A stretch of DNA of 64,000 nt from Candidatus Sulfidibacterium hydrothermale (GTDB lineage Bacteria > Bacteroidota > Bacteroidia > Bacteroidales > F082), in contig NZ_CP083760.1 in the NCBI RefSeq assembly GCF_020149915.1, positions 558,001-622,000 on the forward strand, in the 5' to 3' direction. The translations under genes and the position numbers were made by a program. The stretch's first letter is position 1; the number at the start of each line of letters is the position of its first letter. The notes under the pieces were generated by a model that was not told the DNA's origin, searched no databases, and saw nothing but the letters and a program-made list of their open reading frames with translations. Positions 1-64,000 of the stretch are shown piece by piece.

Positions 1-1
1 T

Positions 2-1057
2 ACTAAGAAAGCTTTAGATCATTTTGACAATAGCCAGAAAACGGAGTTAGACATTGTTGAAGAATATTTAAAAGAGTTCACTATCACTAAAGGCAGTATT
101 TATGAAGAAGATTTTTACGCTCGTCTAATAACAAGTTTAGTTGAGCGCTTTAGGTTGGTCGATACAGAGAATAATAATCCAAAGAAAACAGTTTTGGTTA
201 TTGACGACCTTGACAGAATTGACCCAGAACACATTTTCAGGATATTAAATGTTTTTGCTGCCCATCAAGATATTAATACTCGCGGCAATAAATTTGGCTT
301 TGACAAAATAATTGTCGTTTGTGATATTGATAATGTCAGGAACATCTTCCATCATAAATACGGGACTAATACGGATTTTAACGGCTATATTGATAAATTC
401 TATTCTGTTGACGTCTTTAAATACAGTATGCTGGATGAACTGTATGAAGAAGTAAGTAAAATATTAAATTCTATTGAAGGTAATTCCGTGTTCATTGAAG
501 CTTTTGAGTTAAGGAGGAACCCTAATCAATTATTTAAACTAATACAGTATTTACTTCTTTCTTTTGTGAAGTTTGGAGTTATAAACGTTAGAGATATTGT
601 TAAACTGAAAGAAAAGAAATTTATTTTAAATGAGTATGTAATAAATTCTTATAATACTTATTTTAATACTCGATTTGCAGGGATTCTTATTTTTAATGTT
701 TTGAAGATAATATTTGGAGACTATCAAAATGTTTTGACTGCTTTTGATAAAAGTAAAGTGATAATTGCTAAAAATAATAATTTCTTTTTTGATAAAGAGT
801 GGTTATTAGAAAATGTGCTTTTACCAATTCATTGCATTGATAAAAATGTTGTTATAGAGTTGCCCATGATTTCTGGAGAAAGTATTGAAATTTCGGCACG
901 ATTAGATAAAAAAAGTCAATTATTAACCTATGGTTATTGGATATCGGAAATTGAGTCATCATTACCGAACCGTAAAGAAGTTATTCAAAATTACAATTTG
1001 CATGAACTTTTTTACATGACATATAAACTTGCTTTTGAGAAAAATTACCTGAAATAA
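2..1057 (+). CDS. KAP-type P-loop NTPase, 5' end outside the window
   Basis: The reading frame is open from the left edge, so the gene starts upstream; the first in-window candidate start (TTG at 155) is internal and not used. A Walker B-like strand VLVIDDLDRIDP at about window residues 60-71 is the KAP-family signature, followed by IIVVCDID. The Walker A motif must lie outside the window. The C-terminal half has no motif I recognise. KAP NTPases are membrane-associated or scaffold ATPases often found in phage-defence and mobile loci. The gene is clearly more AT-rich than the core genes to the right and lies beside an IS and an integrase, so acquisition by transfer is likely. Its specific role is unknown. 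Confidence 0.75.
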   Translation, partial: TKKALDHFDNSQKTELDIVEEYLKEFTITKGSIYEEDFYARLITSLVERFRLVDTENNNPKKTVLVIDDLDRIDPEHIFRILNVFAAHQDINTRGNKFGFDKIIVVCDIDNVRNIFHHKYGTNTDFNGYIDKFYSVDVFKYSMLDELYEEVSKILNSIEGNSVFIEAFELRRNPNQLFKLIQYLLLSFVKFGVINVRDIVKLKEKKFILNEYVINSYNTYFNTRFAGILIFNVLKIIFGDYQNVLTAFDKSKVIIAKNNNFFFDKEWLLENVLLPIHCIDKNVVIELPMISGESIEISARLDKKSQLLTYGYWISEIESSLPNRKEVIQNYNLHELFYMTYKLAFEKNYLK

Positions 1058-1200
1058 AAAGAGTCACTTAGCCACTTTCAAATGGCTCCCACTGTTTAGC
1101 CAAATATCCCGCATGCGTTAACTACTCCCCATCTTTAGACAACTCTTTTACAAAAATAAATTAGATTTTCTTTCTTCGTTTAATCATATTAAAAGAAAAC

Positions 1201-2013
1201 CTAAGCAGCCTGTTTGAACACTTTTACAGGCATTTTATACGCTAATGACTGATGGGGTCTTTGCGTGTTGTAGAACTCTATGTAATCTTTAATTTTCTCA
1301 TATAATTCCAGTCCGTCTTCCGATGGTTCCAAATATAACTTTTCGTATTTTATGTTTCTCCAAAACCTCTCTATAAAAATATTATCTATGGCTCGACCTT
1401 TACCATCCATACTGAAAGTAATCCCCTTACCGGTTACAAACTCCGTAAATTCTGTTGCTGTAAACTGGCTTCCCTGATCGGTATTAATCATTTTAGGTTT
1501 GCCATGATCCTTTATGGCTTGCTCCAAAGTCTGTTTGCACCATTGGGTTGTCATGGTATTCGACAATGACCACCCTACGATATACCTGCTGTAAAGGTCT
1601 ATGATGGCAAAAAGGTACATATAACCGTTGCCAACGGGAACATAGGTAATATCCATCGCCCAGACCTGGTTGGAATGGGTTATTTCTAAATTCCGCAACA
1701 AATAGGGAAATACCGTATGGCCTTCCCCCTTATGGGGCTTGCTCGTATTTGGACGTGGGCCGATGGCTTGCAAATCCATAAGCCGGTACAATCGTCGTAC
1801 GCGTTTGGCATTGACCGGATACCCTATGTTTCGCAGATAGGTGGTCATGCGCATGACTCCATAAAAAGGTGTTTTCATGTATTGCTTGTCTATCAGCTTC
1901 ATCAGTTCCTGATTGTAAGAACCCTCTTGTCGGGGAACATAGTAGAAGCTGCTGCGGTTTACTTCTAAAAGTTCGCATTGCCGTTTGACGCTTATTTCTT
2001 CTTTCCTGTTCAC
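1201..2013 (-). CDS. IS3-family transposase OrfB (DDE catalytic domain)
   Basis: 270 aa from a GTG codon, or the C-terminal part of an OrfAB frameshift product. An HTH_21-like segment (residues about 30-90) precedes an rve integrase core. The catalytic triad is visible as WAMDITY (first D), INTDQGSQF (second D) and DNIFIERFWR (E), so the enzyme looks intact. It catalyses cutting and joining of the element's ends. The frame lies -1 relative to orfA, and the frame upstream of the GTG is open back to the slippery run, as expected for IS3 elements in which the active protein is the fusion. Confidence 0.93.
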   Translation of the reverse strand: MNRKEEISVKRQCELLEVNRSSFYYVPRQEGSYNQELMKLIDKQYMKTPFYGVMRMTTYLRNIGYPVNAKRVRRLYRLMDLQAIGPRPNTSKPHKGEGHTVFPYLLRNLEITHSNQVWAMDITYVPVGNGYMYLFAIIDLYSRYIVGWSLSNTMTTQWCKQTLEQAIKDHGKPKMINTDQGSQFTATEFTEFVTGKGITFSMDGKGRAIDNIFIERFWRNIKYEKLYLEPSEDGLELYEKIKDYIEFYNTQRPHQSLAYKMPVKVFKQAA

Positions 2014-2036
2014 TTTTTGAAGTTTCGCTTTTCCGG

Positions 2037-2330
2037 CTATTTCCCCAACACTTTTTTTAAGAAGTCAACTTCCATTTGCAGTTGGCCTACTTTCTTAAAC
2101 AGGGCTTCTTTCTCTTTTTCAACATCTTCTTTCTTAGTACCCTTTTCAAATACCGATGATGCTGATGATAAAAACTGGCTCTTCCAGGTAGAAATCTGAT
2201 TCGGGTGTAATCCGTATTTCCTCCCCAGTTCCTGAATCGTTTCTCTTTCCTGCAGGGCTTCCAATACTACTTTCGTTTTGAACCTTGATGTGTACTTTTT
2301 TCTCTTTTTCATAACAACAAGTTTAATCAA
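2037..2330 (-). CDS. IS3-family transposase OrfA (helix-turn-helix)
   Basis: 97 aa. The N-terminal helix-turn-helix is of the transposase-8/IS3 type, with FKTKVVLEAL followed by LGRKYGLHPNQISTWKSQF. A leucine-zipper-like coiled coil (about residues 65-95) ends in DFLKKVLGK. OrfA binds the element's terminal repeats, and frameshifting at its 3' end yields OrfAB. A second in-frame ATG at codon 7 could also be the start. Confidence 0.92.
   Translation of the reverse strand: MIKLVVMKKRKKYTSRFKTKVVLEALQERETIQELGRKYGLHPNQISTWKSQFLSSASSVFEKGTKKEDVEKEKEALFKKVGQLQMEVDFLKKVLGK
2051..2060 (-). promoter_or_regulatory. Programmed -1 frameshift site of the IS
   Basis: On the minus strand the run TTAAAAAAAG lies ten codons or fewer before the orfA stop. 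Slipping back one base on the A7 stretch joins the orfA frame to the orfB frame without a stop between. A-rich heptamers of this kind are the usual IS3 frameshift signal. Confidence 0.7.
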
Positions 2331-2335
2331 TTTTT

Positions 2336-3601
2336 CTAACTTAACTCGTTGTCCAGTTTTTGGGGTGTATTATAGCGTTCAGCATGTTCTTGTGGGGTTA
2401 CTTTGATATATTTTAGAAAGGCAGTTTCTGTGCGGTGGCCGGTGATGGCCATGATGGTAATAGAGGGTATTCCCATTTTATACATGTTTGTAGCAAATGA
2501 ACGACGTGCCGTGTGGGTGGTTACCAGTTGCCATTTATTTTTGATAATGGTTTCTGTTTTTCCGCCTCTGGTAATTTGCTTGGTAACGGCTTCCTTAAAG
2601 TCTGCCATTTTTGCCACTTGCTTTATGTATTCATTAAACTTTTGATTTGAAATGGTCTTGGGTAAAACACCTTTATATTTATCCAGGATTGTTTTCACTG
2701 TAGGGTGAATTGGAATGACTACCGGTTGCCCGGTCTTTTGTTGCTTCAGTGTGAGGAAACCATTTTGAATATTTTCAGGTTTTACTTTATTCCAGTCTGA
2801 AAAACGCAAACCTGTCCAGCAACCTATCAGGAATAAATCTCGTGTTCGGTCAAGGTATGGTTTGTTTGACAAATCCAGTTTGGTTATTTGTTCAATTTCC
2901 TGAACTGACAAATAGATATTGTCGCTTTCCTCTGTAATAGCCTTAAATCGTTTGCTTTTAAAAGCCATATTAGTGTTGATGCCTCTGTCAGTGGCTTCGT
3001 TCAGAACAATTTTAAGAAAACGTAATTTTTTACCAATGGTGTTTTGTGCTAAATTTTTTTTCTCTAAGAATTTGATAAAGTCGTTGTAAAAATCCAAATC
3101 AATATCTTCAAAATCAATCTCTTTTCTTCTACTTCGGGCATACTCTTTCAGGTACCCAAATGTTACATGAAATTCCCGCACTGACTGATACGATATTTGT
3201 TTGTCTGTTTTTTGGTTTATCCGGTGTTCTGCATTGTCAATTACACTTTGAAAAAAGTCAAAGAGCGTTTTGGGCTTTTCTGTGTATTTGTCAGGAAAAC
3301 GGTATTTATCAATAACCAAATTTAGCCAATCTGCTGTGGGAAGTGTTTTCAGGTCTTTATATGCATCCAGTATTGCAACTTCTAAGTTATCGAGGTATTG
3401 TTTGTCCTTATTTTTGTCAGGGTATTTCGTTTTTTTGTTTATCGTGTGTGTTTCGTTACTGAAATGCCGGGGTAAAATCTCTAAACCTGATTTAGCATAA
3501 AGATTAATTTTTTTCCCATGTCTAAACCTCACCCTGACGCTGATTTTTTTGGTCGGGTCTGTTTTTTTTGATGTCCTGACAAAATAAATAACGGTTGCCA
3601 T
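2336..3601 (-). CDS. Tyrosine-type site-specific recombinase (integrase), 3' end rewritten by the IS
   Basis: 421 aa. An N-terminal Arm-DNA-binding domain (1-100) and a SAM-like core-binding domain (about 110-210) precede the catalytic domain. The catalytic residues are visible: R266 (TGLRFSDW), K289, H363 and R366 (HTARR), H389 (GHR) and Y398 (FLKYIKV), so chemistry should be possible. It would integrate and excise the accessory segment. The IS terminal repeat ends at 2355, so the last residues (DNELS and the stop) are encoded by IS DNA and the native C-terminal tail is lost. Whether it is still active is unclear. Transcription runs inward, away from the probable element edge. Confidence 0.9.
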   Translation of the reverse strand: MATVIYFVRTSKKTDPTKKISVRVRFRHGKKINLYAKSGLEILPRHFSNETHTINKKTKYPDKNKDKQYLDNLEVAILDAYKDLKTLPTADWLNLVIDKYRFPDKYTEKPKTLFDFFQSVIDNAEHRINQKTDKQISYQSVREFHVTFGYLKEYARSRRKEIDFEDIDLDFYNDFIKFLEKKNLAQNTIGKKLRFLKIVLNEATDRGINTNMAFKSKRFKAITEESDNIYLSVQEIEQITKLDLSNKPYLDRTRDLFLIGCWTGLRFSDWNKVKPENIQNGFLTLKQQKTGQPVVIPIHPTVKTILDKYKGVLPKTISNQKFNEYIKQVAKMADFKEAVTKQITRGGKTETIIKNKWQLVTTHTARRSFATNMYKMGIPSITIMAITGHRTETAFLKYIKVTPQEHAERYNTPQKLDNELS

Positions 3602-3645
3602 ATTGATAAACTTAAAAGGTCACAACAAAAATAAAAAAATGTTTT

Positions 3646-3669
3646 CGTTGCAACCACCGTTGCAACCAC
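3646..3669. repeat. 12-bp tandem direct repeat upstream of the integrase
   Basis: Two perfect adjacent copies of CGTTGCAACCAC, each containing the palindrome GTTGCAAC, lie about 45 bp upstream of the integrase start. Repeats in this position are often recombinase arm-binding sites or part of the att region. That role is inferred. Confidence 0.6.
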
Positions 3670-3935
3670 CTTTTTAAAATTTAATGCGATTCCCTTCTAT
3701 GTATTTAAATATCTTGAATATGTTGTTTGCGCCTTAAGTTACTGATAATATGTGATATATTGGCGTATTTGTGTGGTTTGGCTATTTAGGGTCATTTAAT
3801 GGGTGTTAGTCCTGGTGAGGCTACAAACCCACTTTTTTCAAGAACCGATGTCTTATTATGCATAGGTAACCTCTTTTCTCTTCTGTGTTTATAAACGGGG
3901 ATAGATTATTTGTAATGCTTTTAGTTTGGGCATTG

Positions 3936-4009
3936 TAAATGCCGCAATAAATGCGTCCACGTTACAAACGTGGACGAGTTGGGGCACTTTGATTTAACAT
4001 CGGCATTTA
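3936..4009. repeat. Nested REP-like palindrome
   Basis: Outer arms TAAATGCCG (3936-3944) and CGGCATTTA (4001-4009) enclose a perfect inner hairpin: CGTCCACGTT (3954-3963), a 3-base loop, then AACGTGGACG (3967-3976). No U-tract follows, so it is not a typical terminator. The layout resembles a repetitive extragenic palindrome or a small non-autonomous element. Confidence 0.55.
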
Positions 4010-4344
4010 CCATTGTAGATTTTAAAATACAATTGGTATTATATCCTTTTTCTGTTCCGCTTTTTCTGCCAATTTCAATCCTGAAATTGCTTGGTTTCTG
4101 TCGTTTTGTCATAAATTTTATTCCGAAAGAAAAATGGAGAAATAAAGGCGTTTAGCTATCGTAATATACTGATATTAAGTATGATAATTCGATTTTCGTA
4201 AAAATATTTTGTCAAAAATCGTTCATGAGAAATGAATCTTGACGTTTTTCCTCTTTTTGGCATAATCATTGACTTTTATAAGCCGTCAACAAATAAAGTT
4301 GAAAATTTATCAAAGAAAAAAATTAAAAAATATAAATAAAGGAG

Positions 4345-4350
4345 GAAAAA
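4345..4350 (+). promoter_or_regulatory. Strong Shine-Dalgarno of dnaK
   Basis: GGAGGA-type purine run (AAAGGAGGAAAAATAA) directly before the ATG at 4354. It stands out because most genes in this window lack a clear SD, as is usual in Bacteroidota. It fixes the dnaK start. Confidence 0.6.
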
Positions 4351-4353
4351 TAA

Positions 4354-6279
4354 ATGGGAAAAATTATTGGAATAGACTTGGGAACCACAAACTCATGCGT
4401 AGCTGTAATGGAAGGTAATGAGCCGGTGGTTATCCCTAACAGCGAAGGGCATCGTACCACTCCCTCAATTGTGGCATTTACTGAAAATGGCGAAAGAAAG
4501 ATTGGCGATCCTGCCAAACGTCAGGCCATTACAAACCCCAAAAGAACGATTGCTTCGATCAAACGTTTTATGGGGAACTCGTACGACGAAGTAACAGAAG
4601 AAATCAAACGGATGTCGTACGAAGTAGTCAGAGGTGATAATAATACTCCGCGTGTAAAAATTGACGATCGATTATATACACCGCAGGAAATCTCAGCCAT
4701 GATTCTTCAGAAAATGAAGAAAACGGCAGAAGATTACCTGGGACAAACCGTAACGGAAGCGGTAATTACGGTTCCTGCTTACTTTAATGATGCACAGCGT
4801 CAGGCTACTAAAGAAGCTGGTGAAATTGCCGGTTTAAAAGTCAGACGTATCATCAACGAACCGACAGCTGCTTCGTTAGCTTATGGTTTGGATAAGAAAA
4901 AACAAGACGAAACGGTAGCCGTTTTCGACTTGGGTGGCGGTACTTTTGATATCTCTATCCTGGAACTTGGTGACGGCGTTTTTGAAGTTAAATCGACCAA
5001 TGGTAATACGCACCTTGGTGGTGACGACTTTGATGGTAAAATCATCAACTGGCTGGCCGAAGAGTTCCTGAAAGATGAAGGCGTTGATTTGCGGAAAGAT
5101 CCGATGGCTTTGCAGCGTTTGAAAGAAGCTGCTGAAAAAGCTAAGATCGAACTGTCAAGTTCTACGGAAACCGAAATCAACCTGCCTTACATTATGCCGG
5201 TGGACGGTGTGCCGAAACACTTGGTACGTAAACTAACCCGGGCTAAATTTGAGCAACTGACCGATGATCTGATTAAGGCAACCATTGAACCTTGTAAAGC
5301 TGCCTTGAAAGATGCTGGTATCAGTGCTTCGGATGTGGATGAAGTAATCTTGGTAGGAGGTTCCACCCGTATTCCGGCTATTCAGAAAATTGTAAAAGAC
5401 TTTTTCGGAAAAGAGCCATCCAAAGGAGTGAATCCGGATGAAGTAGTGGCCATTGGTGCGGCTATTCAGGGTGGTGTACTGACCGGAGAAGTAAAAGATG
5501 TTCTGTTGCTGGACGTTACTCCGCTTTCGCTGGGTATTGAAACGTTGGGTGGTGTAATGACCAAATTGATTGAAGCCAATACCACTATCCCGACGAAGAA
5601 ATCGGAGGTCTTCTCTACAGCTGCTGATAACCAGCCTTCGGTAGAGATTCATGTGCTGCAGGGTGAACGCCCGATGGCTAATCAGAACAAAAGTATCGGA
5701 CGGTTCCATTTGGACGGCATTCCGCCGGCCCCGCGTGGAGTACCGCAGATCGAAGTGACTTTTGATATCGATAGCAATGGTATTCTGAATGTAACAGCAA
5801 AAGACAAGGCTACCGGTAAATCGCAAAACATCCGTATTGAAGCTTCTTCCGGATTGTCTGAAGAAGAAATTAAACGGATGAAAGCGGAAGCTGAAGCCAA
5901 TGCTGAGGAAGACAAAAAAGCAAAAGAGCGTATCGACAAACTGAATGCTGCTGATGCATTGATCTTCCAGACAGAAAAACAACTGAAAGAGTATGGCGAT
6001 AAATTGCCGGCTGATAAAAAATCAGAAATTGAAAGCGGTTTGGAAGCTTTACGTAATGCACACAAATCGCAGGATATCCCGGCTATAGATGCTGCCATGG
6101 AAAAACTGAATGCAGCTTGGCAAAAAGCCAGTGAAGACATGTATAAAAGTGCTCAAGGCGGAGCTGCAGGAACACAAACCCCACCTCAGGGTGACGCTTC
6201 CGATTCTTCAAGCAATACCGGAAACGGAGGAGATGACGAAGTAACAGATGTTGACTTTGAGGAAGTGGACGATAAATAA
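4354..6279 (+). CDS. dnaK: Chaperone protein DnaK (Hsp70)
   Basis: 641 aa, normal length. The ATPase domain carries [13 protein letters not shown] at the N-terminus, [13 protein letters not shown] near 190 and [10 protein letters not shown] near 335. The substrate-binding domain and helical lid follow, then a low-complexity Gly/Ser tail ending EEVDDK, the conserved C-terminus. It is the ATP-dependent cytosolic foldase working with DnaJ and GrpE, which are not in the window. It stands alone, ends at a strong hairpin terminator, and has no CIRCE (HrcA) operator upstream. The start is fixed by the GGAGG sequence. Confidence 0.99.
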
Positions 6280-6296
6280 AACCGATTGAAACGATG

Positions 6297-6330
6297 AAAA
6301 AAAGCTGCTCTTAACGGGCAGCTTTTTTTT
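6297..6330 (+). terminator. Rho-independent terminator of dnaK
   Basis: Stem AAAAAAGCTGC / GCAGCTTTTTT with a 9-base loop and a T8 tract, 17 bp after the dnaK stop. The A-rich side may also serve the convergent amylase transcript. Confidence 0.85.
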
Positions 6331-6361
6331 GCTCTGTATTTACCGACAGGTTTGTTCTTTG

Positions 6362-6391
6362 TTCCTGTTCTGCCTGCAGGCAGAACAGGAA
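6362..6391. repeat. 30-bp perfect palindrome between dnaK and the amylase gene
   Basis: A perfect inverted repeat with no loop, centred on TGCCTGCAGGCA and flanked by TTCCTGTTC / GAACAGGAA. It lies 40 bp past the convergent amylase stop. It may terminate the amylase transcript or be a dispersed repetitive palindrome. Confidence 0.6.
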
Positions 6392-6431
6392 TTTTGTTGT
6401 TAATCAAAAAAAGATTTCCTTTTCGTTATGA

Positions 6432-9257
6432 TCATTGAATCATAATTTTTTTGGCCAACCGCTGGATTCCATTGTTCCAGACAATGAAATATAATCCGTG
6501 ATTTAATTCGCCTACATCGAAATGCAGGTGGTTTGTTCCCTGTTTGAAATGGCCTTCGTACAGAACTTTTACTTTGCGTCCGGTTAAATCATAAAGCGAA
6601 AAGTTTCCCGAGGTTGCTTCTTTCTGGTTCCAGGTGATATCCATGCTTGAAATCACCGGGTTGGGATAAACAGAAAATTCACTTTCGTTATCCTGAATAG
6701 TATTTTCTTGAATACCAAGAATAAAGTCAGGCCGGTTTAATTTTACGGAAGTGTAAAGATGATATTCTCCCGGAGCCAGTGTCATCTGAAAATCAGTCCC
6801 TGTACTGGTTACGTTCAAGGAATCACCGGAAAAATAATCATACCACCATCCGGTTTTTTGAAAATCCGGAGAAATGGTCACCGTTTTTACATCAAAATTC
6901 CCCAAAATGTTTACTTGCATATCTGTACCATTCAGCTGGATCTTTTTAAACAAACCATTGCCCACATCCAGGCTGTAATCGGTAGTATTGAAGATGGGTT
7001 CTGTTTCTTTTAAATGAATCAATGCCGACCACACCCCATACAAATGTTTCCGGTCGGGGTTGTCATAATAATCCCATAAAATGGGCTTCGGATCTGTACG
7101 GCAACTTTCACTTAAAGAACCGTTTTGACATTGGTTGATGGAAATATCGTAACCCAATTCCCCAAATTGCCAGATCATTTTCGGGCCCGGAATGGTAAAA
7201 AAGAAAGCGCCGGCCATTTCCATACGTTTCAACCCGGTGGGAATGTCTTTTACCTGATAATCTCCGTCAGCGTTTCCGTATTGTTCATTTTTAAACATCA
7301 GCCGTTCTTCGTCATGACTTTCCATATAGCCCATTACACCGGCCGGATTGGTAAATCCGCGTGCTTCATAAGAAATCCACGAAAAGTCAGAACCGTCATT
7401 ATATCCCATGGTGGCCTGGTTGTAATTGTAATTGGAATTTCCCCAAACACTCATTCCGTAACTGGTAAGAACCTTTTCTTCGCTATTTTCCGTAAAATGT
7501 TCCAGAATGACGTATGCGTCTTTTTTGTAAGACCAGATGTGGCTTGCCATTCGTTCCAGAATATCAATACGAGACTGATCGTAAGCCCATCCGTCGCCCG
7601 GTGTATTGGTAAAGCCTTTGGTAAAATCAAAGCGGAAACCATCCACGTGATACTGAGAAATCCAGTAATGATTTACACTGTCAACAAACTGGTGAGTCGC
7701 CGGACTTTCATGATTAAAATCGGCACCCCATTGGTAAGTCGGGTTTGGTGAAGTTTCGTTGAACCAGGGATTGTCAGCAGCGGGCTGGTTTTTGGCTGCA
7801 TTCCAGTACATCATCACCAACGGACAGGTTCCGTATGCATGATTGAGTACCATGTCCATGATTACGGCAATACCGTTGGAATGACAGGAGTCGACAAAGG
7901 CCTTGAACGTGTTTTTCGGGCCATAATATTTATCTACGGCAAAATAATAATTCGGATTGTATCCCCAGCTGATATTTCCCTCAAATTCACTTACCGGCAT
8001 CAGTTCAATGGCATTAATGCCCAACCGTTTTAGGTAACCCAAGGTGTCAATAATATCATCAAAAGTGTGCCCGGCGGTGAAATCACGGACCAATAATTCG
8101 TAAACCACAAGGTTTTTCATGTCCGGAGCTTGAAAATCATTGTTTTTCCAGGCGTAAGGCGTTTGTGCCGTTTCTAAAACGGTGGCGATGCCTGTTGTTT
8201 TTCCGGTAGGATACGGAATCAGATTGGGGTATGTTTCCGAAGAAATATACTTGTCGTTCCACGGGTCACTGACTTGGTCGGCATACGGATCACCAATACG
8301 AATGGTTCCGTCGATAAGATATTGAAAGATATATTGTTTTTGTGGTGTTAATCCCGAAATCTTAATCCAAAACCGGTTGCTGTCCGGAGTCATGTTCATG
8401 GCCCATTGATCGCCCACCTGCCAATCGTTAAAGTCTCCAATAGCAAAAACATATTTTTTGTAAGGAGCGTAAAGGCTTAGAATAACAGTAGAATCATCGA
8501 TGTAATTGATTCCGTCGCGTACTCCGGCTGGCAAAGCCTCGATATGTGGGGGACGGTTCACATAAAAATAAACCGAATCATAAACAACTTTACTGTCTTC
8601 TACTGCTTTTGCAATGATCCAGTGTTTTCCGTATTCGTTGGCAATAAGGGTATCCGTAAACGAAGAAGCGGTGTCGGCAATTAACACCTGATTGTCAACT
8701 AAAAGAAACGTTGAATCGGCATAGCTGCTGCTTCCTTTTATCAGAATGGTATCGTTCAGGTTCACAATTTTGGGTTGTACATCCGGCAAAGTAATTTTTA
8801 CGTAGGTGCCGGTTTCGTAAACTTTATAAAAGATATCGCCACCATCTGCTTCTCTTCCTGTACGGGAACCATCGGCAGAGCGGAAAACAAAAGCCATTTC
8901 CAGGATCTTTTCATCATCCGGAACACCATAATAAGCTCGGATGGACGGACCAATTTTCAATTGCCACAAATTGTTTCCCAATGGGGTCATTTTACATGCG
9001 GGAATGTTTTCGGTCCAGTCGGCTTTTACATAACGCCAGTCGGAGGGTTGTGTACTTTTATCAGTAATGACTCCGGTGTGGGCATAAACATCACCCGTGT
9101 AGTCTTTTAATCCGGCATCACCTTGGGTAGCATCGAAAATTATAGTAACAGAATCGGTTGCTGTTGGAAAAGGAGGATCGGCAGTAATAACCTGTGCAAA
9201 GCTTTCTAAAGAAAAAAGCAAACCAATGAGGAATAAAAGTGTAGTCTTTTTGTTCAT
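6432..9257 (-). CDS. Secreted alpha-amylase family (GH13) enzyme with T9SS sorting domain
   Basis: 941 aa. Signal peptide (1-22, ending SFAQ), two N-terminal beta-sandwich regions (about 23-240), a CBM48-like segment (about 255-345, with GDFNDW) and a GH13 barrel from about 380. The conserved regions are present: DMVLNH 468-473, DGFRFD with nucleophile D544, acid E586 (ILEHF), and H648-D649. The last 80 residues (VYPNPVISS, then LYDLTGRKV) are a type IX secretion C-terminal domain. The enzyme should therefore be exported through T9SS and act on starch-like glucans at or outside the outer membrane. Exact specificity cannot be read. It is transcribed alone, toward dnaK. Confidence 0.93.
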   Translation of the reverse strand: MNKKTTLLFLIGLLFSLESFAQVITADPPFPTATDSVTIIFDATQGDAGLKDYTGDVYAHTGVITDKSTQPSDWRYVKADWTENIPACKMTPLGNNLWQLKIGPSIRAYYGVPDDEKILEMAFVFRSADGSRTGREADGGDIFYKVYETGTYVKITLPDVQPKIVNLNDTILIKGSSSYADSTFLLVDNQVLIADTASSFTDTLIANEYGKHWIIAKAVEDSKVVYDSVYFYVNRPPHIEALPAGVRDGINYIDDSTVILSLYAPYKKYVFAIGDFNDWQVGDQWAMNMTPDSNRFWIKISGLTPQKQYIFQYLIDGTIRIGDPYADQVSDPWNDKYISSETYPNLIPYPTGKTTGIATVLETAQTPYAWKNNDFQAPDMKNLVVYELLVRDFTAGHTFDDIIDTLGYLKRLGINAIELMPVSEFEGNISWGYNPNYYFAVDKYYGPKNTFKAFVDSCHSNGIAVIMDMVLNHAYGTCPLVMMYWNAAKNQPAADNPWFNETSPNPTYQWGADFNHESPATHQFVDSVNHYWISQYHVDGFRFDFTKGFTNTPGDGWAYDQSRIDILERMASHIWSYKKDAYVILEHFTENSEEKVLTSYGMSVWGNSNYNYNQATMGYNDGSDFSWISYEARGFTNPAGVMGYMESHDEERLMFKNEQYGNADGDYQVKDIPTGLKRMEMAGAFFFTIPGPKMIWQFGELGYDISINQCQNGSLSESCRTDPKPILWDYYDNPDRKHLYGVWSALIHLKETEPIFNTTDYSLDVGNGLFKKIQLNGTDMQVNILGNFDVKTVTISPDFQKTGWWYDYFSGDSLNVTSTGTDFQMTLAPGEYHLYTSVKLNRPDFILGIQENTIQDNESEFSVYPNPVISSMDITWNQKEATSGNFSLYDLTGRKVKVLYEGHFKQGTNHLHFDVGELNHGLYFIVWNNGIQRLAKKIMIQ

Positions 9258-9293
9258 GATTTGTGTTTTGGAAAAATAATGTTAATCAATAAA

Positions 9294-9301
9294 CAAAAGT
9301 A
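9294..9301 (-). promoter_or_regulatory. -7 promoter box of the T9SS amylase
   Basis: TACTTTTG on the minus strand matches the Bacteroidota TAnnTTTG box, 37 bp upstream of the start codon. No clear -33 TTTG is seen. Confidence 0.55.
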
Positions 9302-9390
9302 TTACATAAAATCATACGAATAAGGAAAAAACGTAGAATAGCCAGAAAAATACGACCAATGGACAGAAAAAATAGTCTGGTGTCTGGTTG

Positions 9391-9400
9391 CAATCGTTTG
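9391..9400. promoter_or_regulatory. Candidate LacI-type operator (amylase)
   Basis: CAATCGTTTG, a near-palindrome with the central CG typical of LacI/GalR operators. The identical 10-mer lies upstream of susC. It sits about 90 bp upstream of the -7 box, so activation or looping would be needed. The core also occurs by chance in coding DNA. Confidence 0.35.
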
Positions 9401-9591
9401 ATGAGAACTAAAATTTTAAAAAGGCGTTAGGGGTTGTGTGTATTGGTTTACGAAAACCAGACGAAAGATTTTAGTGCTAAACATGCAAATGTGGATAAAT
9501 CGTAGTTTAAATAACATTTTGTTGTTAATATCTTCTAAGTAGGAGTACTTTCAGAAAAAAGTATTTTTCTATTTTTAACTTTAATCTTTGA

Positions 9592-9633
9592 GCAGTGATA
9601 AAAAAATCCAGTGCAGTGATAAAAAAATCCAGT
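9592..9633. repeat. 21-bp perfect tandem duplication abutting a start codon
   Basis: Two adjacent identical 21-bp units (9592-9612 and 9613-9633), each beginning GCAGTGATAAAAAAATCC. The second ends one base before the ATG at 9635, so the ribosome-binding region is duplicated. Confidence 0.85.
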
Positions 9634-9634
9634 T

Positions 9635-10846
9635 ATGAAAAATAAATTGACACTTTCCGCCTTTCTCACTTTACTTTTTTTATTTACAACTTTTTCTTTT
9701 GCTTGGGGACAGCATGTGGTTCCTGAAAAGAAGTTTTCTCCTTACTGGGAAGTTGGTTTGACAGGAGGTACCAGCCTCTTTTTTGGTGATGTGAAACAAA
9801 ATCCGATTCTCCCGGTAAGTACCAACAATAATGAATGGCGTTTGGGAGGAAGTCTGCTGGCCGGACGTCAGTTTAGTTATGTTTTCGGTCTCCGTGGGCA
9901 GGCACTTTATGGACAAATTGCCGGGACAAAACGCTCTGCTGATTATTTCTTTGAAGGGGATTATTTTGAGTTTAATCTGAATACTACCATTGATCTGAAC
10001 AATTTACTGGGAAGAAAACGGACAGATCGGTTTATTACAACTTATTTACTGGCGGGTGTGGGGTTGACTAATTATAATTCAACAATCTATACACTGTCAA
10101 CCGGTATGGTAAAAAGAAAAATTGGCTTTGGTAATGGTTCTGGAATTGGTGGTAGAACATTGGAGGGAATTCTTACAGGTGGGATAGGTGTTAATTTTAG
10201 GATTAATGACCATTTCATTATTAATTTAGAAACAGCCAACCGGATTATGAATTCTGACGAAATGGATGGCTGGGTAAGGAATTTTAAATATGATGTTTAT
10301 AATTATACATCGGTGGGGTTGTTTTATAAATTTGGACAGCGAAAAGCCAAAACAGCACCGCCTGCATCAGTGGTTACTCATCAAAATATGCGGGAAATCC
10401 CACCGGCTCAACCAGTACACCAGCCAGAGAAGAAACCTTGTATAACCGAACCAACCCCGGTGATGCCGCCAACAACAACGAATACCACAAAAAAAGTAGA
10501 AAAAACCCCGGTTCAAACGGAACAACCAGCCCAACAACCGGCCGTGGTTCCGGTGAAAGTCAGTACCCCGGCACCCCCGCCACAGCCTGTGCTGGAATAT
10601 CGTGTGCAAATACGGGCAAAATACGGGAATCCGATTTCAGTTTCTTGGCTGAGTCGTAGATATCATATTCCGGTAAATGAAATCAGACAAGACAAACACA
10701 ACGGATATTATATCTATACCGTAGGTTCTTATGATACTTACGAACAGGCCCGGACCCGTCGCGATCAGTTACGAAATGTAAATGGAATCCGTGATGCTTT
10801 TGTAGTTGCGTTTAAAAATGGCTATCGTTTGGATAAATTGCCTTAA
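9635..10846 (+). CDS. Outer-membrane beta-barrel protein with C-terminal SPOR domain
   Basis: 403 aa. Signal peptide (1-25, ending AWG/Q). Alternating strands with aromatic residues (about 35-235) look like an OmpA-size 8-stranded barrel, ending VGLFYKFG. A Pro/Thr-rich linker (about 240-320) follows, then a SPOR-like domain (about 325-403: EYRVQIRAKYGN, then YYIYTVGSYDTYEQA). SPOR domains bind denuded septal peptidoglycan, so the protein could tie the outer membrane to the wall. No specific homologue is recognised. It is followed by tatA and a lytic transglycosylase, an envelope-themed run. Confidence 0.75.
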   Translation: MKNKLTLSAFLTLLFLFTTFSFAWGQHVVPEKKFSPYWEVGLTGGTSLFFGDVKQNPILPVSTNNNEWRLGGSLLAGRQFSYVFGLRGQALYGQIAGTKRSADYFFEGDYFEFNLNTTIDLNNLLGRKRTDRFITTYLLAGVGLTNYNSTIYTLSTGMVKRKIGFGNGSGIGGRTLEGILTGGIGVNFRINDHFIINLETANRIMNSDEMDGWVRNFKYDVYNYTSVGLFYKFGQRKAKTAPPASVVTHQNMREIPPAQPVHQPEKKPCITEPTPVMPPTTTNTTKKVEKTPVQTEQPAQQPAVVPVKVSTPAPPPQPVLEYRVQIRAKYGNPISVSWLSRRYHIPVNEIRQDKHNGYYIYTVGSYDTYEQARTRRDQLRNVNGIRDAFVVAFKNGYRLDKLP

Positions 10847-10867
10847 TTTGCAAAAAAAAGTATTGTC

Positions 10868-10987
10868 ATGTGGAAAAGCGAATGGGATTATAATCCGGAA
10901 ATTGACAGGTTACCGCGTAATGTTACTTTTATGATTGTGATTGCGTCTATTATTGCGGCGGTTTATTTGTCTTTTGTTCTGGTATAA
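10868..10987 (+). CDS. Small single-span membrane protein, 39 aa
   Basis: ATG to TAA, 39 codons: a charged, Trp-containing N-terminus (MWKSEWDYNPEIDRLPRN) followed by one hydrophobic helix (VTFMIVIASIIAAVYLSFVLV, split at the membrane face). It starts 21 bp after the barrel/SPOR gene and may be co-transcribed with it. I do not recognise a family. The clean amphipathic-then-hydrophobic layout argues for a real gene. Confidence 0.5.
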   Translation: MWKSEWDYNPEIDRLPRNVTFMIVIASIIAAVYLSFVLV

Positions 10988-11066
10988 AATACTTTTTTTC
11001 GATATTTATCCGGTTCCGGTTCTTGGTTTTCGTAATAAAGAATCCGGATGTAACGGATGTTTTGTG

Positions 11067-11074
11067 TACTTTTG
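11067..11074 (+). promoter_or_regulatory. -7 promoter box of tatA
   Basis: TACTTTTG matches TAnnTTTG, 30 bp before the ATG at 11105. Confidence 0.5.
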
Positions 11075-11104
11075 TTCTTTAAACTAAAATAAACGACGGG
11101 AATC

Positions 11105-11311
11105 ATGGATGCATTTTTAATACAACGGGCCGGAATGTTTGGAACGCCGGAAATTATTCTAATTGTTTTAGCTATCGTTTTACTGTTTGGAGGGAAAAAA
11201 ATACCGGAGTTGATGCGTGGAATAGGAAAAGGAGTGAAAGAGTTTAAGGCGGGCATTAACGAAGAAGGCAAAAAGGAAAAAACGGAAAATCCTCCCCCGG
11301 AAAAAAAGTAA
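11105..11311 (+). CDS. tatA: Twin-arginine translocase subunit TatA/TatE
   Basis: 68 aa. A short N-terminus is followed by one membrane helix (EIILIVLAIVLLFGG), the FGxxxxPE hinge (FGGKKIPEL) and an amphipathic helix (MRGIGKGVKEFKAG), the hallmarks of TatA. The tail is Lys/Pro-rich. TatA forms the size-variable pore for export of folded proteins. tatC is not in the window. Confidence 0.95.
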   Translation: MDAFLIQRAGMFGTPEIILIVLAIVLLFGGKKIPELMRGIGKGVKEFKAGINEEGKKEKTENPPPEKK

Positions 11312-11458
11312 ATTTTCACATTTTTTATGAAAAATAGCCCATACAAAAACGAGTAGAGATACGTTAAAAGTATGGTGAAATATGATGTGGGCAAAACAGC
11401 CGTGTCGTTTGTTGTTCAATCAGTTGTTAGCTAAACAAAGGGAAAGCGAAGTTTCAGC

Positions 11459-13354
11459 ATGAAAAAAGATATTTTTATTATTGTTGCCATCCTGTTTTTT
11501 ACTACAGGAACTTTCAGTGCAAAGGGACAAATTTTTAAACATAAAAAGAAAAAAAAGTCGAAACAAACCGAACAGCAGCAGGATACCGTAGCGGCGACAA
11601 CTGCTGCAGATACTGTATTTGCATTTTCTCCTGCTCAGGATACAGTGGCGGTTACCGCAGATACCCTCATGAATGAAGATAGCCTGGAAAAAGATTTGCC
11701 TTCGTTTCAGGATTCTATCTTTTTACCCCGTACCCTTGGTGCTTTAAACCGGATAAACGACAGTATTCATCGTACCCGGGAATTTCACGGTCATACACTG
11801 ATCAGCGATTCCCCTCTTGTACAGGCTTTGGACAGTCTGGCCTATGTTAAATTTTACCGTAAAGGTTTCCTGATGATGGATACGGTACTGATGAAAAAGT
11901 CGAAATTTAAACCCGGGCAAATTCCGGAATATCCCGATTCGGTTTATGCCAAAAGAATTGCTGCACTGAATGCCGAAACCCCCATTGAGCTGGTATATAA
12001 CAAACAGGTGAAAGCGTTCATTCATTTGTATGCCGATAAGCGGAGAAAACTGACAGAAAAAGTGCTGGGTCTCTCGGAGCTTTATTTTCCCATGATCGAA
12101 CAGGTTTTGGATCAGTTTAATTTACCGTTGGAGTTAAAATATCTTGCCGTAGTGGAATCGGCTTTGAATCCGGCTGCCGGATCCAATAAAGGGGCAAAAG
12201 GTTTATGGCAGTTTATGTACGGAACCGGAAAAGTCTATGGCTTAAAAGTGACTTCGCTGGTGGATGACCGTTACGATCCGTATAAATCAACCATTGCAGC
12301 CTGTGAACATTTAAAAGATCTTTATGCCATTTATGGAAACTGGTCGTTAGTACTGGCGGCTTACAATTCGGGAGCCGGTAATGTAAACCGGGCTATCCGG
12401 AGAGCTGGCGGCACCAAAAATTACTGGGCTATCTGGCCTTTCCTGCCGAGAGAAACCCGCGGATATGTACCCGCTTTTATTGCGGTAAATTACATTATGC
12501 ATTATGCTCCGCAACACAATCTTTACCCTATGCGGCCGGGTATCTTTTATTTTGATATTGATACTGTGACGGTGCATGATGCGCTTTCGTTTGACCAGCT
12601 GCACGAGATGCTGGGAATACCGTTAGATGAACTTAAATTTCTTAATCCGGAATATAAGCTGGGAATTATTCCGGCAGTGAATGGAAAAACGTATACTTTG
12701 CGGTTGCCTCGCCAGTTTGCCGATGATTTTCTGAATAATGAAAAAGCGTTGTATGCCTTTAAAACCAAAAAGGGATTGGAGCATGACAAAATGTTGGCCG
12801 AAATAAAAAAAGCCGGAAACCGGAATGTGGTGATTGTACGTTATGGTGATAATCTGGGAAGTATTGCCCGCCGGAATCATGTGTACGTCAGTCAGCTGAT
12901 GCGGTGGAACGGATTGCATAGTACCCGGATTTATCCGGGCCAGCGATTGGTTGTTTACGGTGCCGGAAGCCGGCAGTTTTATCAAAAAACAGCTTCTCCT
13001 ATAGCCCGTTCGTCTAAAAAAGTTGTACATGTGGTCCGGCGTGGAGAAAACCTGGGACTGATTGCCAAAAAATACCGTTGTACTCCAACAGACCTGAAAG
13101 AGTGGAATAATCTGAAATCTTCACGAATTTATCCGGGACAGAAGTTATATGTTTACAAGCCGGCAGAAAAATCAAAAACCACTGTTCGGTCAGGAAAATA
13201 TATTTATCACATTGTAAAACCCGGCGATACGTTGTGGGACATTGCCAAAGAATATGACGGAGTTACGGTAGAACAAATCAAGCGCTTGAATCATATTCGT
13301 AACTCTCATCATTTACGGCCCGGACAAAGAATAAAAATTGCGTCGGTTAGCTAA
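11459..13354 (+). CDS. mltD: Membrane-bound lytic murein transglycosylase D-like, with LysM repeats
   Basis: 631 aa. Signal peptide (1-24), a low-complexity Lys/Gln/Thr/Ala region to about 80, and a family-1 SLT lysozyme-like domain (about 210-350) with the catalytic Glu in VVESALNP, then GLWQFM and [12 protein letters not shown] weak LysM-like segment (about 365-410) is followed by three clear LysM modules (about 458-505, 522-570 and 580-630; [36 protein letters not shown]). It cleaves peptidoglycan glycan strands to 1,6-anhydro ends. It is longer than E. coli MltD because of the extra N-terminal region. Confidence 0.95.
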
Positions 13355-13417
13355 AGTGGGAAGGGATAATTATGAAAATTCGTTCTTAGTGAAATATGAA
13401 CCGTTTATTTACGTTAA

Positions 13418-13425
13418 TAACTTTG
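13418..13425 (+). promoter_or_regulatory. -7 promoter box of the DUF4837 lipoprotein gene
   Basis: TAACTTTG matches TAnnTTTG, 82 bp upstream of the preferred ATG at 13508. It supports the internal start over the longer frame that begins at 13427, which would overlap the promoter. Confidence 0.45.
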
Positions 13426-13507
13426 AATGGAAGTAGATAAAAGGTGGGACAGGTTAAAACCCGAAACGGAAAATTTTCTACTTTCGGTAACTAATAAATT
13501 TAAAAAC

Positions 13508-14533
13508 ATGAAGAAAAATATTTTTCTTTCGTTTATGGCTTTTGTTGTTGGTGCCGCTTTTTTAATGACCGGTTGTTCCGGAAGTGGTAATGCCAGCGGC
13601 AAACCTTTATCCATGGGAAACACTGCCGAAATTTTGGTAGTACTTCAAAATGACCAACAATGGGAAAACGTGATCGGGCAAACCATTCGGAAATATCTTG
13701 CTGCCGATATGTATGGAATGCCGCAAAAAGAACCGATTTTTAAATTGTTGCATTTAAAAACATCCAGTTTTAATGAAATTTTTCAAAAACAACGCGATAT
13801 CCTGATTGTTCGGATTGACAAAAAACTGAAAGCGCCCAAAATTACTGTGATGCACGACAAATGGGCTGCTCCGCAGTTGATCATTACGGTTTCGGCTCCT
13901 ACAACCGAATCGTTTGTCAAAGTCTTTACCCAGAAAAAAGATTATTTTATCAATAAGTATCTTGCCTTTGAACGGCAAAGAATTTTAAAGGTTTTCCGGA
14001 CATCATTAAATGATAAAGTAATTTCTGCCCTGAAAAAGGAATTCCATTTTACGCTGGATGTTCCGGTGGGATTTTATTTGGCCAAATCCGTTCCTAATTT
14101 TATGTGGATTCGTCATGAAGCCAACCGGTACAGTCAGGGAATTTTGATTATTTCGGTTCCTTACCGGGATACTGCACAATTTTCACGTGATAGCATTTTG
14201 TCTGTTGTACAGAAGTATCAGCTAAATGAAATTCCCGGGCCAACCAACGGCTCTTATATGTCTGTCGACCGGAAATTTTTACTTCCGCGAGCCCGGCGTA
14301 TTACTAATTTCCCCACGGGTTTTGCTGTTGAAATTCGCGGACTATGGCGTGTGGAACACGATTTTATGGGCGGACCTTTTGTCAGCTATACGTTCTTGAA
14401 TAAAAAAACCAACAACCTGGTTACTCTCTTTGGTTATGTATACTATCCGAATCATAAAAAGCGGGATCTGCTCCTGCAGATAGAATCAATTCTGTATTCG
14501 GTAAAATTTAAGGGATTGAATGCAAAAAAATAA
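13508..14533 (+). CDS. DUF4837 family lipoprotein
   Basis: 341 aa from ATG 13508. This start places a lipoprotein signal (hydrophobic stretch, then lipobox LMTGC, Cys22) at the N-terminus; an earlier GTG/ATG-type start would add 27 non-signal residues. The body matches the DUF4837 pattern: AEILVVLQNDQQWENVIGQ, then MPQKEPIFKLLHL and a REHD-like C-terminal half (GLWRVEHDFMGGPFVSY). The family is a Bacteroidota-restricted lipoprotein of unknown function, presumably periplasmic-facing. Confidence 0.85.
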   Translation: MKKNIFLSFMAFVVGAAFLMTGCSGSGNASGKPLSMGNTAEILVVLQNDQQWENVIGQTIRKYLAADMYGMPQKEPIFKLLHLKTSSFNEIFQKQRDILIVRIDKKLKAPKITVMHDKWAAPQLIITVSAPTTESFVKVFTQKKDYFINKYLAFERQRILKVFRTSLNDKVISALKKEFHFTLDVPVGFYLAKSVPNFMWIRHEANRYSQGILIISVPYRDTAQFSRDSILSVVQKYQLNEIPGPTNGSYMSVDRKFLLPRARRITNFPTGFAVEIRGLWRVEHDFMGGPFVSYTFLNKKTNNLVTLFGYVYYPNHKKRDLLLQIESILYSVKFKGLNAKK

Positions 14534-14557
14534 TTAAAGATTTCGGGTTAAAGAAAG

Positions 14558-14596
14558 AAAAAGCCGGGTGTTTTTATGTAAATGCCTGGCTTTTTT
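14558..14596 (+). terminator. Terminator after the DUF4837 gene
   Basis: Stem AAAAAGCCGGG / CCTGGCTTTTTT (one G-T pair) with a T6 tract. Confidence 0.8.
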
Positions 14597-14695
14597 AATT
14601 CTGATTATCAGTAAAATATCCGTTTACAATCGACAACAAACGAATGTTAAACGGAAATAAATGGTTATTAACCGAATAAGTTGTCTGCCTCGAGA

Positions 14696-14703
14696 TACTT
14701 TTG
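14696..14703 (+). promoter_or_regulatory. -7 promoter box of the short ssb gene
   Basis: TACTTTTG matches TAnnTTTG and leaves a leader of about 80 nt before the ATG at 14791. Confidence 0.55.
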
Positions 14704-14790
14704 TCGTGTTGTTCTTTGAAATCCTGTTCTGACAAAACAGAAATTCATACGAACAGGTCTTTATTTATTCACACTTAAAAATTTACTATC

Positions 14791-15135
14791 ATGACAACTT
14801 TAAGAAATTCAGTTTATCTGATCGGACGCCTGGGCAATGACCCGGAATTGAAAACAGTAGGCAATGATCGTCGTTTGGCTCGTTTTTCCATCGCCACCAA
14901 CGATTATTATTACGACAAAAAAGGGGACCGGATTGAACAAACCATCTGGCATAATGTTGTGGCTTGGGGAAAAACAGCTGAAGCTGCGGAAAAGATCCTG
15001 TCGAAAGGAAAGGAAGTTGCTCTTCAGGGAAAATTAATTACCCGTGTTTGGGAAGATAATGAAAACAAAAAGCATTACATTACTGAAGTCGTGGCCAACG
15101 AATTGATGGTTTTTGGTAACGGAAATCAAAAGTAA
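14791..15135 (+). CDS. ssb: Single-stranded DNA-binding protein, short form without acidic tail
   Basis: 114 aa. One OB fold: NSVYLIGRLGNDPELK, IWHNVVAWGKTAEAAEKIL, GKEVALQGKLITRVWED, YITEVVANELM. It ends NGNQK right after the fold, so the disordered linker and terminal acidic DDDLPF-type tip that recruits partner proteins are missing. Binding of ssDNA is expected, but partner recruitment is not. A second, full-length ssb lies at 55274-55714. It is monocistronic between two terminators. Confidence 0.93.
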   Translation: MTTLRNSVYLIGRLGNDPELKTVGNDRRLARFSIATNDYYYDKKGDRIEQTIWHNVVAWGKTAEAAEKILSKGKEVALQGKLITRVWEDNENKKHYITEVVANELMVFGNGNQK

Positions 15136-15155
15136 GAGTCATCAATATTGGTACA

Positions 15156-15191
15156 AAAAAAGGGTGAAGTCTGCAGACTTCACCCTTTTTT
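15156..15191. terminator. Bidirectional terminator between ssb and pyk
   Basis: A 36-bp perfect palindrome: A6, then GGGTGAAGTCTG, its complement and T6. It serves both convergent genes. Confidence 0.9.
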
Positions 15192-15207
15192 ATTTAACGG
15201 ATTAGGG

Positions 15208-16608
15208 TTATTTTCCAAACCGTTCAAAGATTTTTTGTCTTGCTGCTTCATCCAGCAACCGAACCATGCTGGTTGTTCCTTTTACTCCGGCCAAAGTTCC
15301 CATGGTTACAATAAAATCATGATCTCCGGCTTGTTGTAAAAACTGATGCATCATTTTTCCTTCACTTTCGTCCGGTGAGATGTAAAAAACTTTTTCTACG
15401 CCCCAAACCAGAGCCAGCCGGTGTATGATTTTTTTGTTGTAAGTGACGGCATAAATGGGTTTATGTGGACGGAACTTTGCAATTTGTTTTACTGTGTAGC
15501 CCGATGTGGTGAACGAGGCAATGGCTTTACAAGGCACATCATTAGAAATTTCTGCTGCGGCATGGGCAAATCCTTCTTGTTTTTCCGGTTTTATGTTCCG
15601 GATTTTAGGGATATGGTTTTTGGTATCAGCAATGGTTTTTACCATAACTTCAACAGCTTCAACGGCAAAAGACCCTACTGCTGTTTCATCTGATAACATG
15701 ACGGCATCCGTTCCGTCGTAAACCGCATTGGCAATATCTGAAATTTCGGCCCGTGTAGGCGTTGCAGAATGGAGCATGGAGGTAAGCATTTGGGTAGCGG
15801 TAATGACAGGAATAGCCCGTTCATTGGCCTTTTTGATCATCATTTTTTGTAAGCCAGGCACTGAAAAGATTCCGGCTTCCACACCCAGATCGCCACGGGC
15901 TACCATGATTCCGTCCACAGCATCCAAAATGTCATCTAAATTTTTTATAGCTGCTTTTCTTTCTATTTTGGCAATGACCCAGGCATCTGAGCCATTTTCT
16001 TTTAATATTTTACGCGCTTCAAGAATATCTTTTGCCGATTCGACAAATGAGACGGCTACAAGGTCAATTCCGATTTGCGCAGCAAATTTCAGGTCGGCTT
16101 TGTCTTTTTCGGTAAGTGCAGACATTTTAATTCCTGATTTGGGAATGTTTACGCCTTTTCCCTCGCGTAGCTGGCCTCGGGTGAGGGCCCGTAATACCAG
16201 CAAATCTTCTTTTTTCTCTTCTACTTTTGTTTTTACGGTACCATCAGCAAAATAAACTTCGTCACCCGGTTCAAGCTGATCAATAATATGCGGGTAGGTA
16301 ATGGAAAAAGCTTTTCCTTCTGCCTTTTTTGACATGTAGATGAGGTCGCCTTTGGCAATCTCGCGGCTTTCTTTCATTCCGCTGATTCTGATTTTCGGTC
16401 CGCAGATATCCTGCATAACCGCTACTTCCTTTTTTAAGGCAGAAGCACATTCCCGGATCAGCTGAAAACTGGCATGATGGCTTTCGTGTGTGCCATAAGA
16501 AAAGTTTAAACGAAAAACATTAACTCCGGCTTTTATCAATTGGGTAACCATTTCTTTATTATTGCTGACAGGTCCCAGCGTGGCTACAATTTTAACTTTA
16601 CGTCCCAT
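15208..16608 (-). CDS. pyk: Pyruvate kinase
   Basis: 466 aa from ATG 16608 (MGRKVKIVATLGP). This start is preferred to one 14 codons upstream because the family begins at this beta strand. The TIM-barrel motifs are present: FRLNFSYGTHE, CGPKIRISG, the catalytic Lys in VIAKIERKAAI, the metal-binding MVARGDLGVE and ITATQMLTSM. A C-terminal allosteric-type domain follows. It converts phosphoenolpyruvate and ADP to pyruvate and ATP in glycolysis. The usual DTKGPEIR is replaced by DICGPKIR and NFSHG by NFSYG, a variant subgroup. Confidence 0.96.
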   Translation of the reverse strand: MGRKVKIVATLGPVSNNKEMVTQLIKAGVNVFRLNFSYGTHESHHASFQLIRECASALKKEVAVMQDICGPKIRISGMKESREIAKGDLIYMSKKAEGKAFSITYPHIIDQLEPGDEVYFADGTVKTKVEEKKEDLLVLRALTRGQLREGKGVNIPKSGIKMSALTEKDKADLKFAAQIGIDLVAVSFVESAKDILEARKILKENGSDAWVIAKIERKAAIKNLDDILDAVDGIMVARGDLGVEAGIFSVPGLQKMMIKKANERAIPVITATQMLTSMLHSATPTRAEISDIANAVYDGTDAVMLSDETAVGSFAVEAVEVMVKTIADTKNHIPKIRNIKPEKQEGFAHAAAEISNDVPCKAIASFTTSGYTVKQIAKFRPHKPIYAVTYNKKIIHRLALVWGVEKVFYISPDESEGKMMHQFLQQAGDHDFIVTMGTLAGVKGTTSMVRLLDEAARQKIFERFGK

Positions 16609-16678
16609 GGTTTTATTTTTTCTGCAAAATAAATCATTAATTTCACGCAAAATAATTTATTCTTTACGGGTTATTACC

Positions 16679-17437
16679 ATGCTGTTCACAAAAGACAATT
16701 TTACGGAAATCAATCAGATAAAAAGCATTAAAAGGGTGGTTTCGCTGGTGCCGTCCGTTACGGAAACGATTGCGTTTTTAAGTGGAACGGATATTTTGAC
16801 CGGAGTAACCCGGTTTTGTAAATATCCTGCAAACATCCGTGAAAAAGCCGTTGTGGTAGGTGGAACAAAAGATTTTAACCTGGATACGGTTATCCGGTTA
16901 AAACCTGATTTGGTAGTCGGAGTGAAAGAAGAAAATGAAAAAAGTCAGATAGAAGAACTTGCCGCATCGTTACCGGTTGTTTTGTTTGATATTCGGTGTG
17001 TATCAGATGCTTATCAGATGATTTACCGCTTGGGCGAACTGCTGGGAAAAGAGCAAAAAGCCGGCAAACTGGTACATGATATTCAACAGGGTTTTCAACG
17101 GATAAATATTTCCCGGCCTCAGTCCGGAGTTTATCTTATTTGGAAAAAACCTTGGATGGCCGCAGGAAAAGAAACATTTATCAGTGATATGCTTGCCCGG
17201 GCCGGTTTTGAAAATTTGGTTCCGGGTCGTTATCCTGTTATTGACGAATCGTACTTTTTACCGGCTCCGGTGTTGTTGCTTTCTTCCGAACCTTTTCCTT
17301 TCAGGGAAAAGCACCGAAAAGCGTTGTTGCAAAAGTATCCGGATAAAAAAATATTATTGGTCAACGGAGAGATGTTTAGCTGGTACGGAAGTCATATGCT
17401 TCAGGCGGTTGACTATTTTCGAGAATTATTTGTATAA
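16679..17437 (+). CDS. BtuF-like periplasmic-binding-fold protein (helical backbone metal receptor)
   Basis: 252 aa from ATG 16679; upstream in-frame codons overlap the pyk promoter region. It has the TroA/BtuF fold: IKRVVSLVPSVTETIAFLSG, GVTRFCKYP, VVVGGTKDFNLDTVIRLKPDLVVG, and a C-terminal half ending SHMLQAVDYFREL. Family members bind cobalamin or Fe chelates for ABC import. No signal peptide or lipobox is present and no permease or ATPase gene is nearby, so it may be cytosolic or function differently. It is divergent from pyk with a 70-bp spacer. Confidence 0.8.
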   Translation: MLFTKDNFTEINQIKSIKRVVSLVPSVTETIAFLSGTDILTGVTRFCKYPANIREKAVVVGGTKDFNLDTVIRLKPDLVVGVKEENEKSQIEELAASLPVVLFDIRCVSDAYQMIYRLGELLGKEQKAGKLVHDIQQGFQRINISRPQSGVYLIWKKPWMAAGKETFISDMLARAGFENLVPGRYPVIDESYFLPAPVLLLSSEPFPFREKHRKALLQKYPDKKILLVNGEMFSWYGSHMLQAVDYFRELFV

Positions 17438-17661
17438 ACTTTTTGTGCTGTTCCCTTCGTGAAACAGAAGTTTCCCAAAAATTTTGATGCATTCCTGCAG
17501 GTTTGCTGCGACGGATGAAATGAATTTGCCTGTCGAAGACCGGAAGTTATTAATAACCAACTGTTGTGTGGGGCAAACCTTCTGTTTTCTGATTTTTTAT
17601 TGGATGTGAAAAAGTAATTTTCCTTTGAAAAAGGCCGTAGAACGGGGTTTTTCAAAAAATC

Positions 17662-17680
17662 TTTGTGAAAGATGAACAAA
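17662..17680. promoter_or_regulatory. Weak Rex-box-like dyad
   Basis: TTTGTGAAAGATGAACAAA: outer arms TTTGT / ACAAA around a 9-base centre. The left half fits the known Rex half-site TTGTGA but the right half (GAACAA) differs, so autoregulation is only a possibility. Confidence 0.22.
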
Positions 17681-17707
17681 AAATGACCATCGTATAAGAT
17701 TTGCCAT

Positions 17708-17715
17708 TATCTTTG
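17708..17715 (+). promoter_or_regulatory. -7 promoter box of rex
   Basis: TATCTTTG matches TAnnTTTG, 23 bp upstream of the ATG. Confidence 0.55.
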
Positions 17716-17738
17716 CGCTGTGAATGAAATAACAAAAG

Positions 17739-18380
17739 ATGAAAACGGGAAACAATAAGGAAAAAATTCCACACAAAACTATTGAACGTCTCAGCCAGTA
17801 TCGAAGGGCTTTACATATTTGTGCTGAGAAAGGAAAAACCAATATTTTTTCGCACGAAATTGCAGCGTTGCTGCATATTACCGCTGTACAGGTACGGCGT
17901 GATCTGATGCTGATCGGTTACTCGGGAAGTCTCCGAAAAGGATATGATATTCATAATCTGGTTTCGTTGATTGGTGACCTGATCGACAGCCCCGAAGGAC
18001 AAAAAGTAGCGATCTTTGGTATGGGCGATCTGGGACGTGCCATTGTCAATTACTTCCGTGGAAAAAGAGAAAAGTTGCAGATTACTGCCGGATTTGATGT
18101 TAATCCGGAGAAAACCGGAAAAATGGTAGCCGGTATTCCATGTTATCCGGTGGAAAATGCAGTGGAAGAAATTAAGAAACAAGGAATTAAAATAGGAATT
18201 ATTACGGTACCGGGCGACCAGGCCGATGAAACGGTACAATTGATGATCAAAGCGGGAATCAAAGGGATTTTGAATTACACGCCTGTTCCGGTGGAAGTAC
18301 CTGACGACGTTTACCTTGAAGAGTATAACATGATTTCATCCATTGAAAAAGTGGCTTTTTATGTAAAAGAAAGAGAATGA
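17739..18380 (+). CDS. rex: Redox-sensing transcriptional repressor Rex
   Basis: 213 aa, the usual size. A winged-helix DNA-binding domain (1-85; TIERLSQYRRAL, VQVRRDL) is followed by a Rossmann domain with the NAD-binding GMGDLGRA near 95-102 and a C-terminal domain-swap helix (ISSIEKVAFYVKERE). Rex represses fermentation and respiration genes when NADH/NAD is low and releases DNA on NADH binding. It is monocistronic, with a strong bidirectional terminator shared with recA. Confidence 0.97.
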   Translation: MKTGNNKEKIPHKTIERLSQYRRALHICAEKGKTNIFSHEIAALLHITAVQVRRDLMLIGYSGSLRKGYDIHNLVSLIGDLIDSPEGQKVAIFGMGDLGRAIVNYFRGKREKLQITAGFDVNPEKTGKMVAGIPCYPVENAVEEIKKQGIKIGIITVPGDQADETVQLMIKAGIKGILNYTPVPVEVPDDVYLEEYNMISSIEKVAFYVKERE

Positions 18381-18434
18381 TCATCGAAAACCGGTTATGT
18401 TTCCGGTGGCCGGGTGATTTTGTTGCCCAAAGAA

Positions 18435-18479
18435 AATCAATAAAAAAAGCGCCTTTATCTGGCGCTTTTTTTATTGATT
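18435..18479. terminator. Bidirectional terminator between rex and recA
   Basis: 19-bp perfect arms (AATCAATAAAAAAAGCGCC and its complement) around a 7-base loop, with T7 on each strand. Confidence 0.92.
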
Positions 18480-18492
18480 GAGAAATGATCGT

Positions 18493-19524
18493 TTATTCTT
18501 CTGTTTCCGACAAAGCTTCTTTGATCTTTGTTTCCAGTTCTTCCATCAGGTCAGGATTGTCGTTCAGGATCTTTTTCACTGCTTCACGTCCTTGTCCCAG
18601 TTTGGTTTCTCCGTAACTGAACCACGATCCGCTTTTTTTGATGATTCCCTTATCTACACCAATGTCGATGATTTCGCCAATTTTGGAAATTCCTTCGCCA
18701 TACATGATGTCGAATTCGGCTTTCCGGAAAGGCGGAGCTACTTTGTTTTTTACCACTTTTACGCGAACCCGGTTTCCTTTTACTTCGTCGGTATCTTTTA
18801 TTTGGCTGATCCGGCGAATGTCCAGCCGGACCGAAGCATAAAATTTCAGTGCATTTCCGCCGGTGGTTGTTTCCGGATTACCGAACATGACACCGATTTT
18901 TTCACGCAACTGGTTAATAAAAATGCACACCGTATTGGTTTTGCTGATGTTGGCGGTTAGTTTTCGCAGTGCTTGCGACATCAGCCGGGCTTGCAACCCC
19001 ATTTTTGAGTCACCCATTTCTCCTTCAATCTCGCTTTTGGGAGTCAGGGCAGCTACGGAGTCGATAACAATAACGTCAATAGCACCAGAACGGATCAGGT
19101 TATCTGCAATTTCCAGGGCCTGTTCTCCGTTATCGGGTTGCGAAACCAATAAGTCTTCAATGTTTACGCCCAGTTTGGCGGCATAATAGCGGTCAAAAGC
19201 ATGTTCTGCATCAATAAATGCAGCAATTCCGCCTTCTTTTTGAGCTTCGGCAATTACGTGCAAGGCCAGAGTGGTTTTTCCGGAAGATTCCGGGCCATAA
19301 ATTTCTGTTACCCGTCCTTTGGGCAAACCGTCAACGCCCAACGCAAAATCAAGGCCGATAGAGCCGGTGGAAATGGCCGGAATTTTTTCGACATGCGTAC
19401 TTCCAAGGCGCATAATGGCTCCTTTGCCATAATTTTTTTCCAGCTTTCCAAGCGTAGCTTCCAGTACTTTTAGTTTGTTTTCGCGTTCTTTATCTTTATT
19501 TTTATTTTCTTTTTCTGTCGCCAT
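18493..19524 (-). CDS. recA: DNA recombinase RecA
   Basis: 343 aa. Walker [14 protein letters not shown] near 77, Walker [11 protein letters not shown], the MAW-type L1/L2 region ([20 protein letters not shown]) and an acidic C-terminus (ETEE). The N-terminus has a Lys/Glu-rich extension of about 15 residues. It drives homologous recombination and SOS co-protease activity. It begins one base after the bcp stop, so it is probably translated from a bcp-recA mRNA. Confidence 0.99.
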
Positions 19525-19525
19525 A

Positions 19526-19993
19526 TTATTCCAGGTTTAATTTTTTAACAATTTGTTCTGTATGTTCTTTTGTTTTCACTTTGCCGAATACTTCCACAAT
19601 TTTTCCCTCTTCGTCAATGACGAAAGTAGAACGGATAAGGCCCTCGTATTCGCGACCATAAAGTTTTTTGGGCCCCCAGGCGCCATAGGCTTTGATAATG
19701 ACCTTTTCCGGATCAGAAATCAGGGTAAACGGAAGCTGATGTTTTTCAATAAATTTTTGATGTGAGGCTACGCTGTCAGGACTAACGCCAACAATGGCAT
19801 AGCCTTTTGAAAGCCAAAAATCATAATGGTCACGAAAGTTACATGCTTCGTTTGTACATCCCGGTGTATTGTCTTTGGGATAAAAATATAAGATCAGTTT
19901 TTTCCCTTTGAAATCGGCAAGGGAAACGGGATTTCCGTTTTGATCAATCCCTTTAAAATCAGGTGCTTTGTCTCCTTTTTGTAGTTTTGTCAT
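19526..19993 (-). CDS. bcp: Thioredoxin-dependent thiol peroxidase (BCP/PrxQ)
   Basis: 155 aa from ATG 19993 ([13 protein letters not shown]); a start 10 codons upstream would lie inside the promoter. It has the AhpC/TSA thioredoxin fold with the peroxidatic Cys in [11 protein letters not shown] and the resolving Cys five residues later, the atypical 2-Cys PrxQ arrangement. It reduces peroxides with thioredoxin as donor, in the cytosol. It is the first of a bcp-recA pair, and nth lies upstream on the same strand. Confidence 0.95.
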
Positions 19994-20012
19994 AAGGTAA
20001 AATATTGATAAA

Positions 20013-20020
20013 CAAATGTA
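20013..20020 (-). promoter_or_regulatory. -7 promoter box of bcp-recA
   Basis: On the minus strand TACATTTG matches TAnnTTTG, 19 bp before the bcp ATG at 19993. It supports the shorter start. Confidence 0.5.
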
Positions 20021-20048
20021 CAAAAAAACACCGAACCCGTACGCCGTT

Positions 20049-20699
20049 TTATTGCTTGTTTCGGTTGTTCTGCTGGTAAAATTTGCACCAGGATTTTAAT
20101 CCGCAGCTTTCGCAGCGGGGTGTCCGGGCCAGACAGACATACCGCCCGTGCAGGATCAACCAGTGATGGGCCAGTGGAATGAGTTCGTCAGGAATATAAC
20201 GAACCAGTTGCTTCTCGGTTTCCAGAGGCGTTTTGGCATTGACGGTCAGCCCTAACCGTTTTGCTACTCTGAAAACATGCGTGTCCACTGCCATGGCCGG
20301 TTTGTTAAAGATTACCGAGGCAATTACATTGGCTGTTTTTCTTCCTACACCGGGGAGCTTTTGCAGCGTTTGTACATCCGAAGGAACTTTTCCGTCAAAT
20401 TCCGAAACCAGCATTTTAGCCATTCCCGAAAGATGTTTGGCTTTGTTATTGGGATACGAACAGCTTTTGATCAGTTCGAAAATATCGGACACTTCGGCTT
20501 TTGAAAGGGCTTCTACATCCGGATATTGTTCAAAAAAAGGTACGGTAATAACATTTACGCGTTTATCGGTGCACTGTGCCGACAAAATAACAGCGACCAA
20601 CAGTTCGTAAGGCGTAGTGTAATGTAGCTCGGTTTCTGCAAAAGGTTGATGCTCTTTGAAGTAATCGATTATCTTTTCAAAACGTTCTTTTCGTGTCAT
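20049..20699 (-). CDS. nth: Endonuclease III
   Basis: 216 aa. Helix-hairpin-helix LPGVGRKTANVIA with the catalytic Lys, the catalytic Asp in VDTHVFRVAKRLG, and the 4Fe-4S ligands C-x6-C-x2-C-x5-C in CLARTPRCESCGLKSWC. It is a DNA glycosylase/AP lyase removing oxidised pyrimidines. It lies upstream of bcp and recA on the same strand with a 55-bp gap, giving an oxidative-damage/repair cluster. Confidence 0.97.
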   Translation of the reverse strand: MTRKERFEKIIDYFKEHQPFAETELHYTTPYELLVAVILSAQCTDKRVNVITVPFFEQYPDVEALSKAEVSDIFELIKSCSYPNNKAKHLSGMAKMLVSEFDGKVPSDVQTLQKLPGVGRKTANVIASVIFNKPAMAVDTHVFRVAKRLGLTVNAKTPLETEKQLVRYIPDELIPLAHHWLILHGRYVCLARTPRCESCGLKSWCKFYQQNNRNKQ

Positions 20700-20800
20700 G
20701 AATTTTTTTTACAAAAATGAGAAAAAATAAGCTTTCCGGATGTAGTTTTCTTTTAGAATTATTTAACGGACGGATTCTTCCGGATGGCTGAAATATTGGT

Positions 20801-20808
20801 TAACTTTG
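20801..20808 (+). promoter_or_regulatory. -7 promoter box of the CYTH gene
   Basis: TAACTTTG matches TAnnTTTG, 23 bp before the ATG at 20832. Confidence 0.5.
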
Positions 20809-20831
20809 TTTTCCTTAAAAAGATTCACATT

Positions 20832-21317
20832 ATGGCACAGGAAATAGAATATAAGTTTTTGGTAAAAGGTGATTTTCGCCCTTTTGTTACCCAAAAGCAC
20901 GAGATAGTTCAGGCTTATCTTTCCACGGATCCTAACCGCACGGTACGGATACGGATTCAGGATGAGAAAGGATACATCAACATCAAGGGAGCAGCAAAAA
21001 TTTCCGGGTTGATGCGGTATGAATGGGAAAAGGAAATTCCATTGAATGAAGCCCGCGAACTGATGGAATTGCGCGAATCAGGACTGGTGGAAAAAACACG
21101 GCATTTGGTGCCTGCCGGCAACGGCCTGAAATTTGAAGTTGACGAGTTTCATGGCGATAATGCCGGACTGCTCCTGGCCGAAATAGAATTACCCACGGCC
21201 GATACCTCTTTTGAAAAACCAGACTGGCTGGGCGAAGATGTTACAGGAAACCCTTCTTTTTACAGTGCCATGCTTTCTAAAAATCCGTATAAAAATTGGA
21301 GAGAAATTACTGAATAA
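20832..21317 (+). CDS. CYTH domain protein (triphosphate tunnel metalloenzyme)
   Basis: 161 aa from ATG 20832 (MAQEIEYKFLVKG). It has the CYTH signature ExExK (EIEYK) at the N-terminus, then RTVRIRIQDEKGYINIKG, EWEKEIPLNEA and FEVDEFHGDNAGLLLAEIELP, all strands of the tunnel fold. Relatives hydrolyse inorganic triphosphate or thiamine triphosphate, or are class IV adenylate cyclases; short bacterial CYTH proteins of this type are mostly tripolyphosphatases. The start is chosen because the signature sits at residue 4 and a promoter lies in the longer frame. Confidence 0.9.
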   Translation: MAQEIEYKFLVKGDFRPFVTQKHEIVQAYLSTDPNRTVRIRIQDEKGYINIKGAAKISGLMRYEWEKEIPLNEARELMELRESGLVEKTRHLVPAGNGLKFEVDEFHGDNAGLLLAEIELPTADTSFEKPDWLGEDVTGNPSFYSAMLSKNPYKNWREITE

Positions 21318-21339
21318 CAAAGAGCCCCGAAGGGCTCTT
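21318..21339 (+). terminator. Terminator after the CYTH gene
   Basis: AAGAGCCC / GGGCTCTT stem with a CGAA loop right after the stop. The T-tract is poor (TTGTTG), so termination may be weak. Confidence 0.55.
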
Positions 21340-21350
21340 GTTGTAAAGGT

Positions 21351-21533
21351 CTAATTCATCAGGATGTTAAAATTTCCAGCGCATTTGGTTTTGAAAATCC
21401 GGAGAGCAGCTGCATAAGCCATCAACGTACGAACGATTTCTGGTGAAGGCTGATATTTTTCCTGTCCTTTGTTGTGCCGGAATTTGCATGGAAAGGGTTC
21501 CTGAAATTCGTGGGGGGTAACAAATTGTTGCAT
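21351..21533 (-). CDS. Small conserved-type protein, 60 aa
   Basis: 60 aa from ATG 21533. A Pro/Phe/Lys-rich N-terminus is followed by PSPEIVRTLMAYAAALRIFKTK and a hydrophobic end NFNILMN. It resembles small Bacteroidota proteins that end in a short helix plus a (V)xxLN tail, but I cannot name a family and the function is unknown. It lies between convergent/divergent neighbours near an ECF sigma gene. An overlapping frame on the same strand (21367-21573) looks less protein-like. Confidence 0.5.
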   Translation of the reverse strand: MQQFVTPHEFQEPFPCKFRHNKGQEKYQPSPEIVRTLMAYAAALRIFKTKCAGNFNILMN

Positions 21534-21644
21534 AAGCAAGGCGTTTTAAGTGAATAAAGAAATGCTTTGACAATTCACTAACGCCTTTTTATTCAAATTA
21601 TTTTACCAAAAAATTTTTTTTTTGAAGACCGTTTGGTTATTCTG

Positions 21645-22235
21645 TTACCGGGTCAGGATAATGTTTTTTTCTTTGATCATTTTGCGCAGATTGATCAGGG
21701 CATAACGCATGCGGCCAAGGGCCGTGTTAATGCTTACTTCCGTTTGCTCGGCAATATCTTTAAAGCTCATCCCGGCGTAACAACGTAAATAAATTACTTC
21801 TTTTTGTTCCTGAGGCAGATATTCCATCAGTTTTTTAATGTCACGATGGATTTGCTGGGTAACCAGAACATCTTCGATACCCGGATCACTTACTTTCAGT
21901 GTATCAAGTAAATTAAACTGGTCGTTGACCACCACTTCTGCCAGGTTCAGCTTTTTCTGTTTTCTGAAATGATCGATAACCAAATTATGGGCTATTCGCA
22001 TCACCCACTGAATAAATTTTCCTTCGTCGTTATAACTTCCCGATTTTATAGTGTTTATCACTTTCACAAAAGTATCCTGAAACAGATCATCAGCCAGCTG
22101 TTTGTCTTTTACCATCACAAAAATATAGGAGTAGACACGGGTTTGATGCCGTTCAATAAGTTCTTGTAAACCCAACGGGTTGCCATCGAGAAATTTGCGA
22201 ACAAGCTGGCGCTCGTCGTTTGCTTCCATTTTCAT
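21645..22235 (-). CDS. ECF-type RNA polymerase sigma factor
   Basis: 196 aa. Region 2 (LIERHQTRVYSYIF, ADDLFQDTFVKV with the DxxQ-like DLFQD core, FIQWVMRIAHNLVIDHFR) and region 4 (LPQEQKEVIYLRCYAGMSFKDIAEQTEVSINTALGRMRYAL) are complete. No anti-sigma gene is adjacent, so the inducing signal is unknown. It directs RNA polymerase to an alternative promoter set. A TATATTTG box at 22323-22330 (minus strand) lies about 90 bp upstream. Confidence 0.95.
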   Translation of the reverse strand: MKMEANDERQLVRKFLDGNPLGLQELIERHQTRVYSYIFVMVKDKQLADDLFQDTFVKVINTIKSGSYNDEGKFIQWVMRIAHNLVIDHFRKQKKLNLAEVVVNDQFNLLDTLKVSDPGIEDVLVTQQIHRDIKKLMEYLPQEQKEVIYLRCYAGMSFKDIAEQTEVSINTALGRMRYALINLRKMIKEKNIILTR

Positions 22236-22322
22236 ATGCCGTTTATTTAGGTTCCGAAAAAGTAAGCTTCTACTCGATAGGCAAAATGATTTTTAACTGT
22301 TTTTAACAATTGATTCGATTTG

Positions 22323-22330
22323 CAAATATA
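22323..22330 (-). promoter_or_regulatory. -7 promoter box of the ECF sigma gene
   Basis: TATATTTG on the minus strand matches TAnnTTTG. The divergent uvrA box lies 31 bp away. Confidence 0.45.
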
Positions 22331-22360
22331 ACGGTTAAAAGAAAAAAAGCAAATGTTTTT

Positions 22361-22368
22361 TAATTTTG
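22361..22368 (+). promoter_or_regulatory. -7 promoter box of uvrA
   Basis: TAATTTTG matches TAnnTTTG, 19 bp before the ATG at 22388. No SOS-type operator is recognised. Confidence 0.55.
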
Positions 22369-22387
22369 CCGTTCATTTTTTTCTGTA

Positions 22388-25219
22388 ATGATAGATGTAA
22401 ACCGGGCAAATCCGAAGGATTATATTGTTGTGATCCGTTCTCGGGTCAATAATTTAAAAAATCTCAGCGTTGCTATTCCGCGTCGTAAATTAGTGGTAAT
22501 TACAGGGTTATCCGGTTCCGGAAAATCTTCTCTTGCTTTTGATACTTTGTATGCCGATGGGCAGCGCCGGTATGTGGAAAGTTTGAGTTCGTATGCCCGC
22601 CAATTTTTAGGGCGTATGGATAAGCCCGATGTGGATAATATTTTGGGTATTTCGCCGGCTATTGCCATTGAACAAAAGGTAAAAACCCGTAATCCGCGCT
22701 CCACAGTGGGAACTTCCACGGAGGTGTATGAATACCTTAAGCTTCTTTTTGCCCGTATCGGAAAAACCTATTCCCCGGTATCGGGCCGCCAGGTGAAACG
22801 CCACCGTGTGAGCGATGTAACCCGTTTTATTCTTTCTTTACCCGAAGAAACAGTTGTTCTGATTTTTTCACCCCTTACACTTGAATCGGGCCGTACACTG
22901 CAACAAAAGTTACAAGTTTTGTTACAGCAGGGATTTAGCCGTGTTTATACCGGAAACGCCATTGAAAGAATAGAAGACCTTCTTGAAGAAAAAGGCAGGA
23001 TAAAGAAAAATACCCGGCCGGAAAACTGTTATCTCGTGATAGACCGTGTTCGTGTGGTGCACGATGACAAAGAGCTGGAAACCCGTATTGCTGATTCGGC
23101 CCAAACTGCTTTTTACGAAGGTAAAGGATATTTGAAAGTGGTTTACACGCAGGGAAACCAACAGAAGATGGTTGATTTTTCCCATCGGTTTGAATTGGAT
23201 GGAATACAGTTTGAAGAGCCGTCGGTCAATTTGTTTACTTTTAATAATCCGTACGGAGCCTGTAAGCGGTGCGAAGGTTTCGGGAGCATTATGGGCATTG
23301 ACGAACGGCTGGTGATTCCCAACCCGGCGCTGTCGGTTTATGACGGGGCCATTGCCTGCTGGAAAGGCGAAAAAATGGGGCGATGGAAAGATCAGCTTGT
23401 TCAAAATGCCTATCGGTTCGATTTCCCTATTCATAAGCCCTATTATCAGCTTACTGAAGAACAAAAAGAACTGCTTTGGACCGGAAATGAATATTTTAAA
23501 GGCCTTAATGCTTTTTTTGCCCGGCTGGAGGAGAAAGCCTATAAAATTCAGTACCGGGTGATGCTTTCGCGGTATCGCGGAAAAACCATTTGCCCTGAAT
23601 GTAAAGGAACCCGTTTGCGAAAAGATGCCAATTATGTGTTGGTAGCCGGAAAAAGTATTTCCCAAATTGTTCAGATGCAACTGGATGAATGCCTTGATTT
23701 TTTTAAAAACATAAAGCTGGATGATCAGGACCGGCAAATTGCCCGGCGGTTGCTGACAGAAATAGTTAACCGGTTGCAATTTCTCAATGATGTGGGGCTG
23801 GGGTATCTTACGTTAAACCGTTCTTCGGCAACTTTGTCAGGAGGAGAGTCCCAGCGCATTAATCTGGCCACCTCACTGGGCAGCTCGCTGGCCGGTTCCA
23901 TGTATATTTTAGATGAACCCAGTATTGGGCTGCATCCGCGCGATACACAACGGCTGATTCGTGTGCTGAAACAGCTGCGTGATGTGGGAAATACGGTAAT
24001 TGTGGTGGAACATGACGAAGAAATTATCCGGGCTGCAGATGATATTATTGATATTGGTCCTGATTCGGGGGAACATGGCGGTGAGCTCGTTTTTCAAGGG
24101 GCTTTTGATGCGTTGAAAAATAATGATGTCAGTTATACGGCATTGTATCTTACCGGAAGAAAAAAAATAGAACTTCCTGCTTTCCGGCGCCCCTGGCACA
24201 ATTACATTGAAATAAAAGATGCGTTTGAGCATAACCTGAAAAATCTTCAGGTGAAAATTCCATTGAATGTACTGACGGTGGTAACCGGAGTGAGTGGATC
24301 GGGAAAATCTACACTGGTACGTGATATTTTATATACTCTGCTGAAACGTACCCTTAACGGCGAAATGGCGCAACCGGGAAAACTGGCTGTTTTGAGCGGA
24401 GAAATTAACCGGTTGCAACGTACGGAATATATTGATCAAAATCCTATAGGACGTTCTTCGCGCTCTAATCCGGTAACCTACTTAAAAGCGTTTGACGATA
24501 TCCGCGAGCTTTTTTCACGACAGCCGCTGGCAAAACTCCGGGCTTATAAACCCGGCTATTTTTCTTTTAATATTCCCGGAGGACGGTGTGAGCAATGTGA
24601 AGGCGAAGGCGTGATTAAAGTGGAAATGCAGTTTATGGCGGATATTTATTTGCAATGTGAAGCCTGCCACGGAAAGCGTTTTAAAGAAGAAGTGTTGGAG
24701 ATAAAATATCGCGGAAAAAGTATCTCTGATATTCTTGAGCTAACCGTGGATGATGCCATTGCCTTTTTTTCTGAAGCGACAAAAAACAACAGCCTGGAGC
24801 AGAAAATTATAGAAAAACTGAAACCGTTACAGGAAACCGGTTTGGGTTATCTCCGGCTGGGACAAAGCTCAAATACTTTAAGCGGGGGCGAAGCCCAGCG
24901 GATTAAACTCGCTTCTTTTCTTGCCAAAGGAAGTCATGCGCCGGCAACGCTTTTTATTTTTGATGAGCCTACTACCGGTTTGCATGTACACGATATCAGT
25001 AAGTTGTTAAATGCTTTTCAGGCTTTGATTGAAAACGGGCACAGTATTGTGGTGATTGAACACAATGCCGAGATTATTAAATCGGCCGACTGGGTTATTG
25101 ATCTGGGGCCTGAAGGCGGAGACCGCGGAGGACAAATTGTTTTTGAAGGAACACCGGAAGAACTGGTTCGTTGTAAAGAATCTTTTACCGGACAATTTTT
25201 AAAGGATAAATTACAGTGA
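22388..25219 (+). CDS. uvrA: UvrABC excinuclease subunit A
   Basis: 943 aa, the usual size. There are two ABC ATPase modules: Walker A GLSGSGKSS near 39 and GVSGSGKST near 640, and signature motifs LSGGESQRI and LSGGEAQRI. Zinc-finger cysteines CKRCEGFG, CPECKG, CEQCEGEG and CEACHG are all present. UvrA dimers scan for bulky DNA lesions and load UvrB. uvrB and uvrC are not in the window. It is a single gene with its own promoter. Confidence 0.99.
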   Translation: MIDVNRANPKDYIVVIRSRVNNLKNLSVAIPRRKLVVITGLSGSGKSSLAFDTLYADGQRRYVESLSSYARQFLGRMDKPDVDNILGISPAIAIEQKVKTRNPRSTVGTSTEVYEYLKLLFARIGKTYSPVSGRQVKRHRVSDVTRFILSLPEETVVLIFSPLTLESGRTLQQKLQVLLQQGFSRVYTGNAIERIEDLLEEKGRIKKNTRPENCYLVIDRVRVVHDDKELETRIADSAQTAFYEGKGYLKVVYTQGNQQKMVDFSHRFELDGIQFEEPSVNLFTFNNPYGACKRCEGFGSIMGIDERLVIPNPALSVYDGAIACWKGEKMGRWKDQLVQNAYRFDFPIHKPYYQLTEEQKELLWTGNEYFKGLNAFFARLEEKAYKIQYRVMLSRYRGKTICPECKGTRLRKDANYVLVAGKSISQIVQMQLDECLDFFKNIKLDDQDRQIARRLLTEIVNRLQFLNDVGLGYLTLNRSSATLSGGESQRINLATSLGSSLAGSMYILDEPSIGLHPRDTQRLIRVLKQLRDVGNTVIVVEHDEEIIRAADDIIDIGPDSGEHGGELVFQGAFDALKNNDVSYTALYLTGRKKIELPAFRRPWHNYIEIKDAFEHNLKNLQVKIPLNVLTVVTGVSGSGKSTLVRDILYTLLKRTLNGEMAQPGKLAVLSGEINRLQRTEYIDQNPIGRSSRSNPVTYLKAFDDIRELFSRQPLAKLRAYKPGYFSFNIPGGRCEQCEGEGVIKVEMQFMADIYLQCEACHGKRFKEEVLEIKYRGKSISDILELTVDDAIAFFSEATKNNSLEQKIIEKLKPLQETGLGYLRLGQSSNTLSGGEAQRIKLASFLAKGSHAPATLFIFDEPTTGLHVHDISKLLNAFQALIENGHSIVVIEHNAEIIKSADWVIDLGPEGGDRGGQIVFEGTPEELVRCKESFTGQFLKDKLQ

Positions 25220-25312
25220 TATTCATCCGGCTTTTTTGTTTTTGTATTCCGGTAAACCGGCTTAAATTACCCCGTTTTAAATGTATTTCAGAATGCCGGG
25301 GGAACAATATAC

Positions 25313-25345
25313 TTTGGATAAATTCATTCTTTTTCTTTATATTTG
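25313..25345 (+). promoter_or_regulatory. Full Bacteroidota promoter of clpS
   Basis: -33 TTTG (25313-25316), a 21-bp spacer, then -7 TATATTTG (25338-25345). It is the best complete match to the TTTG-N19-21-TAnnTTTG pattern in the window, and it overlaps a longer frame starting at 25343, so the ATG at 25370 is the start. Confidence 0.75.
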
Positions 25346-25369
25346 TACAAACATCTTAATGAAGAAACC

Positions 25370-25645
25370 ATGACAACCAAAGAAAAGAAATTGCCGGGTT
25401 CCCATCCTGTTGATAGTCCGGATGCCGGGAAAAAACTGGTTCTCTTTAATGATGATGTCAATACTTTTGAATTTGTGATAGAAACCCTGGTAGAGGTTTG
25501 CGGGCATGATTTGTATCAGGCTGAGAACTGTGCCCTGATTGCACATTACAAAGGAAAATGTACCGTAAAGAAAGGTTCTTTGGAAGAGCTGATGCCCTGT
25601 CGTGAAGAGATGATATTGCGCCGGTTAACGGTGGAAATTCAGTGA
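25370..25645 (+). CDS. clpS: ATP-dependent Clp protease adaptor ClpS
   Basis: 91 aa from ATG 25370. The core matches ClpS: LVLFNDDVNTFEFVIETLVEVCGHD (adaptor strand with the NDD substrate pocket), then AENCALIAHYKGKCTVKKG. ClpS delivers N-degron substrates to ClpAP/ClpCP. It has its own promoter and lies upstream of the RelA-like gene with a 73-bp gap. Confidence 0.93.
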   Translation: MTTKEKKLPGSHPVDSPDAGKKLVLFNDDVNTFEFVIETLVEVCGHDLYQAENCALIAHYKGKCTVKKGSLEELMPCREEMILRRLTVEIQ

Positions 25646-25718
25646 AGGATGGCTAGATAGAGCAACATCTTTTTGTTATAAAAAGTGTTGTTCCTGGGGG
25701 ATAAACAAAAAGAAATAA

Positions 25719-27908
25719 ATGACCAATCCGGATAAAACGGTTCGTGAAAAGTTAAACGAACTTTTTGAGCTTGTAGATGAAAAAGCAGATGCCACTGCGC
25801 GCTTGCAGATTCAAAAAGCGTTTAACATGGCTCAAAAGTCGTACGGAAATCAAACCATGGCCGATGGGTCTCCCATGATTTTACATCATTTGGATGTGGC
25901 TGTTATTGCTATGAAAGAGGTCAATCTGGGGCCAACCTCGGCTGTTTGTGCACTTTTGCATAGTTTTGATACCGACCAGCCGGATGTCCGTCAGGAAATC
26001 ATGGAGAATTTTGGGGAGAATGTACTCGAAATCATTGACGGATTTAAGAAAATATCGGCTTTGCAAACCGAACGGGTCTCTTTTCAGTCGGAAGCTTTCA
26101 GGAACATGTTCTTGTCTTTGGTGAATGATATCCGGGTTATCCTTATCCGGATGGCTCATCGCTTGCATGATGTGAGAGCCCCTGAAGGTTTGACCAAAAA
26201 ACAGAAAACCAAGTTTTTCAACGAAATAAAATACATCTATATTCCCATTGCACACCGTCTGGGCCTTTACCAGATTAAAAGCGAAATGGAAAATGATTTG
26301 ATGCGTTTTGAGCATCCGGATATTTTCCGTGCTATTACCGACAAGATACAAGCAACCAAAAGTAAACGTGAAGTTTATATCAAAGACTTTATCGCTCCTG
26401 TTGAAAAAGAACTGATAGCGGCTGGTTTTGATTTTGAAATAAAATGGCGAACCAAATCGGTGGCTTCTATCTGGGCTAAAATGAAACGGCAGAATGTGGA
26501 ATTTGAACAGATTTATGACATTTTTGCCGTTCGTATTATCATTAACAGCAAATCACCACAAAGAGAAAAAGAAGACTGTTGGATGGTATATTCCATTGTT
26601 ACCAACATTTATCCGCCTAATCCTAAACGGTTGCGCGACTGGATTTCCACCCCAAAAGCTTCGGGATATGAATCGTTGCATACTACCGTGATGGGGCCCA
26701 ATAAAAAATGGGTGGAAGTTCAAATCAGAACTGTTCGGATGGACGAAATCGCCGAAAAAGGACAAGCTGCTCACTGGGCTTACAAAGGACTGATGAAATC
26801 GAAAGATGTGGATGATTGGTTGTTACAGGTCAGGGATGTGCTTGAACATCCTGAAGCTATCGGTGCCGAATATGCTTACCGTACGCAAAAATCCAATGAG
26901 TATGTCTTTATTTTTACTCCGAAAGGAGATTTGAAAAGGTTGCCGGCCGGTGCTACGGTACTCGACTTTGCTTATGATATTCATACCAATATAGGAAGTC
27001 AGTGTAGTGGTGCCCGTGTGAATAATAAACTGGTTCCTATCCGCTATGTATTGAAAAATGGGGATAAAGTGGAGATCCTGACCACTAAAAATCAAAAACC
27101 AAAACCAGACTGGATTGGCTTTGTAAAGACACAAAAAGCCCGTAACCATATTAAACGGCAACTGAAAGAAGAGAAGTACAAAGAAGCGGAAGTAGGAAAA
27201 GAGTTGCTTTTGCGTAAATTTAAAAACTGGAAACTGAAAAGTCCGGAAGACCTGGTTAATATTCTGGTGAAACACTTTAAGATGGACTCGGCGGTAGATC
27301 TTTATTATCTGCTGGCTACTGATAAGATTGATCTCGCTCTGGTAAAAACGGTTTTAACGGATTATTTAAAACAACAGGAAGAACCGGTGGAAACGGAAGG
27401 GGGTACGGAAGAACCACAACCGGAAAAAACGATTCCGAAAAAGGAAGAAGATGAAACGGATGTCCTGTACATTGGTGATCATGTAAAAAATATTAACTAC
27501 CGGTTTGCCAAGTGTTGTAACCCCATTCCGGGTGATAATGTTTTTGGCTTTGTTACCACTTTGGGCGGGATTTCCATTCACCGGCGGAATTGTCCTAATG
27601 CCAAGCGGTTGGCCGAGCGTTATCCTTATCGTATTATTGATGTAAAATGGACCGGCTCCGAAGAAAAACCGTTTTACCGTGTGAATCTGAAAATCAGCGG
27701 AAAAGATGAGTTGGGCATAGTAGAATCAATCACCAAAACCATCACTAACGATTTGCGGGTGAATATGCGATCCATCCATTTTAATACGAAGGGAAGAAAA
27801 TTCGAAGGCCGTGTAAGCCTGATGATTCGTAATCACGACCATTTGGATCAGCTTATCCATAAACTGAAAATGGTAAAAGGCGTAGAAAGAATTGACCGGA
27901 CCAAATAG
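25719..27908 (+). CDS. relA: RelA-like (p)ppGpp synthetase with a degenerate hydrolase domain
   Basis: 729 aa, full RSH layout. The N-terminal HD domain (about 20-190) has lost its chemistry: the usual LLHDVVED reads LLHSFDTD, and the ADR of the last motif reads AHR. The synthetase domain (about 230-350) is intact, with RTKSVASIWAKM, TPKASGYESLH, EVQIRT and EKGQAAHWAYKG. TGS (about 395-460), a Cys-rich region (FAKCCNPIPGD) and ACT follow. It should make (p)ppGpp on starvation but not degrade it, so a second, bifunctional RSH is expected elsewhere. Confidence 0.93.
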   Translation: MTNPDKTVREKLNELFELVDEKADATARLQIQKAFNMAQKSYGNQTMADGSPMILHHLDVAVIAMKEVNLGPTSAVCALLHSFDTDQPDVRQEIMENFGENVLEIIDGFKKISALQTERVSFQSEAFRNMFLSLVNDIRVILIRMAHRLHDVRAPEGLTKKQKTKFFNEIKYIYIPIAHRLGLYQIKSEMENDLMRFEHPDIFRAITDKIQATKSKREVYIKDFIAPVEKELIAAGFDFEIKWRTKSVASIWAKMKRQNVEFEQIYDIFAVRIIINSKSPQREKEDCWMVYSIVTNIYPPNPKRLRDWISTPKASGYESLHTTVMGPNKKWVEVQIRTVRMDEIAEKGQAAHWAYKGLMKSKDVDDWLLQVRDVLEHPEAIGAEYAYRTQKSNEYVFIFTPKGDLKRLPAGATVLDFAYDIHTNIGSQCSGARVNNKLVPIRYVLKNGDKVEILTTKNQKPKPDWIGFVKTQKARNHIKRQLKEEKYKEAEVGKELLLRKFKNWKLKSPEDLVNILVKHFKMDSAVDLYYLLATDKIDLALVKTVLTDYLKQQEEPVETEGGTEEPQPEKTIPKKEEDETDVLYIGDHVKNINYRFAKCCNPIPGDNVFGFVTTLGGISIHRRNCPNAKRLAERYPYRIIDVKWTGSEEKPFYRVNLKISGKDELGIVESITKTITNDLRVNMRSIHFNTKGRKFEGRVSLMIRNHDHLDQLIHKLKMVKGVERIDRTK

Positions 27909-27932
27909 TGTTATGTGCTATTTTAATCCGGG

Positions 27933-29228
27933 TTAACGAATGTGAAACGCTTCTTTAACTTTTTCCACATAATCTAATGCTTCCCAAGCAAAAAAAGTAA
28001 CCGGTTTACTGTAAACTTTCTGGCCGTTCCGGGTTTCTTTAAAAGTGGTGGTTTCGTCTTCGTAAAAAACCTCTTGTTCTTCTACCATCACATCGCGGCC
28101 AAAATGGCCATAGGAAGCTGTTTTTTCGAATACCGGATTTTTTAATCCAAACCGTTTTACAATAGCAAAAGGACGCAGGTCAAAAATATTTTTGGCAATC
28201 CGGGCAATCTGACTGTCCGTCAGGATATTTCCTTTTTCATCTTTTACTTTTGCTGTCCCGTAACTGTTTACATAAAAACCTACCGGCTCGCTAACGCCAA
28301 TGGCATAGGCAACCTGTACTAAGATTTGGTCGGCTACACCGGCGGCTACCATGTTTTTGGCAATGTGGCGGGCTGCATAAGCTCCTGAACGGTCCACTTT
28401 GGAAGCATCTTTTCCGGAAAAAGCACCACCACCATGTGCACCATGACCACCGTAAGTATCCACAATAATTTTACGTCCGGTTAATCCGGTATCTCCATGT
28501 GGTCCGCCAATCACAAATTTACCGGTTGGGTTGACCAAAAGCTTGTAGTCAGCAAAAAGAAAATCCGGATATTTTTTTTGAATACGCGGAATAAGGTATT
28601 TTTCCACGTCCGCTTTGATTTTTTGCTGCATGGCTTTTTCGTTGTCAAATTCGTCGTGCTGGGTTGAAAGTACCAGTGTGTCGATTTTAACCGGTTTTCC
28701 GTCATCAGAATATTCAAGAGTTACTTGTGATTTGGAATCAGGACGGAGATAAGTCATTACTTTTCCTTCGCGACGAATGGCAGCCAGTTCCCACAGTAAA
28801 TCATGTGCGATTTCAGTGGTTAATGGCATTAATGATTTTGTTTCGCGGGTAGCGTATCCAAACATCATTCCCTGGTCGCCGGCGCCTTGTTCTTCTTCAC
28901 GGGCTCTCTCTACGCCCTGGTTAATGTCGGGTGATTGTTCGTGAACGGCTGAAATGACGGCGCACGATTTGCTGTCAAATTGATATTCGGCTTTGGTATA
29001 ACCGATTTTTTCAATGGTTTTACGGGCTACGTGCATCAAATCAACCCAGGCATTGGTTTTTACTTCACCGGCAATAACAACCAGTCCGGTACTGACCATC
29101 GTTTCGCAAGCCACTTTCGAATTCGGGTCCTGACGAAGCATTTCGTCCAGCACAGCATCCGAAATCTGATCGGCTACTTTATCGGGATGTCCTTCAGAAA
29201 CAGATTCCGAAGTAAAATAGTAGGACAT
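27933..29228 (-). CDS. metK: S-adenosylmethionine synthase
   Basis: 431 aa. N-terminal [21 protein letters not shown], the central signature [12 protein letters not shown], the P-loop-like [16 protein letters not shown] and HGAHGGG are all present. It forms SAM from methionine and ATP. The protein is about 40 residues longer than E. coli MetK, as is common in the phylum. It has a leader of about 130 nt with a candidate SAM-responsive structure. Confidence 0.98.
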
Positions 29229-29251
29229 ACATTTTCATTTTTAAAGTTAAA

Positions 29252-29349
29252 CATCAAACAAGCGGGTTTGATGATTGACGGCAGGTAAAAAATTGGTTTA
29301 GCATTTTTTATCGTGGTTGCAATCAATCAAATCCTTCCACTTCATCATC
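29252..29349 (-). promoter_or_regulatory. Candidate SAM-responsive leader (riboswitch-like) of metK
   Basis: Read on the minus strand the leader has TGATGA, GTGGAAGGATT, GCAACCAC, then AATGCTAAACC, in the order and with the bases seen in the SAM-I core (GTGGAGGGA, GCAACC, GGTGCTAAA). GTGG/CCAC can form a P2-like stem and TGATGA pairs with TCATCA to close P1. The 3' strand of P1 (29269-29274) overlaps a perfect 8-bp hairpin, CATCAAAC / GTTTGATG (29252-29273), just before the start codon, so the two folds exclude each other. P3 and P4 are not evident. I cannot assign a named class. Confidence 0.5.
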
Positions 29350-29366
29350 TTTTAATGAACGTGGCG

Positions 29367-29374
29367 CAAAATTA
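29367..29374 (-). promoter_or_regulatory. -7 promoter box of metK
   Basis: TAATTTTG on the minus strand matches TAnnTTTG and sets a leader of about 130 nt. Confidence 0.6.
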
Positions 29375-29412
29375 ACTAAAAAAACGAGTCAGGAAAAAAG
29401 ATTACACGGGAA

Positions 29413-30330
29413 TTATTTGTCCCGGGTCAGCAGCCGGAAAACATCTTCCAGATTTTCTTTTTGGGGGCTAAAGGCAAGCATGTGCCAGTTTTTTTGTACC
29501 ACATGACGGAAAATGGTTTCCCGGAGGTCCTCATTTTTGTCGGTGTGTAAAATCCATTGGTTTTCTGCAAGCGGCTCTGCCAGGATTACGCCATTGATTT
29601 CCGTAAGTTGTTCCGGAAATACTTTTTCTTTTAATTCCAGAAAATAACTCATGGAAACTGTTGCTTTTTTCTCCAGCATTCCTACTTTGTCATCAGCAAC
29701 AATTTTGCCTTTGTTCAGGATGATTACCCGGTCGCAGATGGCTTCCACTTCCTGCATGATATGGGTGGAAAGTAAAATGGTTTTTTCTTTTCCAAGAGAG
29801 GATATAACATTGCGAATTCCTGAAAGCTGATTAGGATCCAAACCCGTTGTCGGTTCGTCTAAAATGAGTATCGGCGGGTCATGAATTAAAGCCTGGGCTA
29901 AACCTACCCGTTGGCGGTATCCTTTAGAAAGAGTTCCTATTTTTTTATGCTGTTCCGGTGATAAACCGGTGAGTTCAATCACTTCATCGATTCTTTTTTT
30001 TGCCGGAAAACGTGTTTTGTAGGTTTTAAGGACGTATGAAAGGTATTCCCTGACATACATTTCGGGGTACAAAGGATTGTTTTCAGGAAGATAACCGATG
30101 GATTTTCTGATTTTTAAAGCATCGGCTTGCACGTTGATTCCTGTAACAAAAACTTCGCCGGAGTAAGGCGGAATAAATGTTGTGATGATTTTCATAAGGG
30201 TGGATTTCCCGGCTCCGTTTGGTCCAAGTAATCCGGTAACACCACCTTTATCCAGTTGAAAGCAAACATCATCCAATACTTTTTGGCTGCCGTAAAATTT
30301 GTAGATATGTTTGACTTCAATACTGTGCAT
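29413..30330 (-). CDS. gldA: Gliding-motility ABC transporter ATPase GldA
   Basis: 305 aa. ABC ATPase with Walker A GLLGPNGAGKST, Q-loop IGYLPENNPLYPEMYVREYL (the PLYxxMYVxEYL stretch is typical of GldA), signature LSKGYRQRVGLAQAL, Walker B ILILDEPTTGLDP and H-loop STH. The C-terminal domain resembles other DUF4162-type exporters. With GldF and GldG it forms an ABC transporter needed for gliding in some Bacteroidota. gldFG are not adjacent here. A Nod/Cu-type exporter ATPase is the alternative. Confidence 0.85.
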   Translation of the reverse strand: MHSIEVKHIYKFYGSQKVLDDVCFQLDKGGVTGLLGPNGAGKSTLMKIITTFIPPYSGEVFVTGINVQADALKIRKSIGYLPENNPLYPEMYVREYLSYVLKTYKTRFPAKKRIDEVIELTGLSPEQHKKIGTLSKGYRQRVGLAQALIHDPPILILDEPTTGLDPNQLSGIRNVISSLGKEKTILLSTHIMQEVEAICDRVIILNKGKIVADDKVGMLEKKATVSMSYFLELKEKVFPEQLTEINGVILAEPLAENQWILHTDKNEDLRETIFRHVVQKNWHMLAFSPQKENLEDVFRLLTRDK

Positions 30331-30349
30331 CTTGCTTTTATTTCTAAAA

Positions 30350-30357
30350 CAAAATTA
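30350..30357 (-). promoter_or_regulatory. -7 promoter box of gldA
   Basis: TAATTTTG on the minus strand matches TAnnTTTG, 20 bp before the start at 30330. Confidence 0.5.
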
Positions 30358-30448
30358 TGAAATAATAACATGGTTCCTGTTTTTTTATTGTCAATGACCT
30401 GCATTTTCAAACCGGCCGGAAATATCTTCGTTTTGAAGAAAATATTCA

Positions 30449-30458
30449 GGATCGTTTC
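30449..30458. promoter_or_regulatory. Degenerate LacI-type operator candidate (GH13)
   Basis: GGATCGTTTC shares the ATCGTTT core with the CAATCGTTTG sites and lies where the -33 element would be, 16 bp before the -7 box. Weak on its own. Confidence 0.2.
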
Positions 30459-30473
30459 AATGCAAATTATTCA

Positions 30474-30481
30474 TAGTTTTG
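30474..30481 (+). promoter_or_regulatory. -7 promoter box of the exported GH13 gene
   Basis: TAGTTTTG matches TAnnTTTG, 28 bp before the ATG. Confidence 0.5.
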
Positions 30482-30509
30482 CTACTCATCCCTCAAACAA
30501 AACCATTTC

Positions 30510-31889
30510 ATGAAAAACAAAAAAAAATCTATACTTTCGCCGGCTTTGTTAATGGCTTTGGTATTCAGTTTTATGTTTGCCTTTGGCCAAAATGTAAATA
30601 ATCAAACCATGGAAAAGAAATCAGAACGACATGTGGCCTGGAGTCGCCATGCCAATATATATGAAGTAAATATTCGTCAGTATACTCCTGAAGGAACATT
30701 TAAGGCTTTTCAGCAACATCTGCCACGATTGCAAAAAATGGGAGTGAAGATTTTATGGCTTATGCCGATCTATCCCATTGGCGAAAAAAACAGGAAAGGA
30801 ACGCTGGGAAGCTATTATGCAGTACAGAATTATGAAGCGGTTAATCCGAACTTTGGAACACTGGATGACCTGAAATCGCTGGTAAAAGATGCCCATGCCA
30901 GGGGAATGCATGTTATTCTTGACTGGGTGGCCAACCATACGGCCTGGGATAATGTGTGGGTGAAAGAGCATCCCGACTGGTATAAAAAAGACAGTAGCGG
31001 AAACTTTGTTTCTCCTTTTGACTGGACCGATGTAATTGCCCTGAATTACGATAATCAGGATTTGCGTCATGCGATGATAAATGCCATGATTTTTTGGCTG
31101 AAGAATGCGGATGTAGATGGTTTCCGGTGTGATGTGGCCGGGATGGTGCCGGTTGATTTTTGGGATGAAGCCCGTACGGCACTGGATAAAGTTAAACCGG
31201 TATTCATGCTGGCAGAGGATGAAGATAATGTGGCTTTGGTTAAGTATGCTTTTGATATGAATTATACCTGGAAAATGTTGCATTTGATGAACGACATTGC
31301 CTCTGGAAAGAAAAAAGCGGCTGAGATTTGGAATTATTTGAAATGGAACAACGAAACTTTCGATCCGGACGTGTACCGGATGTATTTTACCAGTAATCAT
31401 GATGAAAATTCCTGGAATGGTACGGCATTTGAACGGCTGGGTGACGCTTTTAAGGTGTTTACGGTTTTCGATTATACCATTCCCGGAATGCCTTTGATCT
31501 ATGGTGGTGAAGAAGCCGGAAATAACAAACGCCTTCGCTTTTTTGAAAAAGATACGATTAACTGGAGCCAGTTGCCTTATGCCGAATTTTACGGCCGGTT
31601 GAATCACCTGAAAGATACCTGTAGTCTGCTGACTAACGGCGATGAAGGAGGAAAACTTATCCCTTTGTCTGAAGGAATAAGTGATGATGTTTTTGCTTTT
31701 TACCGTGAAAAAGGCGGCCGCCAAATGGTGGTAATTCTCAACCTGTGTAACCAGCCCCGGAGTTTTACTTTGAACAACGAAAAGATCAAAGGAAAATACA
31801 AGTTGTTTTTTAAAGGAGAAGAAATAGAAATCCAAACCGATTGGGTTTTTCATTTACCGGCTTGGGGTTATACCGTACTCCTGAAATAA
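30510..31889 (+). CDS. Exported alpha-amylase family (GH13) enzyme
   Basis: 459 aa. Signal peptide (1-27, ending FAFGQ) and a compact GH13 barrel with no extra carbohydrate-binding module. The conserved regions are DWVANH 138-143, DGFRCD with nucleophile D208, acid E236 (MLAED) and H297-D298. A C-terminal beta domain follows. No T9SS tail or lipobox is present, so it is probably periplasmic. The size and the IYEVNIRQYTPEGTF start are typical of maltodextrin-acting alpha-amylase or alpha-glucosidase-like enzymes; the exact linkage cannot be read. A LacI-type regulator follows 133 bp downstream. Confidence 0.92.
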   Translation: MKNKKKSILSPALLMALVFSFMFAFGQNVNNQTMEKKSERHVAWSRHANIYEVNIRQYTPEGTFKAFQQHLPRLQKMGVKILWLMPIYPIGEKNRKGTLGSYYAVQNYEAVNPNFGTLDDLKSLVKDAHARGMHVILDWVANHTAWDNVWVKEHPDWYKKDSSGNFVSPFDWTDVIALNYDNQDLRHAMINAMIFWLKNADVDGFRCDVAGMVPVDFWDEARTALDKVKPVFMLAEDEDNVALVKYAFDMNYTWKMLHLMNDIASGKKKAAEIWNYLKWNNETFDPDVYRMYFTSNHDENSWNGTAFERLGDAFKVFTVFDYTIPGMPLIYGGEEAGNNKRLRFFEKDTINWSQLPYAEFYGRLNHLKDTCSLLTNGDEGGKLIPLSEGISDDVFAFYREKGGRQMVVILNLCNQPRSFTLNNEKIKGKYKLFFKGEEIEIQTDWVFHLPAWGYTVLLK

Positions 31890-31917
31890 AGTGTATTTTT
31901 AATTTAAAAAAGAAAAC

Positions 31918-31953
31918 CGGGATTTTCTCTTGTGAGAATCGAACAAAATCCCG
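31918..31953 (+). other. Hairpin between the GH13 and lacI-type genes
   Basis: 9-bp arms CGGGATTTT / AAAATCCCG with a smaller inner TCTC/GAGA pairing and no T-tract. It could be a processing or attenuation hairpin rather than a terminator. Confidence 0.4.
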
Positions 31954-32022
31954 CAAGGTTGCTGCTTAAAATGGGCGCTGATATTAAAAAAGATTGTATT
32001 TTCGTACACTGAAAAGAAAAAG

Positions 32023-33030
32023 ATGAAAAAGCAGGTTACCATAAAAGATATTGCTGAAAAACTCGGTTTTTCCGTTTCTACGGTTTCGCGTGCTTTGAAG
32101 GATCATCCCGACATCAGTATAAAGACCCGGGAGGCGGTGAAAGAACTCGCTAAACTGTTGGGTTATAAACCAAACCGTATAGCCCTTAATCTGAAAAACA
32201 GCAAAACATACACCATTGGACTTCTTGTCCCTGAAACCCAGCACTATTTTTTTTCAACCATTATTAACGGAATTGAAGAGGTTGCTTACGAAAACAATTA
32301 CAACGTCATGGTTTTTCAGTCCAATGAAAAATACATGCGCGAAGTGCTGAATATTCAGGCATTGCTTTCGAACCGGGTGGATGGTGTTCTGGTTTCGTAT
32401 GCTAAAGAAACGCATGATTTTTCTCACTTTCAGCAAATAATTGATAACGAAATACCCCTTGTATTTTTTGATCGGATTAACAAAGACCTGCATGCTGATA
32501 CTGTCTCCGTTGACGATTATAACGGCGCTTTTCAGGCTGTCAGTTATCTGATTGAAAAAGGATGTAAACGGATTGCCATTTATTCGGCTCCGCAGCACCT
32601 GCTGCTGGGACAGAACCGGCTTAATGGCTATAAAGATGCGTTGGAAAAACACGGGATGCCTTTTAGCAGAGATTTGGTTTATTCGTGTGATACTTATCAG
32701 GATGCCATTAAAATATCGAGAAGCGTTTTTAAAAAGAAAGACTTCCCGGACGGACTTTTTGCGGCAAATGACATGACGGCTTTAGGAGCCATGAAAGCAG
32801 CCCGGAAACTGGGTATCCATATTCCCGACGATCTGAAAGTTATCGGGTTTGAAAACAGTCTGAGTGCTTCAATTTGCGATCCTGAACTGACAACAGTAGA
32901 GCAGTTTGGTTTTGAAATGGGGAAAAAGGCGACCCGTTTGTTGTTAAAACGAATTGAAGAGGATAGTTTTGATTTTACTCCCGAACATCACCTCATTAAA
33001 ACACAGCTGATCGAAAGAGGTACTTGTTAA
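32023..33030 (+). CDS. LacI/GalR family transcriptional regulator
   Basis: 335 aa. N-terminal HTH (VTIKDIAEKLGFSVSTVSRAL) with hinge helix (NRIALNLKNSKTYTIGLLVP), then a periplasmic-binding-protein-like sugar domain (about 60-335). It is placed between an exported GH13 enzyme and, 8 kb on, the sus operon, so a maltodextrin or glucan sensor is likely. CAAwCGwTT near-palindromes upstream of susC, downstream of this gene and upstream of the T9SS amylase could be its sites. The ligand is not known. Confidence 0.95.
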   Translation: MKKQVTIKDIAEKLGFSVSTVSRALKDHPDISIKTREAVKELAKLLGYKPNRIALNLKNSKTYTIGLLVPETQHYFFSTIINGIEEVAYENNYNVMVFQSNEKYMREVLNIQALLSNRVDGVLVSYAKETHDFSHFQQIIDNEIPLVFFDRINKDLHADTVSVDDYNGAFQAVSYLIEKGCKRIAIYSAPQHLLLGQNRLNGYKDALEKHGMPFSRDLVYSCDTYQDAIKISRSVFKKKDFPDGLFAANDMTALGAMKAARKLGIHIPDDLKVIGFENSLSASICDPELTTVEQFGFEMGKKATRLLLKRIEEDSFDFTPEHHLIKTQLIERGTC

Positions 33031-33154
33031 GTTTTTCTTCCAATTTCCGGAAAAATTTTACCCGGTTTTCTGTATTAAAAACCTGTTTTCCTTGTTAAAA
33101 TTCACACTTTTTATACGAAATTTTAACAAAAGTTTTTTCGGGAAATATGTTATG

Positions 33155-33164
33155 CAAACGTTTT
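33155..33164. promoter_or_regulatory. LacI-type operator candidate downstream of lacI
   Basis: CAAACGTTTT, inside the wider near-palindrome TGCAAACGTTTTAA. It has the central CG expected of LacI-family operators and shares TGCAAACG with the susC site read on the other strand. Confidence 0.3.
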
Positions 33165-33260
33165 AAATCTAAGGATTCCTGATATTCGCGACAAAGGAAA
33201 AGGATGTTTTTATTTTTTCTTTCCGAAAAGTGCATCATTTCTTGTTTTTTGGTGCATCTT

Positions 33261-33390
33261 TACATTGTGATTGAGGGTGGAGATCCTGAGTCACATCACT
33301 CGCAGACCGACAACAGGAATTGTTTCAGTTTGCGGAGAGATAAGCTGTAATTGTCCATTCAAAAAGCCCCGGTTTTGCCGGGGTTTTTTG
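33261..33390 (+). ncRNA. Candidate small RNA ending in an orphan terminator
   Basis: A near-consensus -7 (TACATTGT, 33261-33268) with TTG about 17 bp upstream is followed by about 115 nt without a credible ORF. The segment can form CTGAGT/ACTC-GCAG, GACAA/TTGTC and an inner CAGTTT/AAGCTG stem, and ends at a strong GC-rich terminator. It could instead be the 3'UTR of the lacI-type mRNA. It matches no RNA family that I recognise. Confidence 0.3.
33361..33390 (+). terminator. Strong rho-independent terminator
   Basis: AAAAAGCCCCGG, a TTTTG loop, CCGGGG, then T6. It lies 330 bp after the lacI-type stop with no gene between. Confidence 0.85.
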
Positions 33391-33513
33391 TTTTCTCCCT
33401 GTTCCTTAACATTTAAATTGGAACACACCTTATTATCTCAAAGCCCGGATTGATCGTGGAACGCCTTTCATTTCCGAATATTTTCCCTTAAAAGTCAGTT
33501 TTAAAAATTTTAT

Positions 33514-33521
33514 TACCTTTG
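33514..33521 (+). promoter_or_regulatory. -7 promoter box of the SDR gene
   Basis: TACCTTTG matches TAnnTTTG, 23 bp before the ATG at 33545. Confidence 0.6.
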
Positions 33522-33544
33522 CCCGCTTTTGAAAATTTTTTTCT

Positions 33545-34315
33545 ATGAAAAATCAAAAAGAAATTGTTCTCATCACAGGAGCTACCAGCGGAATTGGTTT
33601 AGCCTGTGCCGAAACGTTTGCCGAAAACGGACATCCTTTAATTATTACAGGTCGCAGAGCCGATCGCCTACAAAATGTTCAGGATTCTCTTCAGAAAAAA
33701 TACAAGGTTGAGGTACTTACACTGAATTTTGATGTGCGCGATAAAAAATTGGTGGAGGAATCGTTTGCCTCGTTGCCTGAGTCCTGGAAAAACATTGGTA
33801 TTCTGATTAATAATGCTGGACTGGCTGTGGGATTTAATCCTATTCAGGAAGGCGTAATCGATGACTGGGAGCGGATGATCGATACCAACATTAAAGGGCT
33901 GTTATATGTAACACGGGCTATTCTTCCGGGAATGACCGAAAGGAAAAAAGGACATATCGTTAATATTGGTTCCATTGCAGGAAAAGAGGTTTATCCGAAT
34001 GGAAATGTTTATTGTGCCACAAAATTTGCTGTGGACGCTTTAACCAAAGCGATCCGGATTGATGCGGTTCAGTACGGGATTAAAGTTACTCAGGTGGCTC
34101 CGGGTGCTGTTGAAACCGAATTTTCAATGGTCCGGTTTAAAGGGGATAAAGACAAAGCCGATGCCGTTTACAAAGGGTACGAACCTTTGCATCCTGAAGA
34201 TATTGCTTCGGTGGTCTATTTTTCCACTACTTTGCCGCCGCATGTGAATCTTAATGATATGGTGATTATGCCTACGGCACAAGCCAGTGCTACGGTTTTC
34301 CACAAACAGTTGTAA
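33545..34315 (+). CDS. Short-chain dehydrogenase/reductase (YdfG-like)
   Basis: 256 aa, classical SDR: cofactor motif TGATSGIG near 12-19, an RRADRL loop after the second strand (suggesting NADP), NNAG near 90, catalytic Ser in NIGSIAG and YxxxK in YCATK. The closest named type is NADP-dependent 3-hydroxy acid/serine dehydrogenase (YdfG); the substrate is uncertain. It lies upstream of and probably co-transcribed with the acyl-CoA ligase (42-bp gap). Confidence 0.9.
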   Translation: MKNQKEIVLITGATSGIGLACAETFAENGHPLIITGRRADRLQNVQDSLQKKYKVEVLTLNFDVRDKKLVEESFASLPESWKNIGILINNAGLAVGFNPIQEGVIDDWERMIDTNIKGLLYVTRAILPGMTERKKGHIVNIGSIAGKEVYPNGNVYCATKFAVDALTKAIRIDAVQYGIKVTQVAPGAVETEFSMVRFKGDKDKADAVYKGYEPLHPEDIASVVYFSTTLPPHVNLNDMVIMPTAQASATVFHKQL

Positions 34316-34357
34316 TTCTATCCTGTATTGGGACATTTTTGAACGAAAAGAAAAATC

Positions 34358-36121
34358 ATGGAAATCAAACGTTTGTTCGATATACTTCCTTATTATGAAT
34401 CTACTTTTAAACCCAAAGAAGATGTTATAGCCGGTAAAGAAAACGGGAAGTGGGTAAAATTTGATATTCAGACCATTCGCAAAATGGCGGATGAGATTAG
34501 TTACGGATTGTTGAAACTGGGAGTAAAAAAGGGTGATAAAATTGCTACCATTTCTCCTAACCGTCCTGAATGGAACATTATTGATATGGCCATATTACAA
34601 ATTGGCGCGATTCATGTTCCAGTTTATCCGACCATTAGCGAAAAAGATTATCGTTATATTCTTACCCATTCAGAAGTGAAGTTTATTTTCGTTTCCGGTT
34701 GGGAGCTGTACCGCAAAATCAAACATATTGTTCCGAATATTGCGACAGTACAGGGAGTTTATACGTTCAAACATTTTGATGATGTCCCTCATTTGCAGGA
34801 GTTAATTAAACTGGGGCAGGAAAATCAGGTTCCGGAACAGCTGGAAGAAATTAAAGCCGGAATTGCCGAAAATGATGTGGCCACCATTATTTATACTTCA
34901 GGTACTACCGGTAACCCTAAAGGGGTGATGCTTTCGCACAAAAATATCCTGAGCAATGTGATGAACCTGTATCATATTTTTCCGGTAGACGAAACCTCGC
35001 GGGCCGTGAGTTATTTACCGCTTTGTCATGTTTATGAGCGGACCAATATTTACATTCTGCTTTATCTTGGGGTTTCTATTTATTATGCCGAAAATATGGG
35101 AACCATTGCCCAGAACATTCAGGAAATTAAGCCGCATTTGCTGACGACGGTTCCGCGGTTGCTGGAAAAGGTTTATGATAAAATCCTGGCTAAAGGAAGG
35201 ATGCTTAAACCGGTACCACGCTGGTTGTTTTTTCAGGCAGTGGCACTGGGCGAACAGTTTGAATATGGCATTAAAAATCCGGTTTTTCATGCGCGCCGTA
35301 AATTCTTTGACAAGCTGATTTATGCCAAATGGCGCGAAGCGCTTGGCGGAAATATGCGGGTGGTTGTTTCAGGAGGGGCCGCTATTCAGCCCCGGCTGGT
35401 GAAAGTATTCAATACAGCTGGTATTCCTTTGCTTGAAGGATACGGCATGACGGAAACTTCTCCGGTGATCGCTGTGAACACGTTTGAACCGGGTAAAGCC
35501 AAAGTGGGGACAGTAGGAGCTCCGCTGAAAAATCTTCAGGTGAAAATCTCGGAAAGAGGTGAAATTCTGGTGAAAGGCGACAGTGTAATGGTTGGTTATT
35601 ATAAAAATCCGGAATTGACCAAAGAAACGGTGGTAGACGGATGGATGCATACCGGCGACCGGGGTGTTCTGGATGAAAAAGGGTTGTTAAAAATTACCGG
35701 AAGGGTGAAAGAAATCTTTAAGACCTCCATGGGAAAATATATTTCGCCTCAGCTTATAGAAAATAAATTTAAAGAATCGCCTTTCATTGATCAGATGATT
35801 GTAATTGGTGAGAATCAGAAATTTGCTGCAGCGCTGATTGTTCCGGATTTTGAATACCTGAGAGGCTGGTGTAAAGAAAAAGGTATTGCATTTACTACCA
35901 ACAGCGAGATGATCAAAAATCCGGAAGTCGTTGCCCGGTATAAAAAAGAAGTCAAAAATTATAATAAGCACTTTGGTGATACCGAGAAGATCAAGAAATT
36001 TGAACTGATTGATCACGAATGGACCATTGAAACCGGTGAAATTACGGCTAACCTGAAGTTGAAACGGGGATATATTCAGAATAAATATGCGGATGTGATA
36101 GACCGGATATTCAAAAATTAA
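34358..36121 (+). CDS. fadD: Long-chain acyl-CoA synthetase (AMP-forming)
   Basis: 587 aa. ANL superfamily: P-loop YTSGTTGNPKGVMLSH near 180, GYGMTETSPV (A5), the TGDRG hinge region (A7) and the A8 segment ITGRVKEIFKTSMGKYISP with the KISPQLIE-like end. It activates fatty acids to acyl-CoA, associated with the inner membrane. It resembles the 590-residue FAA1-like bacterial class. It converges on holA with 4 bp between the stops and no clear terminator. Confidence 0.94.
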   Translation: MEIKRLFDILPYYESTFKPKEDVIAGKENGKWVKFDIQTIRKMADEISYGLLKLGVKKGDKIATISPNRPEWNIIDMAILQIGAIHVPVYPTISEKDYRYILTHSEVKFIFVSGWELYRKIKHIVPNIATVQGVYTFKHFDDVPHLQELIKLGQENQVPEQLEEIKAGIAENDVATIIYTSGTTGNPKGVMLSHKNILSNVMNLYHIFPVDETSRAVSYLPLCHVYERTNIYILLYLGVSIYYAENMGTIAQNIQEIKPHLLTTVPRLLEKVYDKILAKGRMLKPVPRWLFFQAVALGEQFEYGIKNPVFHARRKFFDKLIYAKWREALGGNMRVVVSGGAAIQPRLVKVFNTAGIPLLEGYGMTETSPVIAVNTFEPGKAKVGTVGAPLKNLQVKISERGEILVKGDSVMVGYYKNPELTKETVVDGWMHTGDRGVLDEKGLLKITGRVKEIFKTSMGKYISPQLIENKFKESPFIDQMIVIGENQKFAAALIVPDFEYLRGWCKEKGIAFTTNSEMIKNPEVVARYKKEVKNYNKHFGDTEKIKKFELIDHEWTIETGEITANLKLKRGYIQNKYADVIDRIFKN

Positions 36122-36125
36122 CGGA

Positions 36126-37130
36126 CTAATCAAGAGCTTTAAAGAGCCATTCTTTTAATGGCCCGTACGATTTGGTTTCGGTGGCTCCCATCCCTTTACT
36201 TTTCATGTCAACAATCCGGAGTTCGGCAATAATTTGTTTGATTTTTTCCGGAGAAAATTGTTGTGCTGCTTTTTGATAATCCGAAACGAAAAAAGGAGAT
36301 ATTCCCAATTTGCCGGCAATGGTGTTTTTATCGAATTTACGGAATTGATGGTATAGTAAAATTTTCATAAAAAAGCTGTACAACAACACATTGACCATTT
36401 GTAACGGGTTCTGTTTCGGATTCGCTTCAAAGTATTCGATAATTCGTAATGCCCGGAAAACATCTCTCCGTCCCAATGCATTTTGCAGCTCAAAAACATT
36501 GAATTCTTTACTGATACCGATGTTTTTTTCAATCAGATCTTCCGTAATTTTTTCGCCAGGTTGAAGATTAATGGTGAGCTTGTTAATTTCGTTGGCAATG
36601 CGGGAAAGATCGGTTCCCAGAAATTCAGCCAGCATCATTTCTGATTTTGGCGTAATAGAGTACCCGAGGAAGTGGACTCTTTCAGAAATCCAGGCAGGAA
36701 TTTTGTTGTCGTAAACCCGCTGCGATTCAAAAAGAACGACTTTATTAGATTTATTCAGGAGCTTGTATAATGCTTTTCGCTTATCTAATTTTTTGTATTT
36801 GTAGTTGATGACCAGAATGGTGGTGTCAAGCGGATTTTTAAAATATTCGATTAGCGGGTCGAACTGTTGAATGTTTTGGGCTTCTTTAACGATGACTACC
36901 TGATAATCTCCCATCATTGGAAATCTACGGGCCAGATCGGCTACATCGCGAGCCGATACATCCAGCCCGTAAACGATTGTTTGATTAAAAGCTTTGGAAG
37001 CTTCATCCAAAACATTGTTTTCGATGAAGGCAGTGAGTTCGTCAATGTAAAAAGGCTCTTCCCCGTAAAAAAAATAAACGGGACTGTAAATTTTCTTTTT
37101 TAAAGCATCGAATATTTGGCCAGCATTCAA
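36126..37130 (-). CDS. holA: DNA polymerase III subunit delta
   Basis: 334 aa. HolA layout: PVYFFYGEEPFYIDELTAFI (degenerate P-loop), DYQVVIVKEAQNI, TTILVINYKYKKLDKRKALY and a C-terminal collar domain (NPLQMVNVLLYSFFMKILLY, AQQFSPEKIKQIIAELRIVDMKSKG). It is the clamp-loader wrench that opens the beta sliding clamp. It starts 5 bp after the amn stop, so the two are probably one transcript. Confidence 0.95.
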   Translation of the reverse strand: MNAGQIFDALKKKIYSPVYFFYGEEPFYIDELTAFIENNVLDEASKAFNQTIVYGLDVSARDVADLARRFPMMGDYQVVIVKEAQNIQQFDPLIEYFKNPLDTTILVINYKYKKLDKRKALYKLLNKSNKVVLFESQRVYDNKIPAWISERVHFLGYSITPKSEMMLAEFLGTDLSRIANEINKLTINLQPGEKITEDLIEKNIGISKEFNVFELQNALGRRDVFRALRIIEYFEANPKQNPLQMVNVLLYSFFMKILLYHQFRKFDKNTIAGKLGISPFFVSDYQKAAQQFSPEKIKQIIAELRIVDMKSKGMGATETKSYGPLKEWLFKALD

Positions 37131-37135
37131 TGGTC

Positions 37136-37906
37136 TTAAAATCTAAGATGTTTTACGGTGAGTCCTTTGTTGATCAGTTGTTCCAGTGATTTAATTCCAA
37201 TTTTGACATGCGTTTCCACAAACTGCTCATTGACTTTTTTGTCGCTTTCCGATGTCTTGATTCCTTCAGGGATCATGGGCTGATCGGTAACCAACAGCAA
37301 GGCTCCCGTAGGAATTTTATTGGCAAAGCCAACCGTGAAAATCGTAGCGGTTTCCATATCAATGGCCATACTGCGGGTTTTGCGTAACAATTTTTTAAAT
37401 TTCTGGTCATGTTCCCACACCCTGCGGTTGGTGGTGAAAACAGTTCCTGTCCAGTAATCACGGGAGAAATCGCGGATGGTGGTAGAAATGGCTTTTTGGA
37501 GACTAAATGCCGGCAGGGCCGGAACTTTCGAAGGGAGATAATCGTTTGATGTTCCTTCTCCGCGAATGGCAGCAATGGGTAAAATTAAATCACCTACCGA
37601 GTTTTTCTTTTTCAGGCCACCGCATTTTCCGAGAAAAAGAACAGCTTTGGGTTCTACTGCCGAAAGTAGGTCCATAATGGTTGCTGCGTTGGCACTCCCA
37701 ATTCCGAAATTAATCATGGTAATATCTCCTGAAGTGGCAGCCATCATCGGCCGGCTGCGGTCATGGATCTCTACTTGTCGCCATTGTGCGAAAAGTTCCA
37801 GATATTGGGTAAAGTTGGTCAGTAAAATATATTTTCCAAAATTTTCGAGTGGCATGCCGGTGTACCGGGGTAACCAGTCTTTAACGATGTCTTCTTTTGT
37901 CTTCAT
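37136..37906 (-). CDS. amn: AMP nucleosidase
   Basis: 256 aa from ATG 37906. The catalytic domain is of the purine-nucleoside-phosphorylase fold: INFGIGSANAATIMDLL, VLFLGKCGGLKKKNSVGDLILPIAAIRGEGT, AIDMETATIFTVGFA and LLLVTDQPM. It is the short form without the E. coli N-terminal domain, common in Bacteroidota. It splits AMP to adenine and ribose 5-phosphate. The -7 box lies only 15 bp upstream of the ATG. A start 6 codons upstream is less likely because it overlaps the promoter. Confidence 0.93.
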   Translation of the reverse strand: MKTKEDIVKDWLPRYTGMPLENFGKYILLTNFTQYLELFAQWRQVEIHDRSRPMMAATSGDITMINFGIGSANAATIMDLLSAVEPKAVLFLGKCGGLKKKNSVGDLILPIAAIRGEGTSNDYLPSKVPALPAFSLQKAISTTIRDFSRDYWTGTVFTTNRRVWEHDQKFKKLLRKTRSMAIDMETATIFTVGFANKIPTGALLLVTDQPMIPEGIKTSESDKKVNEQFVETHVKIGIKSLEQLINKGLTVKHLRF

Positions 37907-37921
37907 GATTTTCCTTTCGTA

Positions 37922-37929
37922 CAAAAATA
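37922..37929 (-). promoter_or_regulatory. -7 promoter box of amn-holA
   Basis: TATTTTTG on the minus strand matches TAnnTTTG, 15 bp from the start codon, implying a very short leader. Confidence 0.55.
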
Positions 37930-37992
37930 ATTAAACCTTACCAATTGCCAGCTTTTTCTTTGTAAGAACCGGTATAAAAAAGCGTGTTTACA

Positions 37993-38021
37993 AAAAAAGC
38001 CCGGGAACACCGGGCTTTTTT
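37993..38021 (-). terminator. Terminator after rplU-rpmA
   Basis: AAAAAAGCCCGG / CCGGGCTTTTTT stem with a GAACA loop. It is symmetric, so it works on either strand. Confidence 0.9.
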
Positions 38022-38036
38022 ATCAATTTCTTTCGG

Positions 38037-38303
38037 TTATTTTTCTTCAGCAGGCGGAAGAACACTCACGTAAGAACGGTTGTTTCTTCTTTTCCGGAAT
38101 TCAACCACACCATCTCTTAAGGCAAAAAGTGTATGGTCTTTACCCATTCCCACGTTTAAACCCGGATGATGAACGGTTCCCCGCTGGCGTACAATAATAT
38201 TTCCGGCATGTACATTCTGACCGCCGTAAATTTTTACTCCTAATCGTTTACTTTCTGATTCGCGTCCGTTATGGGAGCTACCCATTCCTTTTTTATGAGC
38301 CAT
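38037..38303 (-). CDS. rpmA: 50S ribosomal protein L27
   Basis: 88 aa: [39 protein letters not shown] and [13 protein letters not shown] are typical bL27. The N-terminus reaches the peptidyl-transferase centre and needs no cleavable extension here. It is co-transcribed with rplU (17-bp gap). Confidence 0.99.
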
Positions 38304-38320
38304 TTTTTCAGTTTTTAGCG

Positions 38321-38632
38321 TTAAAAAGTAATTTTTTCAATCAAAATTTTACTTAAATCCTGACGGTGTCCGGTCTCTTTCTGGTATCCTTTTCTTCTTT
38401 TCTTTTTAAAGACCTTTACTTTGTCTCCTCTTACATGAGCAAGAATCTTTCCGTTTACTTTGGCACCTTCCACTACCGGAGTTCCTACGTTTACTTTTCC
38501 GTCCTGATCAACCAGTAAAACCTGGTCAAATTCCACTGCGGCACCTTCTTCACCATCAAGCCTGTGAACAAAAATCTCCTGACCTTGTTCAATCTTAAAC
38601 TGTTGTCCAGCTATGTTAACAATTGCGTACAT
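38321..38632 (-). CDS. rplU: 50S ribosomal protein L21
   Basis: 103 aa: [18 protein letters not shown] and [21 protein letters not shown] are the bL21 signature. It binds 23S rRNA with L20. First gene of the rplU-rpmA pair. Confidence 0.99.
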
Positions 38633-38670
38633 TCTGATTTGTCTTTTTTTACTGTCAAATTTTGGAGCTG

Positions 38671-38678
38671 CAAAAGTA
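38671..38678 (-). promoter_or_regulatory. -7 promoter box of rplU-rpmA
   Basis: TACTTTTG on the minus strand matches TAnnTTTG, with TTG about 18 bp further upstream. Confidence 0.6.
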
Positions 38679-38706
38679 CTAAAAAAATCTAATTAACAAG
38701 AGAATG

Positions 38707-39636
38707 TTATTTATTTTTTGTAAAATATTTGTCCCCCACACCGGGTTTTTTTATAGTCGGTGTAGCATTTACCAGATAAACGCCTCCTAAAATCAGTGCC
38801 ATCCAAAAGAAATAAATGGTGGAAAAGTGTTCTCCATCAATGAATCCCCACAAGATTGCGACAATCGGAATGACATAAGTAACCGAAGATGCAAAAACCG
38901 GACTGCTGAGTTTAATGAGTTTGTTGAAAGCAATGAGCGCAAGTCCGGTACCCACGATGGATAAAATTCCCAGATAAATCATTCCTGTCCATGCTTCCGG
39001 TTTGGTAACAAGTTTTTCGGGAATACGGGTAAAAAGTAAAATATATACCAAAACAGGAATGCCGATATAAAAGAAAGTCATAACGGTAATTTGCATGGAG
39101 TTGAGTCCGACAAAATATTTTTTTACCAGATTCACATTTATAGCATAACAAAGAGAAGCAATAACAACTAAAAATGCATACCAGAAATTACCACCCAGAT
39201 GACCTCCGGATGCTGTAATCATTAAACCGGCAGCACCTGTCAGCCCGATGAATACGCCTAAAACATTGATGAATCGGGTTTTAAAGCCGAAGAAAGACAA
39301 ACCGATCAACAAAGTAAAAAGCGGCGTTAAAGAATTTAAGGTGCCGGCCAGTCCACTTTCAATACGCGTTTCGGCAATGGCAAACAAAAGGGCGGGTATA
39401 ACACTGCCAATAATTCCTGAAAGAAATAAAAGCCAAAAATAATTTCGATGAACGTTTTTCAGTTCGCGTAGAGCAAAAGGAAGCAGAAACAAAAAAGTGA
39501 TAAAAACACGTAGCAATCCCACTTCCGTTCCGGAAAAATACAGCAATGACTTTTTAATGAGGATAAACGAACTGCCCCAGGTAAGCATTAAGCCAAAGAG
39601 AATGGCATACGATAACAATTGTTGTTGCTTATTCAT
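38707..39636 (-). CDS. EamA/DMT-family membrane transporter
   Basis: 309 aa with ten hydrophobic helices in two EamA repeats (about 10-140 and 150-290), opening LTWGSSFILIKKSLLYFSG. Inner-membrane efflux or uptake of small metabolites; the substrate cannot be read. It is single, with a TAnnTTTG box at 39692-39699. Confidence 0.93.
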   Translation of the reverse strand: MNKQQQLLSYAILFGLMLTWGSSFILIKKSLLYFSGTEVGLLRVFITFLFLLPFALRELKNVHRNYFWLLFLSGIIGSVIPALLFAIAETRIESGLAGTLNSLTPLFTLLIGLSFFGFKTRFINVLGVFIGLTGAAGLMITASGGHLGGNFWYAFLVVIASLCYAINVNLVKKYFVGLNSMQITVMTFFYIGIPVLVYILLFTRIPEKLVTKPEAWTGMIYLGILSIVGTGLALIAFNKLIKLSSPVFASSVTYVIPIVAILWGFIDGEHFSTIYFFWMALILGGVYLVNATPTIKKPGVGDKYFTKNK

Positions 39637-39691
39637 TTCTGTTTTGTCCTGTGTTGAATCTGTCTTTCTGCTTGCCCCGGAGCAGCGCGTG

Positions 39692-39699
39692 CAAAAATA
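39692..39699 (-). promoter_or_regulatory. -7 promoter box of the EamA gene
   Basis: TATTTTTG on the minus strand matches TAnnTTTG, 55 bp upstream of the start codon. Confidence 0.45.
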
Positions 39700-39749
39700 G
39701 TCATTCCGGACTAATCCTGTCTGTTTTGCGGGTTGGATTGCCGGAAAAG

Positions 39750-40184
39750 TCAGTTTCCGAACATTTTTATTAAATGGATATAAATGGTGGTGTCTTTGTG
39801 AAGAGGAAATTTTGCTTCTTCAAAAGAGGGAGGTCCCCAGCCGGGTCGTACATTGTTTGAAAAACCAAATTTTTCTTTGGGGATGCCAAGGAAATTTTTA
39901 TCGCACTCCCGGTTTTTATTGGTATCGTGATATACGGCAACGGCATAGTCTTTTTCGGCCGGAAGTGTAAAGGTAAAGGTTACGGTATCTGTATTAACCG
40001 GAATTCTTTTTACCCGAAATTGTTTTCCCGTTTGTGGAAAATTTTCAGGGGTGTGGTAAATACCGGCTTCCATGATCCCTTTTTCCTGCATAATGCCCGA
40101 AACAATGATGGTTAATTTTGCTTGTTGAGCAATTATAGGAAAGGAAATGCCAAGAAAAAACAGAACAAAAAGGTTCCTGATCAT
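39750..40184 (-). CDS. DUF2141 family exported protein
   Basis: 144 aa. Signal peptide (1-20, ending IIAQQ) and a small beta-sandwich with the DUF2141 landmarks: AVAVYHDTNKNRECDKNFLGIPKE, FGFSNNVRPG and PSFEEAKF. Periplasmic or secreted protein of unknown function. A -7 box (TATTTTTG, minus strand) is at 40207-40214. Confidence 0.9.
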   Translation of the reverse strand: MIRNLFVLFFLGISFPIIAQQAKLTIIVSGIMQEKGIMEAGIYHTPENFPQTGKQFRVKRIPVNTDTVTFTFTLPAEKDYAVAVYHDTNKNRECDKNFLGIPKEKFGFSNNVRPGWGPPSFEEAKFPLHKDTTIYIHLIKMFGN

Positions 40185-40401
40185 GTGTTTCGAAATTGAT
40201 GAATAGCAAAAATAAGGGTTTTTGGTGCAATTTTTTTGGGTTTTTTATGTAAGTGCCCGGGAAAAATTGAATGAAATAAACAGGTGATTCTTTGTTTTTT
40301 TTAGTGTAAAAAGACGCCTGTATCCCTTTTCAGCAAAGATTTTCGGAAAATTTAGCGTTTTATTCATAAACGCCAAAAACCGTTATGCAGAATACTGGTT
40401 T

Positions 40402-40411
40402 CAATCGTTTG
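40402..40411. promoter_or_regulatory. Candidate LacI-type operator (sus operon)
   Basis: CAATCGTTTG, identical to the site upstream of the T9SS amylase, within the larger dyad AATCGTTTGCAAATTGATT. It lies about 140 bp upstream of the -7 box. Confidence 0.38.
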
Positions 40412-40548
40412 CAAATTGATTTTTAATGTCCCAAAAACAGCTCTTGGCTTCTTGGTTTTGATTTCGCTATAGTGTTGTTTTTAAGCGGTTTGCGTGTATC
40501 TGTTAAATTTCGTTAAAAAACTTTATCTACTGTTAAATAAATTTCACC

Positions 40549-40556
40549 TAATTTTG
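40549..40556 (+). promoter_or_regulatory. -7 promoter box of the sus operon
   Basis: TAATTTTG matches TAnnTTTG, 174 bp upstream of the susC ATG. Confidence 0.55.
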
Positions 40557-40730
40557 TAGGAGCATGTACTGATTATTTGTTAACAGCAAAAAAAATAAAC
40601 AGCGAAAGCCGCAACAATAAAAGAAAAGAGAACTTTTTTTTAGAGGTATTAAAAAGGGAAATTTTTTTAGGACGATCAATAGAAAAACAGTTAAATCAAT
40701 CCAAATAATTTTTAATTAAAAAAACGTGTT

Positions 40731-43700
40731 ATGCTAAAAAAGTTATTCAAAAGCGCTGCTTTGCTGGTGCTCCTCTTTTTTATGGGGGGAATATCAGCGG
40801 CAATGGCCCAGAGCGGGACAGTTCGGGGTACCATTGTGGATGCATCGGATGGTTCACCTTTGCCGGGTGCTACGGTTCAGGTGAAAGGGACAACCACCGG
40901 AACCGTTACCGACATGAACGGTAAATACAGCATCCAAGTAAATGGAAATGCCGTTTTGGTGTTTTCGTATGTGGGTTATCAATCCCAGGAAATAGCAGTA
41001 AAACCGAACACTGTAGTAAATGTTCGGTTAAAACCATCTGCTGCTAATCTGAATGAACTGGTGGTTATTGGTTACGGAACCGTAAAAAAGAAAGATGCTA
41101 CCGGTTCGGTAACCGCCATCGGCTCTAAAAGTTTTAACAAAGGAGCAATTACTTCGCCTACCGACCTGTTGGCGGGGAAAGTGGCCGGTGTTCAAATTAC
41201 CACCAACGGCGGAGCCCCCGGAAGCGGGACAACCATTCGTATTCGTGGCGGTTCGTCTCTTTCGGCCAGTAACGATCCTTTGATTGTTGTGGACGGTGTG
41301 CCTTTGGATAATTCCCAAACGGCCGGAATGCGTAATCCGCTTAACTCCATCAACCCGGAAGACATTGCTACCTTTACCGTATTAAAAGACGCTTCGGCTA
41401 CCGCTATTTACGGTTCGCGGGCTTCTAACGGGGTAATTATTATTACCACTAAAAAAGGAAGAGTAGGACAGCCTTTGCGGGTAAATTATTCGGGAAAATT
41501 TTCGTTTTATACTACCCCTAACAAAGTCAGTGTGTTCGATACCCAAAGCTATAAATCGTTGGTTGAAGAGCGTTACGCTGGCCAGGATGATGTGCTGAAA
41601 CTGCTCGGAAACAGCAGTACCAACTGGCAAGACGAGATTTTCCAGGATGCTTTCGGTATGGACCATTATGTAAGTGTAACCGGAGCTTACAAAACATTGC
41701 CTTATCGTGTTTCGGCCGGTTATTCCAATACAGACGGTATTTTAAAAACCGATAATCTGAAACGAACGACACTGGCAGCATCGTTAACGCCGACCTTATT
41801 TAAAGATCATTTAAAAATCACCTTTAATGTTAAAGGTACTTTTGTAAAGAATCATTTTGCTGACCAGGGAGCTATTGGCGCTGCCACGCAATTTGATCCT
41901 ACCAAGCCGGTAAGATCCGATTCAACCTATACCGTTTATTTTAACCAACCGGACGGAACTCCTGATTCGATGACAACGAATTATGGTGGTTATTATACCT
42001 GGACACAGGCTAATGGCTCGCCGGTAAAACTGGCTACTACCAACCCTGTGGCTTTGTTGAATTTAACAGACAACAGTTCGGATGTAAGCGGGGTGATAGG
42101 AAACCTGAAACTGGATTATAAACTTCCTTTCTTCCCGGAAATGAGTGCTCACCTGAATTTGGCTTATGACCATTCAAAAAGTACCGGTGCTTACATTGTT
42201 CCGGAATATGCTTCCTGGACATTTGATCCGGTTCATGGTGGCGGAGTTTATAATAGTTATGAGCAGAAAAAGAAAAATGACCTGCTTGATTTTTATCTGA
42301 ACTATGATAAAGATGTAAAAAGCATTCACAGTACCTTTAATGCCATGGTTGGATATTCATGGCAGCATTTCTGGAGAAGAGATTATTCTGAAAACGGAAA
42401 CTATTCGCATACCTGGAATCTTGACACCATTGATCATCCTACCGAATATTATCTGGTTTCCTTTTTTGGAAGATTTAATTACGCATACAAAGACAAATAT
42501 TTGTTGACTTTCACTTTGCGTGATGATGGTACTTCGCGGTTCTCACCGGATACCCGTTGGGGATTGTTCCCGTCAGTGGCACTTGCCTGGCGTATCAATG
42601 AAGAACCCTGGCTGAAAGATTCAAAAGTACTTTCGCAGTTGAAACTGAGATTGGGTTACGGAATTACCGGTCAGCAAAATATCAATCAGGGAAATTATCC
42701 CTACCTGCCGCGATATACGCTGAGCCAAAACAATGCAGCGTATCAGCTGGGTAATGTATTTTATCTGACCCTTCGTCCCGAAGGATACAATCCTAACATC
42801 AAATGGGAAGAAACCACTACTTATAATGCAGGTATTGATTATGGTTTTCTGGATGGCCGTATTTACGGTTCATTTGATTACTATTATCGTAAAACCAAAG
42901 ACCTGTTGAACTTTATTCCGGTTCCGGCAGGTTCTAACCTGACAAACTATCTGCTGACTAATATTGGTGACCTTGAAAATAAAGGGGTTGAGTTTTCCAT
43001 TAATGCCGTGGTAATTTCTAAAAAAGATCTTAGCTGGTCTGTGGGCTTTAATGCATCATCCAATTCCAATAAAATTACCAAATTAACAGCAACTAATAAT
43101 CCTGATTATCTGGGAGTGGCTGTTGGCGGTATCTCCGGTGGTGTAGGTAACACGGTTCAGATCCACAGTGTGGGATATCCGGCTTATTCGTTTTATGTTT
43201 ACCAGCAGGTATATGATGAGAACGGAAAACCCATTGAAGGACTGTATGTCGACCGGAACGGCGATGGCCAGATTACCGATGCTGACCGTTACCATTACGA
43301 AGATCCGGCTCCCAAATTTTATTTTGGAATTACTTCCAATTTGCGTTATAAAGACTGGACATTCTCTTTCTCCGGAAGAGCAAACTTCGGAAACTATGTA
43401 TATAATAACGTAAGTTCCATGAACGGTGTTTACGACCGTTTGTATCGTCCTGAAGGACCTTATTTGAGCAACATCACTACAGATGTTACACAAACCGGAT
43501 TTGTTGATCCGCAGTATTTATCGGATTATTACGTTCAAAACGCTTCTTTCTTCAGAATGGACAATATCTCATTGGGATATCAGTTTAAAAACCTGAACAA
43601 AAGCCAGAAAAACCCCATCAATCTGGGACTCTCTTTTACCATTAACAATGCTTTTGTGATTACCGACTATACCGGACTGGATCCGGAAGTGAGTAACGGG

Positions 43701-43763
43701 ATTGACAACAACATTTATCCCCGTCCGACAACTTATGTTTTGGGTGTAAACCTGCAATTTTAA
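40731..43763 (+). CDS. susC: SusC/RagA-type TonB-dependent outer-membrane transporter
   Basis: 1010 aa. Signal peptide (1-26), a CarboxypepD_reg-like beta-sandwich (about 28-110; VRGTIVDASDGSPLPGATV), a TonB plug (about 115-230; the KDASATAIYGSRASNGVIII signature) and a 22-strand barrel ending in Phe (YVLGVNLQF). It imports oligosaccharides captured by the SusD lid, driven by TonB. First gene of a SusC-SusD-SusE operon; the 13-bp gap to SusD is typical. The substrate is inferred as starch-like glucan from the SusE modules and the nearby GH13 enzymes. Confidence 0.97.
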   Translation: MLKKLFKSAALLVLLFFMGGISAAMAQSGTVRGTIVDASDGSPLPGATVQVKGTTTGTVTDMNGKYSIQVNGNAVLVFSYVGYQSQEIAVKPNTVVNVRLKPSAANLNELVVIGYGTVKKKDATGSVTAIGSKSFNKGAITSPTDLLAGKVAGVQITTNGGAPGSGTTIRIRGGSSLSASNDPLIVVDGVPLDNSQTAGMRNPLNSINPEDIATFTVLKDASATAIYGSRASNGVIIITTKKGRVGQPLRVNYSGKFSFYTTPNKVSVFDTQSYKSLVEERYAGQDDVLKLLGNSSTNWQDEIFQDAFGMDHYVSVTGAYKTLPYRVSAGYSNTDGILKTDNLKRTTLAASLTPTLFKDHLKITFNVKGTFVKNHFADQGAIGAATQFDPTKPVRSDSTYTVYFNQPDGTPDSMTTNYGGYYTWTQANGSPVKLATTNPVALLNLTDNSSDVSGVIGNLKLDYKLPFFPEMSAHLNLAYDHSKSTGAYIVPEYASWTFDPVHGGGVYNSYEQKKKNDLLDFYLNYDKDVKSIHSTFNAMVGYSWQHFWRRDYSENGNYSHTWNLDTIDHPTEYYLVSFFGRFNYAYKDKYLLTFTLRDDGTSRFSPDTRWGLFPSVALAWRINEEPWLKDSKVLSQLKLRLGYGITGQQNINQGNYPYLPRYTLSQNNAAYQLGNVFYLTLRPEGYNPNIKWEETTTYNAGIDYGFLDGRIYGSFDYYYRKTKDLLNFIPVPAGSNLTNYLLTNIGDLENKGVEFSINAVVISKKDLSWSVGFNASSNSNKITKLTATNNPDYLGVAVGGISGGVGNTVQIHSVGYPAYSFYVYQQVYDENGKPIEGLYVDRNGDGQITDADRYHYEDPAPKFYFGITSNLRYKDWTFSFSGRANFGNYVYNNVSSMNGVYDRLYRPEGPYLSNITTDVTQTGFVDPQYLSDYYVQNASFFRMDNISLGYQFKNLNKSQKNPINLGLSFTINNAFVITDYTGLDPEVSNGIDNNIYPRPTTYVLGVNLQF

Positions 43764-43776
43764 CCGATAAAAATTA

Positions 43777-45987
43777 ATGACTATGTACAGAATATATTAT
43801 AAACTCATTTTATTGGCCGGACTGGTCTTTGTGCTGGCTTCCTGTACTAAAGACCTGGATACTGTGCCGCTTGACCCAAAGGTCGAGACCTCTGCTAATG
43901 TTTTTGATAATCCGGCCGCATATAAAGAAGCGTTGGCCAAAATTTATGCCGGACTGGCTGTTTCTGGTCAGGAAGGTCCTTCCGGAATGCCGGATATCAG
44001 CGGCATTGACGAAGGTTTTGGTCAGTATCTTCGCGGATTGTGGTATCTCGAAGAACTGCCTACCGACGAAGCTGTAATTTCGTGGAACGACCAAACGATT
44101 AAAGATTTTCATAATCAATCTTGGACTTCCAGTGACGTATTTATCAGTGCCTTTTATTACCGGATTTTTTACCAAATCGGGTTGTGTAATGAATTTTTAC
44201 GCCAGACTACAGATGAAAAACTGAATGAACGCGGGGTGGATGATGCGCTGCGAGCCGACATCAAACACTATCGTGCTGAAGCCCGTTTTATGCGTGCACT
44301 GAGTTATTATCATGCGCTGGATGAATTCGGTAGTGTGCCTTTTGTTACCGAAAATGATCCGGTTGGCGCTTTCTTCCCGAAACAAATTTCACGTACTGAT
44401 TTGTTTAACTACATTGAATCGGAGCTGAAAGCCATTGAACCCGATTTGATTGATGCTCGTCAAAATGAATACGGCCGCGCCGACAAGGCTGCCGATTGGA
44501 CTCTTTTGGCTAAACTTTATCTGAATGCTAAAGTCTTTACCGGTCAGGAAAGAAATACCGATTGTATCACTTACTGTAAAAAGGTAATTGATGCGGGTTA
44601 TTCACTGGATCCGGAATATGCCAATCTCTTTTTGGCCGATAATAATGTAAATAACCCCGAAGTGATTTTCTCCATTAATTTTGACGGAGTACACACCAAA
44701 ACCTGGGGTGGAACCACATTCATTATTCATGCCGCTGTTGGCGGAAATATGAATCCGGCTGATTACGGTATTGACGGCGGTTGGGCCGGAACCCGTACAA
44801 CCAGTGCTTTGGTAGAAAAATTCGGAACAAGTGTTGCTCCCATTATTTCTCCCAAACAATTGAAAGAAACCAGAGCAACTTATCCTGTATTACATGTTCC
44901 GGGTTCATACCAGGGATGGGATCCGGGAAACGACAGTACGGTAGTTGCTTCTGTTAACAGCGATGGAAATTACGAAGGCTATCTCTATTTTAAAGATGCC
45001 GGTACTGAGTTTAAATTTGTGCAGGGAACAACCTGGACAGATCCTAACTGGGGTGATGACGGTGCTGACGGTACATTGGATCCGGGTGGAGCCAATATTA
45101 AAGTTGCCGATGCCGGTTATTATAAAATTGATGTGGATATGAACAATCTTACTTATACCGCGGTTAAAACCACGTGGGGAGTAATTGGTGATGCCACACC
45201 CGGCGGCTGGACTACTGATCAGGATATGACTTTTGATCCCAGCACCGGAACTTGGAGTGTTACTGTTGATTTGGTGAAAGGTTCACTTAAATTCCGCGCC
45301 AATCATGACTGGACCATAAACTATGGTGATAATGGTGCTGATGGTATTCTTGATGCCGGTGGAGACAATATTCAGATTCCTGAAGCAGGGACTTATGTTA
45401 TTACCCTGAAACTCGGTGTTCCTGACTATACCTATTCCATTGTAAGAAAAGCTTTTGACCATCGTGCCATGTTCTTTACCGATGGCCAGAGCCTTGAAAT
45501 TAATGATGTGGGTAAATTTACCGATGGTTATGCCGTAACGAAGTTTAAAAATATTACTTCCACTGGTCAGCCGGGTTCTGATCCTACTTTTGTGGATACC
45601 GATTTCCCCTTGTTCCGTTTAGCTGATGTTTATCTGATGTATGCTGAAGCGGTAGTTAGAGGAGGTTCCGGTGGTGATATAACCACAGCGGTTAATTATA
45701 TCAATAAACTTCGCGAAAGAGCTTATGGTGACAATTCGGGTGATATTACAGCAGATCAGCTGACTCTTCCCTTTATCCTGGATGAAAGAGCCCGTGAGTT
45801 GTACTGGGAAGCTCAGAGAAGAACCGATTTGATCCGTTTTGGTGAATTCACGGGTGGAAATTATTTGTGGCCATGGAAAGGCGGAGTAAAAGAAGGTACG
45901 GCTACGGATAGCCATTATGACCTTTACCCCATTCCGGCTTCGGATATTACTGCCAATCCTACATTAGTTCAAAATCCTGGTTATTAA
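43777..45987 (+). CDS. susD: SusD/RagB lipoprotein with an inserted pair of SusE-type binding modules
   Basis: 736 aa, about 190 longer than usual. Lipoprotein signal with lipobox (VLASC, Cys23). The SusD TPR/lid domain runs to about residue 365 (FMRALSYYHALDEFGSVPFV, ADWTLLAKLYLNAKVF). Residues about 370-558 are unlike SusD: they carry two beta modules (VPGSYQGWD..., then WGVIGDATPGGWTTD...) that match, in the same order, both C-terminal modules of the downstream SusE. SusD resumes at DHRAMFFTDG and ends normally (ILDERARELYWEAQRRTDLIRFG). It would cap SusC and bind glucan at extra sites. The frame is intact across both junctions. Confidence 0.95.
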   Translation: MTMYRIYYKLILLAGLVFVLASCTKDLDTVPLDPKVETSANVFDNPAAYKEALAKIYAGLAVSGQEGPSGMPDISGIDEGFGQYLRGLWYLEELPTDEAVISWNDQTIKDFHNQSWTSSDVFISAFYYRIFYQIGLCNEFLRQTTDEKLNERGVDDALRADIKHYRAEARFMRALSYYHALDEFGSVPFVTENDPVGAFFPKQISRTDLFNYIESELKAIEPDLIDARQNEYGRADKAADWTLLAKLYLNAKVFTGQERNTDCITYCKKVIDAGYSLDPEYANLFLADNNVNNPEVIFSINFDGVHTKTWGGTTFIIHAAVGGNMNPADYGIDGGWAGTRTTSALVEKFGTSVAPIISPKQLKETRATYPVLHVPGSYQGWDPGNDSTVVASVNSDGNYEGYLYFKDAGTEFKFVQGTTWTDPNWGDDGADGTLDPGGANIKVADAGYYKIDVDMNNLTYTAVKTTWGVIGDATPGGWTTDQDMTFDPSTGTWSVTVDLVKGSLKFRANHDWTINYGDNGADGILDAGGDNIQIPEAGTYVITLKLGVPDYTYSIVRKAFDHRAMFFTDGQSLEINDVGKFTDGYAVTKFKNITSTGQPGSDPTFVDTDFPLFRLADVYLMYAEAVVRGGSGGDITTAVNYINKLRERAYGDNSGDITADQLTLPFILDERARELYWEAQRRTDLIRFGEFTGGNYLWPWKGGVKEGTATDSHYDLYPIPASDITANPTLVQNPGY
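44884..45450 (+). other. SusE-like double module inserted in SusD
   Basis: Coding segment for SusD residues about 370-558. Module 1 has SYQGWD, NSDGNYEGYLYF and EFKFVQGTTWTD; module 2 has GDATPGGWTTDQDM and SLKFRANHDWTINYGDNGADG. SusE at 46497-47066 has the same pair, with GAYQGWNP, NSDGNYEGYIYM, GDATPGGWTTDTPM and ELKFRANGSWDLNYG. Confidence 0.85.
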
Positions 45988-46007
45988 TTCGCTAAAAATT
46001 GAATCCA

Positions 46008-47069
46008 ATGAAAAAAATATCAATATTTATTTTACTTCTCGTTACTTCTTTCGGGTTTTATTCCTGTGAAAAGTCGGGAACAGAAGTTATCCTTGATCCG
46101 GCGAATGTTACAGCTCCTCAGCTGGAAAGTCCGGCTGAAGGTACTTCCCTCGTTTTCACTAAAGAAAACAGCGACAGTACGATCCTCTTCACCTGGTCAT
46201 CGGCCCAATACGGTTTTAGTGCCGCTGTAGATTATTATGTACAGGTCGATAAACAGGGAAATGACTTTAAAAAAGCTTTGACTGTTGGTCACGTTAAAAG
46301 CAAAGACAGCCTTCAGGTAATTGTTAATGATCTGAATAATCAAATCTTGTTGCTGGAAACCGATCCGGATGTACCGGATCCGGTAGATGCTGCTTTTCGT
46401 GTGATTGCCATTGTGAACAGCCATGTAGATACGGTTTTCTCAAAAACAGTGAATATGACCATTACGCCGTTTTATATTCCGATCGTTTACCCGCAACTGT
46501 ATGTTCCGGGTGCTTATCAGGGATGGAATCCGGCAACAGCAGATTCTATTGGTTCGCTGAACAGTGACGGAAATTATGAAGGTTATATTTACATGGAAGC
46601 AACTACGGTGCCCATTGAATTTAAATTTACCAGTGCCCGCGATTGGTCACACATTAATTATGGTGATGGCGGTACTCCTGGTACATTAAGTACGGATGGC
46701 GGTGCCGGAAATCTGAAAGTACCTGAATCGGGATATTATAAGTTTAATGTGAATACCAATGATCTGACCTGGAGTTATCTGAAAACAACCTGGGCAGTGA
46801 TTGGTGATGCTACCCCGGGCGGTTGGACAACGGACACCCCCATGACTTATGATCCGGATACGCACGAATGGAAAGTGACGATGGACTTGACCGTAGGAGA
46901 ACTGAAATTCCGTGCCAATGGTTCGTGGGATTTGAATTATGGTAGCAATGATAATAATGGCCGGCTGGATCAGAACGGAAAAAATATTCAAGTTTCTGTT
47001 GCCGGTAATTACACGATTATCCTGAACCTTGACCATACGGTTTATAAGTATAGTCTGATAAAAAATTAA
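46008..47069 (+). CDS. susE: SusE/SusF-type starch-binding outer-membrane lipoprotein
   Basis: 353 aa from ATG 46008 (an upstream TTG adds three residues and is less likely). Lipobox GFYSC, Cys20. An N-terminal SusE Ig-like domain (about 25-155: APQLESPAEGTSLVF, TWSSAQYGFSAAVDYYVQVD) precedes two starch-binding modules (about 164-260 and 261-353). Surface lipoprotein holding glucan near SusCD. It ends the operon and is followed by a strong terminator. The modules are the likely source, or sister copy, of the SusD insert. Confidence 0.93.
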   Translation: MKKISIFILLLVTSFGFYSCEKSGTEVILDPANVTAPQLESPAEGTSLVFTKENSDSTILFTWSSAQYGFSAAVDYYVQVDKQGNDFKKALTVGHVKSKDSLQVIVNDLNNQILLLETDPDVPDPVDAAFRVIAIVNSHVDTVFSKTVNMTITPFYIPIVYPQLYVPGAYQGWNPATADSIGSLNSDGNYEGYIYMEATTVPIEFKFTSARDWSHINYGDGGTPGTLSTDGGAGNLKVPESGYYKFNVNTNDLTWSYLKTTWAVIGDATPGGWTTDTPMTYDPDTHEWKVTMDLTVGELKFRANGSWDLNYGSNDNNGRLDQNGKNIQVSVAGNYTIILNLDHTVYKYSLIKN

Positions 47070-47107
47070 ATTCCTATTTAATTTGGTTAGGAATTAATTG
47101 TTAACTG

Positions 47108-47139
47108 AAAAAAGGCTGCCTCACAGGCAGCCTTTTTTT
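47108..47139 (+). terminator. Terminator of the sus operon
   Basis: A6 GGCTGCC / GGCAGCC T7 with a TCACA loop, 38 bp after the susE stop. Confidence 0.93.
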
Positions 47140-47184
47140 GTTCAATTCATACAACGTGGTCAGGGACACATGATAAAATTCCCT

Positions 47185-47192
47185 TATCTTTG
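47185..47192 (+). promoter_or_regulatory. -7 promoter box of meaB
   Basis: TATCTTTG matches TAnnTTTG and ends 7 bp before the ATG at 47200, so the mRNA would be nearly leaderless. Confidence 0.55.
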
Positions 47193-47199
47193 TTTGGTC

Positions 47200-48288
47200 A
47201 TGAATTCCAAAAAAAGTGCATTAAAAGTGAAGGCCGGAGTGGAAAAACCCAGTCCGGTTAATCCGGCTTTGGAACGAAAAGTGCAACAATACCGGAAAAA
47301 ACGGCCTTCTACACAGCAGTATCTGGAAGGCATCCGTTCTGGTGACAGAACGTTGCTGAGTCGTGCCATTACGCTTGTGGAAAGTACTTTACCGGACGAT
47401 AAGATGCAGGCAGCCGAACTAATTCAAAAATGTCTTCCTTTTTCCGGAAATACTATGCGTATAGGAATTACCGGAGTGCCCGGTGCCGGAAAAAGTACTT
47501 TCATTGAGAATGTAGGATTATCACTTGTGAATAATGGACACCGCTTGGCTGTTTTGGCGGTTGATCCCAGCAGCCAGCGTAGTCGTGGCAGCATTTTGGG
47601 AGATAAAACCCGGATGGAAAAACTCAGTACCCATCCTCATGCTTTCATCCGGCCTTCTGCCAGTGCTGGAACTTTGGGAGGGGTAGCCCGAAAAACAAGA
47701 GAAACCATGATCTTGTGTGAAGCGGCCGGTTATGATGTAGTTTTTGTCGAAACGGTAGGTGTTGGCCAGTCAGAAACGACGGTCGCCCAAATGGTCGACT
47801 TTTTTCTGCTTCTGATGTTGGCAGGTGGTGGGGATGAATTGCAGGGAATCAAACGCGGAATTATGGAAATGGCTGATCTGATTGTGATTAATAAAGCTGA
47901 TGGAGACAATGTCCGTGCGGCAGAAAGAGCAAAACGTGAATTTGAAAATGCACTCCATTTTTTCCCGCCGTTACAAAGCGGTTGGCACCCCTCGGTGATG
48001 ACGGCTTCGGCACTTTCCGGAAAAAACTTAACTCAAATATGGCAAAAAATTGAACAATATTTTGTGCTGGTCAAGCAAAATGGCTTTTTAGAAAAACATC
48101 GTCAGGAGCAGGATTGCCAGTTGTTTACCGATGCTGTTCAGCAATCGGTTTTTGATTATTTCCTTTCGCGCCCTGAAGTGAAAAAACAAATGGAAATATT
48201 AAAAACACAAATCCGGGAGCGAAAAATATCGCCTTATGAAGCTTCCCGGAAATTAATGGAATTGGGTTTTCAACACTTTCCCGATTGA
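47200..48288 (+). CDS. meaB: Methylmalonyl-CoA mutase-associated GTPase MeaB (ArgK)
   Basis: 362 aa from ATG 47200; the longer frame reaches into the sus terminator. G3E GTPase: Walker [13 protein letters not shown] near 120, [50 protein letters not shown] and the guanine motif NKAD. It loads and protects adenosylcobalamin in methylmalonyl-CoA mutase. mutA/mutB are not adjacent, so the mutase is elsewhere. The BtuF-like protein at 16.7 kb could relate to cobalamin supply. Confidence 0.96.
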
Positions 48289-48483
48289 TTTCGACTGGTT
48301 TGTACTTTTCTTTTCTTTTTTGGTCGAAAAACTGTCCGATATCGAACGCTTTTGGTTCGTAAACAAACATGTCAATCATTGAATGTAATAACCGTCGTTT
48401 GTAACAGATTGATTTTTAATGTTGTAAAAACGGTGGCACGGTTATGGATAAAACAATGGAAGAAACGATAAAAAAGAAAAGAA

Positions 48484-48894
48484 ATGAAAAATATAAAAAC
48501 ATACTTTCCCGGAATCATCCTCATATTATTAATTACGGCTACGGGAATTTTAAAAGCACAGCCGGAAGACAAATCTTGTGATACTTTTTTACAGCACATT
48601 GCTTTGCAGCAACAGGATGAAGAGGTGGCTCCCCTTCCTTTCAACACGGCACAAATTGCTTCAGCCGTCTTTTTTCAAAGGATAGAAAAAGAAGATCTTT
48701 CTGCTGAAGAAGAAATCAGTGTGCCGCTACCGCCGGAAGTAAAGAAAATGTCTTCTCAGATTCAGCTTGAAGAAGCATGGGAACGGGCATCGGTAGTGCC
48801 GGATGAGTCTGAAATAGATGACTTGCCCCCTGCTGTTAAACAGTTTATGGCCAATTTTCAAAAATGTTTGCTGGCTGAAACCCGGAAAAAATAA
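48484..48894 (+). CDS. Exported protein of unknown function, 136 aa
   Basis: Signal peptide (1-25, ending LKAQ), then an acidic, Pro-rich region (EEEISVPLPPEV, PDESEIDDLPPAV) and a basic end (CLLAETRKK). Two Cys residues (about 32 and 128) may pair in the periplasm. No family is recognised. It lies after meaB and before a terminator, and the ATG has a modest purine run (AAAGAAAAGAA). Confidence 0.6.
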   Translation: MKNIKTYFPGIILILLITATGILKAQPEDKSCDTFLQHIALQQQDEEVAPLPFNTAQIASAVFFQRIEKEDLSAEEEISVPLPPEVKKMSSQIQLEEAWERASVVPDESEIDDLPPAVKQFMANFQKCLLAETRKK

Positions 48895-48938
48895 AGTAAT
48901 CTTCATAATTGATAATTTTTGGTTAACATTTTTCCTTA

Positions 48939-48967
48939 GCTCTGCCATTTTGGGCAGGGCTTTTTTT
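48939..48967 (+). terminator. Terminator after the 136-aa gene
   Basis: GCTCTGCC / GGCAGGGC stem (one G-T pair), T7 tract. Confidence 0.82.
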
Positions 48968-49006
48968 ATTCTTTTTTTTAAAAAAACAGTGCCGGAGAAT
49001 AATTCG

Positions 49007-49014
49007 TACTTTTG
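49007..49014 (+). promoter_or_regulatory. -7 promoter box of the M16 operon
   Basis: TACTTTTG matches TAnnTTTG, 29 bp before the ATG. Confidence 0.6.
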
Positions 49015-49043
49015 CTGCCCTTTCACGATAACAAAAACAGTCT

Positions 49044-50288
49044 ATGCCTGCATTTGATCGTTTTCAGCTCAATAACGGACTTACGGTTTTGGTACACCGG
49101 GATCATTCGACCCCTGTTGTTGCGGTAAATATCTTATATAAAGTGGGATCGCGTGACGAGTCGCCGGACAAAACTGGTTTTGCCCATTTGTTTGAACACC
49201 TTATGTTTGGTGGCTCGGTTCATATTCCTCAGTTTGACGAACCGTTGCAAAAAGCGGGCGGGCAAAATAATGCTTTTACCAACAACGATTTCACCAATTA
49301 TTATGTCACTTTGCCCAAAACCCATCTCGAAGTGGCTTTCTGGCTTGAATCTGACCGGATGCTGTCGCTTGCTTTCAGTCCTAAGAGCCTGGAAGTACAA
49401 CGGCATGTGGTGATAGAGGAGTTTAAACAGAATTATTTAAATCAGCCTTACGGCGATGTTTTTCTGCTGCTCAAACCGTTGGTCTATAAAAAACATCCTT
49501 ATCGGTGGAATACCATTGGCAAGGAAATCGGACACATTGAAAAAGCCACGATGGAGGATGTAAAAGCTTTTTACAAGAAATTTTACAATCCGGACAATGC
49601 GATCATGTGTGTGGCCGGTGATGTACAAACCGATGAAATAAAGCAACTTGTCGAAAAGTGGTTTGGAGATATTCCCGCCGGGGAAAAACTTATCCGGTCG
49701 TATCCGCAGGAACCTGAACAAACCGAACCCCGTACGCTTACCGTGGAAAGAGAAGTGCCACAGGATGCTTTTTATATGGCCTGGCGGATGCCCAAACGGA
49801 CGGATCCTGAATATTACACGGTTGATTTGCTGAGTGATGTTTTATCCAACGGAAATTCATCGCGGTTATTCCGGAAAATGGTCAAAGAAAAACAATTACT
49901 CTCTGAAGTCAATGCATTTATTACCGGTGATCTGGATGGCGGAATGTTTCTTATCACCGGAAAACTTTATCCGGGAGTTACTTTTAAAGAAGTGGAGCAG
50001 TTGATAACCGAAGAGTTGGAAAAGTTACAAAACGAAACCGTGCCCGAAGACGAATTGCAAAAAGTAAAAAATAAAGCCGAAGCAAATCTTGTTTTTTCCG
50101 AAATTTCAGTTCTGAACAAAGCCATGGGGCTGTGTTATTTTGAAATGCTGGGCGATGCCGGGTTGTTTAATCACGAAACAGAACATTATCTTCGTGTTAC
50201 TCCGGAGATGTTGCAAAAAACAGCATCAACGTTGTTCGACCCGGCCAAAAGAAACGTGTTGTATTATAAAGCCAAAAAGAAATCATGA
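49044..50288 (+). CDS. M16 family zinc peptidase, catalytic subunit
   Basis: 414 aa with the inverted zinc motif H48-L-F-E51-H52 (HLFEHLMFGG), a downstream Glu-bearing helix (EDVKAFYKKFYNPDNAIMCVAGDV) and the second M16 half. No signal peptide is visible. It likely forms a heterodimer with the next, non-catalytic protein, as in alpha/beta processing-peptidase pairs. The stop overlaps the next start by ATGA, so translation is coupled. Confidence 0.94.
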   Translation: MPAFDRFQLNNGLTVLVHRDHSTPVVAVNILYKVGSRDESPDKTGFAHLFEHLMFGGSVHIPQFDEPLQKAGGQNNAFTNNDFTNYYVTLPKTHLEVAFWLESDRMLSLAFSPKSLEVQRHVVIEEFKQNYLNQPYGDVFLLLKPLVYKKHPYRWNTIGKEIGHIEKATMEDVKAFYKKFYNPDNAIMCVAGDVQTDEIKQLVEKWFGDIPAGEKLIRSYPQEPEQTEPRTLTVEREVPQDAFYMAWRMPKRTDPEYYTVDLLSDVLSNGNSSRLFRKMVKEKQLLSEVNAFITGDLDGGMFLITGKLYPGVTFKEVEQLITEELEKLQNETVPEDELQKVKNKAEANLVFSEISVLNKAMGLCYFEMLGDAGLFNHETEHYLRVTPEMLQKTASTLFDPAKRNVLYYKAKKKS

Positions 50289-51595
50289 GCGCAACCATTC
50301 ATCCCGACAGAACCCAAATGCCTGCTCCGGCACGTTTTGAAGAGCTGCGTATTCCGCAGCCCGAAAAGATAATGCTGGATAACGGACTGGAAGTGTTTGT
50401 TATTGCCGGAGACGGTGTGGAAGTTACACGCATGGATTTGGTTTTTGATGCCGGCACTTCTTTCCAGAAAGTAAAATTACAAGCAGCGGCTGTAAATGAC
50501 CTGATGGGCGAAGGAACAAAAAACCATTCATCGTATGAGATTGCTGAAATCCTTGATTTTCACGGAGCATATGTCGATTATTTTTTGACAAAAGATACTG
50601 CCGGTTTAACCTTGTACAGCCTCACAAAATATTACGACCGCCTGTTGCCTTTGGTATCTGAAGTGGTTACCGAAGCCGTTTTTCCGGAAGAAGAGCTGGC
50701 TATTTTTCTTGACCGGCGGAAACAAGAGTTTCAGGTAAACAGTCAAAAAGTGCATTTTTTGGCTTCCCAGGCGTTTAACCAGCTTATTTTTGGTAAAAAT
50801 TCATCCTATGGTCAGGTGGTAGAAGAATCGGATTTTGACCGTTTGCAAAGAGCGCATGTTCTCGATTTCTACAAAAAGTTTTATCAGGAAAATCGTTTTT
50901 TTGTTGTGCTGAGCGGCAAAATTGACCAGCAACTGATAAAACGGCTTAGTCAGATTATCGGGCAATTGCCTTTTAACAAAAGAGTTTCGGCTGTTTCGGA
51001 TACCAAAACTTTTGTTTCTTCTGTTTCTCATCACCGAGAACTGATCGAAAAAGAAAAAGCGTTACAGTCGGCTTTGCGTATAGGCAGAATGGGCATTCCC
51101 CGCGATCATTCCGATTTTCCGGCTTTGAATCTTCTGAATACGGTTTTAGGGGGGTATTTTGGTTCCCGTTTGATGCGGGTTGTCCGGGAAGAAAAAGGAT
51201 ACACTTACGGAATCTATTCGGCTATACAAAATTATCGTCATGCCGGATTATTTGCTGTGGCTACCGAAGTGAATGCCCGTTATACCGCCGATGCGCTTCG
51301 CGAAATTAAAAACCAGATGGAAATACTTTGCCGTGAAAAAATAGGAACGGATGAACTGCAAACCGTTAAAAATTATGTGTACGGCTCGTATTTGCGCAGT
51401 TTTGACGGTCCGTTACAGTTGGCCGAACGCTTTAAAAAAAGCCGGGAATTAGGGGTTTCTTTCTCGTCGTATAAAAAAACACTGGATAAGATGATGCGTT
51501 TATCTCCGGATGATTTGTTTGAAGTGGCCGGAAAATATCTGGATCCCGGACAGATGAAAACGTTGGTGGTAGGGGATATCTCGCAATTGCAATAG
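50285..51595 (+). CDS. M16 family peptidase-like protein, non-catalytic subunit
   Basis: 436 aa, M16 fold without the HxxEH motif (the equivalent strand reads VNDLMGEGTKNHSSYEIAEIL). It retains the R/Y substrate-binding element (LMRVVREEKGYTYGIYSA). It probably supplies the second half of the peptide chamber for the upstream peptidase; the 4-bp ATGA overlap supports equal synthesis. Confidence 0.93.
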   Translation: MSATIHPDRTQMPAPARFEELRIPQPEKIMLDNGLEVFVIAGDGVEVTRMDLVFDAGTSFQKVKLQAAAVNDLMGEGTKNHSSYEIAEILDFHGAYVDYFLTKDTAGLTLYSLTKYYDRLLPLVSEVVTEAVFPEEELAIFLDRRKQEFQVNSQKVHFLASQAFNQLIFGKNSSYGQVVEESDFDRLQRAHVLDFYKKFYQENRFFVVLSGKIDQQLIKRLSQIIGQLPFNKRVSAVSDTKTFVSSVSHHRELIEKEKALQSALRIGRMGIPRDHSDFPALNLLNTVLGGYFGSRLMRVVREEKGYTYGIYSAIQNYRHAGLFAVATEVNARYTADALREIKNQMEILCREKIGTDELQTVKNYVYGSYLRSFDGPLQLAERFKKSRELGVSFSSYKKTLDKMMRLSPDDLFEVAGKYLDPGQMKTLVVGDISQLQ

Positions 51596-51633
51596 AAACA
51601 CAAAAGCTTTTTTTACGGCGTTGCTTAAATTTT

Positions 51634-51641
51634 TACTTTTG
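51634..51641 (+). promoter_or_regulatory. -7 promoter box of prfC
   Basis: TACTTTTG matches TAnnTTTG, 18 bp before the ATG at 51660. Confidence 0.6.
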
Positions 51642-51659
51642 CAGGCCTAAAATTTTCAC

Positions 51660-53234
51660 ATGGTCAGTAAAAAAGAAATAGCCCGGCGGAGGACATTTGC
51701 CATTGTCAGTCACCCGGATGCCGGAAAAACCACACTTACCGAAAAATTATTGTTGTACGGCGGAGCCATTCAGGTGGCAGGAGCTGTAAAATCAAATAAA
51801 ATAAAAAAAACAGCCACCAGCGACTGGATGGAAATTGAACGGCAGCGGGGTATCTCGGTAGCCACTTCTGTGATGGGGTTCGAATATCAGGATACAAAAA
51901 TCAACATTCTGGATACACCGGGTCACCAGGATTTTGCCGAAGATACTTTCCGTACACTTACCGCTGTTGACAGTGTGGTGGTGGTGATTGATGTGGCCAA
52001 AGGCGTAGAACCGCAAACCGAAAAACTGGTCAAGGTTTGCCGGATGCGGAATACGCCGATGATGGTATTTATCAATAAATTAGACCGTGAAGGAAAAGAT
52101 GCTTTTGAGCTGCTGGACGAAATTGAACAGAAGCTGGAGTTAAACGTTATTCCGTTAAGCTGGCCGGTAGGAATGGGCAAAAACTTCAAAGGAGTTTACA
52201 ATATTTACTATAAAAACCTCCATCTTTTTACTCCCGGAAAACAGGTGGTGGAAGCCGGTATCCGGTTTGATGACATTCGTGACCCCGGACTGGAAGATTA
52301 TCTGGGCGATGATGCCGAAAGACTCAGAGAAGAAATCGATCTGGTAAAAGGTGTTTACCCTGCTTTTAGCAAAGCAGATTATCTTTCCGGAAAAGTTTCT
52401 CCGGTATTTTTTGGCAGTGCGCTTAATAATTTTGGGGTAAAAGAGCTTTTGGATGTCTTTGTTGAAATTGCACCGCCGCCGCAGGGACGCGAAAGCGATG
52501 TGCGTTTTGTGCAGCCCGACGAAGAGGCCTTTACCGGTTTTGTCTTTAAAATCCATGCCAATATGGATCCCAATCATCGCGACCGGATTGCTTTTGTTAG
52601 GGTGGTTTCAGGCGTTTTCCGGCGGAATACCAATTATTTGCACGTACGGCAAAACCGGAAAATAAAATTTGCCAGTCCGACTGCTTTTATGGCACAGAAA
52701 AAATCGGTAGTTGATGCGGTTTATCCCGGCGATATTGTCGGGCTTCATGATACCGGGAATTTTAAAATAGGCGATACCTTAACTGAAGGTGAGATTCTTC
52801 ATTTTAAAGGAATTCCCAGCTTTTCTCCGGAACTTTTCCGGTATGTGGTCAATGCTGATCCCATGCGGGCCAAACAGTTGGCCAAAGGAATTGATCAGCT
52901 GATGGATGAAGGTGTTGCCCAGCTGTTTACCGGAAAACAAAGCGGCCGTAAAATTATTGGTACAGTGGGCGCATTGCAGTTTGAAGTGATTCAGTACCGG
53001 CTGGAACACGAATACAATGCCAAGTGTCGCTACGAACCGATTACTTTGTACAAAACGGCGTGGTTTGTCAGTGATAACAAAGAACAGCTTGAAGATTTCA
53101 GGATGCGTAAACGGAATCAGATTGCTGTGGATAAAGAAGGCCGGGAAGTTTTCCTTGCGGACTCGCCTTTTGCTCTACAAATGGCACAAGAGAAATATCC
53201 GGATATCCGGTTTTATTTTACTTCTGAATTTTAG
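51660..53234 (+). CDS. prfC: Peptide chain release factor 3
   Basis: 524 aa GTPase. G1 SHPDAGKTT near 17-25, [12 protein letters not shown] (switch I), DTPGHQDF (G3), NKLDREGKD (G4), then EF-Tu-like beta domains 2 and 3. It recycles RF1/RF2 after termination. The 3' end overlaps the convergent gldD gene by 17 bp (53218-53234). Confidence 0.97.
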
Positions 53235-53832
53235 CGGTTGATTTATTACCGGGATTTTCCCATTGTAGTGTCTGGATAAAATGCCGGATATCCTGTTTAA
53301 TGAACCGGATAACCGGAGCAAGAGAATCGTTGTTGGGTTCAACCCTGAAATAAAGCGATCCCCGTAAAAAATGCCGGATGCTGTCGGTAAGAATAAACTG
53401 ATAAGGCGATGCTACCCCGGATCCTTCTATATCGTAAGCCATACCAAAAACGTTCCGTTTCGGATCGATGATCAGGCTGTCATGAATGGCGTTGGCTTTC
53501 GGAATATGTTTAACAACCATTTTCCGGGAGTCTTCCAGGTATTTTCGCAGGTTGTGATGAATGGTTCGGTAACTGATGTGTAAAGTGGCTTTAAACTGTG
53601 GAAAATGAATATCCATCCAATATTTTTGTTCGGGCGAAAGCGGGTCGTTGGATATTTTGGCATAAACCGGATAAGAAAAACGGTAAGGAAAAGTACTGTC
53701 AAAAGAGCGGTATGCATGTTTGGGCAGGTCAATACGAAAATAACCGCGTGGTTTGGGTGAGTAATGCGAGTGGCACGAAATCAATAAGAATGAAAACAGG
53801 ATAACTCCTCCTGCAAGGCCTTTTTTAAGCAT
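53218..53832 (-). CDS. gldD: Gliding-motility lipoprotein GldD
   Basis: 204 aa. Lipobox FLLISC (Cys20), then the GldD N-terminal signature [16 protein letters not shown] and [13 protein letters not shown], and a C-terminal RHFIQTLQW. Required for gliding and type IX secretion in Flavobacterium. It overlaps the gldE stop by 8 bp, and the order mutY-ssb-gldE-gldD is conserved in the phylum. Confidence 0.94.
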
Positions 53833-55180
53833 TTTGATTTTCCGGTTTGAGAATAATTTTCACTTTGTTTATTTTGCGTTCATCCGCATCCACGATTTCA
53901 AACGTAAACCGGTCGTAAATTATTTTCTCTCCTTTTGCCGGAATTTTTCCTTCCAGTTCCAGAATCAGGCCGCCCAGCGAATCCGATTCGCCACGGGCAC
54001 GGTCAAAGGTCTCGTCGTCAACGGATAAAATCCTGCACAGGTCGTTGAGTGGTGTTTTGGCATCAAAAAGGTAGGTGTTGGCATTGATTTTTTTATACTG
54101 AAAGGCTTCTTCTTCCACATCGAATTCATCGCTGATTTCTCCCACAATTTCTTCAAGAATGTCTTCAAGGGTAATAATTCCTGAGGTGCCGCCATATTCG
54201 TCCACGACAATGGCCATGTGGATTTTCTTTTCGCGGAATTCCTGTAACAGGTCGTTGATTTTTTTGTTTTCCGGAACAAAAAAGGCAGGGCGTATTAATG
54301 ACGTCCATTCCACTTCTTTTTGTGTATCAATGTAAGGCAATAGGTCTTTGATGTAAAGTAAACCTTCTACGTGATCCAGGTTTTCACGATAAACCGGAAT
54401 ACGCGAATAGCCCGAGTCGGTAACGATTTGTAAAACTTCGCTAAACGGAAGGCCTTTTTCAACCGCGGTAACATCTACCCGCGAACGCATTACTTCACTG
54501 GCTTCGGTTTCGCCAAAAGTGGCAATTCCTTTCAGGATCTTCTTTTCTTCTTCCGGAGTGGATTCGTTTACTGTAATGTCAATGGCTGCAGAAAGGTCGC
54601 TCATACTCACCGCCGATTTTTTAGCTGCCAGTTTTTTGTCGATTACCCCGGTCGACCGTACCAAAATCATGCTTAACGGTTTAAAAAACCACAGCAAAAT
54701 AGCAATGATATCAACCATCATCAAAGCAAAAGAAACCGGTTTTTTATTGGCATAGATTTTAGGGAGTATTTCGCCAAAAATGAGCAAAAAAGAGGTAACC
54801 AGTACAATTTGAACCAAAAAAGTAAGAACAGGATGTTCTTTCAGGTTGAAAAGCAAAGTGGTAAGATAGGTAGAGATGACCACAATTCCCACATTGATAA
54901 AATTATTGGAAATGAGAATGGTAGCCAGAAGTTCTTTGGGTTTGTCGCGCAATGCCAGCACTTTTCGTCCCCGTTTTCCATATTTCTTTTTCAGCTTTTC
55001 TATATCAGCCGGCTGAAAAGAAAAGAAAGCAGTTTCCGAGCCGGAAATCAATCCGGAAGCCACCAGCATCAACAAAAGAATTATTGTGGTAAGAACCGCT
55101 TCGGGCGGAAAACCTTTGTAAAATCCGTCCAGTAAAACGGAAAGCAGGTGAGGGTCAGGATCTAAAGCAATCTCTTCCAA
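53825..55180 (-). CDS. gldE: Gliding-motility-associated CNNM/CorC protein GldE
   Basis: 451 aa. N-terminal CNNM transmembrane domain (about 25-190; LISGSETAFFSF, NNFINVGIVVIST), two CBS domains (about 210-330: EVMRSRVDVTAVEKG, KKIHMAIVVDEYGGTSGIITLEDILEEIVGEISDE) and a CorC-HlyC C-terminal domain. Inner-membrane protein linked to GldD function; the family is thought to move Mg2+. Encoded between ssb and gldD. Confidence 0.95.
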   Translation of the reverse strand: MEEIALDPDPHLLSVLLDGFYKGFPPEAVLTTIILLLMLVASGLISGSETAFFSFQPADIEKLKKKYGKRGRKVLALRDKPKELLATILISNNFINVGIVVISTYLTTLLFNLKEHPVLTFLVQIVLVTSFLLIFGEILPKIYANKKPVSFALMMVDIIAILLWFFKPLSMILVRSTGVIDKKLAAKKSAVSMSDLSAAIDITVNESTPEEEKKILKGIATFGETEASEVMRSRVDVTAVEKGLPFSEVLQIVTDSGYSRIPVYRENLDHVEGLLYIKDLLPYIDTQKEVEWTSLIRPAFFVPENKKINDLLQEFREKKIHMAIVVDEYGGTSGIITLEDILEEIVGEISDEFDVEEEAFQYKKINANTYLFDAKTPLNDLCRILSVDDETFDRARGESDSLGGLILELEGKIPAKGEKIIYDRFTFEIVDADERKINKVKIILKPENQNA

Positions 55181-55273
55181 AACAGTTCATTTGGTTAATA
55201 AAACAGTGACAAAAGTAATAAGAAATGTGAAACCAAAACGATTCCCTGCAATTCCCGGAAAAAACCGGAAATT

Positions 55274-55714
55274 TTAGAAGGGCAGATCATCGTCCGGAGC
55301 CTCTGGCACGTCAGCAGCATTTCCGGTGTTGGTTTCCGGTTTTTGTGGTGCAGCCGGTTGCCCGCCGGAATAAGCGGCATTTTCGGCCGACCGCCGGACC
55401 AAAATATTGATCTTGTCCGCCACGATTTCGGTGATATACCGTTCGTTCTGGTCTTTATCGGTGTATTTCCGGGTTTTTATTTTCCCTTCAACATACACCA
55501 TATCGCCTTTGGCAAAATTCTTGTCAGCGAGGTAGCGATAACCGGCAACATTATGCCACTCTGTTTGTTCAATCCATTCGTTTTTGTCTCGGTCTAAGTA
55601 ACTTTCGGATGTGGCAAGCGGGAAGCTGATCTTTTTGTTTCCATTGTCGAAAACATAAACTTCCGGGTCTTTACCAATGTTTCCGATAAGCATGACTTTG
55701 TTTAATCCGGCCAT
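55274..55714 (-). CDS. ssb: Single-stranded DNA-binding protein, full form
   Basis: 146 aa. OB fold (NKVMLIGNIGKDPEVYVF, TEWHNVAGYRYLADKN, GDMVYVEGKIKTRKY), a Gly/Pro/Ala linker and the conserved acidic tip APDDDLPF that docks repair and replication proteins. This is the likely essential replicative SSB. It lies 9 bp after mutY and upstream of gldE. Confidence 0.96.
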   Translation of the reverse strand: MAGLNKVMLIGNIGKDPEVYVFDNGNKKISFPLATSESYLDRDKNEWIEQTEWHNVAGYRYLADKNFAKGDMVYVEGKIKTRKYTDKDQNERYITEIVADKINILVRRSAENAAYSGGQPAAPQKPETNTGNAADVPEAPDDDLPF

Positions 55715-55723
55715 AATAATAAT

Positions 55724-56803
55724 TTACATTAAGTTAAAATCCTGTAAGTACCGGGAAATCAACCGCGGAACAGGAAAGTTTGACAATTGGTTTGTTTGTA
55801 TCAAAGATAATGAATTTTTTGCCGTATCCGGAAAAAAGTGTGGCAAATAAACGGGGATGAACCAGGCCGAAATTTTTAAATGGGTAAGTTGCTGGGTATA
55901 AAGTGCAGAAGGGGTGCCTGCCGTAAAAGAAACAGACGGCATGTTGATGATTTCCGGAAGCTGATGTAAGCTGTCCAGTGGGTTTTCCAGTTTTTCTGGC
56001 GTAACCCAGGCCGGAAAATCATAAAGGTTTCGCCAGATGTCGCGGTCGTTTCGTTTTCGCAAATAATAAAATGTTTGTCCGTTTTGTTGGTGTTGCATCA
56101 CGAAATAGTAAAAAAACCGTTGTCCTGAAGGTGCTTTTTTCTTTTTTGTGGGTAATGATGCCTGTTTTTTCGAAAGAAAAGCAAAACAACGTGACCGGAA
56201 GATACACGTGTCGCAACCAGGATTTTTGGGCGTACATTGTATGGCTCCGAATTCCATGAGCGCCTGGTTAAAAGTGGCCGGATGAGCCCCTTCCATCAGT
56301 TGTTGGGCTAACTGCAAAAATTCTTTTTTCCCGGCAGCGGTATTTATGGGCGTTTGAATGCCAAAAATACGCGATAGCACCCGGTACACATTTCCGTCAA
56401 CAGCAGCATGGGGCTGGTCAAAAGCAATGGACGCAATAGCGGCTGCCGTATAATCGCCAATCCCGGGAAGTGATTTCAAGGCTTGAAAAGAGTGCGGAAA
56501 TTGCCCGTTCATGTCTTTTACGATTTTTTGGGCCGTTTTCAGCAGATTGTCGGCCCGGCTGTAGTAACCCAGTCCTTGCCACAGTTTATACACCTGTTGC
56601 TGGGTGGCTTCTGCCAGCCGGTAAATATCCGGGAAAGCCGTTATGATTTTTTCGTAGTATTCAATTCCTTGATTTACACGGGTTTGTTGTAGGATAATTT
56701 CGGAAAGCCAAATCTTATACGGGTCGCGGGTAAAGCGCCACGGCAAAGGGCGTTTATGGGTTTCATACCAGCGCGTCAAATCCTTTCCAAATTGATCTTT
56801 CAT
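55724..56803 (-). CDS. mutY: Adenine DNA glycosylase MutY
   Basis: 359 aa. Catalytic Glu in SEIILQQTRVNQG, helix-hairpin-helix LPGIGDYTAAAI, Asp in VDGNVYRVLSRI, 4Fe-4S cysteines (QCTPKNPGCDTCIFRSRC, C-x6-C-x2-C-x5-C) and a C-terminal NUDIX-like 8-oxoG recognition domain. It removes A opposite 8-oxoG. First gene of the mutY-ssb-gldE-gldD cluster. Confidence 0.96.
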   Translation of the reverse strand: MKDQFGKDLTRWYETHKRPLPWRFTRDPYKIWLSEIILQQTRVNQGIEYYEKIITAFPDIYRLAEATQQQVYKLWQGLGYYSRADNLLKTAQKIVKDMNGQFPHSFQALKSLPGIGDYTAAAIASIAFDQPHAAVDGNVYRVLSRIFGIQTPINTAAGKKEFLQLAQQLMEGAHPATFNQALMEFGAIQCTPKNPGCDTCIFRSRCFAFLSKKQASLPTKKKKAPSGQRFFYYFVMQHQQNGQTFYYLRKRNDRDIWRNLYDFPAWVTPEKLENPLDSLHQLPEIINMPSVSFTAGTPSALYTQQLTHLKISAWFIPVYLPHFFPDTAKNSLSLIQTNQLSNFPVPRLISRYLQDFNLM

Positions 56804-56880
56804 ATGTTGAAATGTGTTAAAAAAGAACCCATTAGATGAATTTTTTTTGATTTTTTAATACAACGGATACAAATTCTTAT

Positions 56881-56888
56881 TATTTTTG
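56881..56888 (+). promoter_or_regulatory. -7 promoter box of hup
   Basis: TATTTTTG matches TAnnTTTG, 48 bp before the ATG. Confidence 0.5.
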
Positions 56889-56936
56889 TGGCCCAAATTA
56901 GTAAACTAATTTTAAACATTTTAAAAACATAAGGAA

Positions 56937-57221
56937 ATGACAAAAGCAGAAATTGTAGCAGAAATTGCTAACAAAACAGGAATTGAGAAAGTAGCCGTAC
57001 AGGCTGTTGTGGAATCGTTCATGGAAAGCCTGAAAGAAACCATGATCAATGGTGAAAATGTTTACCTGAGAGGCTTTGGAAGCTTTATTATTAAAGAAAG
57101 AGCAGAAAAAACCGGCCGTAATATTTCAAAAAACACGACAATTGTTATTCCCGCTCATAAGATTCCGGCTTTTAAACCAGCCAAATCTTTTGTAAATGCG
57201 GTTAAAGAAAACGTAAAATAA
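56937..57221 (+). CDS. hup: HU family DNA-binding protein
   Basis: 94 aa. The HU/IHF fold with N-terminal helices (TKAEIVAEIANKTGIEKVAV), the GFGSF saddle and the Pro-tipped DNA arm (NTTIVIPAHKIPAFKPAKSF). Nucleoid protein. A tiny basic protein gene follows 19 bp downstream. Confidence 0.96.
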   Translation: MTKAEIVAEIANKTGIEKVAVQAVVESFMESLKETMINGENVYLRGFGSFIIKERAEKTGRNISKNTTIVIPAHKIPAFKPAKSFVNAVKENVK

Positions 57222-57240
57222 ATTTTAAATTTTTATCACT

Positions 57241-57330
57241 ATGCCAAACGGAAAGAAGAGAAAGAGACATAAAATGGCGACCCATAAACGTAAAAAACGT
57301 TTAAGGAAGAACAGGCATAAGAAGAAATAA
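57241..57330 (+). CDS. AURKAIP1/COX24-type tiny basic protein (29 aa)
   Basis: 29 codons, ATG to TAA: MPNGKKRKRHKM, then an Arg/Lys/His-only run to the end. It matches the very short Bacteroidota AURKAIP1/COX24-domain proteins, kin of mitochondrial ribosomal mS38, that bind rRNA. Too short for most gene finders. It is downstream of hup and ends before a strong terminator. Confidence 0.85.
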   Translation: MPNGKKRKRHKMATHKRKKRLRKNRHKKK

Positions 57331-57349
57331 TTACATTTCTCTTTATGAG

Positions 57350-57393
57350 ATAGCCGGCTTTGTGCAGGGCATGGGGCCGGCTATTATTTTTTT
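57350..57393 (+). terminator. Terminator of the hup operon
   Basis: ATAGCCGGC / GCCGGCTAT, 17-base loop, then TATTTTTTT. Confidence 0.85.
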
Positions 57394-57490
57394 ATCCACA
57401 CCTTATCACGACTTAAATTTTTATTATTCATCCCTCCGGAATTTAAGACGTGTTTAATTTATTTAATCATAAGTAAATCAATATTATAAC

Positions 57491-59041
57491 GTGAACAAAG
57501 AATTAATTATCGATTCAAATGTTACTGAGGTTAATATTGCGCTACTTGAGGATAAACACCTGGTTGAACTTCATAAGGAACAAAACAATAACCATTTTGC
57601 TGTAGGCGACGTATTTTTGGGAAAGGTGCATAAAATTATGCCCGGTCTTAACGCTGCTTTTGTAAATGTAGGATATGAAAAGGATGCTTTTTTGCATTAC
57701 TTTGATTTGGGGCCGCAAATACGCACCATGAATAATTATACCCGCCTTTTACAACAGGGAAAAGGAGATAAAATTTCTTATGCCAAGTTTAAACCGGAAC
57801 CAGATATTGAAAAAAATGGCAAAATCACCAAAGTACTGAGCCCCGGCCAGGAAATTTTGGTGCAAATTGCCAAAGAACCCATTTCAACCAAAGGACCCCG
57901 TGTTTCAACGGAAATCTCCTTTGCAGGAAGGTATCTCGTATTGATACCTTTTTCCAATAAGATTTCCATTTCGCAAAAAATCAAAAGCAAAGAAGAACGC
58001 GGCAGGCTTAAACGGTTGATACAAAGTATTAAACCGGAAAATTACGGCGTAATTATCCGCACGGTGGCCGAAAATAAAAAAGTGGCCGAGCTGGATGCCG
58101 ACTTGCGTAATCTGGTCGAAAAATGGGAAAAAATATCTGCATCGTTACCTACCCTCAAAGCACCGCAAAAAGTTCTGAAAGAACTCGGACGTACCTCTAC
58201 CCTTTTAAGGGACCTTCTGAACGAATCGTTCAACAGTATTTACATCAACGACCCCGTGTTGTATGATGAGATAAAGGCTTATATTCAGCAAATTGCCCCT
58301 GATAAAAAAGATATTGTTAAGCTTTACAAGGGGAAAGAGCCTATCTTCGAACATTTTCATGTAGATAAGCAAATAAGAAATTCATTTGGTAAAAATGTTA
58401 CCATAAAAAGTGGCGTTTATCTTATCATTGAACACACCGAAGCTCTCCATGTTATTGATGTAAATAGCGGACACCGGGTAAATAAAAACAATTCGCAGGA
58501 ACAAAATGCGCTGGCCACTAACCTGGAGGCAGCTACCGAAATTGCACGACAACTCCGATTACGCGATATGGGCGGCATTATTGTTATCGATTTTATCGAT
58601 ATGCATGAAGCCCGGCACCGCAAACAGTTGTATGAACATCTGAAAGCCGAAATGGCAAAAGATCGTGCCAAACACACGATTTTACCTCCGTCAAAATTTG
58701 GCCTTGTTCAGATTACCCGGCAACGGGTACGGCCTGAACTGACCGTTTCTGTGATGGAAAAATGTCCGGTTTGTAATGGTACCGGCAAAATCAAATCCAG
58801 CATCAACGTAATTGATGACATTGAAAATAACCTGGAATATCTGATCCTGGACCAAAATGAAAGAGGGCTTACCCTTGGTGTGCATCCGTTTATTTATACT
58901 TATCTTCTTCACGGTCCTATTTCAAAACGATTGAAATGGTTCTTTGAATACAAGCAATGGGTAAAACTCAAAGAGATGAAAAACTATCACATGCTTGAAT
59001 TTCATTTCTTTGATAAAGACGGAAATATTCTGACACATTAA
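57491..59041 (+). CDS. rng: Ribonuclease E/G
   Basis: 516 aa from GTG 57491. S1 domain (about 35-130, GDVFLGKVHKIMPGLNAAFVNVG), an RNase H-like catalytic core (ALHVIDVNSGHRV, IIVIDFIDMHEARHR, with the metal-binding Asp residues) and the zinc-link CPVCNG. Length fits RNase G, without the RNase E scaffold tail. It cuts single-stranded RNA and matures 16S rRNA. It is single, with a terminator after it. Confidence 0.95.
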   Translation: MNKELIIDSNVTEVNIALLEDKHLVELHKEQNNNHFAVGDVFLGKVHKIMPGLNAAFVNVGYEKDAFLHYFDLGPQIRTMNNYTRLLQQGKGDKISYAKFKPEPDIEKNGKITKVLSPGQEILVQIAKEPISTKGPRVSTEISFAGRYLVLIPFSNKISISQKIKSKEERGRLKRLIQSIKPENYGVIIRTVAENKKVAELDADLRNLVEKWEKISASLPTLKAPQKVLKELGRTSTLLRDLLNESFNSIYINDPVLYDEIKAYIQQIAPDKKDIVKLYKGKEPIFEHFHVDKQIRNSFGKNVTIKSGVYLIIEHTEALHVIDVNSGHRVNKNNSQEQNALATNLEAATEIARQLRLRDMGGIIVIDFIDMHEARHRKQLYEHLKAEMAKDRAKHTILPPSKFGLVQITRQRVRPELTVSVMEKCPVCNGTGKIKSSINVIDDIENNLEYLILDQNERGLTLGVHPFIYTYLLHGPISKRLKWFFEYKQWVKLKEMKNYHMLEFHFFDKDGNILTH

Positions 59042-59064
59042 GTTTGCAGGATGCTAAAGAGATG

Positions 59065-59093
59065 AAAAGCCGGTGCAAAAGTGCCGGCTTTTT
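59065..59093 (+). terminator. Terminator after rng
   Basis: AAAAGCCGG / CCGGCTTTTT with a 10-base loop and T5. It may also serve the convergent stress-protein transcript. Confidence 0.8.
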
Positions 59094-59096
59094 CGT

Positions 59097-59945
59097 TTAT
59101 ACCCAGTGCCCTGAATTATCGGTGTGTACGCTGAGTACCGGAATGGGAGAGTGGTTGACCATTTGCGCGGCAAACGGTCCAAGCCACAGGTTTGCAGTGG
59201 TGGTTTCCTGTTCGGTCATGATCGAGATCAGGTTGGCATTTACTTTCTGGGCATATTCAAGGACGGTATCGGTAATGTTACTGGCTTCCAGAAAAACCGA
59301 ACGATAGCGAATCCCTTTTTCTTTCAGATAGGTTTCTGTTTCCTGAACATAATTTTGTACCCGGTACCGGATGCTTTCGGCAGTGGAAGTGTAAACCCCT
59401 ACAATGTGAATTTCCGCATCGAAATAACCGGCAAGCTCGGCGGTAACCGGTAATTTTTGGCGGGTGATCCGGGTGCTGTCAAGAGGCATGACAATGGTTT
59501 TCAAATCTTTGTTGGAATCGACTCCGGCACGGATAGTTAATATGGGTCTGGTGCTGGCCGATACAATCCGGTTGGCATTGCTTCCAATCCAGAATTCTTC
59601 AAAGCCTGAAGAACCGTGTGTGCCGATAACCACCAGAAAAGCATCTTTTTCTTTGGCCACATGACAAATCACTTTGTACACTTTCCCTTTTTCCATCCGG
59701 AAGTCAATTTGGGTGCCGGGAGCCAACTGTGGTTGGTATTTTCCGACCAGTTCTTCAAATCGTTTTTGTACTTCCTGCCGGAGGTTTTCCGGTTCTACCG
59801 AAAAAATTTCCTTGGAATAGTCCAAATGATTGGCCCACACCATCGTGAGCGATGCCTTTGCTTTACGGGAAATGATCACCGCATGTTCCAGGGCATTGAG
59901 CGAACAGTCAGAAAAATCAACACCGACCACAATATTTTTACTCAT
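59097..59945 (-). CDS. Tandem universal stress protein (UspA family)
   Basis: 282 aa with two Usp domains (about 1-145 and 150-282). The first carries the ATP-binding pattern G-x2-G-x9-G-S (GTHGSSGFEEFWIGS). The second is diverged (IMTEQETTTANLWLGPFA). Cytosolic stress or starvation protein; the exact role is unknown. It shares layout with the paralogue at 60467-61333, with a SPOR gene between. Confidence 0.93.
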   Translation of the reverse strand: MSKNIVVGVDFSDCSLNALEHAVIISRKAKASLTMVWANHLDYSKEIFSVEPENLRQEVQKRFEELVGKYQPQLAPGTQIDFRMEKGKVYKVICHVAKEKDAFLVVIGTHGSSGFEEFWIGSNANRIVSASTRPILTIRAGVDSNKDLKTIVMPLDSTRITRQKLPVTAELAGYFDAEIHIVGVYTSTAESIRYRVQNYVQETETYLKEKGIRYRSVFLEASNITDTVLEYAQKVNANLISIMTEQETTTANLWLGPFAAQMVNHSPIPVLSVHTDNSGHWV

Positions 59946-59957
59946 GATAACAGATTT

Positions 59958-60398
59958 TTATGGTTGATTGGACAAATTGGCTGGATGAATCCGGATATCA
60001 TCTTTTATTTCCCAGGCCAGCGGATAAGCCCGTTTTATCTTTTCCAGAAAACGAATGGCATCCAGCCGGCTTCTGAAATCACCTACCCGAACCCGGTAAT
60101 ACGGCTCGTTGAATGTGATATATGCCGGAACATGATATTTTTCTTCAAAAGCATCACGGATCTCCAGTGCTTTTTCCAGTGCTTTGTTTCCTGATTCTTT
60201 ATAAATCTGAATGCGGTATCCGGAGATTACCGGAAATTTTTCGTTTTGCATTACATGCATCTGCAATAGGGTATCAATGCGGGCATCCCCAATGAAATCG
60301 GCTTTTACTGTGCGGTGAAATGGTATGCTGTCCTGTGCCAAAAGGCTGCCTGCTCCGGCCATGATCGTAAAAAGCAATATGATTTTTATTTTTATCAT
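59958..60398 (-). CDS. SPOR-domain exported protein
   Basis: 146 aa from ATG 60398, preferred because it puts a signal peptide (IKIILLFTIMAGAGSLLAQ) at the N-terminus; the longer frame adds 20 charged residues. A SPOR domain fills about 70-135: GYRIQIYKESGNKALEKA, YYRVRVGDFRSRLDAIRFL. Periplasmic peptidoglycan-binding is expected. It lies between two Usp genes, probably in one transcript. Confidence 0.85.
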   Translation of the reverse strand: MIKIKIILLFTIMAGAGSLLAQDSIPFHRTVKADFIGDARIDTLLQMHVMQNEKFPVISGYRIQIYKESGNKALEKALEIRDAFEEKYHVPAYITFNEPYYRVRVGDFRSRLDAIRFLEKIKRAYPLAWEIKDDIRIHPANLSNQP

Positions 60399-60466
60399 TT
60401 TCAACGGTTCTTCATCAAAAATTAAACGTTTAATTTTTCCTTTTCTTATCGGATGCAAAGTTCGAA

Positions 60467-61333
60467 TTAAAATTCATTTTCTTCATCCATTTCATCCAAA
60501 TCATGATAATCTTTTGAACGCAGACTCATAACCGGTATGGGGGCATTGTTGATTACTTGCTGGGCATAAGGTCCGAGAAACCGGTTGGCCGAAGCATTTC
60601 CCTGCTCGGTCATAATGGCAATCAGATCGATTTCTTTGTCTTTGGCAAAATTTAAAATTCCCGAGACGACGTTGTCCGATTCAACCTCTTCCACTTTAAA
60701 TTTAACCTGGCGCTGGTTTAAAAGGTCAACAGCTTCTTTGGCAAAATGGTCAATCCGGTTGCGGATAACTTTTAAAGGAGTGTTGTATACTTTGAGCAGA
60801 TAAAGCGTAGCGCCGAACTGTTCGGCCAGGTCGGATGTGAAAGGAAGTTTTTCTGTGGTTTCCAGAGAACTGTCAAGAGGCAGTAAAATGTGCGAAATGG
60901 TGCCGGTAATTTTATAATTGCAGTTGACAGTAACTACCGGACACGGTGCTGTGGTTGTAATTCGATAGGCATTACTGCCGATCCAGTACGCTTCAAATCC
61001 GGTAGCTCCGTGCGTTCCGGTAAAAATGAGTTCGGCTTTTAAACGACGTGCTGTTTTTCCGATTTCCTGGTAAATTTTTCCTCTTCCCAACACCATGTTG
61101 AAAGAAAGGTCCGGATAACGGGAGCTATAATCGTCAATGATCTTTTTCAGGTAGTTTTTCTTTTCTATGCGCAGGTCTTCATCAATGGTTTCAATCAAGC
61201 TGCCGGCCGGTTTTGAATTATCCACCCACACCAGATAAATAGCAGCCTGAAGATTTTTTGCATAAACCAAAGCGTAATCCAAAGCATGAACAGCATTTTT
61301 TGAAAAGTCGAAAGCAACAATAATTGATTTCAT
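60467..61333 (-). CDS. Tandem universal stress protein (UspA family), paralogue
   Basis: 288 aa, two Usp domains, with the ATP motif GTHGATGFEAYWIGSNA in the first and ATP-motif loss in the second, plus an acidic Asp/Glu-rich end. Two TACTTTTG boxes precede it. It shares GTHGxxGFExxWIGSNAxRI with the downstream copy, so a local duplication is likely. Confidence 0.93.
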   Translation of the reverse strand: MKSIIVAFDFSKNAVHALDYALVYAKNLQAAIYLVWVDNSKPAGSLIETIDEDLRIEKKNYLKKIIDDYSSRYPDLSFNMVLGRGKIYQEIGKTARRLKAELIFTGTHGATGFEAYWIGSNAYRITTTAPCPVVTVNCNYKITGTISHILLPLDSSLETTEKLPFTSDLAEQFGATLYLLKVYNTPLKVIRNRIDHFAKEAVDLLNQRQVKFKVEEVESDNVVSGILNFAKDKEIDLIAIMTEQGNASANRFLGPYAQQVINNAPIPVMSLRSKDYHDLDEMDEENEF

Positions 61334-61355
61334 GATTTTGTTCTTTGGTTACCGT

Positions 61356-61376
61356 ACAAAAGTACAATACAAAAGT
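61356..61376 (-). promoter_or_regulatory. Two tandem -7 boxes before the stress-protein genes
   Basis: On the minus strand TACTTTTG occurs twice, 13 bp apart (61369-61376 and 61356-61363), both matching TAnnTTTG. Either could start the transcript. Confidence 0.5.
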
Positions 61377-61515
61377 ATTGCCTGATGTCTTTGGTGCTAA
61401 TTTACAAAAAATAATGTGATTTTCGAAAACCTTTTTTCTGTAGTCTTTTCGTTAAATTATTTTAAATTCACCCCTTGGGAAGCCGTAAAGTGGAGTGAGT
61501 TAAAGCAAATCGGTT

Positions 61516-61523
61516 TACCTTTG
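61516..61523 (+). promoter_or_regulatory. -7 promoter box of rnpA-yidD-ctpA
   Basis: TACCTTTG matches TAnnTTTG, 16 bp before the GTG start of rnpA. Confidence 0.6.
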
Positions 61524-61539
61524 CCAAAAAGGATGAAAG

Positions 61540-61926
61540 GTGAAACAGACTTTTGCCAAACAAGAACGGTTGTACGAGAAAAAGCTGATGCATCAGCTTT
61601 TTAAAGGCGGAAAATCTTTTTTTGTTTTTCCGTTTAAAGTGTATTATGTGGTTTTGGATAAGGCAGCGCCTTATCCGGCAAAAGTGCTGATCTCCGTACC
61701 GAAACGGAATTTTAAACGGGCCGTGGACCGCAACCGGATCAAGAGGCTGGTACGCGAAGCTTACCGGAAAAATAAAGCAATTTTTTTATCCCATGAAAAT
61801 GGCGAAAAAAACCAAACCGGAACCTATCTTATCGGCTTGATTTATACGCCAAAAGTACACATGGATTATGCTGAGATAGAACGAAAAATTATTCTAATTT
61901 TGCAACAATTACAAAAAAAGAAATGA
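61540..61926 (+). CDS. rnpA: Ribonuclease P protein component
   Basis: 128 aa from GTG 61540, with the RNR motif [18 protein letters not shown] and [13 protein letters not shown]. The protein partner of RNase P RNA in tRNA 5' maturation. The stop overlaps the yidD start (ATGA). An ATG at 61533 is in a different frame and not used. Confidence 0.95.
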
Positions 61927-62144
61927 GTAAGCTCCTGGGGAAATTTTTTATACTGTTGATTAGAGTGTATCAATATACATTATCTCCTTACATCGGGCAT
62001 TCCTGTCGTTATACGCCTACCTGCTCGGTTTACAGTGTGGAAGCCATTAAAAAGTACGGGCCGTTTAAAGGCGGCTGGCTTGCTTTAAAAAGGGTTCTTT
62101 CCTGTAATCCGTGGGGTGGCAGTGGTTATGATCCCGTTCCTTAA
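61923..62144 (+). CDS. yidD: Membrane protein insertion efficiency factor YidD
   Basis: 73 aa: [31 protein letters not shown] and [19 protein letters not shown]. It assists YidC-dependent insertion. It shares an ATGA junction with rnpA, the usual rnpA-yidD pairing. Confidence 0.96.
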
Positions 62145-62164
62145 ACTTTAGAAAATTGAAAACA

Positions 62165-63817
62165 ATGAGAAAAAATATTTTATTATTAGGCTTTGTTTTT
62201 ATTGCCTTTACCGGACTCAGAGCACAGGATTACAACAATTTTAAAGTAGCCAAAGGCATTGAGATTTTTTCCAGTGTAATGAATCAGCTGAACCTGAATT
62301 ATGTAGATACTATTCAGCCGGTAAAATTAACCCAGACGGCCATAGAGCAAATGCTGGCGCACATGGATCCTTATACTATTTATGTGCCGGCTAAAAATAT
62401 GGCTGATTTTAATTTGATGCTGAGTGGTGTTTATGGCGGGATTGGTGCCATGATTCAAAAACAGGGCGATTATGTGGTGATTACCGAACCGTATAAAGGT
62501 TTCCCGGCTCAGAAAGCCGGATTGAAAGCCGGCGATAAAATTATTGCCATCAACGGAAAATCAGCAAAAGGACTCTCCTCGTTGGCGGTGAGTAAATTGC
62601 TGAAAGGAAATCCGGGTTCGTCATTGAAGATGACCATCCGGCATTACGGAGCCAAAAAAGATACTACCCTTACGCTGGAACGGCAACAGATTAAAATACC
62701 CAATGTTCCCTATTATGGTGTTGTGAAAAATCATATTGGTTATATCCGTCTTAACCAGTTCAATCCGAATGCGGCTAACGATGTGCGAAATGCCTTTTTG
62801 GATTTGAAAGAAAATGATGACATTAAAGGAGTAATCATTGATTTGCGCGACAATGGGGGCGGATTATTGAACGAAGCGGTAAAAATTGCCAATATTTTTG
62901 TCAAAAAAGGGCAGACCATTGTAACCACCAAAGGAAAAATTGCAGCCAACGATATTGTTTACAAAACACCCGGCCCGGTGATTGACCGTAAAATTCCGTT
63001 GGCCATTTTGGTAAATGGAAATACGGCTTCTGCCTCGGAAATTGTTTCCGGTTCCATGCAGGATTTGGATCGCGGAGTAATTATCGGACAGCGTACTTTC
63101 GGAAAAGGATTGGTGCAGAATACCGTTCCGATTCCTTACGGCGGAAAACTGAAAATCACCATTGCCAAATATTACATTCCCAGCGGACGTTGTATCCAGG
63201 CCCTGGAATATAAAAACGGCCGGCCTGTGCGGGTTCCCGACTCATTGACACATGCATTTAAAACGGCTGATGGTCGTATTGTACGTGACGGTGGTGGTAT
63301 TCAACCGGATATTGTGATGAAACCCCAGGTGTTTAGTCAGGTTTCGGCTGATTTGTATGCGCAAAATTATATTTTCGATTTTGCCAACGAGTTTTGTTTG
63401 CATCACAAAACCATTCCTGCCCCGACGAAATTCCGTATCAGCGATTCTACTTTTAATCAGTTTAAAGCATTTGTTCTTAAAAAAGGATTCAGTTACAAAA
63501 CAGAAACCGGAGAACTCATCGATCGCTTAAAACAAAGTGCAAAACGGGAAGATTACCTGAAAGCTCTGGAACCGACTATCGATACGTTGAAAAAAGAGCT
63601 GGAACAGGAAAAGAAACAGGATATCGATAAGCATAAAAATGAAATTAAAGAGATGCTGCGAGTGGAAATTGCTACCCGTTATTACTATCAAAGCGGGAAA
63701 ACAGCATCAAGCATCATTAACGATAAAGAGGTGGAAAAGGCAGTGAGTATTTTGAGCAATAAAGAAAAATATGACGCGATCCTTTCCGGGCCAAAAGACA
63801 GCAAGAAAAAGAAATAA
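62165..63817 (+). CDS. ctpA: C-terminal processing peptidase (S41), CtpA/Prc type
   Basis: 550 aa from ATG 62165 (a TTG three codons upstream is less likely). Signal peptide (1-21, ending LRAQ), a PDZ domain (about 88-175; VYGGIGAMIQKQGDYVVI, AGLKAGDKIIAING), an S41 protease with Ser289 in NTASASE and Lys314 in RTFGKG (a normal 25-residue spacing), and a helical C-terminal extension (about 420-550) rich in Lys/Glu. Periplasmic protease acting on envelope proteins. It follows yidD by 20 bp and may share the transcript. Confidence 0.95.
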   Translation: MRKNILLLGFVFIAFTGLRAQDYNNFKVAKGIEIFSSVMNQLNLNYVDTIQPVKLTQTAIEQMLAHMDPYTIYVPAKNMADFNLMLSGVYGGIGAMIQKQGDYVVITEPYKGFPAQKAGLKAGDKIIAINGKSAKGLSSLAVSKLLKGNPGSSLKMTIRHYGAKKDTTLTLERQQIKIPNVPYYGVVKNHIGYIRLNQFNPNAANDVRNAFLDLKENDDIKGVIIDLRDNGGGLLNEAVKIANIFVKKGQTIVTTKGKIAANDIVYKTPGPVIDRKIPLAILVNGNTASASEIVSGSMQDLDRGVIIGQRTFGKGLVQNTVPIPYGGKLKITIAKYYIPSGRCIQALEYKNGRPVRVPDSLTHAFKTADGRIVRDGGGIQPDIVMKPQVFSQVSADLYAQNYIFDFANEFCLHHKTIPAPTKFRISDSTFNQFKAFVLKKGFSYKTETGELIDRLKQSAKREDYLKALEPTIDTLKKELEQEKKQDIDKHKNEIKEMLRVEIATRYYYQSGKTASSIINDKEVEKAVSILSNKEKYDAILSGPKDSKKKK

Positions 63818-63859
63818 TCCTTACCTTGCGCCGTTTTGTTATTCAGGAAATAAGTTTTT

Positions 63860-64000
63860 ATGGCAAGCGGCAGCGACAGTAAGATTTTCCGGAAAATCTA
63901 CCTCGGCATAATCATTTTTATTGCCATCAGTTTGCCTCTTTCTAAAAGTACCATGACACAGGGAATGGCACTTTTGCTGGCGCTGTGGATATGGTCTGAT
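63860..64000 (+). CDS. Membrane protein, 3' end outside the window
   Basis: ATG 63860 followed by a short polar start (MASGSDSKIFRKIYL) and hydrophobic helices (GIIIFIAISLPLSKSTMTQG, then MALLLALWIW). The PLSK turn after the first helix resembles O-antigen ligase/polymerase-like proteins, but only 47 codons are visible, so the family is a guess. Confidence 0.5.
   Translation, partial: MASGSDSKIFRKIYLGIIIFIAISLPLSKSTMTQGMALLLALWIWSD

Follow-up and report, generated by a model that had tools for sequence, protein, structure and literature searches.

Amongst the closest described proteins, SusD of Bacteroides thetaiotaomicron (PDB 3ck7-3ckc) carries no modules in the loop at chain positions 314-348, and SusE and SusF of the same organism (4fch, 4fem, 4fe9) are separate proteins. 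A starch-binding screen recovered SusF_SusE domains, according to the available portion of its account (PMC10076258), and the accessible text on the levan and dextran systems contrasts their stable assemblies with a more dynamic starch system (PMC7618045). The manner in which SusE and SusF cooperate with the lid of SusCD is still unsettled, a question on which lid-borne modules bear. The window analysed here, 64,000 nt of the genome of Candidatus Sulfidibacterium hydrothermale (contig NZ_CP083760.1, 558,001 to 622,000), encodes a SusD that, unlike its B. thetaiotaomicron counterpart, carries two SusE-type modules in the corresponding loop; unlike SusE and SusF, these modules lie inside SusD and come without the N-terminal domain PF14292, which a Pfam scan did not list for the susD product. 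No paper describing SusE-type modules inside SusD was recognised in the full-text literature searched, from which subscription journals were mostly absent. On the basis of architecture, recurrence, predicted folds, phylogenies and purifying selection, the locus is probably an alpha-glucan-type SusC-SusD-SusE uptake operon, in which an old, mobile insert provides the SusD lid with two loop-borne SusE-type starch-binding modules.

Operon and architecture of the window SusD

The susD gene (43777-45987, + strand; 736 aa, ATG start, no internal stop) is separated by 13 nt from the upstream susC (40731-43763, +), which encodes a 1010-aa TonB-dependent transporter with the Pfam domains CarbopepD_reg_2, Plug and TonB_dep_Rec_b-barrel. 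It is followed by susE (45999-47069, +; 356 aa), the product of which contains PF14292 (66.2 bits) and two PF16411 stretches; as called, this gene begins with TTG, and an in-frame ATG at 46008 may be the start instead. Four PF16411 matches occur in the window's own genome, this SusD and this SusE having two each. Upstream neighbours encode DUF2141, EamA and phosphorylase-superfamily proteins, and downstream neighbours MeaB, an ORF without assignment and an M16 peptidase; no CAZyme, GH13 included, was found amongst the scanned operon neighbours. Elsewhere in the window lie a GH13 amylase that ends in a T9SS sorting tail (6432-9257, -), a second GH13 (30510-31889, +) and a LacI-type regulator (32023-33030, +), with a phage-integrase family protein near the left end (2336-3601, -).

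Near the N-terminus of the window SusD is a lipobox-type SCTKD, assigned from the motif rather than by a signal-peptide predictor, the C23 of which is nearly invariant in the alignment. Pfam SusD_RagB (PF07980; 138.2 bits against a cut-off of 23.1) matches in two stretches, and between these lie two stretches of SusF_SusE (PF16411; 55.6 bits against a cut-off of 27.5), in agreement with an earlier note on this DNA that described a 736-aa SusD interrupted by SusE-type sequence. That note placed the break at about residue 366, with both edges in frame. The edges are indeed in frame, whilst the position is refined: the foreign stretch, linkers included, covers residues 350-560, and the SusD core restarts at D561. 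Alignments by phmmer to solved SusDs stop at query residues 349-354 and restart at 553-560, and in relatives without the insert F349 and D561 are joined by a short loop, often of about 10 aa.

The N-terminal part of the core (residues 1-349; 43777-44823, +) thus leads into a linker (350-368; 44824-44880, +), for which pLDDT falls below 50 at 352-356 and 358-365. Module 1 (369-463; 44881-45165, +), containing W381, and module 2 (464-558; 45166-45450, +), containing W467, W478 and W512, were assigned by Pfam, blastp, tryptophan conservation and fold comparison; a C-terminal junction (559-560; 45451-45456, +) connects them to the C-terminal part of the core with its stop codon (561-736; 45457-45987, +), assigned by Pfam and phmmer. 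The host loop is that after the helix following W336 (44782-44784), a residue that aligns with B. thetaiotaomicron SusD W320 and is invariant in 95 rows. Similarly, W310 (44704-44706) aligns with Y296, whilst W96 aligns with I101 of the window protein, W103 being two residues further on. W96, Y296 and W320 are the residues that we take, in both role and numbering, to form the aromatic arc of the B. thetaiotaomicron protein.

In the predicted structure of SusD alone, the protein has the SusD fold and the insert the SusE/SusF tandem fold, its residues being predicted to form two SusE-type beta modules, as had been anticipated. A PDB sequence search with the insert reached only parts of BT3088 SGBPdex (phmmer E 0.013; profile E 8e-7), and the likeness to SusE/SusF therefore needed fold comparison. 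The GC content of the insert equals that of the core; foreign base composition was looked for in the insert and none was found, nor was any clear recombination tract apparent at its flanks (40-residue windows).

Distribution of the insert

A total of 111 SusD ORFs with both core parts, and >52 % identity in the first, were reduced to 96 by removal of 15 duplicates. With the window protein included, 59 of these are long and 37 short, proportions that represent no frequency, as the query was a long protein and the best 80 of 225 loci were taken. Dropped before counting were L087 and L088 (cut by contig ends), own-SusD pieces in L002 and L004, and the more distant of the two SusDs in L055, whilst L061, which starts at a contig edge, was left out of A1. 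In L083 (5980-8384) the long susD is split into ORFs at 5980-6480 and 6495-8384, only the larger of which was used, and in Neolewinella lacunae (L055, 5944-10984) a long susD, a susE and a second, short susD stand in tandem.

The two-module architecture, the recurrence of which had been proposed as a check, is therefore present in 58 other distinct proteins. Given this repetition and the in-frame edges, the insert is neither chance nor an assembly join; with the genome being a single contig, an assembly or annotation artefact can be given a negligible probability. A SusD with SusE-type modules is a real, recurrent and conserved variant.

Of the 173 genomes of the window's family, 31 have a match at E <= 1e-100, comprising nine with a full-length long form, 21 with a short form (by match range) and G029 with a fragment. 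The latter (L136/L148, 4903-5847, -) lies within a contig and is the 3′ part of a long susD (residues 500-736), with a susE-like gene after it; the 12 kb examined gave no match to SusC or to the N-terminal part of SusD. In the phylum sample, 64 of 395 genomes match. Reading of sequences identified three two-module forms, single-module forms (eight in family f65 and two in family f47) and two with an unrelated insert, whilst the other 49 were taken as short by frame length and match range, the sequence of G466 alone being fetched. The unrelated insert, of about 80 aa, occupies the same SusD loop in L131 (3814-5655) and L132 (3786-5627); L131, the one of the two that was scanned, has no PF16411 match. 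Amongst plasmid records, 58 have a SusD match, none of which covers 80 % of the query in one place.

Presence of the insert is patchy within a genus, and one site holds zero, one or two modules, or an unrelated insert. Such a pattern might be expected of an exposed loop under diversification, with module swaps that alter the identity of the surface and so allow escape from phages or predators, sugar binding being incidental. This is improbable, however, as SusE-module types recur in 10 of the 12 other inserts that were read (although L129 lacks a PF16411 match in Pfam), and as purifying selection acts inside the inserts (see below).

Origin of the insert

As the earlier note had observed, the window insert matches the neighbouring SusE with the modules in the same order. 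The two share 106/213 identical residues (50 %; blastp E 8e-63), and their DNA is 66 % identical over 362 nt. Together with the adjacency of the genes, and the susE-to-susD copying seen in kin, this would fit the origin that had been suggested, namely that susE modules were recently duplicated within the operon and entered susD in this organism. Such a source is nevertheless rejected by a tree built from 59 inserts and the tails of 55 SusEs (bootstrap unsettled), in which the window insert clusters with inserts rather than SusE: it and 56 others form one clade (96/94), within which it pairs with that of L006, from another species of the same genus (99/96), and then with that of L036 (99/93). 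Identities follow the same order, at 73.8 % to L006 and 73.0 % to L036, but only 54.3 % to its own SusE, and a recent duplication is very improbable.

Whilst operon-internal copying fails for the window gene, it holds for relatives. The inserts of L007 and L008, both from the window's genus, fall with the SusEs of that genus (98/86). Module 1 of L007 is 72 % identical to its own SusE versus 49 % to the window insert; module 2 is even, at 61 and 60 %, respectively, and its end, as well as the linkers, looks insert-like (LKLGVPPYTYTI). The SusE of L008 ends at a contig end, and the SusEs of the window and L007 were used for comparison: module 1 is closer to these (53-55 % identity) than to the window insert (49 %), whereas module 2 is closer to the insert (57 %) than to the SusEs (47-54 %). 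From their sequences, these mosaics are read as susE gene conversion, by which the resident insert of two sister species was probably partly overwritten, rather than as new insertion. In a module tree of few columns, in which several module groupings are weak, the eight single f65 modules form a clade (100/95) that groups with f65 SusE module 1 (98/85), whilst those of f47, two in number, group together (98/73) immediately outside the module-2 clade. In these other families, a single module would have been placed in the same loop.

Probable lateral movement

On the core tree (quick method) the long label needs 10 changes, at least seven of them forced by starred branches, and a grouping of all long forms in one clade is rejected (p-AU 1.2e-6). 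Short forms stand as sisters to long ones, L086 to the window SusD (88 % core) and L113 to L006. The SusC tree (68 rows, quick method) needs five changes of the long label, all forced; it places the window genus in a starred clade of 27 members, 22 of which are short forms, and L036 in another starred clade. Likewise, the SusEs of the genus occupy a 20-row clade of the insert/SusE tree with 14 SusEs of short-form operons. The motif [PDAESN]D.TG is kept in the short loops of 19 of the 37 short forms, including L086 and L113, and the short forms of the genus are thus unlike simple deletions. When insert identity is set against core identity, the window-L036 pair lies at +2.3 sd of residuals, which is supportive only, as at least 15 of 1711 pairs lie higher.

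It is most likely, judging from these comparisons, that the window operon, otherwise of a mostly short-form lineage, gained its insert laterally, although they do not wholly distinguish this from an ancestral insert that was afterwards lost or replaced. The history in the genus may comprise either a single gain, followed by replacement with short alleles, or two to three gains. More generally, the two-module insert would be old, and gained, exchanged or lost at one fixed loop.

Co-adaptation of SusC to the insert was also considered. A loop at about residues 395-412 of SusC is present in the window protein and in 12 of 21 short-form SusCs, and absent from 39 of 39 other long-form SusCs, in an alignment that left out the window's long-form genus-mates. 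Co-adaptation was rejected and the difference read as lineage, because the sister pairs window/L086, L038/L104 and L045/L107 differ in SusC by no gap as long as 3 residues outside the N-terminus.

Conserved tryptophans, selection and function

W381, W478 and W512, which by their place in the predicted fold would be sugar-stacking residues, are each kept in 33 of the 34 inserts outside a 25-member, largely Saprospiraceae clade, versus 8, 7 and 9 of 25, respectively, within it. Downstream of susD this clade showed no SusE of the usual length, with 5 of the 25 loci ending within 500 nt of that gene; in L057 and L065 a 590-aa protein with a SusE-type match follows. PF14292 scored above cut-off in none of the 25 clade genomes, many of them drafts (three weaker matches), versus all three controls, and is lacking, too, from two long-form genomes with a completeness rating of 100 %, G304 and G398. 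Another frame, of 396-908 aa, carries PF16411 matches in 21 of the 25 clade genomes. The 589-590-aa proteins of L056 (9386-11155; outside the clade) and L057 (5696-7468; inside it) have several PF16411 modules and a T9SS sorting tail, and are apparently secreted starch-binding proteins, whilst the 908-aa frames of G108 and G119 have more PF16411 modules. The idea that lid modules replace SusE as the starch binder in SusE-less genomes is weakened both by these additional frames and by the loss of most tryptophans.

Values of dN/dS, computed by simple count with dS saturated in most pairs, are 0.031-0.079 for the insert in 8 of 10 close pairs (two not computable) and 0.016-0.072 for the core in 9 of 10. 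For the insert, dS is <1 in only three pairs (dN/dS 0.069, 0.048 and 0.031), and two close pairs of the SusE-less clade stand at 0.048 and 0.031; for the window and L006, the insert gives 0.089 and the core 0.066. The inserts are under purifying selection, the SusE-less clade included.

With regard to neighbouring enzymes, phmmer detected GH13 at 13 of 34 other long loci, 10 of 37 short loci and 1 of 25 in the SusE-less clade, and GH53 at 6, 2 and 5, respectively, all being lower bounds as loci differ in length. The gene order of L039 is susC, long susD, susE and a GH13 with a SusG C-terminal domain, whilst in L133 (6264-7661) and L063 (8179-9588) a GH53 gene stands directly after the long susD. 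These GH53 neighbours suggest a galactan rather than a starch context in some SusE-less operons. As the SusE-less clade has mostly lost the tryptophans and has GH13 at a single locus, yet is under purifying selection, glucan binding cannot be the sole role of the insert.

The insert could, then, have a chiefly structural role, docking or spacing the lid against SusC, SusE or an amylase; glucan binding would be secondary, or would have been lost. Although the constraint on tryptophan-poor inserts and the absence of PF14292, G304 and G398 included, would accord with this, the near-complete retention of each tryptophan in the other 34 inserts would not, and we consider it unlikely. On the preferred reading of an alpha-glucan uptake operon, the modules would bind alpha-glucan and sit on the outer face or rim of the lid; each SusD would carry its own polymer tethers to the SusC mouth, beside a separate SusE, and the modules may move with the lid or feed the SusC pore. 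More tentatively, and with somewhat less than even confidence, the lid loop may be a phylum-wide site that repeatedly receives modules, passes them as a cassette from one species to another and has them overwritten by susE, so that Bacteroidota lids bear 0, 1 or 2 covalent polymer tethers; in SusE-less lineages the tandem on the lid would have taken over from SusE a scaffolding role that involves no binding.

Comparison with known systems

Repeated use of this one loop marks a site where lids tolerate whole domains, and a SusD that naturally bears SusE modules as a covalent part, and that only some sister species possess, offers a direct test of whether a lid tether helps capture or transport. 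Natural loop variation in SusDs of alpha-glucan loci is likewise found in the 'looped' and 'open' forms of marine Flavobacteriia; as described in the accessible part of that work, their loop is of about 17 aa near the binding site and has no module (PMC11093988). SusG of B. thetaiotaomicron, with CBM58 in domain B, is likewise a case of a starch-binding module inside another Sus protein, going by the available text (PMC11267923), but its host is an amylase, whereas that of the window modules is the SusD lid. Finally, in the levan and dextran utilisomes, as set out in the portions available, a surface glycan-binding protein is likewise held beside SusCD; there it is a separate subunit, whilst in the window protein the modules are part of the lid (PMC7618045).
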